64,000 nt of DNA from Glaciozyma antarctica PI12 (Eukaryota; Basidiomycota; Microbotryomycetes; Kriegeriales; Camptobasidiaceae). Shown piece by piece: positions 1-64,000 of this stretch; position 1 is the first letter of the stretch; each line of letters opens with the position of its first letter. The DNA is taken from assembly GCA_002917775.1 (NCBI GenBank), contig KZ627159.1:1-64000 (forward strand), given 5' to 3'. The position numbers and the translations under genes were made by a program. The notes under the pieces were generated by a model that ran no database searches, was not told the DNA's origin, and was given only the letters and a program-made list of their open reading frames with translations.

Positions 1-1148
1 CCGCTCGAGCTTTGAGAGTGACAGCTGCAACGAGCAATAGTCAGGGGGAGTACGGTGGGGAAGGAACGACGGGAATCACCCCGAGAGTCGAGCAGTGCGG
101 CCTTGTTGGCGCCGCGAGGGGCGAGCTGCCAGTCAGTCGGACGAGGGACGGGAAGAACAAGCGACGCGGGTCTCCAACGAGCTCGAGGTCTCGCGTGCGA
201 GCGTCCCGGGGAGCAGCTACGTGAGAGTGAGGAGTCAGTAGCTACGAGAAGCGAGGACTGACGCAGCTCACCATCGAGCGTGAGTTCTGCGGGCCAGCGA
301 CCTCAAAAGTGGCTGCGAAGAAGCAACGGTTCAGTCGTGGCGAGGAAGAGAGCGCGAGCAGCTCACCACCAAGCGTGAGGGTCTGCGCGTCAACGTGGTC
401 GAAAGCGGCTGCGAGCGAGCGAGGGTTCAGTCGTGGCGAGGGAGGGAGGGCGAGCGAGCTCACCGCCAAGCTTGAGATCTTGTTCGCCAGCAAGGTTGGA
501 AGCAGCTGCGAACGTGCGAGGATTCAGTCATGGCGAGGGAGGGAGGAGCGAGTAGCTCACCGGCCAGGTCGAGATCCCGCTCGCTAGCGGGGTCCAACGC
601 AGGTGCGACGGATTGGGGGCTCAGTGGCAGCGAAGACGCCCGCACGCTGCTGCTCACCGGAACTTCTTATGTCCCGCACGAGAGACCGAAGCACTTCTTA
701 GCTCCTGCCCGTTTCAGACGCGAGGTAGGAGCGCGAGGTGACTTACACGCGCGAAGACGACCACGTACTCTCTCGACTTCCCCCTCGCGTGCTAGTCCTC
801 CACCCACATCGTAAGCTCACCTGTAAACGAGTACAGTTAGCTACCGCGAGCTGTTTACTGTGACGAGCACGCGCGGTCCCCTCCCCCCAGCCGACGCGTA
901 GACGACTTGCCGAACGCGTTGCAGTCTTCCTGACCGGAGGGCTCGACTTGACTCGGTTCCATCACGCGGAGGTGCTCGTGCTTGACCTGGGAGAGGATCG
1001 TTAGCATCTGTGAGCACGCGACGAGGTGGGGAAGGGAGAGAGGGAATCACACGCACAGGCTCGCGTTGACGATCCACGCTCGATAGGCGGCCGTCTTCTC
1101 AGGTTCTTGTTCGGGCAGCGCGTCTATGTCGAGACCTTGAACGTCGAT
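1..1148 (-). CDS. Unidentified spliced gene with tandem mini-exons (partial)
   Basis: I do not recognise this protein. Reading leftward, a first visible coding piece (1148-1053, with DIDALPEQEPEKTAAYRAW) is joined, after an intron ending CTAACGATCCTCTCCCAG, to a second piece starting at 986 (VKHEHLRVMEPSQVEPSG). No ATG lies in frame at the start of the first piece, so the 5' end is unresolved. Further left, an intron ends at about 815. From there the gene passes into an array of units about 97 bases long, each a GTGAGC-donor intron of about 55 bases plus an exon of 41-42 bases coding for about 14 residues (for example AASNLAGEQDLKLG and AAFDHVDAQTLTLG). The gene runs off the left edge. The oldest unit lacks an AG acceptor and one exon is 41 rather than 42 bases, so the reading frame through the array is not certain. 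The opposite strand is also open here, but the splice signals all point to the minus strand. Confidence 0.5.
266..658 (-). repeat. Tandem exon-intron array, period about 97 bp
   Basis: The donor sequence GGTGAGC (minus strand) occurs at 266, 361, 458, 555 and 652, giving spacings of 95, 97, 97 and 97 bases. Between successive donors lie an exon of 41-42 bases (561-602, 464-505, 367-408, 272-312) and an intron of 54-55 bases sharing a CCTCGCCAyGACTGAA block near the branch site and a TCGCAG end. The period is not a multiple of three, but a 42-base exon keeps phase 1 once the intron is removed. The copy at 561-602 has CGCAC where the others have CGCAG. Confidence 0.8.
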
Positions 1149-1751
1149 GGGGGGACATGGTAGGAGGCAGAAAGGAGAATCGAAATCGGAAGCTCAAACC
1201 CAGCAACAACGCTCGGTGCGCGCTTCTTTCCTCGGCGAGAGGGTCAGCTTCCTTCCACACTCGAGCTCAAGGAGACCAACAGCTGCAACCAGCTCATCCT
1301 CTCACCGCCACACACCAATTCAGCTGGCCCCACTCGCAGGTGAGGAGCCACGAGTCTCCCTGGCGTCCCCGGACCTTCGCAGCCCACTGACCCCCTCTCC
1401 CCACGCAGAGCAATCACATTCACCGTCTCGACAAGCTCATTACCAACACCTCTACCCCTTCCGGCGCACTACCACCTCTGCAGGCACACTCCGCACAGCT
1501 CTGCACGCGACCGTCAGCCCGCCCGGAGTCCGCACCAGGACCTTTGCGTCGACCCCTTCCCAGCGCCATCGATCACACGCTGACCGATCCCTCCCCCACC
1601 TACCAACCCGTCTTCACTCCTTCGCCCTTCCTCCTCCCCTCCTTAGCGACGCGCTTCACCGTATCCCGCTCACGTCCGCTTCTCCTCGGAGTCTCTCGGC
1701 ACTTCCATCTCTCCCACCTCAACCCGAATCAAGTCGTCCCGTCTCAGAGCG
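1149..1751. other. Divergent intergenic region
   Basis: About 600 bases separate the minus-strand gene at the left edge from the plus-strand gene starting at 1752. The plus strand is pyrimidine-rich, as in leaders of this kind of genome, and several open frames exist without splice or start support. I see no gene and no clear TATA element. Confidence 0.5.
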
Positions 1752-2713
1752 ATGTTGTTCAAGGACGACACAATTACAGTCTGGGAGTCGGTTCTGAAGA
1801 AGGCGGGAGCGGCGATCTTGTTGAAGCAGAAGCAGCGGGAGCGAACCGAGGCAGCTGGGCGTGGCGCTTCTGCTGTTGCCGGTCCATCGAACGTGGCTCG
1901 AGAGGGAGGAGTGAAAGGTTGGAAGAAGAAGCGTGCTCTATGGGAGCAGGATGAATACACGGGGGAAAGTTTCAAGGCGTCGAGGGTCGTCGAGGTGCGT
2001 CTTCCGTGGCGAGGTTTGAAGGAGGAGCCTCAGCTAACTTCCTACCGCAGGAGCTGGAAGAACCGCCCAGCCCAGAGCCCGTTATTTCTCGCAAGAAACG
2101 GAAGCAGCAGACCCCTCCCATCGCCTCGACGTCGCAGCTCTCTCCCTCGCCCTCCACCTCCGAGTCGTCGACACGCTCCAACCGCACCTCCAGAGCTTCG
2201 TCGGCCGCTCCCACTCCGAAAACAACTCGAACTTCGATTGTCCTCACGGGCGACAACGCCGTCGACCGCCAGCGCGTCCTCGACCGCGTCGTCCCCGAAA
2301 TCCTTCGCAACCTTCGCGAAGCGAATTATCCTGGCGCCGGGACTCGCGCACCTCCTGTCACTCCGACGCCCGAGGAGGAGGAGGAGGAGGAGGAAGAGGA
2401 GGAGATGGACGAGCTGGAAAGCGAGGACGACGTGGAGGTTCTTCCCGACGTCCCACCCGCGAGAAAGGTGCGGATTCTCGCCGAGGAGGATCCCAAATTC
2501 GGCTCCTGGGCCAAGCGGTTCCCCGCGGCGTGGAGAGTGCTCGTGGAGGAAGAGCTACTGGTGGAGCATAAGGCGTCACCCGAGGCGATTGTGGAGGATC
2601 GGGACGAGGAGGAGGTCGAGGACGAGGTGGAGGACGAGGTGGACGCCGAGGAGGAGGATGTGGGGAGCGTGATCAGTGATAGCGATGATGGCGAGGGGGA
2701 GGCTTTGTCGTAG
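1752..2713 (+). CDS. Acidic, probably nuclear protein of unknown function
   Basis: Two exons, 1752-1994 and 2051-2713, give 301 residues; the 56-base intron has GTGCGT, CTAAC and CAG, in phase 0. The N-terminus carries the motif WESVLKKAG (residues 11-19), followed by basic stretches. The middle has a basic KKRKQQ patch and Ser/Thr/Pro-rich sequence. A glutamate run (GAG repeat, near 2376-2405) and a very acidic C-terminus follow, around a central block RKVRILAEEDPKFGSWAKRF that looks folded. No enzyme motif is visible. A very similar N-terminal motif (WKSILQKAG) opens the Lys/Glu-rich protein at 24785-25507, so the two may be distant relatives. A nuclear or nucleolar role is only inferred from composition. 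Confidence 0.75.
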
Positions 2714-3046
2714 GCTGGCGAACTCCTGAGATCGGAGACGTTGGCTTCAGGCTTTGAAGCCGCCTCGCACCGAGGCAGAGAGAGAGCGCGGAAAGGAGAG
2801 AGAGCTGAGATGGGTTAAGGTCCAGAGGCGAGGTTAGGAAAGTCGTCTGAGGGGCTCATCGCAGAGCAGTCTCGAAGCCGTAGTCCTGACGGCGACGTGA
2901 CGAAGAGGAAGACGGGAGAGAGTCGTCGTCGTCCTTGAGTCGCGCCCTGACTCCTCCCAGCACCACGGTCCTCGCCGCCCTCCACCAACACCAGCGGAGA
3001 ATCCCAGCAGCTTTCTCGAATCGTCCCGACAGCGAATCCAACGCGC
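2714..3046. other. Convergent intergenic region
   Basis: These 333 bases lie between two convergent genes (stop codons at 2713 and 3047) and should hold both 3' ends. I see no gene. Confidence 0.6.
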
Positions 3047-4870
3047 TCAATTCACCGTTGCGGTTCCCTGCGCGCCCTTCTCCTCGACCGCGCTCTTCAA
3101 CCTCGCCAATGCGATCCCCAACGCTTCCTACGCATCGAGAAGCCATCAGAGCTCATTCACACAAGAACGACAAAGAACGATCGCACCTCTGTCCGGACCG
3201 TTCGGCTCCCTTGCCCCTGCACGACGTTGACCCAGTGGTCGAAGAGGTCTCCCGCATCTTCGGCGCCGAGAGGGATGAGAGGATCGGCAGCAATGGTGAG
3301 CTCAAGGCCTGACAATGGACCGAGCGTGAGGAGGAGATGCCTGCGAGGATCGGTCAGCTTCGAGCGCAGAGCCGCAGAGGGAGCGAACGGAACGCACCGG
3401 AACGGCGGGAGCTCTGTCAATAGATCCTCAATCGGCGTCCCTCGTTCGCTCGTGCCGATCGATAGCGAGTACCCGCCCGCGTCGGGGAACGGGCTCTCGG
3501 AGAAGACTTGAGCTAGCGAGCTGGCGACGCGCACACGGTAACCCCAGTAAAGGCCTGATTCCGAAGTGGGGATAGAGGGAGGGACGAGGCATGCTGGTGA
3601 TGAAGCACAACTTCAGCTTACGCACGCTTGCAGGGCGAAACAGGCGAGCATACCGAGAGGCGAACTGTCGGAAGGCATTCGCACCGTCACGCGAGTACCC
3701 AGAGCCGCGTCCGTCCCCCCGCTCGCCTCAATCGGGTCCCAGCCCCCAACATCGACCAGCACGAGATCAGGATCTGCTCCTCGCTTGTGTGCCCGGTCGT
3801 CGGAGGTAGCGTTCGCAACGATGACACCCTCGCGGAACGGAGAATCGTCGTCGCGTCGGAGATGATGAGGGCAGTCGAGAGGAGGGAGAAGGCCGGCGAG
3901 TCGGAGGGAAGGGTGCAGAGGGAAAAGTGACTTGCGCAGATATCTGAGAAAAGGTGCGACGTCGTTAGATTGGAGAGCAGGGCGGGGAGCGAGTTGAAAG
4001 GAGGGACGCACTGCGGTGTCTCGAGATACTCGAGAATCCGTGCGAGGAAGGTCGCGGGATCCTCGTCTTCCTTGGCGTCGGCTGCTGAGGTATCGCGGTA
4101 CTTTCCTCGAGGCTTGTGAGTCGCTTGAGGAGCGGCGGAGGCGTCCATGTACACGACAATCTCGGCGACGGAGAAGATGGCGCATGTTCGTGCGATCTGT
4201 AGAGTTGTACGCATCAGTAATCAATCCTGCGTTGCGTGAAGCACTGCTCCTCTCCTCCCTGGGAGCTGTCGCGTCCCTGGTCCATCCTGGTGTGAGGCGA
4301 CCCAGAGGTGCTCTCGCGGCCAGTCGAGCCCTCTTCACCCGACAGAGGGAAGAGGCCGGACAGCAGCAGTACACTGGAGATGTGGTAGCCCTTTAAACTT
4401 CCAGTTCCAACAGCAGCGGCAGCCACGGAGCTCCTCCTGGCCTTTGCGCGACGAAGACCAGGGACGCACGACTGGCAGGTCAGCTCCCCACCGCTCCCGC
4501 CAATCCCTTCCCGTTCCTCGCAGGGCTTCCACTGCTGTGAAGCGCTTCCAGCTTCCACTCCAGGCCCAGTCCCGCTCCACCGTCCACCGCCAACCAGCGC
4601 AAGACTCACCTGACCCGCCAACCACGCCCTGAGCTCCATCGTCTGCGCATTCAACACGATGCTCCCCGGGATCGCAATTGAGATTGTCCAGTCCCTTCCG
4701 TCGCTCTCCTGCGCGCGTGCTGACGGCTTCTCGGGGTGGTGAGCTGCGATGAAGGAAGCGGCGGACGCGGAGGAGGTGTCCGTTCGAGGGCGTTTAGCCT
4801 GGGCCTGGCGTGTTAGCGCGAGTTGCGGGGATAGCAGAAGAAGGCGTACGGGCTTGGAAGAGTGCGACAT
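3047..4870 (-). CDS. SPOUT1/CENP-32-like RNA methyltransferase
   Basis: Five exons (4870-4610, 4196-4012, 3943-3654, 3593-3187, 3127-3047) give 407 residues, close to the usual length of this family (human C9orf114/SPOUT1 is about 376). Known members are SPOUT-fold, SAM-dependent RNA methyltransferases with an inserted OB-like domain, acting on RNA and at spindles in animals. Visible family blocks are AIPGSIVLNAQTMELRAWLAG (split here: TISIAIPGS, then LRAWLAGQ), ARTCAIFSVAEIVVY, LDCPHHLR, SPFREGVIV, GLYWGYRVRVA, LSIGTSERG and the C-terminal VQGQGSRTVRTE knot region. All exon phases agree. The first intron is long (413 bases). The last exon was found from the family C-terminus; without it the protein would end just after VRTE. 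Confidence 0.88.
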
Positions 4871-4914
4871 GCTGGCTGCGATAGTGCGCGGTTGTTTGGC
4901 GGAAGAAGAGCTGT

Positions 4915-5294
4915 TTAGGTCGACTTTTCGTGGACGACTCTCCGTTTCGACTTCTCTCGAGCCATCTGTCCCCTGCTATCTGGCTTGCTTGCGAAGGTAG
5001 TCCAAAGCTTTCTCGCGAACAGAAGGAAGTCCCCGAGCGCAGCCTCACGAGCGAGCAGCTCCCACCCGTCGACGCGTTGCTGCGCCGGCCTCACGCTCCC
5101 TACTCGCTCCACGGCTCTCCAGCACACAGCGATACTCGTATTGCGTAGGATTACAGAACACGTGCGCGGTCTCGGGCTTTTGCCGTGCGGGTGGAGCTGC
5201 GCGTTCATGAGAGATCAGCGAGAGCTTCTTGAGCAGGACACGACGAGAAAGACGCACCTGCAATCCACACCACAACCAGCACAGCAAAGACCAT
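4915..5294 (-). CDS. Possible small membrane-anchored protein
   Basis: A short gene may lie between the BMT6-like gene and the SPOUT1-like gene, on the same strand. ATG at 5294 starts MVFAVLVVVWIA, a hydrophobic stretch. A GTGCGT intron in phase 1 leads to an exon from 5196 with APPARQKPETAHVFCNPTQ. The 3' end is open to two readings: an intron to an exon at 5079-4915 (about 90 residues in all), or a 55-base intron to a short end KALDYLRKQAR (about 67 residues). Just upstream, a good intron (GTACGT to GGTGCAG) begins inside the 3' flank of the BMT6-like gene, so the transcript may start in that gene. I do not recognise the family. Confidence is low because the product is short. Confidence 0.35.
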
Positions 5295-5396
5295 TCAAAG
5301 CGCGCGAGTCAAAATAACTGCACCGATGAACAAGGTCAGCTCCTGCATTGGCTTCTGGCGTTCAGCCGACGTACCTCGCCTCCCTCCGCTCCCGCC

Positions 5397-6518
5397 TCAC
5401 AACTTTCGATACAACCGAATCACCACCCTCGTGTTCTCCAGCTTGAGCGGGTACGCGTGCGCAGTTCCCTCGGGCATGCGGTACCAGGTCGACTCCTCCC
5501 CTCGCAGCTTCTTCCACTGCGCCTTGCCCTGCCCTCCCGCCTTGTCCTCCGCCAACGCATGATCGAGCATCATTCCCAAGGGGTACGTTCGTCCCGAGTT
5601 GCCGATGGGAATCTCGGCGAGGGAGGCGGATTCGACGACGAGGAGGAGGGTGTCGGGCTGAGCGAGGGAGGTGATGTGGTGGAGGAGAGCCATCGTCTTG
5701 ACGCGGGATTGTAGGAAAAGCTCCGAGATGGTGAAGAGGAGGGTAACGAGAGCTGCGTTGCCGTAGTCGATCGCCGAGGAGGGGGAAGGGAGGACGGAAG
5801 TTGAAGAAGAGGAGGAAGGGAGGGGTACGTCGGTGAGGACGTCGGCGGTCTGAAAGACGACGTTGAAGTGATCTCGCAAGCCCCACTCTGCAAGCATAGC
5901 GTCCTCCTGCTTCGCCAGGACCGCAGACCAGTCGCAGTTGTCGACCGCGACCACCTCGACCTTCCCTCGTCCCTTCCACTTGGCTCCCTCCTTCGACAGC
6001 AGGCTCCCAATCGCCACCACCTCGCTCCCCGCTCCTCCTCCTAGGCAGATAGCCTTCCTGACCTCTCCCTCCACGCTGCCCGTCAGCGCCTTCTTGATCT
6101 CTGGGCTCTCCCTGCAGATCTTCCGGTACACCAATGCTCGCGAAGGAACCCAACGGGCAGCGTACGCCTCGCGGTACTCCTCCTTCCCTCCGAACGCCTT
6201 GGCGTAGTCCTTTGCAAAGAGCGCTGCCTTGACCTCCTGCATCGTCGCGTTGAGGTTGGTCGTCTTGAAGAAGGGAGACGAGAGGCGACGAAGGAAGTGG
6301 AGGAGCTCCTCCTCAACGCGCGTGATGGGGGCGATGGGGGCCGACTTGGTAGGAGCTAGCTCGACGATCTTCTTCTCGGGCGCGTAGATGTCGACCTTGC
6401 GGTTCGGAAGACTGGAGGAGAAGAGGTTTAGTGAGAACCGCTGCAGGGGAAGAGGGAGAGGGCGAGAAGCTCACGGCGCAGGTGCGTCAAAGACGCCTAG
6501 GGATTTGACCTGAACCAT
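5397..6518 (-). CDS. BMT6: BMT6-like 25S rRNA (uracil-N3) methyltransferase
   Basis: Exon 1 (6518-6475) encodes MVQVKSLGVFDAPA; exon 2 (6411-5397) encodes the rest, for 352 residues. The family to which yeast Bmt6 belongs (Methyltransf_34) methylates a uridine of large-subunit rRNA using SAM in the nucleolus. Visible family features are the YREAYAARWVPSRALVYR block (about residues 100-117), the SAM-binding loop AICLGGGAGSEVVAIGSL, the acidic VVAVDNCDWS strand, and a long Rossmann domain ending YPLKLENTRVVIRLYRKL. The predicted protein is slightly longer than usual, with an N-terminal extension of about 85 residues. Assignment to Bmt6 rather than another paralogue rests on remembered family motifs. 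Confidence 0.8.
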
Positions 6519-6704
6519 GCTGTAGAGGAGAAGCTGGGGAGAGTCGAGCGAGAGAGGGAGGGGAGGAGGAAGAGGGAGCGAGCTCTGCGGTCGACGAATT
6601 TGCGGGTTGTACTTTGTTGTCGCTCGCTGTGGTTGCAGAGGACCTCTCACAGCTCCCAGTACAAGCTGCTTCCATGAACAAGATACGCTAATAAATGACT
6701 CCTG

Positions 6705-9700
6705 CTACCACTGCTTCCGAATAACCCGCTGCACCTCGTGCAGCCTTGCGACCAACTGCGCCGCTCCTCCCGTCGTAGCGAGCACCATCAGGTACTTGCC
6801 GATCGCCGTATCCACCTGCGTGGCCGGGAACGTAGTCGCAACCAAGTAGGGGGAAGAGGAGACGTGCGAGGAGGTGGTTTCGGCGAGCCACGACTCGAGG
6901 AGGGTAGCGAGGTCGGTGGCGAGGTATGCGAGAGCGGCGTTCGAGTGCCATGGAGGAACCTGGCAGTGCGCTCGTCAACGAGAGTAGGAACGATCTGAGA
7001 GACCCGCGTACCTTGGTGGTGAAGAGCTCATCAAACACGAGGAAGACCGCTTCCCACGGAACGCCAGCGTCGTGGAACGCCAGAGGTACCCAACCGGCGC
7101 GAACGTCGCCTCGGTTCTCGTAGCTGTACTTCTCGAAGATGTTGGCGAGGAAAGCTGCGGAGCGAGAGACAGTCAGCGGAAGAGCGCGGCGAGTCTGGGG
7201 AAGGCGGAACGTACGAAGCGGGAAGGCGACGTCCGAGGAATGGAAGCGACGCCCAAGCTCCACGACCTTTGCCGTAAGAGCGTTCAATCTCCGCTCGACA
7301 GGTTCGTCTTCGACTGCAGAGAAGAGATTAGCTCCCGTCTATCAGTTCGCAGGGAAGAAGAACTTGCTCCGCTCGAGGATCGCCTCCCAAGTCGCTTGCA
7401 CCAGCACTGGATCGCGGTGGTCCGAGACGTGGAAGATGAGGAGCACAATCTCCAGTAGCCCATACGGCTCCGCAAACTCGGAGTACAGCTGCGAGCGAAT
7501 CGTCAGCTCAAGCCTCTGCCGCAAATGCCCGCAAACCCACCTCCGAGATCGTGTACAGTCCTTGCTCGACCCACTCGAGCACGCTCTGCTTCTCCGCATC
7601 CTCCAGCTCGAGCTCCTCGATGGCACGGTAGATCTCGATCTGAACTTGCGCGACCTCGAGCTTCTCCTCTGCGTCCGTGAGGAACTGAACGGCGTCGCCT
7701 CGGCTCGAAGGGAATTCGGATTTGGCGTTACCGACGGCGAGGGAGAGGTACTCGACGCGCTTGTGAATGGGGAGGGGGTAGCTGCGAGAGAGGCAGGTCA
7801 GCGACGTGCAAGCTGGGCTAGGGAGAGAACGTACGCGGGAGTGTCGGCGAGGGCGGCAAGAACAGATGCAGCCTGGGCATAGCGAGAGGTCCGGACGTAG
7901 TACTGCCAGAGTAGGTCCGACTTCTCGAGCGTCGAGGGATCGCGGGAGAGGTAGGATTCGAGGTAGGGGGTTCGGGTCTGCAGGCCAAGTCAGTAGGTCT
8001 TCGAAGCGGCGAGAGAGGAACGCGTACCTCGAGAAGCTGGTCGGTCATCCCGCGCGAAAGGTACCAATCATAAAGCGAGAAGTGGAAGAACTCGTCCTTG
8101 ACGGAAAGAGCCTTGTTGTAGGCGTTTGTACGGAGTCCGTCGGCTTCGTCGTCTGCGGACAGAAGGTTAGTCGCCGTCGGAAGCAAGCGCGACGGTTCAG
8201 CTCACAGGAGAGCGCGGTCTGACTCTGGTCGTGTAGGCTGATCCGGTTGGGCTGCGACGCCTCGTTGAGCAGCTCGTCCGTTCCTTGAAGCGCAGCGAAG
8301 GCGAGCTCGTTGCACTGCTTGCGGAGGGCAAAGGTCGTAGCACGAGAGTCATTCACCGGAGCCTCGTCGAGCCAGTACGATACCGCCTTGTCGGTGGGGT
8401 CCCACTCGTGTGCGCATTTTAGCGCAAGGTCGATGACGCCTGGAACGAACGATCAGCATTGCTCATCGAGGAAGGGGCGGAGAGACGAACCCAACGGGTA
8501 CCGCATCGAATTGTACTCGTCGCAGATCTCGGATAGGCGCGCAAAGGAGAGGTGCTTGGTACCCTTGAGGAACAGCCTGAAGAACTCGGTCAGGATGAGG
8601 ACTTGAGACGGACACGAGAGACGAGCGACGAACCGTAAGGACTCGCGAAGGCATTCGAGACGCTCAGCGTTGTCGGGCGTGACCTTTGCTCGTCGAATCG
8701 CCTCGATGCCCTGCGTACGGCGATAACTGTCAGCGAGCTCCGGAGGGAAGGAGAGAGCGGACTCACCTTGTACAGCAGGACGTCGTCTGCGCTACAGAAA
8801 GTCCCACACCGCTGCTGCAAAGTATCGCTGATGGCGTCAACCTGCGTACTCATTATTCAATTACGAGATCTCGAAGACGGTGAGGCACGAACGCACGCTG
8901 AGCTGACGGCCGATCTGCTGGTTGATGATGGCGCTGACGAGGCTGCGAGCGGTATCGCGACCAACCTGAGTCGTGAGGAGATCCTGGTAGGTGAGTTTGA
9001 GTAAGGCTTGTTGAGTCGCCGGCTGGCACGAGGCGATGATGTCGGAGATCTTGTAGTCGATGAGGAGGAGGATGAAAGAGAGGGCTTCGACGGATTGGGT
9101 GAGAAGGAGGCGAAGGCCGTTGAGAGAGGTCTGCTCGGCTTTGTAGGCGACGGCAGCTTGAGCGGATCGACCACCGTCGGGTAGCAGCGTGAAGAGCTGT
9201 TGCTCTCTGCGCGAGACGGCATCAGTTGAGAACGAGATGATCGCCGAGGGAGCGAAAGAACGCACTGCTCGACAAAAGCCCGAAGCGCGTTGAGATCCCG
9301 CTGGACGCTCGTGAGGATCGCCTCCGGGACCAGTGCGCTTTGTCGACTCTTGTCGTCCAACGTGGGTCTGCTGAGGAGATCAGCAAAAGTCTAAGGATGC
9401 GCGGGCGAAAGGAGAGCTCACGTTGCGCAAGTAATGTTCAGCTTCCAGATGGGACGGATGAGGCGAGCAAAGTTGAACGCGAGTCCCTCGTGCCGACCGC
9501 TGAAGATGATCTTGTTGTCCGACGCCGCCGCCTGCTGTCCAGCTACTCGCATCAAAGGATCAGCTACCATCTCAATCCCAATCCAAAACACAACGCACCT
9601 CCATATCCTCCGCGATCCACCGAGACGGGTCGTCCTCCTCCTTCAAAAAACAGCGACTTGGCGTGCTCGGCGACGGTACTGCTGGGAGCTCGAGGATATG

Positions 9701-12296
9701 CACCGTAGCCACTCGAACCTTGCTCGCCAGCCATCACGCGAGGGTTCCCAGCTGCGAGCGTGAGCAGCATCGCGCACGATTGATCCCGTCCGTAGCTGCG
9801 CAAAGTCGTCAGCTCCCACTCTCCCTCGAGCGAGCGCCTGCCAAGCTCACCTCTCGAAAAAGACGCCGACCTCGCCTTGCCCTCCTCCACCCGTCATCCC
9901 AACGCCCTCGAGGACCTCTCGCAGGGTATCCACCGGCCGCTGACGAACGACGACGTTGGCGCCCATGTTGGTCAAGATGACCCACTGCCTCCTCGGCTCC
10001 GTCGCCTGCGTCGCCAGCTCGTTCAACGCCGTTCCCCCACTGACCAGTCCTCCCTTCTTCGTAATCTCCGCCATGTCCCACGTTCGTCCAGCAATCTCGA
10101 TCGTCCCCGCCACCTCGACAAAGACCCTCGTCGCTGCTCCTGCGTTCGTTCCGACAGCCGCTTCGGCGCTCGCTCGTGCAGCCGCCGCGACGTCCGGCGC
10201 AGCGAGCAGGAGGACGTCCAAGTCGGCGGTGAGGTTGTTGGCGGCGAGGAGGAGGCCGCCCGAAGCGTACTTGGCTTGAATGACGGAGTTGAAGGCGATG
10301 GAGGAGGCGGGTGCAGGAGGGGGAGGAACGGGTTGGCCAAAGTACGCGTTCGTGGGAGGCGGTTGAGGTGCGGAAGGGGTGGGAGGAGGGCGGACGTGGC
10401 AGAGTTCGAGGGCGGCGGGTTGGGCGGTGACGGCGTAGTATCCGTAGCCTCCTCTCCGCTGGTGAGAAAAGTAGAGTCGAACGCCTGCTCCATTCGTCAG
10501 CTCCCTGCTCGCCCAGTCAGGAGGTACGAGAACGCACCAGTGCTCGTCACGGCGATCAAGCCAATCTTGCCGTTCCCTCCTTCCCGAACGCTGAGAACCT
10601 CGAGCGCGACGATCTTGAAGTTGCGAGCGTTGAGCATCGGGCTACCAGGGCAGATGACCTGCGCCAGGCGAAGGACGTCTCCACTCTTGGCGACCTTCGT
10701 CGGAGGACCGTCAAACTTGGCTCCAGGCGCACTCGACGGAAGCTGGTACATCTCGATCGTCCCGTTGCGAAGGAGAGTGTAGACGATTCCCCGCTCGTTG
10801 TCGACCTCGAGCGCGATGATCCAGTCGTTCGTCGCGACGGCTGAGAGGCCGCGCAGGAAGGAGGGGACGATCGATTGGGTGAGGGAGCCGGAGGTGAGGT
10901 TGTAGAGCGTGCACCGCTTGACGAACCAGCCCTCGGCGCTCTGGTAAACGAGCTCGTACAGGCAACCGTCTCCTCCGATACCGCCAGGCGTCAAGGGATC
11001 GGGGGACGAGGCGAGGAAGATACGGCCGGTGCTGGTTCCTCGGACGGTGGTGAGGGAGATTCCATCGGTGGGGACGGTGAGGCCGGTGAGGTAGAAGGTG
11101 ACTTCGCGCTTGGCGCCGGGCGAGGGAGCTGCGTAGCCGATTCCGACGAGGGTGATCTGGTTCGGAGTGGCGAGGACGAGGAGGTGGGAGATGGCGTCCA
11201 CAAAGACGCTTTTTCGGGGAGTGACGAGTCCGACGCCAACGATCACGTCTGGGAGTTCTTCGAAGGTGCTGAAGGAGGAGCTGCGAGAGCGAAGATACGT
11301 TTAGCGCGTAGTTCTGGAGCGGGAGAAGCGAAAAACGTACCCATCGGCCCAGTCCCACAGGAGAAGGCGATGGTCGACGGTAACCCATGCTCGATCGATC
11401 TCAGGAAGGAGGCCCATCGTGCAGCGAGATTGAGTGACTGCCACGCGCATCAGCTTCCGTTCGCTCGTCGAATGCGAGACGGGAACGTACGGTCGTGCTC
11501 CTCGAAAAGCCGGTCCGGTAGCAGAACGGTGCGCGTCTTTTGGAAGGGCGCCCATGCTGGATTGGGAGGGATAACGTAGTCGGACGAGGCGGCACCTGCG
11601 GAGATGGCGAGCGTTAGTTGTGTGTGCGGTAGAGTCGAAGTTGAGCGCGTCTCCCTCGCGGAGAACCACCCGGCCTTGCAGGCTCGCCAGCGTTCACCCT
11701 AGGCTTAAGAGTCGACAGGGAGAAGCGCACGCGAAGAGCTCCAAGCCAGTCAATGCGCCATCGACTTCCTCGAGAGCGGAGCTCTCCCAAGCAGCCAGAG
11801 CGTTCCCCGTCCCCCGTGTGAGCTCTGCCTTGCTACCTAGACATCCCCCACAGCGGCAGCGACTCGTTCCGAACCGAAAGTGAGCTCGCAAGGACGTGAG
11901 CCGAGAAGAAGGGAACAGGCAACCCAGGGGTTTGCGGAGGGTCTCCAGCGCGTACAGCGCCAGCTTACCACCGAAACCTCTGGGTTAGCTCTCCCCTTGT
12001 CCCCCGTCGCGACCTCTCTGCATCCTCTTCGCGCTCGTCTCTCCAAACAAGGCTTCCTCCTCGCCTGTTTCACACTCGCTACCGCCTCCTTGCCCTCGCC
12101 AACGACGCGCCTACTCACCACTCAAGCTATCTCCTACTCCGACCCAGCGCTCATCCCTGGCCAGTCGCTCATCGAGGATCTTTCCCGCGCGTTCAAGAGG
12201 ACCGAAAGTTGGGTCGTCGTTGCTGGCCGTTTGCGGTGCGGAGGTCGTCGTCGTCTGAGAGGTTGAAGCGGAGGTGCTGGCCTGAAGCGAGTTCAT
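6705..12296 (-). CDS. NUP170: NUP170/NUP155 inner-ring nucleoporin
   Basis: Twenty exons encode 1362 residues, close to human Nup155 (1391). The family builds the inner ring of the nuclear pore. Exons: 12296-12119, 11595-11491, 11437-11341, 11280-10538, 10484-9851, 9795-9599, 9542-9422, 9370-9266, 9206-8897, 8841-8767, 8710-8634, 8576-8491, 8439-8206, 8152-8028, 7977-7835, 7781-7541, 7488-7368, 7313-7215, 7154-7012, 6959-6705; every phase matches. Family blocks include MGLLPEIDRAWVTVD, LPDVIVGVGLVTPRK (propeller), GVRLYFSHQRRGGYGY, SYGRDQSCAMLLTLA, IFSGRHEGLAFNFARL, VDAISDTLQQRC and FHFSLYDWYLSRG. The first intron is long (523 bases). The intron at 7367-7314 begins GCAAGT, a GC-AG intron, the only reading that keeps frame. 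The acceptor near 9367-9370 is a CAGCAG pair that could add or drop one residue. Confidence 0.95.
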
Positions 12297-12619
12297 CCTA
12301 AGCCACTCCTGCGCCACGGGCTTTGCTGTGAGAGGGTCGGGCGCCTCAAAGGAGGGAAGCTGCCTGGCTGAGAGCTGAGTAGCACCTCGAGAGCAGAGTA
12401 GTAGACTGCTCAGCTCGGCTCAGAGCAGCCTCTGCCCTCGAAGTTTCGAAGACTCTCTTCGACTCCTCCTCCTCAACTCCCTCCGCACACTCGCCCTAAT
12501 CCATCCTCGGCAGACTCGCCCTTTCTTCAGCAACTCTCTCTCTCCCAGGCGGACCCCCCCAAGTCTTCACGCCTCAGCTCACCCGCTCCAACTCGAACCA
12601 ACCTTCGACTTTCCCTCGA
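12297..12619. promoter_or_regulatory. Shared NUP170/CKA1 promoter region
   Basis: These 323 bases separate two divergent start codons (12296 minus, 12620 plus). The part next to CKA1 is strongly pyrimidine-rich on the plus strand. I see no TATA box, and the role as a bidirectional promoter is inferred from position. Confidence 0.5.
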
Positions 12620-14704
<2,085 letters not shown>

Positions 14705-15110
14705 TGGGTCGTCGGCGAGGAGTCGAGATAGAGTAGGGGCTGCTAAGTATACCCTGAGCGGGGAGGGAGGGTGCCGAGGGCGTGTGTGTAACGAACGTTA
14801 GTCTGATTTCGTGCGGGTGCGAGGAGTCGACGAGAAGGCGCCTCGAAATCCGAAACGCGGTTCGCTGCTGTTCCTCTCGTTCCCCCTTTCGTCGCTTCGC
14901 ATCGCTCCTCCTCCTCTGCCTGGACAGTTGCTCCACAGCCGCACAGTATACTCTGCTCGCAGATTCATCAGGGAGACGCGACTGTCTCACCTGTTCGAGG
15001 ATTTAGAGCCACGCCGCAACTCATCTTTAGCGCTCTCTCCTCGACCTGCTTCCTCTCCCATTCCTTTCAGCTCAGTCACTCGCGGACTCGCACCACACTC
15101 GTTATACGCC
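14705..15110. other. Intergenic region
   Basis: About 400 bases between CKA1 and the first GPI-type protein gene. It should hold the CKA1 3' end and the next promoter. No gene seen. Confidence 0.6.
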
Positions 15111-16008
15111 ATGCTCTTCAGCCTCTCCCTCGCCTGCTCTACCCTTGTGGCGTCCGCCTCAGGTGAGTCCCCGACTCCTCCTCTCCCGCATTCCCGCGCG
15201 CCCCGCTGACCTGACCCTCCCAATCCACTCACCTCTCGCTCACCGCCCCTCTATCCACTCCTCCCCCACACCCGCCGCTCGCCCGCCCCGGCTCCCCTCC
15301 CGCCCAAAGCTCTCACCTCCTCCAGCTCTCCTGCAGCTCTCCTCAGCTCCTCCTGCCGCCAATCCCCCACGACCGCAGAGAGCGTCGCGTACATCCCCAA
15401 TCTTATCTCGGCCATCACGAATGGGTGCGCCGACTCGTGCGAGATCTTTACGACCCGGCTCCAAGCGTGCATAACGGCGAGGACAACGGATCAAGCTCTG
15501 GCCCAGTGCTCCTGCTCCGCCAACTCGCTCAAGACGATTGGTGAGTGCTCTCGTGCTGGTTCTATGAAGGATTGGAGGGAGCTAACCTGCCTACGCGATC
15601 AGCCGCCTGCGCGCAGTGCATCGTAGCCGACCAGACGTCCACGACGGGCTCCTCCCCCATCTCCAACTACAACGGTTCGTCTTTCAGAGCCTCCAGGACG
15701 TACGCCCTTGCTGAAGCTTCTCTCTCACAGGCTTCGTCGCCCAGTGCATGTCGGTCAGCCTCGCCTCCACCTCCCAACTCCTCCCCGTCGCAGGCTCCTC
15801 CGACGCCCCCGCTTCCACCCCCGTCACTGTCGCAACCGCCCCACCTACGACCGCAACTACTCAGCGGTCCGTCGCTCAAGCCGTCGCATCCGGAACGACT
15901 CGGGCAGCCGCTGGAGCTGCGACGACGACGGCGGCTAGCTCGGGATCGGGCAGGAATGCGGCGGGGTTGATGGGAGCTGCGGGATTGCTGGCGATGTTGG
16001 TGATGTAG
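15111..16008 (+). CDS. Small secreted, GPI-anchored Cys-bearing protein (copy 1)
   Basis: Four exons (15111-15162, 15337-15540, 15603-15674, 15731-16008) encode 201 residues. The N-terminus MLFSLSLACSTLVASAS is a signal peptide. Cysteines are regularly placed (GCADSCEIF, QACIT, QCSCSA, ACAQCIVAD, then a lone Cys in FVAQCMS). A Thr/Ser/Ala-rich stalk follows, and the protein ends in a short hydrophobic tail (MGAAGLLAMLVM) after small residues, as expected for a GPI signal. It is probably a cell-surface protein. The whole layout, including three phase-1 introns and a 72-base third exon, repeats in the next gene, so the two are tandem duplicates. No known enzyme or CFEM pattern fits exactly. The exon 2 start was chosen among three nearby CAG sites because only this one keeps frame. 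Confidence 0.75.
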
Positions 16009-16491
16009 TTCTTGATGGTCTTCCTTCTGAGTACACGACGGTGCTGGACGCTTGGTGGACAGAGGAGGAAGGAATTTTGATTGCATTTGGTTGGTACTTG
16101 CCCGCGACCGCAGAATGCTTAGATGTTCACGCTCTCGATGACTTCTTTGTCTTCCTCCTGCGAAGGCTTCGATAGAGGACAGCACCGCTGTCAACTGGCA
16201 CGACTGACAGCGGTGCGAACCCCGTGACCAAGCGCGTTTCGCAGCGCCGCGATTCTTTTCGCTTTTTTTGCGGTGCTTGTTCGTCAACCCCTGCTTCACG
16301 CCTCTGCTTCAGCTTCTACTTCAGCACCTTTTTCGCACCAGCGACGCTCGTCGCTCGCTCAACTTCATTCCGCCGCGTGCGGGGTACGCGCTTTGTTTTG
16401 CTGGGACAACTGGCTTGGCTGGCGGTGCCGCGCTTCCCTTTCTTCACCGTGCCCCTCTCTCTTCTTCCACTCCCTCGTTCGTATCGGCAGA
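16009..16491. other. Spacer between the two tandem paralogues
   Basis: About 480 bases between the paralogous secreted-protein genes. No gene is visible; it should contain a 3' end and the promoter of the second copy. Confidence 0.6.
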
Positions 16492-17311
16492 ATGCTCGGA
16501 CACACGCTCGTTTCTGCTGCGTTGGCGGCATCAGGTGAGTCCAGTCGCGCTCGCCTCTTCCATCACCGCCCAGCCGCTGACGTTCCTTCCTGCTCAGCCT
16601 TCGCCTCCCTCCAGGCTCCCGTCAAGCACACACCCTTCTCCGACCTCTACCGTCGCCAAGTCACCAGCGTCACGTACTCGGAGGACGCCTACATCCTCCG
16701 CATCATCGACTCGATCACGGAGAGCTGCTCGCCGGTCTGCCAGCCCTTCTTGGAGCGCACGGAGCTCTGCATCACTCGCGGAACCTCCGATAGGGACCTT
16801 GCGACTTGCACTTGCGACGGGCCATCACTGGCGAGGATGCGTAGGTCAACTGGCATGACTAGGAGGGAGGGAAGCTGACCTTCTCCCCTCGCAGAGACGT
16901 GTGCAAGCTGCATTGCCGACGACCCAGCGTCTTCAAACAGCGGCGCTTCTCTTCAAGACTACAACGGTTCGTCATCTATCTCCCATAGGGTGCAAAGCTG
17001 ACAGTTCGGGATCAGGCTTCGCTAGCCTCTGCGTTGGGGTTGACCTCGCTCGCCCGACCGCCGTTGTCGACATTGCCGGATCTTCCCAGGCCCCATCCAG
17101 TGCTTCCCCTGCTACTACCGCGCAGGCTGAGGACTCTGCCGTTCCCACGGCTCCCCCCGTCACGTTGAACAGCGGAACAGCAGCGGAGCAGGGGGTCACT
17201 GCGACGGAGGGACTGGCGGCGGCGACAACACTGGCAACGTCGGGTGCAGGCGTTCTGGGAGCTGGAGGGGTGGGAGCTGCAGCGATAATAGCTGTGCTCG
17301 CCTTGCTTTGA
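16492..17311 (+). CDS. Small secreted, GPI-anchored Cys-bearing protein (copy 2)
   Basis: Four exons (16492-16534, 16598-16840, 16895-16966, 17016-17311) encode 217 residues. A signal peptide (MLGHTLVSAALAASAFA) is followed by a Cys-bearing domain (ESCSPVCQPF, ELCITRG, TCTCDG, TCASCIADD, SLCVG), an Ala/Ser/Thr stalk and a hydrophobic C-terminus (GVGAAAIIAVLALL) that looks like a GPI attachment signal. The shared pattern ACAQCIVAD/TCASCIADD followed by Ser/Thr and YNGF, the same number of introns, the same phases and the 72-base third exon show it is a paralogue of the gene just upstream. The sequences have diverged strongly apart from the cysteines, so the duplication is not recent. Function is unknown; a wall or host-surface role is only inferred. 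Confidence 0.75.
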
Positions 17312-17401
17312 GGCATGAGGATGGACACCGAGACATAATGTGGAGGAATGTTGAACGCCTGCTTCCCCTCTTCAGCTCTGTTCGCAACTCCCTTGCAATC
17401 T

Positions 17402-18718
17402 TTACTGCTTCACGATCGTTTGCAAAAGACAGCACGGCAAATGGCTACACCTGCACCCCCTCTTTAACAGCTCTCCACTTTTCAAAACCTCGTCCCTCCC
17501 CTCCTTGCACCTCATCGTATTTCGATCCTGGTTGACCCAACTCGGTTCAACCACCAGATGCTCGGGCTTGACGCAACGAGGATTGTGGCAGAGGTGTGAG
17601 TGGTCGTTTGAACGGTGTTGACCGTGGGCGAGGGCAAAGAGGGAGAGATCGATGTTGGGATTGAGGCGAGCGGCGACATGGTAGAGGGTCACTCGAGAGC
17701 CTTTCTCCTTTTGCCCAATCTTCTGCCAGCGGTACTTGACGCGGTCAAACTCGTCTTGGAGGTCGGACCATCGCATGCCGACAACGCTTGGGACGTTGTG
17801 GAATCGGGAATGGAGGTTGCTGTGATTGAGGATGATGTTGCCAAAGTTCACTTTCATGCGAGGGCTAACTGTCTCCCAGCACCTGAGGAGACTTGATCAG
17901 CTTGCAAGCCCACAATGCACAAACAGGGAGGAATTACCCCATAGGTCCACGGAGCACAACATTCCCGCCGTGCGGAACCAGTCGCTTCCTCAACTGTTCC
18001 TCGCACCACTCTTCGCTCATCATGCTCAGGGCCCTCAAATCTGCGGGTCGCTTTTTTCGCAGTCCAGCGTTCCGACGCTTCCTTGCAAGAACCTCAAATT
18101 TCCGCCGATTCTTCTTCCCTCCGGAACGAGCGTCGGCTTGCTGACGGGAAGTCGGAGTGAGCGGAGAAGCCTTCGCGCTGGACGACTTCTTTGCCACGTA
18201 TTTCGTAGCTACGCTGGGCTGAAGAGGAGGAAGGGTGATGGCCGGGGTAGGCTGCCGAGGGGACCGACGTGGGTTGGTGCGGTGCGAAGGGAATAGGTAA
18301 TTGAATGGAGGTGGCAAGTTGCGTTGAGGGACACCCTCGTTGAACTGGATAGCAGGAAGAGGGGATGACAGGGCGGAGGTGGCGTTTGGTGAGGGAGTGG
18401 GGATGGTGACGGGTGAAGCGAGGGGGAAGAGTGAGGGCTGAGCGGCATGATTGTTGCTACCTGGGAAGCTCCGACGCCGAGCCTTGCTGGTTCCTCGCTG
18501 AGGAATGGAGTGAGGGACCTCGATACCCAAAAAATTGTCGCGAGCCGCTTTGCAACGTTGGGCAGAAGCCGACAAGGGGACGGGCAGAGAAAGAGCTGAG
18601 CAGCGTTGCAACCTGGGTCAGTGTTATGACGGGCGCTGGAGAGAAAATGGGACGTACGGGAGACGGCTTCACAGTGCACCGAAGAGCGAAGCTTCCTGGA
18701 GGTGCGTTGCAGTGCCAT
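17402..18718 (-). CDS. I-PpoI-like His-Cys box (His-Me finger) endonuclease protein
   Basis: The last two exons are clear: 18612-17938 and 17882-17402, joined by a GTAATT...CTCAG intron in phase 2. The C-terminal half carries HSHLCHNPRCVKPEHL then VNQDRN, followed by more Cys/His (GCRCSHLPCC). This is the zinc-binding His-Cys box of the I-PpoI homing endonucleases (zf-His_Me_endon), where the first His of SHLCHN is the general base and the Asn of the following helix binds the metal ion. The N-terminal 220 residues are basic and Ser/Pro-rich with possible nuclear signals (KKNRRKFEVLARKRR). The 5' end is uncertain: ATG at 18718 (MALQRTSRKLRSSVHCEAV, exon 18718-18658) has the right splice signals but is one base out of phase with the next exon. 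No group I intron surrounds it. Confidence 0.65.
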
Positions 18719-19491
18719 GTTGAGTGAAAAGCTGCGGGACGAAGAGCAAAGGATCAAGATCGTTCATCAATGAGGCGTGAAGCACAAACCTTCTTCCGTT
18801 AGGAGGGTGTTGGGAACTGAGGCGGGGTACAACTAGGTTGCGGAGACGTGCGAGGGCACAGAAGGCGGAAGGAGGGAGACGAACTTGCTGAGCTCGAAAT
18901 TTGCGAGCGAGACAAGCGCTAGGGCCCTAGGGGCGCGACGATCCCCAAGCTTGATTTTGATCCCCTCGCGCGTAAAGAATTGACGCCTGCAATGACACTT
19001 GTTCAGAGCGGCTTGGGAAGAGCGGGTATCTCTCAGAGAACAAACGAGGGGAGGAAGCAGGTGATTTCATGCGAGTAGAGATTTTAAAAGGTCCCGATGG
19101 ATTTTCGTCGGCTTGTTCGGAGGCAAGGCTGCAGAATGCACGACGGCGCAGCTGAAATGGCTAGAGAGAAAGACGTGGTAAAGCAGAAGAACGGCTGTCG
19201 AGTTCAGCAGAGAGCGCAAGCGCAGAAGGAATGCGAGGCAAGCGAGACAGGGCCGCCCTCCGTCAAAGACGCAAGAGCAAGCCCCGTCAATTCTCTCCCT
19301 CGCTGGTGTCTCTATGCTACACAAAGAAGCTGGAAGTGCGTGACAATACACATCAGTTACACCAGCACACAGCACCAGCGAGCAAGAAGCCGAAACGATC
19401 CCCTCGCAGACCTCCTCGCAAGTCATCCCGATAACGAGCCCGGCGAGCAGATCGGTCCAAGACTCCATTTGTTATCCTAGGTAGGTACTGA
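18719..19491. other. Intergenic region
   Basis: About 770 bases upstream of the endonuclease gene and downstream of the Yippee gene. A splice-like pair (GTTTGTGC to CCGCAG, roughly 18794-18732) suggests a leader intron just before the ATG at 18718. A 133-codon open frame at 19067-19468 (minus) has no ATG start or splice support. No further gene seen. Confidence 0.5.
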
Positions 19492-20114
19492 TCAGCTCGC
19501 TTCGGACCTGCCTTCAGCGTGAACGATACCTGCCTTGTAGATCTTGTCCTGCGTACAGCGTTAGCTCCCCTCCTGCCCCACGCTCGTTGAGAAGCTGACC
19601 TTCTCGAGAATGCTCTTCATCTCCTTGTACTTCTGCGATTGCTCGGGTGCCGTAAACTTGTGAGAGCGAGGTAGTCAGCTCCCTCGACCGGTCCCCCGCA
19701 TTCTCGCAAGACTCACGTAGGTCCATCCCAGCTCAGTACCGCAGCCCATGCACGTAAGCGCTGCAAAATAACTAGGTCAGCTCTACCTCCCTCTTCTCCC
19801 AGCTCAACCGACGCACGCGCAATCGTGTGCTTGCCGGTGAGGAGCTGCTTCGACGTCTGAAGCCCCGCAGTGGTGTTTATTCTGCAGCGATCACAGGTCA
19901 GCTCCCAATCTCCTGATTGGAATGAAGCTACGCACACCGTACGAACGAGGTAGGCAGGCCCTCGGGATCCGCTGAAAGACCGCGAGACGAGCTCGTCTTG
20001 AAGGCTGACTTCGGCGGAGCAGGTGGCGCACCGGAACGAGGGTGCGCTATCGGGGAGGGTGGAAAGGATTGTTGGGTTTCGGTTGGTGGTGCTGGCGGAG
20101 GGCGGAGAGGCCAT
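19492..20114 (-). CDS. Yippee-family zinc protein
   Basis: Five exons (20114-19936, 19881-19817, 19760-19717, 19656-19600, 19548-19492) give 133 residues, typical of Yippee proteins. The fold is a beta-tent holding one zinc ion through two CxxC motifs: FRCATCSAEV near residue 30 and LTCMGCGTELGW near residue 87. Other family blocks are DELVSRSFSG, GPAYLV, LLTGKHTIA and SQKYKEMKSILEK. In other fungi the family is linked to growth arrest and quinone response. The exon 1 donor was placed at GTGCGT rather than GTGTGC two bases earlier because this gives the family-like VINTTAG join. The donor of intron 4 is GTCAGC, a weak form. The ATG is the first in frame before the conserved core. Confidence 0.88.
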
Positions 20115-20553
20115 GGAGGTGATGGGAGGACCGAGAGGGGGCTTCGCGCGACGACGCGACGACGGCGGCAACAACTCTCTCCCTTCTCCCCTTCTCCCCT
20201 TCTCCCTTTCCCTGACTTGCCTCGACGACTGCTTGCTAGCTGCTTGCTGTGCGATGAAGCTTTTTGGCTACCCGAACACCCGACCTGCTGCTCAACTCCG
20301 CCGTGCGAGGCCGGACGGTGCTGGCGGGAGGAACACGCGCGCGCTGTGTTGAGCAGGACCGCTGCTTGCTATCTCGGTCCGACTACAGAAGCGCCGTTCC
20401 CCAGCAAGCAGCTTTCAGCACGCCTTGCTCAAGACAAGCTCAAAGCGCGAGGACGCTTGCGTGGGATCCTCGGCGTGCACCGTTCGCCTCTCCTGGACCT
20501 CTTCTCCTTTTCTTCTTCTCCTCTTGCTGATCTACCGTATCGCCCGCAGACTG
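20115..20553. promoter_or_regulatory. Divergent promoter region
   Basis: About 440 bases between the Yippee gene (minus) and the CxC5/CxC6 gene (plus). Pyrimidine-rich tracts lie on the plus strand near 20165-20215 and 20505-20525. No gene seen; promoter role is inferred from position. Confidence 0.45.
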
Positions 20554-23500
20554 ATGTCCTCCTGGAGAACCCTCACCGGCAACGCCGGAAAGGGACGACG
20601 CGCAGGTCGCCCTCAGTGAGCAGTTCCTTCGACGTCTGTGCGTGCGCTGGCGCTAACACCTTCCGCCCAGGTTCAACGAAGATGCTGTTGCAGAACTAAG
20701 GGCGCTGGGATATGATCGGAGGCCTCGAGCAGCGGGAGAGGCTCCTGGGTGCGGCGCAAGGAGCGAGTGGCCGGCGTACTCGCCGGCGGAGGAACCGAGC
20801 TCGGAGGGCAGCGAATCGGCGGAGGGCACTTACTCCGAGACCGATAGGAGGGACGAACAGGCGCTGGAGTCTTCAGACGAGGTACGCTTCGGTTGACGGG
20901 GTGGGAGAGGAAGCTGACATTCGACCTCTCAGCGATCTCCTACACGGCCTTCCCCATCCCCCACTTCTTCTTCCGGCGCCAACAGCGACGACGAGTCGTC
21001 TCCAGCTAGCTCCCGATCCCGTCCTTTTGCCAAATCCAAAGCTCGACTCTCGCTCGCACAACTCTCCAGACTCGTCGAAGCGCACGGAATCGCAGCAACC
21101 TCTGCTCGACTGGCGAAAGAGCAGAGGAAGGGGAAGGGGAAGGGGAAGCAGGCGTCAAGCGCAGGAAGCGAGGGCAGCGAGGGACACGGCGATGGGAACG
21201 ATTCGGTGGCCGCAGAAGGGGACGACAGTGACGAGTCGTCAGCGCGTGAGTGGCGCGTGCGGACAGCCCGATTCGGTACTGAATTACTGTTATTCATCTG
21301 CAGTGAGTCGACGAAGCAAGCGGGACCGCAGCTCTGAAGGATCTTTGCGAACTCCTACGCCGATGCCGCGTGAGCCGTTTCTCTACAACATTCCAACTGC
21401 TGCTGACGGTACCCTCAGAGATCAAGCTCAGCAGTTCCTCAAAGAAGCTCGCAACCCGCCGCACTCCTCAGCGACTCTCATCCCCGACAAAGCCACTCCC
21501 TTCCCCTGCGCCAATCGAACGTCGCTCGTCCTCTACTTCCATCAAGGCCGCTGCCTCGCCCTCCCCCCTTAAAACGCCGCTCCTTTCCAGATCGAGTCTC
21601 GCCACGTCCAAATCTCTCGCTACATTCGCCCTCAGCACACTCTCCATTCCTCCCTTCTTCTCAGGCCTCGCGACTGGCTCTCGAATCCTTCGCCATCGCC
21701 TCCGCTGGCTCCTCGATACCGCGTGCGAGCTCGCCGACGATCCTACGCGAAGTGGAGGCCGGAGCAAGCAGCAAATCGGCAAGGAACTCGCTCGCATCGT
21801 CGGTGATCGGTCGGAGGATCGGTGGAGGATCAACAGCGCGACGTATCGAGACGAAGTCTCTCTTGAGCTCGAAGGTCGGCCGAGCTTCGTCAAGTTCTGC
21901 GCTGGAAAGGACGGAAAGGACCCGCCTATCCCCTTCTACCAGGCGTTCGTCGAGCACGCCAAGCTCTGCGGGAACGACGAGGCCGACTGCCGCTTCCATC
22001 GCGCCCTCGTCGTCTTCTTTGCCTATCGCTCGAAACCCGGGGATATGCACGCGAAGCTACCGAAGCGCTATGATATTGGCGAGAAGGACGTGAAGCGGGA
22101 GTGGAAGAAGTTTGCGACGTTCTACGAGGAATTGGAGGAGGCGGGGGAGTGGACGATTGACGTGGAGGGGGCAGTACTAGATCGCGGAGGAGCGAGGAGG
22201 TCCTCGGTCTCCCCGACGAAGCGGAAGGGTGGAGAAAGCGTGGAGCGGGATCGAAGGAAGGGCAAGAGTCCGAGGAGTTCCTCGTGAGTTCAACCTGCAA
22301 TCACATTCTCGCGCTTCGCTCAAGCTCGTCTTCAGGATTCGGATTCTTCGCCACTTCGTGCTCGCCTGCAGCTTCTTTACCTCCCTCCCGCGCTCCCTCG
22401 CCATCGACCCTTCCCTCCTTTCGACAGCGACTCGGCTCCAAGCGATCTGGCCCACCATCACCTTCGCCGACGCCGTCGTCCTCGGCAACTCCGTCATCAC
22501 GAACGCGCCACTCCTTCGACTCTCCAACCAGCAGCGATCAGCTCCCTATGGCCGCGTATTCGACTCGAACCTCGGATCTCTCGCAGGAACGCTTCTTGGG
22601 CGATCCTCGAAGGGAGCAGTCGCGTTCGAAGGCCCCGAGGGAGTCCCGCCGCGAATTGCGGCAGGCACGGCCATACTCGAGGTGGCCTCCGCACTCGGAA
22701 TCGTATCTATCGACTCGCAGGACGACCTCATCCTCCTCCCTACCCCCAGCTCCCCTCTCCGCACAATCTGCACCAGATTCCTTTCTTGTCGCCAGTGTGG
22801 TGGCGTCCTCCGAGCGCGCAAGAAGGCGACGACCGTCTGGATCCTCTTCGCTGCGTCGGTCGAACGTGGAGCGTGCTTGCGAGTGGTGTGTGCGAACGGC
22901 TGCGGAGCGACCCACCACCCCGACTTCGTCAAGTTCGCTCACGAGGGGCTGCGCGTGCGGAGCTTCGACGTCGACGCCGAGTTCATCAAGATCGGCCGAG
23001 CTCTGTACGCTCATCGCACATTCGCGATATCGTACGTCGCCTTCCTCGAGACCAACCACGTCGCCTCGTCCTCCTACGCCTCCCTCTTCTCCCGCCTCTA
23101 CCGCCCAACCTTCGAATGGGAGATCACGAGCGAGCAGGTCTGGAAGGCTTTCGTCTTCCACACCACTCTCGAACTTGCGAAGGAAGCAGGTCGCCCATTC
23201 GCGACCTCGGCGCACGCGAGCTCGGAGGATGTCGTGCGGCTCGCCTTGGAGGGGTTCCTCTCCTCCAAGACGATTCCCGAAGCGATGGACCATTCCTGCC
23301 CGGAATGCTCGCGGTACGCGAGGAAGTGGAAGGCTGGTCCTGCCGGCGAGGAGGGGGAGACTGCGACGCATCGCAAGGGAGCAGATCGGGTGCGTCGTTC
23401 TTTCGTGATTATTGGCGACGCGCTTGCTGACGACCATGCGAAGGAGCTACAAGAGCACACGATTTTAAACTCGGAGCGCATCGTCAAGCTTGCCGTGATG

Positions 23501-24629
23501 GACGGAATCGCCATCGGCCACACGGTGCGTTATCATCTCTTTGCTCGCGCAGTTTCTTATGCGAGCTTCGCTAGAAATGCGCCTATCCTCCCTGCAAGAA
23601 CGACCCAACCGACTACAAGAGCCAACGCTTCTGCTTTGACCATCAGCAGTACGACGAGCGCTGCGGCGTGTTTGGATGCGAGCGGCCACGCCTCGCAGTC
23701 GAGCACGACGAGCGAGCGAGCGAAGCGTGCGATGTGGAGGCGCATCAGGAGCTTTGGCGATCGAACCTAGCAAAGAAGGGACGCGAAAAACCTTCGGGGG
23801 TACCAGCGAATGATTGGGCGACGGAGAGAGGGGAGGGAGCCGGCGGTCGATGCGGGAGACGATTTGGGTGCGGAAGGAGAGAGCGTTGCGAGCGACGCAG
23901 GTGAGTGCCGTCTCTGCGACTGCCAAACTGGCCTCTGCTGACAATTCCTTTGCCAGGGCCCACGAAGCCTCGCACGATGTGGTCTTATGGCCGAATCGCT
24001 CGCATTCAAGTCCTCGTCTGGGCTTGCGGCTGTCCCGCCGGCTGGGAGAAGCTCTACTCGAACGAGGATGTCCCGGAGCTACTCGACTTTCTCGACAACG
24101 TCTGCGAAGACCCAGCTCAGCTCCCCTCCATCCTCGCCTACGACAACGCCTGCAAAATTCTCGCCTACATCGCTCCGCGCCCGGAGCTGCATCACTGGCT
24201 TCGTCGAATCCAGCTCATCGTCGATTCGTTCCACTTTGCTGGCCACAGCAAGTACGACGTTCTTTGCCGAACGTTCTGCGACCCTGCGCCGCTGGACGGA
24301 AGCGCACCCGATCTCGTCGTCCCTCTTGTCGAAGTTCGGCCAGCGAACTCTCGCAAACGACGCCGTACTCCGCTCAAGCACTGCCTTCGGAGGGCGTTCA
24401 ATACGGAGGTGAGTTCACGTCTGTTCCGACTCCCGCCAAGCTCGCTGACGCTCTCCCTCCTTCGCAGGCGGCCGAGCAGCTCAATAGCTGGCTCGCTGGG
24501 TTCGCCTCGATCTTGCGCCACATGCGAGCAGAGAACCACGACTTTCTCGTCCAGGTTCTGCTGCGTCGCAGGTTCCAGCAACGGTCGAAGGACTTGAAGA
24601 AGAAGCACAAGGGAGTGCGTGTTGGGTAG
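20554..24629 (+). CDS. CxC5/CxC6 cysteine-cluster protein of the KDZ-transposon type
   Basis: Ten exons (20554-20615, 20671-20881, 20933-21245, 21304-21369, 21419-22283, 22336-23389, 23444-23524, 23575-23900, 23957-24408, 24468-24629) encode about 1200 residues. The C-terminal 700 fit the CxC5 and CxC6 modules found with fungal KDZ transposases: CRQCGGVLRARKK, VCANGCGATHHPDF, HSCPECSRY, CAYPPCKNDP, RCGVFGCERPR, and a core with WACGCPAGWEK, ILAYDNACKIL and FHFAGHSKYDVLC. The first 500 residues are Ser-rich and basic, then hold a folded part (LDTACELADDP to KKFATFYEEL) I do not recognise. The two halves are joined because the CxC5 frame has no ATG and the GTGAGT at 22284 splices in phase. An alternative acceptor at 22372 drops 12 residues. 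The frame shifts by one base in the A5 run at 23786-23790, so it may be an inactive relic or an assembly error. I found no KDZ catalytic core and no terminal repeats. Confidence 0.65.
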
Positions 24630-24784
24630 CTTTCGGAATGGAGTTTGAGGTTGAACGTCGAGCAGCGAGCAGGATCCCAGATCATCGAGCAGCAGCACGA
24701 CAAACCCACAAACGACAACTTCCATTCACAAATACGAAAGAGCTCCCACCACCTTTTTGCTCCCTGCCCCTCCTCCTAAACTCC

Positions 24785-25507
24785 CTAAGCGGACTCCTTG
24801 CGCTCGTGCGTCTTCTTCTTCTTCTGCGATTCGCCGGTGGAGGAGAGGGTGCCGGAGCAAGCGTTATTTTTGTCGTGCTTGTGCTTCTTGTGCTTCGGCG
24901 AGGCGTCGACGGCGGGAGTAGACGGAGGGAGCTTCGAAGTCGATGCGACGGGAGCGGTCTCTTCCTCGACGCGCTTGCGCTTCTTGCTGGAGAGAGTGGC
25001 CGCGGGCGTCCGCGTAGGTTCGGGTTCCTGTAATACAGCGTTAGCTGCGACGTCCCGTGGGCTCACACCGAGTAAAAAGCGACGCACCTCGATCGTAGCC
25101 GCCTCGCTAGCCTCGAGCTCCTTCGCCTTCTTCTCCGCCTTGAGACGCTTCTTCTCCGCCTTGCACGCCTTTTTCTGCTCGGGACTTTCGACTTCCGGCT
25201 CCTCCTCCTTCGCCTCCTCGACGGGCAGCTCGACCTCCTTCCCCTTGCCCTTCTTGACCTTCTTCTCCGTCGACGCGACTCCCTCGTCCTTCTTCTCGTC
25301 CTTCTCCTCAACCTTGCCCTTCCCCTTCTTCCCCTTCTTCTTCTTCGGCGTATCAGCCTCCGACACGTGCCCATTGTCCTTCGTCTCGGTGGTCGCCGCG
25401 GGAACGCCGCTCGCCGCGAGCTCCGCCTTGCGCTTCTTGAAGATCTCGTCCCCCGCCTTCTGCAAAATCGATTTCCAGTCCGTTTGCTGTTCGTTCGTGG
25501 TCGACAT
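24785..25507 (-). CDS. Lys/Glu-rich, probably nucleolar protein
   Basis: Two exons (25507-25088, 25027-24785) encode 220 residues. The N-terminus has WKSILQKAGDEIFKKRK; the rest is dominated by Lys-rich runs (KKKKGKKGKGK, KKKKTHERK) and Glu-rich spacers, with KKRKRVEE and KHKKHKHDK as likely nuclear signals. The 60-base intron has GTGCGT, GCTAAC and ACAG, in phase 0, but contains no stop, so retaining it would add 20 residues in frame. The composition suits a nucleolar or ribosome-biogenesis protein, but no domain is recognisable. Its opening motif resembles that of the protein at 1752-2713. Confidence 0.75.
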   Translation of the reverse strand: MSTTNEQQTDWKSILQKAGDEIFKKRKAELAASGVPAATTETKDNGHVSEADTPKKKKGKKGKGKVEEKDEKKDEGVASTEKKVKKGKGKEVELPVEEAKEEEPEVESPEQKKACKAEKKRLKAEKKAKELEASEAATIEVRRFLLGVSPRDVAANAVLQEPEPTRTPAATLSSKKRKRVEEETAPVASTSKLPPSTPAVDASPKHKKHKHDKNNACSGTLSSTGESQKKKKTHERKESA

Positions 25508-26771
25508 TGTGCGTGCGAGCGTGGGTAGGGGAGGAGGCGAGTGCGGTGCGGGTATGGAAGGAGGGAGGGAGATGGCCGGACGGGAGGTGCGTGGGGCGTA
25601 CGGAAGTGGTATGAGATGAGGTGTAGGAGTTGGATGCGCGGGGATGGGGAGGACGCGTGTCGGAAGGAAGTAGGGTTCGACTGGGTGGACGTGCGGGGAG
25701 GCTTGCAGGGCTGGAGTGTCGGTGCGCTAGAGGCTACGTTGCAGAGGGAAGCGGTCAGCTCGCGTTCGATAAAGCCGTCGGCTTGCGTAGAGAACTCCTG
25801 CAGAGGCAGGTCTGGCAGGGCTCAAGACACGACAGCTCCGCACCGGCGCCAGTCGCGTCCGTCCTCCCACCGCCACTCGCGCCTGCCCTCCCTCGCCCTC
25901 GGGAGACAATACCGCAGTGTACCATGGCTATCCAAGACGAGTAGAGCATCTGGGGAGCAGGTACGGTAAGTGGGCTCACTGTTGGTCGTGAGTTCTCCGG
26001 CGGAGCGGCTCCGGGAGAGGCGGGTTGCTGGCTTGTGGAGAGTGGCGCGATCCGTAGCCTGCGGGGGTGGTCGCGGGTACGAACGCTTGTGGAGTGTTCG
26101 AGAGTTGTGGTCGAAGGAAGAGAGCCACGCAGGCACAAAGGGAGCTGGAGGGGCCCCCGCGTGGGCGGTGGCTGGTGCCAGTGCGAGCGCTCTCTGAGCG
26201 AGCTGGACACGCGGAAGGTCACTCTATCGGGCCTGGAAAGCTTCCTTACAGCGAGTTATCCAGCAGTAGCAACCTCGCACCGAGGAACTGTTCGAACTGA
26301 GGTGGCTGGCGCTGGCGGACTCCGACCTCTCTTCTTCCCCCTCCCGCCCCTGCTGCTTCCTTCCCCACCCTCCTGCGAACTGGCCACCGCGGCAGCTGCT
26401 GTTTCCACGTCCAACGCACAGTAAACGTCCCGCCGATCCGGACTCTCGTCCAGCTCCCACCTACTCGACGACTTTTGCCGCTTCCGACGGGGGTCTCCTC
26501 CGAGTGAGTATCCTCGCCGCTTCCACGAGATAGCTAATGGGCAAGAGTGTGTGAGGACGGGGAGCCGGAGCTGTCCTGCTCCTTTCTTCAGCAACGTCCA
26601 CTTTCGCGTCCACCGCATCAACCTCGTCGCCCCTTCGCCGCTTCCCTGGGACCGGAGAGCAGAGGGCAGTATCGACGGCTGCAAGCTGCATAGCGAAGCA
26701 CTTCCCGCCACGTTGCGTCGGAAATTCTCGCTACCGAATCTCGCTTCCAGCAAAAAATGACATTGCGAGCT
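25508..26771. other. Long intergenic region
   Basis: About 1.26 kb between the Lys/Glu-rich gene and the branched-chain E2 gene, both on the minus strand. The largest open frames (26256-26753 minus, 26461-26691 minus from an ATG, 25541-25969 plus) show no family resemblance. A plus-strand splice-like pair (GTGAGTATCC near 26500, CTTCAG near 26590) hints at a transcript, but I cannot build a protein from it. Confidence 0.45.
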
Positions 26772-28863
26772 CTACCTCCCCAAACCCGAAAGCCTCGCAG
26801 GCTCCTCGACAATCTGCTTCCAGCTCTCAACCAGCTTGGCGAGCTCGACGCCCTCGACGACTCGATGGTCCGCACTGAACGTCACGTCCTGCAAGCACAA
26901 AGTCAGCTTCCGCTCCTTGTTACTCAAACGAAAGGACGCACCATCATCAACCTCGGCTCCATCCTCAGCTCGCTCGAATCTCCACCTTCAACCGCCACCT
27001 TCTTCGCATCCTTGGCATCGACGTACGTTGGCACGACGCGCATCCTTCCCATCGCGCCAATCGCCAGCTGTCCCGTAGGCGGGATGATAGGGTGAGTGAA
27101 CCTCCCTCCTACGACGCCGACGTTGCTCAGCGTAATCGTTCCCGCGCCGCTGAACCGTTCGCCAAATTTGGGAGGCGACGAGGCGGTCGAAAGGTGTTGG
27201 AGATGGGCGATTTGAGAGGCGAGTGCGAAGGGCGAGTGGGTGTCGACGGAGGGAAGGAGGGGAGTGAAGAGACCTCCGGCGGGTGCAGAGAGGGCGAGGG
27301 AGATGTCGTGGGAAGTGCGGGGGAGGAGTGCGGGAGTTGAGCCGGAGGAGAGGGTGCAGAGGAAGAGGGGGGTTGAGGGACATGGCGGAGGAGAGGGCCT
27401 TGAGGAGGAGAGGGAGGAGCGTCATGCGGTCGTAACGCTCTTCAGTCGGTACGCGAACCGCCGAAGCGTCGCCCCATGCAAGTCGGGATTCGAGGGACAA
27501 CAGGGCGACCGGCGTGAGGGTCTTGAGATATTGAGGAGGGATGGAGCGGTTGAGGAGAAGGCGGAGGCGCTCGAGGGCGGTAACGTCGATCGTTTCCGAG
27601 TAGGCAAAGTGAGGAGTTTGGAGAGTCGCCGACATGGCGCGGTACATGGCCTTGCGAAGGGGGGAGAGGGGGATGGCGTCGCCGGTCGAGATGGGAGTAG
27701 GCGCGAGGGTGGGGGAGGGGGTCGGAGTCGAGGGTGCTGTAGGGGAGGAGAGGGCGGAGACGTATGCGAGGACGTCTCCCTTCGTTACGCGGCCGTCCTT
27801 GCCAGTTCCTTTGACGGCCTGGAGGTCGATAGAGTGCTCGCGAGAGAGCCGTCGCGTCGCCGGTGTCGCAATAACGAGTCGCCGTTCCGTCGGTGTCGAT
27901 AGTGCTGATGCTGGAGGAGGAGCGGAAGTAGATGCGACGACTGCGGGAACAGTTTCGGGTAGTTCCACTGCAGGCGCGAGTGCAGGTGCCGGGGCGGGCG
28001 TCGATTCGCCCTCCGTCTCCATCTCGACTTCGCAGAGGACGCCACCGACGCGAATGATGTCTCCGACGGCGCCGCACAGGTTGCTAACCTTGCCTGCGAA
28101 GGGAGAGGTGATCTCTACCGTCGCTTTGTCGGACCTGCGAGAGCGTTGAGCGAGCTGACTTGTGAGTGAGAGGGAGAAAGACGCACATGACTTCGACGAT
28201 GGGGTCGAATTCGTCGATAACTTGGTCCGAGGTTACGAGCCTGTAGAGAAGAGCGGGAGAAATTAGCTTCGTTCACAGCGTGGCTTGGTGGGAGAGCGAG
28301 GGGCTCTGTTCGAGGAGCTTCTCAATCGCCTCGCGCAGAGACGCAGCACACGGGCTATGGCTCACTTCAGTTGCTTCCAAGAGAGGACTGAAGGCACTCT
28401 GGGGTACTGTGGGTCGCAGTGGAGCGAGTACTGAAGCCGGCAAGCCGACCCCAGCTGCCAGCTCTGTCGTCGTCCACCTCCCCTGCCAGCTTCGTCGCGG
28501 GCGCAACATTTCCCCAAGGATGTAGCTACTCCATCAGAAAGCCTTCCACTTGCGCAGGGCAGTCAATGGAGTAGGTTTCCGTGAGGCAGCCCCACCCCCC
28601 TAAATCCTACCCCGCACTCTCTCCCTCGCCCCAGCAACCTCGAGGCAGACTCACCACTTGACGATCTCACACTCTGTGATCCCCTCCCCGATATCCGCCA
28701 GCAGGAAAGGCTTGCGCACGCTCGCCCAGTCGACAGCGGTGCCGCTGAACCCTCGGGAGCTGCTGAGCTTGAGCTGCTGAGCTGGGCGCGGTGCGGCGGC
28801 GAGGAAGAGGCGGGCTGCAGGGCGCGCAAGGCGAGTGGCGCGGAGAGTCCTGAGGGCGTGCAT
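26772..28863 (-). CDS. Branched-chain alpha-keto acid dehydrogenase E2
   Basis: Exons 28863-28655, 28240-28187, 28134-26942 and 26888-26772 encode about 523 residues. This is the mitochondrial dihydrolipoamide acyltransferase that passes branched acyl groups to CoA in Val/Leu/Ile breakdown. Seen in order: an Arg/Ala-rich presequence; lipoyl domain (LADIGEGITECEIVKW, FDPIVEVMSDKATVEIT with the lipoyl Lys in SDKA); a Pro/Ala linker; E1/E3-binding domain (VIATPATRRLSREH to GRVTKGDVLAYV); and the catalytic domain (SHDISLALSAPAGGLFTPL, GAGTITLSNVGVVGG, SADHRVVEG). The catalytic HRxxDG motif reads HRVVEG, with Glu for Asp. The frame breaks once in a C6 run (27366-27371, minus strand); one C fewer restores the family sequence, so an assembly indel is likely. 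Intron 1 is 414 bases. Confidence 0.9.
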
Positions 28864-29100
28864 TCTTGCTGGGGGCGTCGACGAGAATTTGTGGAGCCAA
28901 CCCCGGAGTCGCGTTCTCACCGCAAGGCCATTTCCGACGGCCCGCTAAGGGGCCGCAGGAAGTCGAAGGGCAGCCCGGTCACTTCTGCTCTCAACTCTCC
29001 TGATTTCGAGACGTAATATAGCTGCTGAGGATAGCAAGAGCAGAGAAACAGATCCGTGATCAAAGCCAACAGTTGCATTCGCATTCCGTCTCCCGAGTCC

Positions 29101-32100
29101 CTACGCCGAAATCCTGCCATCGACCATCTCGACGTCCACCCCGTTCGCTGAATGACCGTCCGCCTTGGCTCCAGCAAGTCGCTGCGCGCGCCAGTAGAGG
29201 TATTCGAGCGAGTGGGTCGGCTTTGAGGGTGCGGAGACCGAAAGAGCTGGAGCTGCGAACCAGAGGAGGTCGCCCGACTCGTCGGTGCGGAATTTGGATC
29301 CTGCAGAACCATTAGCTGCGCTCCCAGAGAGATAAAGATTGGAAAGAAACGCACGAATCTCGGCTGGTAGAGGGTAGAACGACTCGGCGGCGACAGCCCT
29401 CTCCGCCGGCGTCGCTCCCGACACGGTCGGCGGCGTGGCGACAGGCGTTGCGGCATACGCGAGAGGCGGAATCGACGGCACGGGTCCAGGGACGGGAACG
29501 GGCGCCCCGTACAGCGACATCGAGGATCCGCCAGCCACCTGCGCCTCGATCTTGACCCTCTGCACCATCGCCGGCGCCGGCTCGCCGCTCGGCAGGAAGT
29601 GGTAGCGCGCCTGCTCCTCCTCCTCGTTCTCCATCGCCTCGCCGATCCCGCCAGGTCCTACGACGCCTCGCACGAAAGGGCTCTTGATCCGGCGAAGGAC
29701 ATCGACGCGCTCGTCGGGGTAGGGCGCGAACTCGTACTCGTTCTTGCGGACCTCCTCGGGCACGCACGAGTTCCAGTTCTTGATCTTCTTAAACGACTTG
29801 ACGTCGTCCTTGTAGCGGTGCTCGACGACGTAGAGGGGCATGTCGGGTTGCCAGACCTTGGGGCGCCCTCGAACGTAGCGCGTGAAGAACATGACGAAGC
29901 AGCGCTCGACGAGGTCCTCGATAGAGCTGCGTGGCGGGAACGTCAGCGAGGGAAGCCACCACGTGAAGAAGAAGGGCGCACTGGTCGACAAAGTTGCTCG
30001 TTTTGAAGACCTCATGCTCGTAGAACTGCCGAGACGCAGGATGAACAGTCTCCTCGGGCTGCAAAGTCGCGGTTAGCTTGCATGTTCTCGCCAGCGTGCT
30101 TTTTAGAGATGCGCACTCGATAGTACCAACAAACACTGATGCAGCGTTGAGGAGAGCTACGACGACGAAGCGTCAGCAAGGCACGACGACCAAGAGAAGC
30201 TGAGGAGGACGCACTCGGTTCGCTTGTACACCTTGAAGATCTGCGCGATGATGGGCTTTGCAGGGTTGTCGGGGTTGAGGAGATGGACCCAGTCGCCTGC
30301 GAATCAAATCGCTCAGTCAGCGAGCGATCTGCATGAAGACTTTCAAAGATAACGCACCGACTCGAAAGACTTCGCCTTTGTAGTTGATACCGTCGAGGAA
30401 GATCTTGTCCTTGAGCGTGACGCGCGAGGCGACGAGACTCTTATTCTGCTCCTCGGCGGTGTCGCCACTCTTGCCGTGAATGTTGCCCGGTCCTGCGGCG
30501 ACGGACGAAAGGGAGGCGAGCTCGAGAGATTTGGGTGCGGAGAGGTGCGAGACGCGCTTGGTGAGTTCTTGGTAGAGTCGCTGTGGGTGGTGATTGATCA
30601 GTCGTGCACCGCAACGACGGACTTGACGAGGAACGCACCTGGAGAACGAGCAGGTCGGTATAGACCTTGCCAGGCGTTTCGGGTTTGATAAAGTGCTTGG
30701 CGACCTGGAAAAGATGGTGCAGGTTGCGATCAAACGCTTCGGGAGTTGGGTAGAAGCCCGCCCTCGCCTTCTCCTGCGAGCACGAGAGGGATCAGTTTCG
30801 TTGTAGGCAGCCGAGGAGGCGAAGAGCGAACCTCGATCGTGTCGAGAGCGATGGGCTCCTTGATGTCCCTGTAGTAATCTGGCCGCATAGCAGGATCGGG
30901 AAGCGAGAGGATGGGAGTAGCGAGTAATCGACCACTGCCCGTCATCTTCTATCAGCCACCGCCTTCTTTGAAGAGACGAAGCTCAGAACGCACCTCGCAT
31001 CGGTATGCTCCTTCAGCTTGCGCACGATCTCCAGGTACAGAGGAATCGGGTTCGCTCCCTGCATTCCTCGTCAGTCAAAGTCTTTCCGCAAAGAACGAAA
31101 GTCGACTCACAGTATCTCCTCCCATCCACCCCGAATCCTCATCCGGAATCCCAGGAAAGCTCGCCGCCGATCCTTCGCCCCCTTCTCCCTCCTCATCGTC
31201 CTTCTCCCTCGCCGCCGCCTTGGCCGCCTGCTTGGCCGCCTTTTCCCTCGCCTTGCGCTCCTTGCGCGATTCCTGCGGCACTCCTCCTGCGGCAGCCAGC
31301 GAGCCAGGCGAGTCCTCTCGCGCGCGCTTGCGGATCGACGACGGCCCGGCCTCGTCTCCTCCCTCTTGTGGTGCGCGAGGCTCGGTAAGGTGGAAGACGG
31401 GGGCGGGCGTGTCTGCGGGGGTGGCTTTCGAGCCGAGGCGAAGGGTGATGGAAGGGGTGGAGGGAGTGGAAGGTCCGGCGACCATATTGATGAGACGCGG
31501 CTTGACGGACGTGCGCATCGGTGCAGGAGTCGAAGTAGAGGGACCAGCGAGGGACGAGGTGATCTTGATCCGCTTCGGCTTGTGCTTGTCGACATCTTTC
31601 GAGGAGCCCGCGGTGGGACCAAACGATCCAGGGCGGGGGAGAGCATGGAAAGGAGGGAGAGGGGGCGATCGTTCGTTCCAGAGCTTCTGCATGTAGCTCT
31701 GCGTTGGAAAGTCAGCGACGCGCGAGGAGAGAGACGCACAGCAGGACTCACCTCGAGCTTCTCCGCGTCGTTGTAGACTTGACTTCCTTGCTCGTTGTAC
31801 TCGCGCGCGTTGGACCAGACTAGGAAGAGGTCGTAGGCGACACCCTGAGCGCTCGAGTAGATCCCCTTCTTGACGCTGTCCTGCAGAAGGGGAGGAAGGC
31901 GTTAGTATGGGTCGCGTCTGCTCCATCACTCGCGAGGTGCCCAATTCTACACGCCCGCGCTCCGATGATCCCTCCACCTCTTCCCCGTCCTCCCTTTCCT
32001 CACTCAAGCCCACGGTAGCGCGCTCTCTCGCGAGGAGGGTCTGGCTGCCCCGCTCCCCGAGCCTTCCTCCCACCTCGTCCCCGCCCAGTCCACCACCACC

Positions 32101-32365
32101 CCAATCAACCAGGACACTCACCAGAACTCCATTCAAGCTCCTCGGCTCCTTGATGAGGATGTAGTAGTCGGCATAGAGTCGCTTGTCGGGCAAGTCGCGG
32201 AAGAGGTACGAGTAGTAGCGTTTGAGCGAGTGGCCTCCGCCCGAGGTTTGGAGGTTGATGAGGGAGGTGAGGATTGTTTGGAGGGGTGCTTGGAGGGAGG
32301 GGTCGAGTGGCTGTTGGCTGGGGTTAGCTGGAAGGGACGGGCAGAGGATGGAGGGGGCGCACCAT
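29101..32365 (-). CDS. RSC1/RSC2-like chromatin-remodelling subunit (two bromodomains, BAH)
   Basis: Thirteen exons encode 801 residues: 32365-32363, 32310-32122, 31880-31752, 31698-31111, 31058-30994, 30934-30832, 30773-30639, 30580-30358, 30296-30215, 30156-30117, 30058-29982, 29926-29355, 29300-29101. Order of parts: bromodomain 1 (FRDLPDKRLYADYYILIKEP then WSNAREYNEQGSQVYNDAE); a basic, Ala-rich linker; bromodomain 2 (LSLPDPAMRPDYYRDIKEPI); a BAH domain (GDWVHLLNPDNPAKPIIAQI, VCWYYRPEETVHP, FYEHEVFKTS, RCFVMFFTRYVRGRP); and a Rsc1/Rsc2-type tail. Such subunits read acetylated histone tails for the RSC complex. Exon 1 contributes only the ATG: it is followed directly by a GTGCGC intron, and reading through would meet a stop. 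The first bromodomain lies right at the N-terminus. Confidence 0.9.
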
Positions 32366-32615
32366 GGCTGGGGGAGCGGCGCGCGCGCGGAGGGTGAAGG
32401 CGGAGGAGGGGGAAGGCGCAGGAGAGGATCACTCTAAGAGCAGCTGGTCGTCGTCGAGTTGTCGCTGAGAGAGTTGAGCGCGAAGTCAACAAGAGAGTCG
32501 AGGCTGGCTGCTATTCCCGAGGTAGTAGCGAGGGGGAGCGAGGGGGAGCGAGGGATTCGTTTGATTCGTTCTCTCGCACAGTTACGACTGCAGTTTGCAC
32601 ATCGAAATACATCCG

Positions 32616-33809
32616 CTAAGCATCCAACTCCTTCCGTGCCAGCCACTCGCGAATCCCCGTGCTCCCCATCTTCCCTTCTACCGCTCCTTGCGAATCCGCC
32701 TCTGCCGAGATGAGCTGAATCACGAAGACGTCCAGTTGAGAAAGGCCGCGCTTTGCTCGTTCTTCGTTCACTGTAGCGTGGCGAATCAGTACGCCTGGAC
32801 AAGAGAGGAGGAGCGAGGAGAACGTACCTGCATCACCGCCTGCACGCGTCTCGTCCGACACAACGATCGCTTCGATCTCTGGATCCCAAGCCGTAGGTCC
32901 ATAAACATCCTGAAAATCCCATCACATCAGCGGCATCCTCGTCTCAGCGAAGAGACGGAGCGAATGGACGCACTTGAATCGGAACAACGTCGTGGATGAT
33001 TCCCGGTCTTACGAGCTCGAGGAACGACTGGACGTGCGCCTGGCGGACTTGTAGGGATTCAAGGAGGTGAGGGACCCTCTTCTTCCCCAGCAGAGGTGCG
33101 TCTGCGGGAGCGAGAGGTCAGCTTGAGCCCTCGTGCGGGGTGGCCTTCTTCGCTCCCAAGAGAGTCGCTGATCGCGCGCGAGGAAATGAGGAGCGGGGTA
33201 GGAGATTAGAGCAGCCAACGCACCCGAAATCCCAGCAATCAGCCGCCGAGTCGTGATGAGCGCCGCCATGGTGAGGAGGATCTTGTGGCCAGCATGAAGG
33301 TGGTCGAACGTCCCTCCCAGCGCTGTCACCGCGTACTCCTTCCCTCCCTCCTCCTCTTCCACCTCTCCATCCGCTCCCCCGTTCCCCTCCTCGACGACGC
33401 TCCTGACGACCTCCACCCCATTCCCCGCACAGACGGCCAACCCGCGCATTTCCACCAGCACGACGTCCACGCTATCCAGCAGTCGTCCCTCGGCGATAAA
33501 GACCTTGGTAGCTGCGCCGTACGCGCGCGAAAGGAAGTCCTGCAGGAGGTGGAAGTGCGTTGCAGCTGTTGGGGTCGAGGCGGGTACTGGTGTTGCCGAT
33601 GAGGAGGAGGAGCTGGGGCCGGCGGAGGAGGGTGAGGAAGGGTGAGGGAGGAGGAAGGGGAAGTCAAAGTGGATGAGGATGAGGAGGGACGAGGTGCGGC
33701 GAGCGCAGGAGGTGATGAGCTCGAGATGAGAGGTGGTGGAGAGCGACGCGAGCGAAGGGAAGGTGAGGTGGAGATGGAGAGAGTGCGTTAGTTGTGGAAC
33801 AGGTGCCAT
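32616..33809 (-). CDS. CAB4: Phosphopantetheine adenylyltransferase (CoA synthesis)
   Basis: Four exons (33809-33224, 33101-32974, 32909-32828, 32770-32616) encode 316 residues. The enzyme transfers AMP from ATP to 4'-phosphopantetheine, the fourth step of CoA synthesis. The nucleotidyl-transferase block TALGGTFDHLHAGHKILLT contains the HxGH motif (HAGH) and the TxGTFD-like phosphate loop. Later blocks are PLLGKKRVPHLLESLQ, VYGPTAWDPEIEAIVVSDET (substrate loop) and GKMGSTGIREWLARK at the C-terminus. The N-terminal 170 residues, with a Ser/Pro-rich insert, are typical of fungal Cab4. All phases match. The gene is head-to-tail with the RSC-subunit gene downstream (250 bases). Confidence 0.92.
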
Positions 33810-34352
33810 TGTTGAGTAGAGTGGGCGGCGTGCGGAGGGTAGGAAGGAGAGAGAGCGAGACCGAGGAGCGGGAGCTCGAGGAGATGTGGAGACGTGTCTG
33901 CTTTATGCTGTTCTTCTACCTCGACGATAGACCAGCTTACACTGCCAGGGATACTCTCTGAAGGTGTTCCCGGCCCCGCTGAACCGGTCCTTTCTTAAGA
34001 GCTACCGCTCATTCCTCCGAGTCCGCACCGAGCGATGTAGTGCGGGGTTGTTTGCGTTCTCCCTCCCGTATCCTCGCTCTCGTGCTTGCTTTCCAGCTAT
34101 CAAAGTCTATCGTGGCGCGTTTCGAGGCACGCAGCGAGGAACATGGAGGGAGGAACGTCTCAGCTCGAGCAGCCTCCTCATCCCTCCACACTCCGCCATT
34201 CGAACCACAAGCCTCGTCGATAGTCGTTGAGCCTGGAGCTGCGAGCACGCCATGATTGCGAAGCAGATCAAGGAGGAGAGCAGGAACGGGCCACGAGCAG
34301 ACTCCACCCTTCTCCAGCGACGCACAGCACGACAATCTCCTTCCATCGCTCC
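33810..34352. other. Intergenic region
   Basis: About 540 bases upstream of CAB4 and downstream of TMA20. No gene and no clear repeat seen. Confidence 0.6.
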
Positions 34353-35352
34353 CTAGATCTTGTTCAAAACCCACAGATCATCCCCCAAGAAAGCCACGTT
34401 CTCGACGCCAACATTCTTGTTCAAACGCTTGATGTCGTTTGTACTCATCGTCGTCAATCCGATCCCAAGCGCCATCTCCTTGCCTGCGGCGTGGACAGCG
34501 ACGGGGGTGCCGACGGGGAGGTTCTCGGTGGAAAGGGCGGCGGTGGGAGATGTTAGGCCGGGGCTAGTGGAGGGAAGGCGTCGAAGAGAGGAGAGTAAAG
34601 CGGTCGGGGAGGAATTGAGGAAGGAGGAGGGACAGAGGATTAGCGTCCGCGCGGGCATCTCGAGGGGAACGCGACGCACCACATGATGTTGGCTCCTGCT
34701 AGCACAAACTTGATCGCTCCCCGGTCGACCTGTACGCGAGGTAGCATCTCAGGATCTACGCCACCAGCACATCAGCTCCCGTCCTCTGTTTCACGCGGAA
34801 TGAGCTACTCACACCGGTGCAAGATCTTGAGAGTAGGGTAGTAGGGTCCGTCAAAGTGCTGGAAGAACAGTGGCTCGCCGTGTAGGACAAGGATGGAGAC
34901 GTGCTCTCGACTGCAAAGTGCGGCATCAGCTCTGCCCTCCCTCGAGCTCCCGAACAGCAACTCACCACTTGACGAGCGTCAACCCTTCCTTCTTTGGCCA
35001 CAGCACATCCAGCAGCGTAAGCACCTCCTCCTCCTGCACCTCCTGCACCTCCTCGACCACCTCCTTCCGTCCTCCCTTCCCTCCCTTGCCCTTCTCCTTC
35101 TTCGCGCCCTTCTTCCTCACCACCTCCTCCTCCTCTGCACTGCCGTCGTCCGAATCCTTGGCGCGCGAAGGGGCGGGAACGGAGGGGGCGGAGAGGAGAG
35201 GGATCTGGGCGAGGAGCTTGGTGCGGATCGCTCGTTGAGCGGAAGACTTCATGGAAGTCGACGAGGCGATGTCCTCTTTGGGATTGAATCTGCGCGGGCA
35301 GAGGTTAGCGCGGTAGGATGGAGAGGTGCTGCAGAGCGTACTTTCTGAACAT
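34353..35352 (-). CDS. TMA20: TMA20/MCT-1 translation reinitiation and recycling factor
   Basis: Five exons (35352-35342, 35289-34966, 34910-34813, 34755-34680, 34563-34353) encode 239 residues. MCT-1/Tma20 works with DENR/Tma22 on the small ribosomal subunit, removing tRNA and helping reinitiation. Visible are the N-terminus MFRKFNPKEDIASS, the joint REHVSILVLHGEPLFFQHFDGPYYPTLKILH, and the PUA domain with VQVDRGAIKFVLAGANIM, CPGLTSP and GIGLTTMSTNDIKRLNKNVG. The protein is about 55 residues longer than human MCT-1 because of a Lys/Glu/Val-rich insert near residues 45-95. Exon 1 holds only 11 coding bases. Confidence 0.93.
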
Positions 35353-35624
35353 GGCAGCAGCAGAGAGGTTGGTGGAAGGTGATGGGAGGAGGAAGAGGAG
35401 CGGGAGGTGACGGCTCTCCTTTGGGGCGTCGAAGGCGGATCTCTCAAGCTCTGGCAAACGTCTCTGAAGCAGCGTATTCAATTCGGAAAGCAGCAGCAAC
35501 AGACTCTGTCGGCGTCGACAGCATCCTCGCAGTAACGCTCCGTAGCAATCTCAAGATGCCAGCTCCGATACACCCCATTGCAGTCCCCAGTTTAGTTCCA
35601 GTAGCTCAGCAAGGTGCTCTCCAC

Positions 35625-36313
35625 CTAAGCCTGAAGCCATCCCTCCGCCCTCGCCCTCTCCAGCACTGTCTCCCAATCCTCCTCCTTGCCCGGCTCTCCG
35701 CCTCGCACGAGCTCCTTGAAGGAATCGACATTCTCTCCCTCGAGCTGCGCGTAGAGGTGAGGGTAGACTTGAGAGAGAGAGATCTATCAGCTTCCGCCCC
35801 GCAAGAAGCGGAGAGCTGTCGACTCACCGTCCGTCGCCGAAGCCTCCCAGCTAACGACCTTCCACGCGCTCAAGCGAGCGTAGTCGCACTTGAGCAAGGT
35901 GACTGCTGGCACGTCCACGAAGAATCGGGAGAGGGTGCCGGAGAGCTGAGCGTCGGTTGAGAAGTGGAGAAAGCCGTCCTGGGTACGTGGGGAGTCGTCA
36001 ACTGCTCGTTCAGCCGTGCGCGGTGAGGGGTGGCGACTGTGAAGCTGCAGCGCTCTCGTAGGAGTGTGTAATAGCTTCCGCGAAGGTCACCCCGGACTGG
36101 TACTCTACTCACCTTGGCGTCGAGCTCCGAAACGGCGAACTCGTGGCTGGCGGGGATGGGGATGGGGAAGGCGTAGCGAGGTTCGAGGCTGTGGTGTGGA
36201 ATGATCTTGTAGATGTAATTGGGCAGAACAGCTGGCGTTCGGCGGGACACTTCTCGTCGTCGTTAGCATCGCGGTGTGGGGGAGTGGTGCGGTCCATCGG
36301 GAGAGTACGTACT
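35625..36313 (-). CDS. DUF952 family protein with a start codon split by an intron
   Basis: Coding parts 36313, 36249-36113, 35978-35828 and 35767-35625 give 143 residues. DUF952 is a small, widely spread domain without a settled function. Family blocks are NYIYKIIPHHSLEPRY, DGFLHFSTDAQLSGTLSRFF, VTLLKCDYARLSAWKVVSWE and YPHLYAQLEGENV. No ATG exists in frame in the exon that opens the domain. The upstream exon ends in A directly before GTACGT, and the next exon starts TG after a GCTAAC branch site and AAG acceptor, so splicing forms A|TG. The joined N-terminus is MSRRTPAVLPNYIYKI. The intron between exons 2 and 3 is 134 bases, longer than its neighbours. Confidence 0.8.
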
Positions 36314-36881
36314 TGTTGACGATTAAGGAGGTGAGAGGGCAACAGCAACGTTCCTAGGACTTGCGAAGGGTTTTCTAACACTTCAACTCAGCTCCCGTCG
36401 TATCCGCCAAAAGGGAAGACTCTTCCTTGACCACTAGGACACTCAGCCCAGCAGCTCTCACCAGCGTCCAGCCGCCGACCGCCTCTCCAACCGCCTCAAG
36501 AGCCAGCGCAGCGCGTCACCACGCAGTCGTTACCGCCGCCTCTTCTCCCCCGCTTCCCGAGGACGCAGCCCGCGTGGACGGATAGGAAGTACCACCAAGG
36601 TACGTGGTTACCCTGGCCTACGTACGCGGGCGCTAGCTGGACGGACGGAAGGAGGTGCTGCTCTCGGGGCCGTTGCTGGGTCACGCGGGCGCGAAGGCGG
36701 TATCGTTGGGGGAAGAGGGCCACTCTGCAGGCGTGGGGAGCTCTCTACCTAGCGCGACTGGTTCAGGTGGAGCAGGACAGCGGCTCGGTGTTTAGGCAAC
36801 TCGGAGGCTCGGCATCCTCGCAGCCATTCAACAAAGAAGCTGATGCCTTCCTCCCTTCTCTCCCAGTAATAGCTAGGCACC
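36314..36881. promoter_or_regulatory. Divergent promoter region
   Basis: About 570 bases between the DUF952 gene (minus) and the ArfGAP gene (plus). The 5' leader of the DUF952 transcript must lie here. No gene seen. Confidence 0.5.
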
Positions 36882-38886
36882 ATGTCCAAGGTAGCAGATC
36901 GGAACCAGGTGTGCCCTCTTCAAACCGTCTCGATCTCAGCCTGCAGCAGCTCACACCTTCCGACGCAGCGGCAACTTCTCGAGCTGCTCAAGCTCCCAGG
37001 CAACGACGTATGCGCAGACTGCAAGAGTAGGAACGTGAGTGGGCTGCACGCACGGAACGATTTTACTGGCGGAGTGGGAGCTAACCGAATCCTCGCAGCC
37101 TCGATGGGCGGCCTACGACCACGGAACCTTCATTTGCGTCGTCGTGCGTAGTCCTCGGCGCTGCTCTACGACCAAGCTAACGCTCAAGTGAACGCAGTGT
37201 GCTGGAGTACACAGGAAGATGGGCTCGCACATCTCCAAGGTCAAGTCCTTGACGCTCGACACCTGGTCCCGCGAACAAGTCGACGTGCGTCCTTGTTCCT
37301 CGTCCCTTGCTTCGCACGAATGCTGACCCCCGACACAGCACATGAAGGCGCGCGGCAACTCCTACTCCAACTCTCTTCTCAACCCAGACGAGTACCGCAA
37401 TCCGTGCGTTTTCCTCAGCTCGCCGCGATCCCTACTCACGCTTCCATCGCATAGCCCTCCAACCTCTCTCGACGAGTCAGAGCGCGACTCGCAACTGGAG
37501 AAGTTCATTCGCAGCAAGTACGAAGCACGCGCGTTCTCCGCTCCCGCCACCTCCACCTCGACTCTCCGCGCCCCAGCGCCAGCACCTCCGACCCGATCAG
37601 CAACCTCTCCTCTCCCACCTCGCGCCCACCCATCCCAACCCACCACTCCCGCTCGACCCACCTCATCCTCCAACTCTTCCCCCGAATCGATCAAGCACGT
37701 CCGTTTCCGACCAGCCACGGCACCGATTCCAGACCTCCCGCTTGCGGTCCCCAGCGCCCGAGCTCCAGCGAAAGGGATTCTGAGGCCCAGCAGTGCGCAG
37801 GCGAACGGTTTCGCATCGCAGATCGGAGGAGGAGGAGTGGCTCCACCGACGGTACCGGCGCGACCAGGCTACGCGCAGGTGCAGGCTGCATTCAGCGCGC
37901 TGCCGGTGGGAGGGCCGGGGACGCAGAGTTTTGGAATGGCGAACGGAACGACGAATGGAGGGATGCTGCGACCGCAGATGACGGGGAGCGCGCCTCAGAA
38001 TGGGAGTGCGCAAGCGAGCGTGCAGCAGGAGCCGAGGTTCAACCCTTCGATTTGGGACGACATCGATGCGTTGGCGGGGAAGGCGCCCACGACGTTGGCA
38101 CCTACCTTTAGCTCTCAGCCTTCCTACCTCTCTCCGCAACCTCATCAGCAACAGCAACCTCAGCAACCGCAACAGCCCTCTTTCCAACCCTCACCCTCGT
38201 TACAACCTCCCTCCTTCCAACCCTCGCCTTCGCCCCAACCTCCCTCCTTCCAGCCCTCCGCTTTTTCGCCCTCACTCCCCACCTCGACCTCGTCCTTCTT
38301 CCCCGCCGGACAGTCCTTCGTCCCCTCGTCGCAATTCGGCCAGCAGTTCGCCCAATCCTCCCCCGCCCAACCCGCCATCTTCTCCACCGCCTTCCCCTTC
38401 CAACCCAGCGGCACCACTCCTTTCCCTACTCAATCCTTTCAATCTTCGCCTCTCTACCCTACGCCCGGAATCGGGACACCGACCGGCGGATCGCAGCTCA
38501 CGAATCCGTTCCATTCGAGCATGAGCATGGCGGCGATGGGGAATTCGACGACGCCGGGAGGGACCAACCCGTTCTACAACAGCGCGCCGACGACGAACGG
38601 CGTTTCGATGGCGCAGGGATACTTTCAGCAATCGCAACAGCAACCTCAACAGCAGCAGCAGCAGCAGTCGCAGCAGCTCGAGAGCAGCTTATGGTCGTTC
38701 GCGCCTCAGCAACAGCAGCCGCAGCAGCAGCAGCAGATGTTCGCAGGGCAGTTCGCGCAGCAGCTGGTGTCGACGCCGACGGGGAACCCTTATGGAGGAG
38801 CGATGGGAGGGACGAATCCGTTTGGAGCGGGGTTCGGCGGACAGCAGCAGCAGCAGCAGCAGTATGGACGGACTTGGGGGAGCTGA
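36882..38886 (+). CDS. ArfGAP-domain protein with Gln/Pro-rich tail
   Basis: Six exons (36882-36908, 36969-37034, 37099-37143, 37198-37284, 37339-37403, 37455-38886) encode 573 residues. ArfGAPs stimulate GTP hydrolysis by Arf proteins during vesicle traffic. The zinc finger CADC...CVVC is seen in DVCADCKSRN and GTFICVVCAGVHRKMG, with the arginine-finger region HRKMGSH, then VKSLTLDTW and NPDEYRNP. The remaining 400 residues are low in structure: Pro/Ser/Gln repeats (QPSFQPSPS-like), NPF-type motifs (TNPFYN, TNPFGAG) that may bind EH domains, and long Gln runs. The layout resembles yeast Age2/Gts1 and animal SMAP proteins. The first five exons are short and all in phase. MCR1 starts only 140 bases downstream. 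Confidence 0.9.
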
Positions 38887-39026
38887 GCAAGGAATGTAAA
38901 GGACAGTCCATAGGCCTTGATCTCGCATCTGCTCTGCGGAGCGCTTCGAGAGGGAGCGAGGCGCTCTTGAAATGACCAAGTCATCGATTCGAGCGGTCCT
39001 CCCCTCCTCCCACCACTTTCTCCGAT

Positions 39027-40450
39027 ATGATGCAGCGCGTTATTCCTTCTCTCCGTGGAGCTGTACGTTCCTCTTGAGCCCTGCCAGCAGCTCCCACAGC
39101 AAGCTCCAGCCACGAGCCTAACCCCGCCTCTCCCCCAGGTCCGCTCCTACTCCACCGCTCCCGCCGCGGCCGAATCCTCCAACCTCGCCCCCATCCTCCT
39201 GGGTGCTGGACTCGTAGGCGCTGGAGGGTTTTACTACTCGACTCTCGGATCGGCCAAGAAGAACGACCTCGCCAAGGCCGCGAAGAAGCTCGCCGTCGAT
39301 GCACCTGCTGCTCTCAGCAAGGACGAGTTCCGCAACTTCAAGTACGCCTTGCTCCGCCCGCACGGCTGCCAGATTGAGCTAACCCAGCCCCGTGTGCGCA
39401 GGCTCGAGAAGATCATCCCGTACAACCACAACAGTTCGACGTTCGTCTTCGCTCTCCCCGAGGGCACGCAATCTGGTCTCTCCGTGGCGTCCTGCCTCGT
39501 CGTCAAGTCTGCGACCGAGGGACAGGCACTGGCGAAGAACGGCAAGCCTGCTATTCGGCCTTACACGCCCGTCACTGCGCCCAACGTCGAGGGCAAGATT
39601 GTGCGTTCATGTGTTGCGGGAGATGCAGGAGGGAGCTGATCGCGGTTCGTTGGTGCGCAGGAGCTGCTCGTGAAGAAGGTGCGCTAGGAGTAGCTGTAGA
39701 TGGGGACGGAGCTGACGGTTGTTGCAGTACGTCGGAGGTGCGATGACTGAGCACATCTTTGGCCTCAAGGTCGGCGAGGAGCTCTCGTTCAAGGGACCTA
39801 ACCTCAAGTTCCCCTACAAGGCAAACGAGTTCGAGGTGCGTTGTCCTCACTCCCCTCCCCTGCCCCTCCTCCTCTCCCCTCGCAACCGCAAGCTAACCCT
39901 CGCTCTCCAGTCCATCGCTCTCATCGCCGGCGGTTCCGGCATCACTCCCATGTGGCAGATCATGCAGGAAATTGACGCCAACCCCTCGGACAAGACCAAG
40001 GCGACGCTCGTCTTCGGCAACGTAACCGAGGCCGACATCCTCCTCCGCAAGGAGTTCGAGGACCTCGCCGCGCGCAAGCCCGACCAGTTCAAGGTCCACT
40101 TCGTCCTCGACAAGCCTCCGCCCGAGTGGAGTGGTCCTAGCGGGTTCATCAACCAGGCCATCCTCGCCAAGGCGCTTCCTGCGCCTGCGTTCGGCGACAA
40201 GATCAAGATCTTCGTTTGTGCGTTCTCCTCCTTCCTCGTTCTCTGAAGACGACCTGACGAGCTGTGCGCAGGCGGACCTCCTCCTCAGGTTGAGAGCATC
40301 AGCGGTGGCAAGAAGTCGTTCGCGGATCAGGGACCCCTGAAGGGCGTTCTCGCCGATCTCGGATACACCGAGTCGCAGGTACGGCGCTTCCTCTCTGGCG
40401 TTTGCGAGAACCCGACGCTCACACGAGGTCTTCAGGTCTACAAGTTCTGA
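39027..40450 (+). CDS. MCR1: Mitochondrial NADH-cytochrome b5 reductase
   Basis: Eight exons (39027-39062, 39139-39341, 39402-39600, 39661-39678, 39728-39835, 39911-40217, 40272-40378, 40436-40450) encode 330 residues. Mcr1 passes electrons from NADH through FAD to cytochrome b5 or other acceptors at the mitochondrial surface and intermembrane space. Seen: an Arg/Ser presequence (VRSYSTAPA), a membrane segment (APILLGAGLVGAGGFYY), the FAD motif RPYTPV, AMTEHIFGLKVGEELSFKGP, the NADH motif LIAGGSGITPMWQIM, and CGPPPQ near the C-terminus. One coding exon has only 18 bases (ELLVKK) and the last only 15 including the stop. Two consecutive ATGs open the frame; the first was chosen. Confidence 0.95.
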
Positions 40451-40770
40451 GGAATCGAATAGAATGGTTACATATGAATGAATACGAAGGAGCTTTTTGG
40501 CACAGCTATCTTCGGCCTCGCTGCTTCATCTGCGTTCTCCCTCCTGCACGCAGTCGTTCCGCTTTGCACAGCTCGATCAGCAAGCGGACCCAAACTTCTC
40601 CCTCTCGAAACTTCCTCTCGCGCACATCGCGAACATCGCGCAAAACGGGTCTTTTGAAACGATCAAATCATGTCAAGTTGAGGCGACTACTACCAAGAAA
40701 CTGGGTCCTCCTCAACTCCAGCACCCACGAAAAAGCGATTAAAAGGGATCCTAAGCGGCGACGACGACGT
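40451..40770. other. Convergent intergenic region
   Basis: About 320 bases between the stop codons of MCR1 (plus) and INO1 (minus). No gene seen. Confidence 0.6.
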
Positions 40771-42879
40771 TCAAGCCATCTGGGTGAAGCTAATCAAGTC
40801 GCTCTGGGGCTGGAGCGACAAGCACGCGCGAAGGAAAGTCTCGAGCGCGTTCCTCTGGCGGGAGAGCGAGTTGATAACGTCCGTGCCGGGCTTGACAAGG
40901 GGAGCCTGTGCGATCGTCAGTTTCAGGTTCTTTGACGATGAGGGGAGGAACGGACCTTGAGCATGTAGGACAAGAGGCCGAGGACCGAGTAGAGGCTCTC
41001 GAACTTCGCTGGTGCTGGTAGGTGCGGTAGGTGACGCGGGTAAGGAGCTCGGCGAGGAGGCAGAGATCGATAATGAGGGGGGTAGCGAGGAGCGAGTCCT
41101 GGCACTCGTTGAAGATGTTCTGCGGGAGGAGACGTCAGTGACTGCAATGGGAGAAGACGAGGAAGGAAACGCACGATGGTGGAGCGACCGCCCATGCTGA
41201 TCTCCGAGTAGTACTCGTCGAGCGCACGCTTGTTGTCTCCGACGGCGGGCACGTACTTGATGACGATCTGCAATTTAAGTCGTTAGCAACAAGCGCGATG
41301 GGAGCGAGGCGAGGGAGAGGAACGCACGACGTGATCGGGGTGCTCAGTCTCGTAGCTCTTATCGCCCTTGACGGCGCCCGCAACCGGAGCGATGGGCTTG
41401 TAGAGGAGACTGTTGCTCGCCACCATGTCGTCGACGACCGAGGCCTTGGAGATCTCCTTGGAGCGGAACTGGGCGGGAGCCGAGAGGTTCTTGCCGTCGT
41501 TGTTGCCGAGATGGTTGTACGACGCGATCGAGAGGGGCTTGATACCAGCGCTGACGAGGAAGTCGGCGAGGACGGACTTGATCTGTGATTGCGAGTCGTT
41601 AGCAATGTGTGCGATGAGGGGAGAAGATAGGAACGAACCTTGGTCTGTCCCGACTTGAAGTCGTCTCCACCGATGAAGCTCTTGTGGTGCTCAGCGAGCT
41701 CGATGCATCCAGGAACGAACGTGTTCTGGGGAGCTCCGTTGATGTAGGGGACGCCCTCGAGGATGGCGGCGACGGCGAAGATGGTCGAGGGGGAGACCTC
41801 GAAGTGGTCGTCGCGGATGGCCTTGAGGAGGTTCTCCTTGGTGTCGTGAACGCCGGCGGTAACGTCCGAGTAGCGCTCGGTGTTGGCGGTCCAGAGGATG
41901 ACGACCTGGTCGAGACCGTTGGCGGTCTTGAAGTCGCGGATGTCCTTGCGAATGTGCTCGAGGTGAGCGAGCTTGGACTCTCCGGGGACGACGTTGTCGG
42001 CGCGCTCCTCCTGGTTGGCGTTGATGAACTGGGGGTAGTAGAGCGAGGGGAGAGGCTTGAGGAGCGACATCTGAGGAGCGACCTGGCGCTGGAGATCGTA
42101 GTCGAGGACCTTGGCGCGACGCATGGCCTGGTCGAGAGGCATCGACGAGATGTCCCATCCGCCGACCTGGGGGAAGAACGTGGCTTAGCTTGTGTGCGTG
42201 TGCGCGGGCGATTAAGGAGGGGAGAGTGGGGAGAGGGAAGGGGAGAGGGTGACGACGACGACGAGCGAAATGCGAGACTCACGACGAGGTCGTTGGGGTG
42301 AACCATGGGGAGAACGTCGGAGAAGGGAACGTTGACGTCCTTGCCCTCCTCGTCGGTACCGAGGCGGAGGGTGGAAGCGCGAACGAGGGATCCGATGTAG
42401 TTGGCGTTCTGAGTTCCCTCGCGAGTCGACCACGACATGTTGTGCTTGTTGGCGATGATGGTAGCGGAGAGAGTCGTTCCGTTGTTGCCTCCCCATCCGA
42501 CGAGCATGAGACTGTGAGGAGGGGATCGTCAGCGGGGGGGGCCCCTCGAAAGCGCAGCGACGGAAACTCACCCAGTCTTGGGGACCTTGCGGACGGTCTT
42601 GAACTCGAAGGGCTTCTCGGAAGGCTTGACGGTGTAACGGTCTCCCTCCTTCTTGACCTGGGTCGAGTGGTAGGTGTACTTGGCGAAGAGGGCCTCGTCG
42701 GTGTACTTGAGGTTGGGGCTGTCGACGGTGATGGGCTCGACGGGGCGACGGGCGGCCGTAGGATCGACGGCGACGGTCTCGGAGGAGTAGTTGTTGGCGT
42801 GGCTAGGGGCCGGGGTAGCAGCGGCGCGAGCACCGTTGGAGCCGTTGGAAGCGGAGTTGTCGAGGGCGATGGGCGACAT
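40771..42879 (-). CDS. INO1: myo-Inositol-1-phosphate synthase
   Basis: Seven exons (42879-42572, 42511-42283, 42166-41639, 41582-41328, 41267-41172, 41119-40956, 40905-40771) encode about 571 residues. The enzyme turns glucose 6-phosphate into inositol 1-phosphate using bound NAD, the committed step of inositol synthesis. Visible are the NAD loop [84 protein letters not shown] and [11 protein letters not shown]. The N-terminal 50 residues before [10 protein letters not shown] are low-complexity. Exon 6 is one base short: between VTYRTYQHQ and [16 protein letters not shown] the frame slips near 41005, where one extra A would give a family-like sequence. Likely an assembly deletion. Intron 1 contains a run of eight G. 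Confidence 0.93.
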
Positions 42880-45160
42880 GGTTGGGGATTCGAGTGTTGT
42901 TTGGGTTTAGGGTGAAGGTTGAGCTGGGGGTGTCGGTGAGGGTGATTACGACGTGTGTCTGTCTATACCGGGCGCAGTGATCTTGCGAATACTGCGTTTG
43001 AGAAAAAAGGAGGCGCGTGTCAGTTCCCGCAGACAAGGCCGAGTTCGGGAGAAGATGAGACGAACCCGCGGTGTCCTGGAGGGAGAGAAGCACGAAGAGG
43101 AGAGGAGGCCATCAGTACGAGTGCTCAGAGCGTGGTCCAGCGGGCGTTGAGGACTGACTATTGTGGGACGAGCTGGGTTTGAAAGAAGTGCGTGTCAGTT
43201 GGGGAACGAGCGGGCGACGACGGGAGAAGGATGAGAGCTTACCTGAGAGAGTTGGAGAACGTGTTGGGCGATAGGTAAAGGTTGAAGATTCCCTTTGACT
43301 TTCAAGAGGGAGTTTGAAGGTAAAGGAGGGATGTGGTAGAGAATCAAGAGGAGTTGGCGCTGAGAAGAAGGGGGGACCCGCTCACTCAGAGAAAGTAGCA
43401 AGTAGCAGTCTCTTCTCACCCCGGCGGGCGGTCACCTCCGAGAGAACAGCGGCGACGTAGCGTTCCCGCTCTCGTTTTTGGGGTCCCTGGCCCAGCTGGA
43501 GTGTACTTGGCTTAGGAGCGAAGGCGGGAACTCCGAACCAACAGCGTCTGCGCTCGCATTCCTTCCCTCGCAACCTTCGCAATCACCTTCCAGGTCTCTC
43601 GAGCGTCACTCTCCTTGCTTCGCTCTCCGAACCAGTCTCGTTGGCCAGCAGCACCGCGAGATCTTGCAGCCAACTCGAGCCTTCTAATTCGTTCGACTGT
43701 TCGACTGAATCCCTAGTTTCTCCCCACTAGTAGTTGCCGCGGATGATGATGCGAAGGCCCTCCTGTTCGCAAGGTCGGAGGACGTGTACCGCGGCGAGTA
43801 GTGCTGTACACCAGGATTTTGCCGAAAAGCTCAGCGCTTGCGACGGAGAGATTCGAGCGGAGGCATTCGAGCAAAGGGACGCAGAGGGTGAACAGGCGCT
43901 TGAATGCGTTTGAGCGAGCGCTTTCGTCACTCATCGGAGAGCGATAGAGCAAGAGTATGGGCGAGGGAGAGCTGGCGGAGAAGCTGTCGTGCTGCAATTA
44001 CCAGCGCGAGACGTCCGGACCGTGGCGAGCAGAACTGAGCAAGCTCGCTGCACCTCAAAATTCGCAGAGATCAAAGGTCTGGCTGCTCCCGAAGCGGTAG
44101 AGAACGACAGACGAGAGTGATATGTGGGTGGGCATCTGAACCTGGGTACCTCGGGTTAGGCCGATTGGTGGTAGGGGTAGATTGAGAGAGCGTGGCGAGA
44201 GGAAAGAGAGGGAGATGAGTCGGCGCTCGTGGTCTGAGGCCCGAAATGCGCTCCGCAGAGTGTTGAGCCTCTCCTCGTCCAAAGCCTCGGTAACGAGCGA
44301 AACGCTTTCTTGCCGCAGCCCCTCCTGAGCATCTCGAAGTCCACAGTCGCGCCGACTGCGAGCTAGAAGCAGTGCCTGTCCTTGAGTCCCTTCGCAGCAG
44401 CTTGTCGGTCAGAATTCGGGCGTGCGTGCGCCGACTTATAAGAGAAGACATTCCTGATACCTTCCCGTCGTCGCAGTCGTGCGGGAGAAGAGGAGGTGGA
44501 GAGCGTACGCGAGCTGCAAGGCCGTCGAGGAGGAGAACTGCTGGAGAAGGAGCTCCGGCGCCGCTGTCCTGCTGCGTGCCGACCTCCAGCGCCCTCGCGT
44601 TTCCCAAGCAGACCAGCATAGAGCGAAATGCCGTCGATTCGAGTTGCGTGAGGAGTGGCAGGAGGGCGACCTGCAGACGCCCAAGTCGTTCGTTCCTTCG
44701 CTCTCACTCTCCTCCTCCTACCCTCAGCTCGCTCATTTCTCAGCACAGAGGCCAACCTCGTCAACCCCTCTACGACCCCCAGACCACTCCGCACCCGCCC
44801 CTCTCCGCGCACCGACGCCCGGGAGCTTGAAACCACGCGCCTGCCTTCGACCTTCAGGTGCGTTCAGTCCTCGCTCAAAAGGAGAGGTGCTTGGGGGACC
44901 GGTGAAAGGATCGTTGCGGGAGGAGTGTGTGGGAAGGAGGGATCGCAGGAGCTGGGGTTGCAGCGGGAAGGAGGTGCGAGTTGTGTTGCTGGCCGACTGT
45001 TCGCTGGTCAGCTGGTACGAGGCCTGCAGGACTGTCGGCTGTCCTCGTGGACTGGGACGAGCTTCAGTACCAGCTCAAGAAGCTGCCAACGCACCCGCGG
45101 AGGAACGCCAGCTGACTCTTGCTCCCAACAGCACCTCGCTCCCTCTCGACGAACGCACGA
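42880..45160. other. Gene-poor region with an unresolved minus-strand candidate
   Basis: This 2.3 kb region separates INO1 (minus) from MED4 (plus). The INO1 side should hold its promoter. Between 44619 and 43713 the minus strand shows several open pieces that could be exons of one gene: MLVCLGNARALEVGTQQ (from 44619), ALDEERLNTLRSAF (near 44270) and a final piece AFKRLFTLCVPLLECLR ending at 43713. I could not join them in phase or name them. Leader introns of MED4 probably lie at 44850-45140 (a GTGCGT donor near 44858 and a CAACAG acceptor near 45130). Confidence 0.4.
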
Positions 45161-46004
45161 ATGGCCGTCCCTCCCTCCTCCCCACCGCCCCTCACGCCAG
45201 CCCAGGTCGCCCTAATCCCCTCCCGCTCCCTTCCCATCGCCTCCCAGCTCTCCCACCTCCTCGCAGAGTTCAAGACCCTCTCCCTCGCCCTCTTCTCCGT
45301 CCTCTCCACATCTACCCTTTCCCCGACCTCCACCAGCACGATCTACGCGTCCCTCTCGACGCTCGACCAAAAGCTCGCCGACGTCCTTTCTCTCGCAGCG
45401 GAGCATCAACGACAGCAGCGACACATTGACTCGCTCGTCAACTCCCTGCGGTCTACGGACCTCGCCTGGCGCTCCACAACCTCCACCCTCCATTCAGCCC
45501 TCTCCACCCTCACTCCCACCATCACCTCAGGCGCTCTAGACCGGCAACTCATCGCCGCTTCAGCTCCCTCAAAAGCGGGTCTAACCCCCTCAACTCTCCT
45601 ACGCCCTAGCGCCCTACACCTCGCGCCCTTCACCTGCGCTCCTCCGAGCTCCGGATCTTCCCGCCTGAACAGCGTGCAGCGAGTATGGACCCGAGTGGGA
45701 GGGGATTGCCGAGTGGGGCGTTCCCGCCTTTCCCGACCGAGGGAGCTATGCGGCGCGGGAGGCTGCAGTTTGGGCAAAGTGGGGTGGATGTTGGGGAGAC
45801 GGGGGAGGTGGGAGGTGAGTCCCTGTTGACTGGATTGCGCGGAGTGGGAGCTGACGAGAAATTGCGCCGACAGTGCGAGTCGAGAAGGAGAAGGAGGAGG
45901 AGAAGGTCGATCCGGGGACGAGGTTGCAGTTGCAGGCGAAGCAGCACGAGGCACCACCAGCGGACGAGTTTGTGTTCGATCTGGACCTCAATCCGGACAT
46001 GTAA
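45161..46004 (+). CDS. MED4: Mediator subunit 4
   Basis: Two exons (45161-45814, 45874-46004) encode about 261 residues. MED4 is part of the Mediator middle module that links activators to RNA polymerase II. Features: a helical, coiled-coil-type N-terminal half (QLSHLLAEFKTLSLALF, TLDQKLADVLSLAAEHQRQQ), then the family-type segment GLTPSTLLRPSALHLAPFTCAPP, followed by FPPEQRAAS and PPFPTEGAMRRGRL, and an acidic end EFVFDLDLNPDM. The frame slips by one base at CTCCTCCGAG (45641-45650): one more C gives APPELRIFPPEQ, which continues the family pattern, so an assembly deletion is likely. The first ATG in frame before the helices was taken; longer open sequence upstream begins without ATG. Confidence 0.72.
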
Positions 46005-46436
46005 TTCAGACGTGCTGGTCGTGCTGGAAAGGAACGAGGTCGTTGAGGTCGAGGCGAGGCGAGGTGTTGTTGCGAAGCTGGCTTCCGCGCGTTTTGGTGC
46101 TTCGTTCCCAACATTGCAGCTCCACAGCGGACTACCGTGGAAAAACTACTCTCGTGACCGCTCCCCGACCTCTCTTTGCGAAGTCGGTTGCGCCCTTCGC
46201 GCTGAGGACTTTGGAGGACTCGAAGCTCGAAGAGGCTCGAAGCTGGAAGAGGAGCTTCGTCGCGCATAATCCTCTTTTCCTCTTCCCACACCTCAGATCG
46301 CAGGCTGGCCCTTCAGGACCTCTCAAGCTAGCTTGCGCCTACGTGAGTCTTTAATTCCGCTCTCAGCCTGGCAGGCTCTCCCCGCTAACCAACACCTCCC
46401 CGCAGACCTCACCTCTCCCTCCCGCCCCCTCCCCAG
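46005..46436. other. Intergenic region with probable leader intron
   Basis: About 430 bases between MED4 and the F-box/LRR gene. Near its right end a GTGAGTCT site (about 46342) and a CTAACC...CGCAG acceptor (about 46405) look like an intron in the 5' leader of the next gene. Confidence 0.45.
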
Positions 46437-47250
46437 ATGGCAACCCTCCAATCGCTTCCACCAGAGCTCATTCATCGCACACTAGAGCTTGGCGCGGCAT
46501 CGCTCGAGTCGTATCCAGAGCGGACCGCCTTCCTGCTCTCCGCCTCACTCGTCTCGTCGAGCTGGCGCGCGCACGCACAGGCGCTGCTTTGGAAGAGGGT
46601 GGAGATCAACTCGTGGGGATCTGCGATGGCGTTTCTCGCAAGCGGGAGGAAGGGGAGGACGACGGCATCGCTCGTGGAGAAGGGCCCGGGGAATCATCCG
46701 CTTGCCGGCGAGCTCGTGGATGCCTGCGAAGGGTTGCGAGAGCTCTCGCTCAGCTCTGGGATACTTAAGAGTGATGTGTTTCTACGCTCCAGCAAGCTAC
46801 AAGGTGGGTTGTTCCTCCAGCCGCGTCCTTCGGAAGAGCTGCTCACTGCCTAGCTTCTGTCCCGCAGGCCTCACCTCCCTCACCCTCAACGACGTCTCTT
46901 TCCAGAGCATCCAAACCCCATCCACCCCATTCCCCTTTGGACTCTCCAGCCTTTCCATCGACCTGCGATCCCACCTCCCGACTCCCGACTCTTTCGCCCA
47001 CCTCCTCCAACCCTCGATCCACTCGCTCTCCCTCACCTTCTTCCAGCCTACCCTCCACCTCACCCCGCCCCACCTCCTCTCCCTCCTCACTCTCGGACCC
47101 AACCTCACTTCGCTCTCCCTAATACACGCCGACAGCACCCCCAGCACCACCTTGCGACCCTTCCTCGCCACCTGTTTGCGCCTCTCCCACCTCTCCTGCC
47201 ACTTACCCAGTGCTTCCAGTAACCTCCCCTTTCTTCCCGCTCAACTATGA
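46437..47250 (+). CDS. F-box/leucine-rich-repeat-like protein, in-frame TGA
   Basis: Exons 46437-46803 and 46868-47250 encode 249 residues up to a TGA. The N-terminus MATLQSLPPELIHRTLELGA followed by AFLLSASLVSSSWRAHAQALLWKRV is an F-box, which binds Skp1 in SCF ubiquitin ligases. After it come irregular leucine-rich repeats (GLTSLTLNDVSF, PFGLSSLSIDLRS, SIHSLSLTFFQP). The same frame stays open after the TGA to 47469, with EWIVLRSYSLDWLELSALL and more LRR-like sequence. So the TGA at 47248-47250 probably truncates the original protein by 72 residues, through a CGA-to-TGA change, a sequencing error or read-through. I tested an intron over the TGA but the phases do not agree. Confidence 0.7.
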
Positions 47251-47755
47251 GAATGGATCGTCCTCAGGAGCTACAGCTTGGACTGGCTGGAGCTCTCGGC
47301 GCTGCTCGAGTTGATCAAAGCGGACGTCCCGGCCTTGCTCAAGTTGCGAACGCTTGGCTTTTGCTGTTCGGCGTCGCAGCTGGGGAGGAGACAGTACTTT
47401 CGGGAGCTTTTGGGAGCGTGTGAGCAACGGGGGATCGAGGTGGAATACGTCTCGCGCATGGGATTATGAGTCCTTCGGCTGCGAAGGCTCTCGGAGGCTG
47501 GAATGGAATGCGATGAGCGGGTCAAAGCGAGTTGGAGAAGTTATTGGCACCACGGCAAGCTTTCAAGACGCGAGAGATAGCTCGAGCAGGTAGCTCAGCT
47601 GAATGGTGAGAACTCGGAACCCCGACGCTCTTCTCCCTTGCCAGTCGAGCACGCGATCTAAAGGCAGCACGACGACGGCCTCCGTGATATGAACAACATC
47701 GCAGCGTGCGAATTACGAAACGACCTCAACGTCCCTAGAACTACATCTCCCGCTC

Positions 47756-49878
47756 TCAAGCCTCCTTCCCCTCCGCCACGTTCCCCAGCCCCAGCCCCTC
47801 GAATCCACTCGACCCAGCACCCAGTTCCGGCGTCGCAATCCCCGGATCGGTCCCATCGCTCCCTCGCCGGCTATCGCTCTTCTTCGGTACGACTTTGGGA
47901 GGTCCTTCGCTGAGTCCTTGCGCGTCGACGCCTCGTACGGGGAGTCCATGCAAGCCTGCGCAGAAGCGTTAGCCTCCGAACCAACGGTTTGCGAGAGAGG
48001 GAGCGCACCTAGCCCTGGCACCTCGTGCCCCTTCAGGTTCCCTCCGACAAGGTACCGCAGCACGTCGCTCAGACTGAGCAGCCCGACCAAGCTCCCCTTC
48101 TTCTTCCCCGGCGAATCCCCCACCGCAGGAACGTCCTCGTCCTCGACGATAACGAAGCGATGGCATCGGCGCTCGCGAATGTAGGCCAGGATCGAGGCGA
48201 GCGTGTCGCGCGGGGTACAGGTGATGACGCCGGTAAAGTCGTTCGAACGCTGGTTGAGAGCGACTTCGATAGTGGCATCGAGGACTTCGTAGGCGTTTTG
48301 GCGAACGAGATCCTGCAAGTAAAGTTCGTTAAGCCACTCTGGGAGGAGGGAGGGAAGAGAGGACGCACGACGATATCGACGGTCTCGTACAAGTTGATGA
48401 CGATACCATCAGCGTCCACAATAGGCACCGCGCTGATTCCCCTCTCCGAAAAGATGTGCACGACATCGAATACGCTCGTCTCGAGCGTCGCCGTCGCGAG
48501 CGGGAAGTACTTGTCGACCACCGCCGTCTCGCCTGCACCGCTGCCGGTCCCGCTTCCTCCTCCTTGTCGCGAAATGCTGCGCGAGCGAGAGCGTATTGAT
48601 GGTCGAGAAGGGGGAGTGTGGGAGGGAAGTGCCGTGTTGAGGGAGATGGGGGAGGGGTTCGAGGAGGTCGAGGATGTGCCGCCGGGCGCGTACCAGGAGA
48701 CGTAGGAGCCGATACCGAGAGATCCAATCGACTGATCTAGTCGTGCACAGTCGTGTTGGCACTGTAGTCCCGCTAGTCGTCAGCCAGAGCTCGAGAAACG
48801 GAAAGAGGAACGCACGTTGATGGCAATGAACTTGAGGACTCGGTACTGTGTAAGGACGCTCACGATCGTCTCCTTCCCCGTCTGGTCGTCCCGGTCCACG
48901 AGTGGGAGTCGTCGAGCGTGCGTGCGAACGAGGGCATCGCAGGCGTCGGAGAGCGGTTGATCGGGGTGGACGGAGATGGTGGGAGGAGGAGGAACGTCGA
49001 TAGCTTGCTCAATACCTGTGTACTGTGATAAGCTCCTGGGCCGGTGGAGTGGAGAAACCGAACGTGCTCCTCAGAGACTCGAGCTGAAAGGCTTCCACCT
49101 CCGCAACGACATTCTCGTACTTGTCCACCGTGAGGTAGTAGTACTGGATGAGGTGAACGACGTCGGCCAGAGTGAACATGCCTGCGAAGCGCTGGGTTGT
49201 CGAGTCGTACAGCGGCGCGGAGACGACACCTGCGGAGGGGAGAGGGGGTAAGCAGCTGCTCGCGTGCGCGCGAGATGTAGACAACAGCAGTGGGAGGGAC
49301 CCCGTGAGCTGCTCCTCTCACAAAGCAGGCGTCCCCTGGTGCTATCCTCTAGTCCTACGTAGCTCAGCTAGCCCTCCGCACCGCGCTATCCCCAGCCAAA
49401 GCGCGCCCCTCATCTCCCCGACAACACCTTCCCCTGCACACCTGCACCGCCCCAAGCCATCTCACCCAGGCGTTCCCAGCACGCTCAACCTCCTTTATAT
49501 CCTCCATCGCATCTCCAAACAGCCCAGCCTGTCGAACCGGGGCGCGAGCCACTCACCATTCGTCACCAACGCGGTCAGACTCCTCGTGATGCTGAGCTTG
49601 TTGTCCAACACGATGAGCCTGAAGGATTCCGGCAAGATGTCGTAGCAACTCTTGCTCCTACGGTCCAGGAACGCACAGGCGGAGGGATACAGCGAGAAGG
49701 GTGGAAGGCGGGCCGGGGAGGAGGGAGGGTCAGGAGGGCGTCAGTGGGAGTTCTGGCGCGACGGGAACGAGCTAGCGCACCTTAAGAACGCCCTGATAGA
49801 GTCGACGGCGCGCAAGTGAGGCTCTCGCTTGGGCTTGACGAGGACGGGTGCTGGCGAAGCGACCTTCTCGGCTTCCAT
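47756..49878 (-). CDS. SNF4: AMP-activated kinase gamma subunit (SNF4)
   Basis: Seven exons (49878-49781, 49657-49557, 49229-49059, 49015-48816, 48761-48369, 48312-48009, 47955-47756) encode 488 residues, longer than yeast Snf4 (322). Snf4 is the nucleotide-sensing subunit of the SNF1 kinase, made of four CBS repeats. Seen: SCYDILPESFRLIVLD, VVSAPLYDSTTQRFAGMFTLADVVHLIQYYY, HARRLPLVDRDDQTG, TIVSVLTQYRVLKFIA, IFSERGISAVPIVDADGIVINLYE and RRCHRFVIVEDEDVP...LVGLLSLSDVLRYLVGG. An insert rich in Ser/Pro/Gly sits between CBS2 and CBS3 (in exon 5), and a Gly-rich tail of about 65 residues follows CBS4. All phases agree. Confidence 0.93.
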
Positions 49879-50130
49879 GACGGCGGCCAGTGGATGCGCG
49901 GGACGGGCCTTGGGAGGCTGTTGCGAGTGATTCTGAGAACGTGGAGCACGCGAGGCGGTGAGCAAGAGACGGGACGGGTGTGGGAAGAGGGGAAGCTGAG
50001 AAGGCCAGCTGAGTCAGCAGCGCGCGCTCCGAGGGAGCGGGGTTCGACCTTTGGCTCACGCGAGAGGTCTTCTCTGATCCCAGTCAACTCGACGACACGA
50101 ATCCTGCGTTGCTGTCCAGCCAAAGTGATA

Positions 50131-53029
50131 CTACAGCCTCACCGCGCCAACCCTCCAAGCCCCTCGCAACGACCCCATCTTCCCCTTCCCCTTCGCCTTG
50201 CCCATCTCGTCCTGCACCACCGCGCTCGGCACAGCCTTCTCGACGCCAATCCTATTCGCACGATCTTCGTTGCCGAGCTTGCCGCCTGTGAGCGTCGGGG
50301 CAGGCGACGTTGACCGCACGCTGTGAGCCTTGACGGTTCGCGGTTCGTCGTCCGACGAGTCTGAGCCTCCGTCCGATGTTGAGGCGACGGTGGCTACCGC
50401 AAACGATGAAGCTGGTGATTCGGAATGGAGAGATAGAGTGGAGGAGGAGGAGGGGGAGGAGGTGACGGCGAGGGGCGAGCTTGCGAAGGTTGATGAGGAG
50501 AAGTCGCTGTCGGCGAGTTCAGGGTCAGCATGCCCGTTTGCGGTGACAAGAATGAACGCACGCATGAGAGGGATCGTAAGATAGCAGGAGAATGAGCGAC
50601 TTGAGATTCGGTAGCGTGTTCCGCAGGTCGAAAACCATCAGGCCCTGCGAGTACATGAGCTGTTCAAGAAAGCTCGTCAGCTCTGTCCACCTCACGCCTC
50701 CACTCGCGAACGCACCTGCTCGATGTTCTTGTTGAGCAAAAAGACGCCGTAATCGAAGCGGTACCGATCCACCCCTCGCGCATAAAGCGGGAACGCCCTC
50801 GGTCCCCTCATCATGCTGATCGGATCCATCACCGCGCTCCGGCTCCCCATGCTCTTGATCGGGTAATGCAGCGGGACGCCAAGGTACCCCGCGAGCGTAA
50901 AGACGACCTGAGCGGCGTATCCCAGTGCCGAGGAGAGGACTTCGTCCGACATCGAGGGCGGGTAGGAGGAGTTGGGGAGAGGGAGACCGACGATGGTGAA
51001 GAGGAGGGAGGATTCTGGCGACGCTGGAGCGGGCTCGATGGGAAAGATTTGTGAGAGGAGGGTGATGAGTTGCGTGCGGCGGGAATGAGAGGCGGTGCGG
51101 ATTGAAGTACAGAGAGCTTCGTCGGAGAGGAGGGAAGAATTCGAGGTGGCGAGAGCGTCGTGTCGCTGGGCGAGGAGATCTCGTGCGGCCTTTAAGCGAC
51201 CTCGTCGAGCTCGGAGGGCTTCTCGTCTTGAGGAGATCTCAGCTTTCTCTGCAACGAGTCGTCAGCAAGCGTACGATGATGACCAGGGCGAAAGAACGCA
51301 CCCTCCTCCAAGTCAAGCAGTCCATCTTGCTGAACAGCCTCCAGGTCGTCCACTCGATCAGCAATCTCAGCCTTCTCCCGCTCCTGCTCTCCGTATTCAG
51401 CCCAACGTCCAACGAAGTACGGAATGACGACGCACGAGCGAAAAGAGACCATCCGGAGCCTCGAGCGGCGCATCCATCTTCTTTTTGAGTTGTACGATCG
51501 AGGCTTTGGTGTCCTCGATAACTTGCTGCAGGGTAACGAGCCTGCACGTATACTTCAGCCTCGTCGCTCACTGCACTGGAAAACGAGCTCACCTAATGAT
51601 CGCCTCGACGCCCGCACCCTTGACCATTCTCGTCTCCCTCACGCTCTTCTCCACCGCCTCCTTCCTCCTTCTCCGCGCCTCGCTCGCTTCCGCCAGTTCA
51701 CGCTTCTTCCGCTTCGTAACGGCGTTATGAGCGAGTGAGCTCGGGGCGCCAGGGTCGGATTGATTCCCCTCGTCTTCGTCCGAACCGCAGGAATCGCATT
51801 CGTCGCGCGAGGGAAGAGGGGCGGTGAAATACTCGTCGTGGAGGCGAAAGATGAGAGTGTTGGGTGGTAGTGGAGGGAAGGAAGATGGCTGCAGGCAAAC
51901 ATCAGCTTTGGCGCGAAGGAGAGGGAGGAACGCGACGCCCCTCTCGACCGAGACTGACGAGCCCGCTCAGGTCGACGTCCCACTCGACCAGCATACCCCA
52001 ATCTTCCTCTCGCTCATTCCCCTTTCCCTCGTCTCCCTCCCTCGTCCAGACCCGCACCAGCACGCGGCCCTCGCGCATCCCCTTCCACTCCTCCGGCTCG
52101 TCGACGAGAAAGTCCTCCTGGTCCACGTCGAAAGAAGGGTGCATCGTGCTGAGTTGAGGTCTTGACACGAAGAACGGCTTCTCCTCCGCACGCGACTTGG
52201 TCGTTGCTCCCAGCAACAACGGCGTCGAGAGGGTCCTACTCCTCGCCTTGCCCTTGGTCGACCCAGGCCTAATCGTCGAGTCGGCCCTCCTCCTCCCACT
52301 ATCCCCACTCCCTCTCCTCTCCGCCTCGCCATGCACAAGATGCAGGCTGACGAAGCTATCCACCAGCCGCTGCCTAAGCGTCTCAACGCGGCGCGCCTTG
52401 TCCCTCCCCAGCTGCGCTTCGCTCGTATAGCTCGTCCCCGTCTCCCGCTCAACCTCCTTGACGACCTCCTCCCTCATCTGAGCTATCCTAATCGTGCTCC
52501 CCGATCCCGCCGACGCCATCGAAGCGCGCGAAGTCGAGCGCCGACGCACGACAGGAGGTGGAGGCTCCGTGATCCCCCCACTTGCGCTCCTCCGCATGCT
52601 CCGCGCTTTGTCATCTCCTGCCCCACCCTCCGCACCCGCCCATTCACTCGGCAGGGTCCTCGCAGAACCGACAGAGAGCAAGCTCGCGTTGCTGGTAGCG
52701 CGGCGCCGTTTCGAGCGGAAGTAGAGGTCCGTGTCGTCCGCTGCGTAGGGCGTGAGAGGCGGTGGTTGGGCGTGAGAGGAGAGTGTGTGTAGGCGTGGAG
52801 AGTGGGTGAGGTTGCGGATAAGGATGGAGGAGAGGTGTCGCAGTCGGCGCTGTGGAGTGGGGATGGTCAGACCGCGTTTGTGGGTGTAGTGCGCGAGAAG
52901 GACACAGATCAGAAGAGCTGCTTTGGACACGAAGTAGGCTGGGGAACTCGGAACACTCACTTGATCGTGGGGGACGGCAGGATCGTTGTCGAGCGGAGGG
53001 AGCTGCCATGACGAGCTCGAGGCGAACAT
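50131..53029 (-). CDS. VPS38: VPS38/UVRAG-like PI3-kinase complex subunit
   Basis: Eight exons (53029-52961, 52849-51932, 51888-51593, 51541-51450, 51388-51302, 51248-50716, 50659-50562, 50506-50131) encode 822 residues. UVRAG/Vps38 joins Vps34, Vps15 and Vps30/Atg6 in complex II for endosomal sorting. Visible: RRLRHLSSILIRNL near the start; a C2-like part (LVEWDVDLSGLVSLG, NTLIFRLHDEYF) with a long Ser/Arg-rich insert; coiled coil (LVTLQQVIEDTKASIVQLKKKM, EKAEIADRVDDLEAVQQ); and the conserved C-terminal domain (LGVPLHYPIKSMGSRSAV, RYRFDYGVFLLNKNIEQLM, LRNTLPNLKSLILLL). A low-complexity tail of about 125 residues ends the protein. The acceptor at 51388 (ACGGAG) and the donor GTTCCT at 51931 are weak but are the sites that hold phase. 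Confidence 0.88.
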
Positions 53030-53621
53030 TCGCCGTCGCCGCCTGGCAAGAGGCTGTTCGTTGTCGTCCTGTTCAGATGGTAGAGGCGATAGCAAAGCGG
53101 GAGTCGTTCAGAGGGATCCGTGGCGAGTTGAAGGGGAGACGAACGAGGGGCAGGAGCGCTGAGCGCTGATCCAAGTTCGGCTTCTCAGTCTCCAAGAAGG
53201 GGGCCGTCTCTCTCTCGGACTGGAACGCTGCTCAGCTGATGACAAAGAGTCTAGCAGAGAGACTCGAGGTAAGATGTGAATGACAGGGAATGCCGAAGGT
53301 ACAAAAAGAAGGGGAGGGGAGGGGAGGGGAAGGCGAGAAGGGTCGCGTCGAGGATGGGCTGGGAGATAAAGGTGGAACGTGGGGAGGGTGAGGAAGGGGA
53401 GGGGAGAGGACGAAGGCGAAGAAAGGGGAGAAGGGGAAGGAGAAGGGAAGAACCTCGCAGGAAGTGTCGAAAGCGCACGGCTTGAATGAGGCAGCGACGG
53501 GGCGAGAATGTCCTTCCACCGTCTCTCGAAACGAAGAGGGCCTTGATGCTAAAGATCCAGCTTCAACCGTGCCTTTTGACGGGAGTCAGCAGCGCAAATG
53601 CCCAGCAGAAAGAAACACGAC
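53030..53621. promoter_or_regulatory. VPS38 upstream region with G-rich tract
   Basis: About 590 bases between VPS38 and the F-box pseudogene-like locus. The plus strand is strongly purine-rich from about 53281 to 53460, and 53311-53330 is four runs of four G separated by single A, a classical G-quadruplex sequence. No gene seen. Confidence 0.55.
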
Positions 53622-54625
53622 TCACCTCACCACCCGGATCCCTCGGTTCGCACACTCCTCTTCCAGCCGTTGCCTCGCAATTCCTCTCCAACGTCCGGGC
53701 ACACCGAGTATTCCGAGTCGAGGAAGCTCTGGCAGCTTGATCCGCAGCGCGTCGAGCCCCGTATTGAGCACCTCAACGGGGAGCAGCACGAGTGTCTCCA
53801 GCGTCCGGGGGAGGGCGTCCACCAGCGAATCAAAGGGGGAGAATGCCGTTGCAGTGAAGTGGAAGTGTCGAAGTCGGAGGGTCCTTCGCAGGAAATCCAC
53901 AACGGCGTTCCCTGATTGGCGCGAAATGCGGCGGCCCACGAGCTCGAGGTGATGAAGGTTGCCCGCGACTGCCCGGAACCGCCCCAGAAGAAAAGGGAGG
54001 TGTCCACTAAAGTCGACCGGAGCTTCCGGAGCGCTGAGAATTAAGGTCGTCAAGGTACGCGCGGAGCTGGAGACAATGAGATTGAGGACGGCGCGATTCG
54101 GGGAGGTGGTGCAAATGCGGACAGTCGTGAGTCAGAATGGAAGTGTGCCACGGATTGATTCAAAGTCGAGAATCCCGTCGAGAGAGAGTGACTGGAGGCC
54201 TGCGGAGGAAGTAGAGTTAAGGCAAGAACGCCGACGCCGGGGTGTCGCGCGTACCTGCAAGATTCGGCTGATACAAGGACGCCATCGGAATCGATTCTTT
54301 CAGCGTCAGAGTCTTCAGCTGAACGCACTTTCCCAGCGCCCTCGCAACAGCGGAACGCGCCCCCCAGCTTTCCGCGCCTGCGATGGTGAGGCTGCGTGTT
54401 GGGTGCCTGCCATTCGCTTCGCTCTCCGCAAAAACCCACGCCTGCAGCACATTCGACAGTACGACCTCCCTCCAAAGCTCCAAAGTGCACCCACCATACC
54501 CAGCACTTCGCCACGCACGCCAGAGCTGGAAGGTCGGACCTCGTCCCCCGGTCGTTCTTGTTCACCGCAGCGAATGAGACGATAACGGCGAGGATTTCGG
54601 AAGGGAGGGGGTTGATGCTGGCCAT
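53622..54625 (-). pseudogene. F-box/LRR-like gene, probably broken
   Basis: Exon 1 (54625-54255) starts MASINPLPSEILAVIVSFAA, an F-box N-terminus, and continues DLPALACVAKCW. The frame then slips by one base in a GGG run (54490-54492 on the plus strand as CCC) before LWREVVLSNVLQAWVF and the LRR-like RSLTIAGAESWG, LKTLTLKESIP. Exon 2 (54199-53622) begins GLQSLSLDGILDFES, meets an in-frame TGA after RGTLPF, and stays open to the end with TLTTLILSAPEAP, NLHHLELVGRR and TLETLVLLPVEVL. One frame slip and one TGA make an inactive gene likely, though the slip could be an assembly error as elsewhere in this window. The layout is like the F-box gene at 46437-47250. Confidence 0.6.
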
Positions 54626-54906
54626 GTCGGGCGTGGTAGGACGAGGGAAGGGGTGGAGGAAAAGGTGGGGGAGGGGGGGAGGCTGGAGCTGGAGCTGGCG
54701 AGCTGGAGAGCTGTCGGGAGAGAGGGTCGTCAGCGCAGCTCCTCACACCCATGTGCTCCTCCCAGTTCACTTACTGGAGTATCGAGCGCAAGCAGAGTCC
54801 CGAGCGGTGTGGTGAGAAGGAAGCCAGCGGAGGCTATCGCGGCGACGTCCCTCTCCCTCCTTCCACACCATCGCGCACCAACTCAAGGAAGCAACTACAA
54901 CAGCCT

Positions 54907-55719
54907 ATGTCGTCCACTCGCTCCCTCCTCCGCATGTCCTCTCTCGCGCTCCGTTCCGCCCGCCCCGTCGCTCCTAGGCTCGCCCCCCGCCTCCGTCCTT
55001 CCGCCGTCAGCCGTCCGTTCAGCTCCACCCCTCTAGCGTTCAAGGAGCGCCACACCTCAGCCGCCTGGGCCAGCTCGGAGAAGGTCGAGTACCCTGAGCT
55101 GAAGAAGATCACGCAGAGTCCCGATGATGTGCGTTCAACGTTCGTCGCTCTGAGGGTTGTTACTGATCTCTCCTGAACGCGCAGAGCATCCTCCTGATTG
55201 GTGCGCTCCTTCCTTGTGAAGCGCAACGCTGGCTGACCCCGCAACAGACGTGCGAGAGCCCAACGAAGTCGCCCTCGGCAGCATCCCCTCCTCGGTCAAC
55301 CTCCCTCTGAGCAGCTTCGAGAAGTCGCTCAGCATGGATGAGGGTGCGTCGTTCTCCTTTACGATACCTTGCCACGGCTGAGACGTTTGTACAGGGGACT
55401 TCACGCGCGTCCATGGCTTCCACAAGCCCGACAAGACGCAGCAGATTATCTTCTACTGCCGCAGCGGCAAGCGCTCTGAGACGGCGTTGGATCTCGCAAA
55501 GAGGGCTGGTTTCCGAGCGTGAGTCTCATACTGCTTTGCGGAGTGGGGCTGGTCTCGTTGGGAGGAAGGCGAGCACTAGTGGGAGCTGAGGGGGAGCGCT
55601 GGATAAGGACGGACTTAGCAGGGCGCGAGCTGATTCCTCTCTGTCCATATCGCAGTCTTCGCAACTACGAGGGATCGTACACCGACTGGGCTGCCAAGGA
55701 CGCGAAGAGCGACGATTAA
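54907..55719 (+). CDS. Mitochondrial rhodanese-domain protein
   Basis: Five exons (54907-55128, 55185-55200, 55248-55343, 55395-55518, 55656-55719) encode 173 residues. The first 50 are rich in Arg, Ser and Ala without acids (SLALRSARPVAPRLAPRLR), a mitochondrial presequence. The rhodanese domain follows: ILLIDVREPNEVALGSIPSS, FHKPDKTQQIIFYCRSGKRS with the active-site Cys in YCRSGKRS, ALDLAKRAGF and NYEGSYTDWA. Such single-domain enzymes (Rdl1/TSTD type) move sulfane sulfur, for example from glutathione persulfide. Exon 2 is a 16-base microexon coding the strand ILLI. All phases agree. Confidence 0.92.
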
Positions 55720-56446
55720 ATGCCGCCCATCGAGGTTCAGCGTGAGGTGTGGAATTGTACCTCCGTTTTATGTGCTCCTGGGGGGCCAATCTTCGCAAGC
55801 TAGTGGGGTGATAGGCGGTACTGCTTCGTTCCTGCGCTGGTGTGCGAGTCTCAGCTCTCTGCTTCCAGCAACTCCCGCGCCACGCTGCTCAATCACCTTG
55901 AGCGTGCCGTTCGCAGCTTCGGTCGTCGTCTTCACAGCCTATCTTCCTCGAGTGCTTCTCAGCTCCTTTTCTGCTTCGCTTCGGATTCGAAGACGGCCAG
56001 AGCACTCCTTTCTTGATCCCCACGAACCGCCAGAACTTCATCAAGGCGCCGAGCACCTCTCTCCGCTCTGCTTCACTCTCCTTCTCCTTCGCAGCTTGCG
56101 CTACTGCCGTCCTTCACCCGTGCGCTCCTCTTACCTCCAGTCTTGTCCTGGACTACGCCGCTTTCGTTCCCGAGCCTCTCTCTCACCTCCGATGTGATCC
56201 TGCGCACCGCTCGACGCTCGCGGCGCAGCTCGGTGAGGCGGCGCGAGAGTCTGGCTTTTTTCTGTCGTTACCAGCTACGCACCTATGACTTCGGAGGAGT
56301 ACGTGCGGAAGCTTTCGATGAGACGTACAGCCGAGCGGCCGGCCGCGTAGCCAAAAAAGATGCAGCTCTTCGGAAATCGAGAACGTTTGAATCCGATTTC
56401 AGAGGCCCCTGGGATAGATATGTACGCGATAAGATACAGAGCGTGT
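55720..56446. other. Convergent intergenic region with possible gene fragment
   Basis: About 730 bases between the rhodanese gene (plus) and RNase T2 (minus). On the plus strand, near 56140-56260, a stretch reads LVLDYAAFVPEPL, then HRSTLAAQLGEAARESGFF, which resembles the N-terminal block of isopenicillin N synthase-like 2-oxoglutarate oxygenases. No catalytic His/Asp motif follows, so at most a fragment is present. Confidence 0.35.
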
Positions 56447-58309
56447 CTAGCCAAAGTGGAGGTTGATGCTCTGTGCGGCGGAGCCGGTAACGACAGTGAC
56501 TTGCGAAGTCCCTGAAGGAACGCCAGACGCGTGGAATGTCGCCGAGGACGCGTAGACGAGGTTCCCAGCCGCGTTCTATTGAGTATCTATATTAGCTAAA
56601 TCCTGAAGGGAGAACAGCGAGAGGAGCACGAACGCTGCTGAACGAGGTTGCGACGAGTCCAGAACCGCAGATGAACGCGCCAGCGGAGCTGATCTGGCAA
56701 GGTCCCTTGGAGGTGGAGAGCTTGAAAGTCGATCCGGAAGAAGCGACGGTGTATCCTGCGACGTGTCAGCACTTGATCTCCGAGCTTCGCAAAAAGGTAG
56801 AAAAGACGCACCAGCGCAGGTCGCTCCAACCATCCACTTGCCAGTGCTGATGAGGCATCCCTTCGTCGTTCCAGCGTTAACGACGTTCATAAACTTGGTT
56901 CCCGAGGGAGCGGAGGTGGAAGTTGAGCCGGGAGAGCTGCTGGTGGAGGTTGAGGACCCGCTCGTCTTGGGGAGCCACTTGATGCCGGTGCTGCTCCAGT
57001 CTCAGCGAAACGTCGACGATCAGGAACGAAAGAACTTACGAAGGGCAAGTAGACAAGCTCCCAACGGGCGAAGAGTGAGTGAAGCTGCCTCCCTCAATCG
57101 GGCCTGTCGTTGTGTACCCCCACCAGACCTCGCCGAGCACGCCAGATCTGCAGTTCCAGACTGCCTGCTTTCCAGTCCTCGCCGTGGCAACAGCTTGAAG
57201 CTGTGCTAGAGTGTATGTGGCGGTGGTGGAGGGGACGATGCCGGCGGCGGTAAGCCAAGAGTAAGTCGGGAGGGACTTGAAGAGCTCGACCGTCTTGTCA
57301 AAGTACGCGACCACTTCTTCCTCTGGTGGAGAGGAAGATGTTAGCATTGGTTGATTCTTCATGAAGAGCGACGCACGGTTGACGTAGGAAGAGCCGTAAC
57401 AGTCAGTCTCGAGCGTCGAGATGCACGTTCCGTGCTGTCAAACGTTTGAGCGAGCTGATCGTGAATTAGGCGTGCACGCTGACCTTGTTCCACTCGTGAG
57501 ACCAGAAGCTTTCGTCGTCGCCGTTGTAGTCCTTCCAGTAGAGGCTGAGGTGGGTAATCAGCGTCGCGAAAGCGAAAATTCCGGATTCCGGAGCTCACTT
57601 CATATAGTCGAGCGAAGCCTGTCCTCCACCAGATTGAAGAATCGAGCGAATGTTGCTGTACTCCCTCGAGGTGTCGCAGAAGGCATCATATGTTCCATCG
57701 CAGTTGTCCTGTTGGGAGGGAGGGGAAGGAGGGAAGAAAGGAATGAAGACTGAGTTGCGAACTTGATTGAAAGAGGAAGTAGAGACGAACGGGCCAGAGT
57801 CTGCATTGGCAAAAGCTTTATTAGCGATGAACGGATGAGAACATGGAGGGACCTACCCGTGTACGGTCCAGCTGTTAGTCTGGGAAGATTGCGAAGCGGG
57901 GTCAGCGAGCGCGCGGTTACCGTTCTTGATCCCTTCTCACCGGTCCAGTAACGGGTGCAGTATCCTGCGAGCAGCGTTAGTGATGACCCAGAGCCATTGA
58001 GCTGAACGTGCGTACCCAGAACTGGGTCCTGAGGAAGCGAGTCAGCTAAGCGAGCGCACGTGTGAGGATCGCAGAAGCTCACAACACGAAGTAGCCTCCA
58101 GGGGAGTTGGTGCGGCAGGTGTCAACAGTGCTAAGAGCCGTTTTCAGCGAAGAGCGAGAGGAGAGAAGACGAAAGACTGACCTGGACGCCGGGCAGGAAG
58201 CCCCGACGTTGGAGCAAGTCGCTTGCCTAGCGAACAAGCCACCTTTGCTGAGAGAGGTCGTGGGTGCCGCTAGAGCGGCTGGAAGGAGTGCGAGAAGGGG
58301 AAGAATCAT
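56447..58309 (-). CDS. Secreted RNase T2 with C-terminal extension
   Basis: Thirteen exons encode 395 residues: 58309-58182, 58130-58083, 58028-58016, 57964-57941, 57879-57857, 57800-57791, 57708-57599, 57544-57484, 57434-57377, 57322-57040, 56990-56812, 56755-56634, 56575-56447. T2 RNases are acid, secreted or vacuolar endoribonucleases using two histidines. Seen: signal peptide MILPLLALLPAALA, CRTNSPGGYF, active site 1 NSWTVHGLWPDNCDG, active site 2 SHEWNKHGTCIS, then a Ser/Thr/Pro linker and a C-terminal domain (GTKFMNVVNAGTTKGCLIS onward) as in yeast Rny1-type enzymes. Exons 3 to 6 have only 13, 24, 23 and 10 bases; the 10-base exon gives LWP. Every junction keeps phase and rebuilds the family sequence, so the tiny exons are well supported. 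Confidence 0.92.
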
Positions 58310-58700
58310 CTTGGAAGGAATGAAGGAAAGAGAGAGAGCTGCACGTTGCTGTTCGCAGAGGACAGCTGAGGGCAGGCGAGCTAGTGCAGACGGACCGCGT
58401 GGCTCTCGATACGAAGTGCGCGTAATGCAACCTTACACAACTGAGCCTGTTACAAAGTCGTCTCCCCTCTAAGAGGCACGCAACACGCGAGAAGGAGAAG
58501 GGAGGATCGGGAACCGCGGAGGCCCGCGCGAGGGGCCGCGTTCCTCGAGCCACTGTCGGTGACTGGGCGTAGGAACTTAACAGATTATACACCAGGAGGG
58601 GAGCTCACGCAATCTGCTGCAAAAGGACGATTTCGAGAGTCGGGAAGAGCCTGAGGAAGAGCGAAGCGCAGGAGAAGGTTCGGCGAGCGAGGCTACGAAG
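58310..58700. promoter_or_regulatory. RNase T2 upstream region
   Basis: About 390 bases upstream of the RNase T2 ATG and downstream of the next minus-strand gene. No gene seen. Confidence 0.5.
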
Positions 58701-59275
58701 TTATCCTCGTCGGCCATCTGAACACACTGAGGAGCGTCTTGGTGCAGAAATGGAGGCAGGAGGGTAGGCGGCCGCCTGGCTTGTGCTGGTACGGCCCGAC
58801 GGGCCCTACATAAACTAGGTCAGTCTATTGAAGAGATGAGACGCGTAGGTGACGTACAAGTCGGATAGCGGTATTCCCCCCGTTCACGACAGCAACTGGA
58901 GAGTTTCGACATGAGGTGCCGATGGAGCGCTGTACGGTTCTTCCATTAGCGCGGGACTTGAGAGAGGCGATAGCAGAGGGACGTAATTTGCAGGACCTCG
59001 ATGTAGAGCTGAACCAGTTCGGCGTCGCATTGCTCGGACGCGGGCTTCACGTCGTAGTTCTGTTGAGACGCCGCGGCGATCAGTAGGAGAAGCCAATCAG
59101 AGTTTCAGCACAGACTCACAAAAACATGAGGCTTCTTCTGGTTCCAAAGGAACCTCTTCGGGCTGAGGAGCTTGGATCCAGCTCGGGCGCGAAGAGCGAA
59201 TCCGCCGCGGGCCTTGTCCGTCGAGTTGTGGCGTGGGTGGGGGATCTGAGGAGCGAGGCGTTTAAGGCGCTGCAT
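58701..59275 (-). CDS. Unknown small protein, mitochondrial-type N-terminus
   Basis: Four exons (59275-59120, 59059-58997, 58929-58858, 58805-58701) give 131 residues in phase. The N-terminus MQRLKRLAPQIPHPRHNSTD is basic and free of acids until residue 20, as in mitochondrial presequences. Next come KLLSPKRFLWNQKKPHVF and NYDVKPASEQCDAELVQLYIE, which read like coding sequence. The last part is Ser/Ala/Arg-rich and less convincing, and the donor of intron 2 (GTCCTG) is weak, so the 3' half may be wrong. I do not recognise the family; a mitochondrial ribosomal or assembly protein is possible but unproven. Confidence 0.5.
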
Positions 59276-59830
59276 AGCGATTTCGAGGTGTAAGGAAGGA
59301 AAGAGAGAGAGACTGTGACCAGGGTCTCGTGAGGAGCGCAAATCTCAGAAATGATCGTCGGCGAGGAATGTGAACCCAACGGCAGAGCGCGTCGCGATTT
59401 GTTTAGGACGTTGAAGCTAATTTGGCTCGAAACAAGAGGCGCGTGATACACTATCCGAAGCTCTACGGTCACGCCGGTCACAGCGAGTCACAGTCGACCG
59501 TGGTGTCAAATGACCGGGATCAAGAGGTCGGTTCGAGCAGAGGGTTGCGGTACTCTTGTATGTCGCGAAAACATTTGTGCAAACAGGAAGAAAGATACTC
59601 TCCACTAGCCTCTCCCTAGAGCGAAGAGGCGTGCCGACTCGGGGAGCGAGGGCAGCGAGTTAGGGAGAGTGGAAGGAGGAGAACGTTCGGCCCGCGAGGT
59701 TCTGAGCCAAAATTTTGGAGTGGGGAAATTTGTCAAAAGAAAGAATGCAGGCCCACTGCAGCTTCCTCACTCCTTTCTCCTCTACTCACGACGCAGGGCC
59801 AAACCGCTACACCAGCTCGACTTGATCAGG
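59276..59830. promoter_or_regulatory. Divergent promoter region
   Basis: About 555 bases between the small mitochondrial-type gene (minus) and NIC96 (plus). No gene seen; it should drive both. Confidence 0.5.
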
Positions 59831-62800
59831 ATGGCCTACTCCTACTCGCAACAGGCACCGCCTTCACTCGCGGCCTTGCTCGAGCAATCCCAGCGCCTCA
59901 CCTCCTCCCTCGCTCAACCCGCCGACCTCCCTCAGATCCAGCTCGGCTTGGACCAGATCGAGAGTCAGAGTAGGAGGATCGCAGGACGGAGCGCCAAGGA
60001 AGCTGGGGCTGGAGGCGCAAGAGAAGGAGGGAACGCGTGAGTCGTCTTTTTGAGGGCGTGTTTGGTGTTGCGGGAGAGGCTGGGGAAGCTTCAAGGGGAG
60101 CAAGCAGCAGCCAGGATGTGCTTTGAAGTAGCTACCGGACCTGCTTGAAGCTCGGCCTGAGCTATCCACCCGTCTCGGACGAACACCGCTCAACTCGTGC
60201 AGCAGCTCACTGACTCTCTCTCCACAGCTACTACCTCCTCGCTTCTGGCGGAGTCAACGCCGACCAGCTCTCCTCTACGATCAATGCCGTCTCCCTCACC
60301 GGCACTTTCGAGCCCCTCCTCCCTCTCAGCGATACCGACGTCGAGGTGCGTCTCCTCCGCGTCTATCCTCCCGGCCCCGCTAACAACGGACACGCAGGGC
60401 TACCTCCGCCACACGCACGAGCAAACCATCATCTCCTCTATCGAAGAAGGTCGGCGCCAAACGACTGCAGACTTCTACCGCAATCTCGACGGCCAGATGA
60501 GGCGTAATTGGGAGCAGCAGAAGGAGAAGCTCTTCGAGGAGCTCGGACGGCATCAGGGATCTGCGACTGCGTCTGGATCTGGAGGTCGTGCGGATTCAGG
60601 GGAGACGCCGAGGAGGAAGGGCGCTGGAGGAGGGTTCGACCGAGGAGTGAGTTCCGGCGCCTTCCTGCTGCTGGAGAGGAGCTGATGGGTTGGGTTTAAC
60701 AGAGTCCAGCGGGGCAGGCACCGAGTGCGGCGAGCGCTCTCCAGATGCACTCGCGTATGATGCGTTACGATCGAGTCGTGCGCAAGTTGAACGAGTACCG
60801 GAAGCAGGGGTACTCGTTTGGGCTTGTCTCCTCGTTTGGCGAGGCGAGCGTCGGAGCTGCTGGGGATTCGGTGCGTTCCTGGTTTGACTGACTGCTTGAG
60901 AATGCTGCTAACTCGCGTCCGAGCAGAAGGCGGCGCAGACGACCGAGACCTGGAGACTCCTTAGCCACCTCGTCAAGGAGCGGGACGTCATCAATGGCGA
61001 GTTCCAGCGCACGAGTCTCAGCGAGCGGCAGTACGCGCGCGCGTACCTTGCTTCAGACCAGGAGGGCGCCGAGGCGACAGAGTTGCGGAAGATGATCGGG
61101 GATGGTGCGAGGGATGGAGCTCGACCTCCAGTGAGTGGTCTCGCTCGAAGCTGGGGAAGGGGAAGAAGCTGATGAGCTTTGCAGGTTCATCAACTACGTC
61201 GAGAAGACGCTGGCATCACGACCTGCGGAAGCTGGCCTTGGAGGCGTTCCGTCGATGCAGAACAAGATTCGCGCCTTCCTTAACGTCAAGTACCAGAAGC
61301 AAGGAGCGTGGACCAACTCGAGTCTCGAAGTAGGTCGCTTCTTCGAGCCTATTTCCAAGCAGACGCTGACGTTCAACGCCAGATCGTCAACAACACGCCC
61401 GTCTGGGCGAGGATCTACTACCTCCTCCGCTCGGGACACGCCAAGGACGCTCTCGAGTTCGCTACGGAGAACGAGCCTCACATTCAGAAGCTCGAAAAGA
61501 GTTTTGTCCCGTACTTCAAGGCCTGGCTCGACAGCCCCGACCGCCGGTTCGTCGTTCTTCGTTCTCCCGCCTCCGTCGCTGACCTCCGACTCTCACAGAC
61601 TACCCAAACTCCTTCGCGATCGCTTCCTCTCCGAGTACAACCAACGCATCCGCTACCTCACCGACACCTCGGATCCCTACAAGCACGCTCTCTACAAGCT
61701 CATCGGTCGCGTCGAGCTCTCGCGCCGGAACGTCCCCGGAGTCACGCAGACGACCGAGGACTGGCTTTGGTTCCAGCTTAGCCTCGTGCGCGAGAACGAG
61801 GGACCGGGAGAAGCGCCGCATGAGCGGTACGGGCTTAGGGACCTCGGGAGGGTGTTGGTCAAGTTCGGCGAAGGGCACTTTGATCCCAAGGGGAACAGGC
61901 CGGTGTTGTACTTCCAGGTGCAGGTGCTGAGCGGGCAATTCGAGAGGGTGAGTCGGCCAGATGCGAGACCGGAGAACGAAGCTGATGCGGTTTGCGCAGG
62001 CCGTCGCGTTCCTTCATCAACACTCGCAGTTTCAGGCCGACGCAGTCCACTTTGCCATCGCTCTCTCGTACTATGGACTCCTTCGCGTTCCAGCAGGACC
62101 CAGGACTTCCGACGTCGAACTTCGTACGTCCTTCCGCTCCTCCCCTCCTTCCTCGAACTAATCTCTCACCACAGTCGTCATCGACCAAGACGGCGCCGGC
62201 CACGATGTCACGCACCTCAACTTCGCCCGCCTTCTCCACCGCTACACGCGCGCGTTCGTCCAGAGCGACGCGCAGGAGGCGCTTCACTACCTCTACCTCA
62301 TCTGCCTCAACGCCGACCTTCCTGCGCCGGCGGGACCGGAACAAGTCGCGCTGTGCCACGACTACATTCGCGAGCTTGTGATGGAGACGAGGAAGTACGC
62401 CGAGCTGCTGGGGGATGTGCGGAACGACGGAACGAAGATCGTGCGTTGGACTCCATCGGCTGGGTGGAAAGCAGCTGACGGACGTTTGTGCAGTCCGGAA
62501 TGCTCGAACGAGACCTCAAGCTCATCCACCTCAAGGACGAGAAGTCGTACCTCCTCGGAATCGTCAAGGCCGCCGCACACCGCGCCGACCAAGAGAAGCG
62601 GTTCTCGGAAGCGATCCTCCTTTACAACCTCGCCGAGGAGTACGACGCCGTCATCTCCGTTCTCAACGTCGAGCTCGGCAACTCGCTCTCGCGGCCTTCG
62701 TCGGCGTCAGCAGGGAGCGAAGCGGCGGCGTACTTCCGCGCCGGAGGGGAGAGCGTCGCGATGGCGGCGGGGCAGGAGGACGTGGCTAAGATTGCGCGGA

Positions 62801-63431
62801 GCATCTTGGAGCACTACGATCGGTCGAGCGGGATTGGGGGACGTGTGTCGAGGAAGAACAGGGAGACGTGCGCGGTGCTCATGCGGCTCAAGGAAGCCAT
62901 GACGCTGTACGAGGAGAACAGGCTCGACCATGCGCTCGAGGTGAGCTTCTTTTCTCTTTAACCGTGCGTGGGTGGAGCTGATGCGCGGGAGCAGGCGATC
63001 GAGGCCGTCAATATTATCCCTCTTCATTCGGACCTCGTCGCCATCATTCGTGCGGCGGAGGAGTTCAAGGAGCTCGACGAGGCGATCGTTCGCAACTTTG
63101 ATGTCATCCTCCTGACGACGATGAACATCATCTACAAGATCCACGGCGGGCTCAAGGAGAGTCCGTACGGCGACGCGAGTCGGCAGCAGGTGCATTTCGC
63201 GTTCTTTTGATTCGCAGGAGCTTGAGCGACGAGCTGATTCGATTCTGCGTACGTAGAAGATGACGGAGCTGCGACAAAAGGCACGCTCGTTGATGATGTT
63301 CGCCGGCATGGTACGTTCGCTCCTTGCGAGAGGCGAAGCAGGAACTGACCGACCTCACTCTTCAGCTACGCTTCCGCCTTACGAGCGACACTTATGCGGC
63401 GTTGACTCGGTTGGATGTCTTTATTCACTGA
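59831..63431 (+). CDS. NIC96: NIC96/NUP93 scaffold nucleoporin
   Basis: Fourteen exons (59831-60036, 60228-60345, 60398-60646, 60703-60870, 60927-61130, 61185-61329, 61383-61546, 61599-61947, 62000-62123, 62175-62440, 62494-62940, 62995-63189, 63257-63310, 63366-63431) encode about 917 residues. Nic96/Nup93 anchors the inner ring and the central channel nucleoporins of the nuclear pore. Seen: a Gln-rich helical start (SLAALLEQSQRLTSSLAQP), YDRVVRKLNEYRKQGYSF, FINYVEKTLASRP, PVWARIYYLLRSGHAKDAL, SYYGLLRVP and LHRYTRAFVQSDAQEALHYL, as in the Nic96 alpha-solenoid. In exon 5 the frame slips by one base in a GGG run (61111-61113); one G fewer gives RMELDLQ leading into FINYVEKT and fits the next phase, so an assembly insertion is likely. 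Confidence 0.93.
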
Positions 63432-64000
63432 GCACTCTGCAGCAATGTACGCTTTGGATCATCTTCGTCGCGCGTTGTCGTCGAGAGATCGAGGCCGAGC
63501 AGCTAGCTGGGGTCGCGCTCTTCTGATCTTAGCAGTCCTTTTTCAGATCTTAAATTCATGTTGTACTTCTTCGTATGTCGGCGTCGCTGCTCAGAGCAAG
63601 GAGTTCCAGCGAAGGGAGTTACGAGAAGACCTTGTTTTGAGGGCGCCTCGGCGCCGAAATCCTTCTCCCTCTTCCCCCACCCTCCCGCGAACAACACGCC
63701 GCCTTTGCACAAGAACAGCACCGTAGGCTGTCTTAGACCTCTCCAAGCTCCGCCACGGCTGACACTCGCCGTCGTCGCAGACCGCACCCTCCGCAACGCT
63801 CGATCCCTGGCAGAACGTCCTCAGCAGCGACCTCACCGCTCCCTCTCCCCTCCCCACACCCATCCGACTCTCCTCCAGCTCGTACTTAGGACCTCGACGC
63901 AGCGGCGATCCTCCCCTCCCCTCTCCTGTTCGGCCCTAGGCTCCCGAACCTTCTCCACTCGCGACAACAGCGCCTTTCTCGCGTATCGGAACTCGAGGGA
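63432..64000. other. Right edge, no assignable gene
   Basis: The NIC96 3' flank is followed from about 63690 by pyrimidine-rich plus-strand sequence with an intron-like pair (GTAGGC at about 63722, GCTGAC then CGCAG at about 63779). Two frames after it are open (SATLDPWQNVLSSDL in one), so a plus-strand gene may begin here and leave the window. No start codon could be fixed. Confidence 0.4.

Follow-up and report, generated by a model that had tools for sequence, protein, structure and literature searches.

A tandem array of 97-bp exon-intron units in a predicted gene of Glaciozyma antarctica

Intron-containing repeats and related gene structures

Tandem duplication of an exon together with an intron is rarely recorded, and an intron-containing repeat was already described in 2008 for another basidiomycete yeast. 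In the gene CNN00420 of Cryptococcus neoformans, as reported by Sharpton et al. (2008; PMC2395259), repeats of about 107 nt comprise a whole intron plus the ends of the exons. According to the same report, the gene has six introns, with EST support; introns 2 to 5 are identical or one mutation apart, the number of repeats differs between strains, and slippage, unequal crossing-over or gene conversion are proposed as the cause (PMC2395259). The locus presented here lies at the beginning of a stretch of 64,000 nucleotides from Glaciozyma antarctica PI12 (assembly GCA_002917775.1, contig KZ627159.1, positions 1 to 64,000), henceforth called the window. It shares with CNN00420 a tandem repeat of similar size that contains a whole intron with adjoining exon, and the presence of several similar introns within one gene. 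In CNN00420, however, the introns are nearly identical and backed by ESTs, whereas the halves of the present units are 52-80% alike and the edges are decayed. For a red yeast, no such array appears in the titles and the beginnings of the abstracts among the matches listed from the open-licence literature.

Other systems are more remote. In the Arabidopsis gene TOUCH3, sequence duplicated within the gene includes a whole intron (Knowles and McLysaght 2006, cited after PMC4974935). There, too, a tandem internal duplication carries an entire existing intron and its exonic flanks, but TOUCH3 shows two duplications in a plant gene, while the present array is a run of five short exons. Micro-exons of schistosomes are often symmetric and evolve fast. 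Schistosome micro-exon genes, as outlined in PMC10526429, have very short exons in series, introns of up to 5 kbp, and encode secreted proteins. The serial arrangement of very short exons within one gene is the common feature; the difference is the long introns there versus introns of about 55 nt here, where the exons are also duplicates of each other. Introners or introner-like elements, finally, are near-identical spliceosomal introns that are present in multiple copies in many genes (PMC9860276, PMC4457414, as far as described there). Multiple copies of similar spliceosomal introns are found here as well, yet the exons are duplicated too, and a search of the 64-kb window turned up no copies elsewhere.

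Geometry of the array and its units

On the minus strand the motif GGTGAGC has its first bases at 658, 561, 464, 367 and 272. Successive donors of the array follow each other at 97, 97, 97 and 95 nt, and the units are adjacent and head-to-tail, which bears out the spacing of 95, 97, 97 and 97 bases given in the original prediction. A sixth minus-strand GGTGAGC at 821 lies outside the array. When the window was shuffled 200 times with its dinucleotides preserved, five GGTGAGC in a row, 90-103 nt apart, never occurred; three in a row occurred once. Tandem Repeats Finder yielded three overlapping rows with a period of 96-97 bp that together span 263-608, and no other row, of 43 in the window in total, has a period above 33. 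The repeat finder registers four copies of a 97-bp unit, in register.

MAFFT aligned five units, A to E, over 97 columns. Unit B (560-464) consists of a 55-nt intron (506-560, GTGAGC..ACTGAA..CGCAG) and a 42-nt exon (464-505), unit C (463-367) of a 55-nt intron (409-463) and a 42-nt exon (367-408), and unit D (366-272) of a 54-nt intron (313-366) and a 41-nt exon (272-312). These are indeed the 41-42-base exons and 54-55-base introns that had been anticipated. Unit D required two one-column gaps in the alignment, one intronic and one exonic, the latter making its exon one base shorter than exons B and C. The three are close copies; their introns are 71-80% and their exons 57-71% identical.

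The edge copies have diverged more. Unit A (561-657, exon slot 561-602) has its donor GTGAGC at 657 and the branch motif ACTGA, and has lost its acceptor (CGCAC); compared with the other units, identity is 53-62% over its intron half and 55-67% over its exon half. Unit E (175-271) comprises a 55-nt intron (217-271) with the acceptor CGTAG and an exon slot of 42 nt (175-216), of which the closing donor is lost. Half by half, A and E match the remaining units at 52-67% identity. A search of the 64 kb with a profile of units B to D retrieved unit E with an E-value of 2.1e-5 and unit A with 1.7e-3; no further match to the unit profile in the 64 kb fell below E 1.6. Additional units were considered at 80-178, 658-754, 755-851, 852-948 and 1-79 and rejected, their consensus z-scores being 2.3, 1.6, 2.9, -1.1 and 2.5, as compared to 11.1 for unit A and 8.8 for unit E.

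The claim that a complete exon plus intron had been duplicated in tandem, at least four times, thus holds in that both halves align across all five units. The extent first proposed, 266-658, covers the donors and is too short, for the array continues past 266 with the homologous unit E (271-175). A branch site and a CAG had been expected in each unit. ACTGA is indeed found in all five, in the same column, while CAG is seen in three of the four units then claimed and in three of five overall. Tandem arrays with an intact centre and decayed edges are often seen. In the present one the centre, B to D, looks like working introns and exons, and each edge unit has decayed at one splice site.

Splice signals and gene model

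The window has a GC content of 60.4%, and its predicted introns are short and dense: a two-strand gene finder, self-trained on the 64 kb, called 164 introns with a median of 56-57 nt. In the last training round, which comprised 163 introns, the donors included GTGCGT (49), GTGAGT (29) and GTGAGC (15), and 144 acceptors were CAG. As a check of the gene finder, five multi-exon proteins, chosen because they were recognisable beforehand, were compared to Pfam, and all five passed the cut-offs (kinase, Yippee, CBS, rhodanese and FAD/NAD oxidoreductase). Four other spliced predictions scanned against Pfam gave no family at E 0.01.

Judged against the 157 introns predicted in the window outside the first gene, the three inner introns of the array are ordinary ones. 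The total splice scores of introns B, C and D are 15.39, 15.45 and 15.74, which is above 46%, 47% and 54% of the reference introns; donor and branch range somewhat under the reference medians, the acceptor over. The intron of unit E scores above 25% of them. Before the region was called again, the tables for coding, donor, acceptor and intron were rebuilt without the first gene. The rebuilt gene finder again chose the minus strand and called 506-560, 409-463 and 313-366 as introns, with the branch, start and intron-length tables still coming from the full training with the array region included, and with the underlying gene calls stemming from training rounds that had included it as well. The region 1-700 scored 35.1 nats over no gene. 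None of 200 shuffles reached this value, their maximum being 3.1, but shuffling also destroys the repeat itself.

The gene finder joins exon D to a predicted 46-nt exon F (80-125, minus strand; coding log-odds 3.98) via an intron of 146 nt (126-271), thereby skipping E; this joint keeps the frame (41 + 46 = 87 nt). Exon F is followed by a predicted 55-nt intron (25-79, GTGATT..CCTGAC..TTGCAG). The block 80-178 around exon F has a weak likeness to the unit (z 2.3) and is not counted as a copy; the idea that GTTGGA serves as donor of a sixth intron was dropped. At the other end, the gene finder passes A with the unusual acceptor ACTGAG (exon 561-619) and continues over 251 nt up to 870, a stretch that includes an exon of zero length. 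The joints past E and before A are unreliable. There is a gene model that crosses the array without a stop. It runs beyond the window edge at position 1, and its 3' part lies outside.

Two pieces on the minus strand within 871-1148, namely 1053-1148 (IDVQGLDIDALPEQEPEKTAAYRAWIVNASLC) and from 1007 down (MLTILSQVKHEHLRVMEPSQ...), are probably 5' exons belonging to this gene. In one frame they have coding log-odds of 5.1 (1150-1053) and 5.6 (1007-930). The gene finder starts at the ATG at 1007, and the piece 1053-1148 would be linked to the one from 1007 down. A further minus-strand ATG lies at 1158, next to a run of six C (1149-1154), and is offset by one base from the reading frame of the coding-like stretch 1148-1053. 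The offset may stem from an assembly error, from a genuine frameshift or from an upstream exon that is missing.

Coding potential and reading frame

Among the three sense frames, the one with phase 1 at either end scores highest in all five units. Its coding log-odds are 3.6 for A, 2.91 for B, 2.40 for C, 0.46 for D and 0.9-1.1 for E. It is also the best of all six frames, weakly so in D; the exception is E, in whose 42-nt slot an antisense frame scores 1.11 versus 1.07. Since the copies are related, the agreement in five exons does not amount to five independent tests. The peptides read in this frame are, in the order A to E, ALDPASERDLDLA, ASNLAGEQDLKLG, AFDHVDAQTLTLG, TFEVAGPQ... and APRDARTRDLELV; exon C has a stop in one of the other sense frames. 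For comparison, true coding 42-mers average 2.4 (sd 2.6) and stop-free intergenic 42-mers -1.8 (sd 2.3). A value of 2.4 is reached by 49% of the true coding 42-mers, by 2.3% of the intergenic ones in a fixed frame and by 5.6% of them in the best of three frames. By these scores, A, B and C resemble coding DNA, and D and E could be either.

That each copy adds about 14 residues had been proposed. The same sense frame is best throughout, as this idea implies, but a simple chain of 14 residues per copy is interrupted on the way from D to E, because exon D has 41 nt instead of the 42 of B and C; the gene finder holds the frame by skipping E. The 14-residue unit had also been thought to lack a described family, and within the libraries searched this is correct. 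Pfam gave no convincing family for the gene pieces and the predicted spliced product, with one chance-level match to LacAB_rpiB (E 0.17), and the PDB no convincing homologue, with one chance-level match (E 0.87).

What is conserved between the copies

The columns that are invariant over the five units cluster at the splice signals. All six columns of the donor are invariant, as are the five of the branch motif ACTGA and one of the two of the acceptor AG; in the rest of the intron it is 7 of 42, in the exon 13 of 42. For the splice signals this makes 12 of 13 versus 20 of 84 for all other columns (p 3e-6), and for the branch alone 5 of 5 (p 0.0013). These p-values are guides, as the units were partly defined by their donors, the columns share ancestry, and the five branch columns were picked after the alignment had been viewed; the sixth position of the branch consensus varies. 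Apart from the donor, the branch motif is the longest invariant run.

The exon columns are nominally more conserved than those of the remaining intron, which is not significant (p 0.20). Between copies, the pairwise differences at the three codon positions are 0.34, 0.41 and 0.43, i.e., nearly flat, and a pooled pS of 0.45 versus a pN of 0.37 gives little sign of protein constraint. The idea that the introns are more conserved than the exons, suggested by adjacent pairs (80% versus 64-71%), was discarded: in B, C and D 37 of 55 intron columns versus 20 of 42 exon columns are invariant (p 0.06), and this excess is due to the splice signals, without which it vanishes (19 of 37 versus 20 of 42, p 0.82). 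Over all five units without splice-signal columns, the tendency is the opposite one (5 of 37 for the intron versus 13 of 42 for the exon, p 0.11). The array, the homology of both its exons and its introns, and typical, preferentially conserved splice signals can be read from the DNA directly. With splice signals far more invariant than all other columns, the splicing looks constrained; with less certainty, the peptide repeat is likely under little constraint.

Origin of the array and alternative explanations

Probably, an exon in a fungal nuclear gene rich in introns was copied in tandem together with its own intron, which led to an array of five or more units, each about 97 bp long. Slippage or unequal crossing-over would have copied the one exon plus its intron repeatedly. 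The ancestral exon would have had 42 nt and the same phase at both ends. As 97 is not divisible by three, translation of the repeat in one frame needs the removal of each intron; an intact copy would add 14 residues in frame only once its intron is spliced out. On this reading, the array would be transcribed, spliced and translated. The original prediction had presented such arrays as an example of how new introns arise. This is overstated or not supported: the array multiplies an existing intron, it does not invent one, a distinction that is drawn in PMC4974935. Nor does the creation of introns by tandem duplication of exonic sequence with AGGT, as conceived by Rogers, describe the copies at this locus, where each unit has an intron slot with donor and branch that was copied together with its exon.

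The duplications could also have happened in a gene that has meanwhile decayed and no longer makes a protein. The gap in exon D, the lost acceptor of A, the lost donor of E, the ATG at 1158 being out of frame with the following coding-like stretch, and the nearly flat differences by codon position would all fit a pseudogene. The splice signals, however, are still conserved above background, a stop-free gene model spans the array, the 5' pieces retain a coding-like composition, and decayed edges are usual in tandem arrays; we therefore consider decay unlikely, though worth keeping in mind. The spliced exons might as well belong to a non-coding transcript or an untranslated region, in which case 42 nt would have nothing to do with codons. 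The weak protein constraint next to conserved splice signals and the missing match to a protein family are in line with this possibility, but one sense frame is best in all five homologous, if related, copies, and A, B and C score like coding DNA, which renders it rather improbable. More speculative, and in our opinion less probable still, is the use of the array as a set of alternative cassette exons, where skipping of the decayed A and E would be normal processing. The idea derives from the intact exon being a symmetric 42-nt cassette and from the constraint lying on the splice signals, not on the peptide. If true, the inclusion of any number of intact copies would shift the length of the protein by 14 residues and leave the frame intact; the array would be a length-variable or mutually exclusive one, unusual for a yeast-type fungus.

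Two further readings were considered. The array is a tandem DNA repeat with a unit that is not a multiple of three and could be a plain minisatellite with GT...AG in the unit by chance and no role in splicing. We regard this as very unlikely: aside from the donor, no invariant run is longer than the branch motif, signals of ordinary strength for donor, branch and acceptor occur together at intron spacing, and the gene-model score was reached by 0 of 200 shuffles, even if these destroy the repeat as well. A mobile introner, inserted repeatedly, could have produced introns that are 71-80% identical as those of B, C and D are. The intervening exons, however, are homologous too (57-71% among B, C and D), which fits duplication and not insertion, and no similar intron is seen elsewhere in the 64-kb window, the best match of the B-C-D intron profile outside the array having an E-value of 1.2. 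Of repeated insertion we have hardly any expectation.

To return to the tandem duplication of an exon with its intron, what selection has visibly preserved since, in an array with an intact centre and decayed edges, would be donor and branch more than the peptide. If spliced, the array would be an older and more diverged counterpart to the young case of CNN00420. It would also be a case of a repeat protein in which the repeat comes about only through splicing.

Neighbourhood and other loci in the window

Next to the gene with the array, in divergent orientation, lies a gene with very acidic tracts in its product (1752-2713, plus strand), which matches nothing in Pfam at E 0.01. Two neighbouring stretches, scanned against viral contigs, gave no confirmed relative.

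Farther away, two adjacent genes are predicted on the plus strand at 15111-16008 and 16492-17311. Their products are small Cys-rich proteins with hydrophobic C-termini, which look secreted and, by eye, related to each other; neither has a Pfam family at E 0.01. A long open frame at 22181-23770 (plus strand) has a sub-threshold match to CxC5 (E 3.1e-4; 21.3 bits versus a cut-off of 26.9), a cysteine cluster associated with KDZ transposases. The next model, 23810-24779, possibly its continuation, has no Pfam family at E 0.01. The stretch 22181-24779 suggests a degraded transposon of the KDZ type.

At 38176-38886 (plus strand) a protein is predicted that we named ArfGAP-like by eye; it contains a PSFQPSPSLQPP-type repeat and Q-rich stretches. 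Within this gene, Tandem Repeats Finder detected a tandem repeat of 33 bp at 38176-38258.
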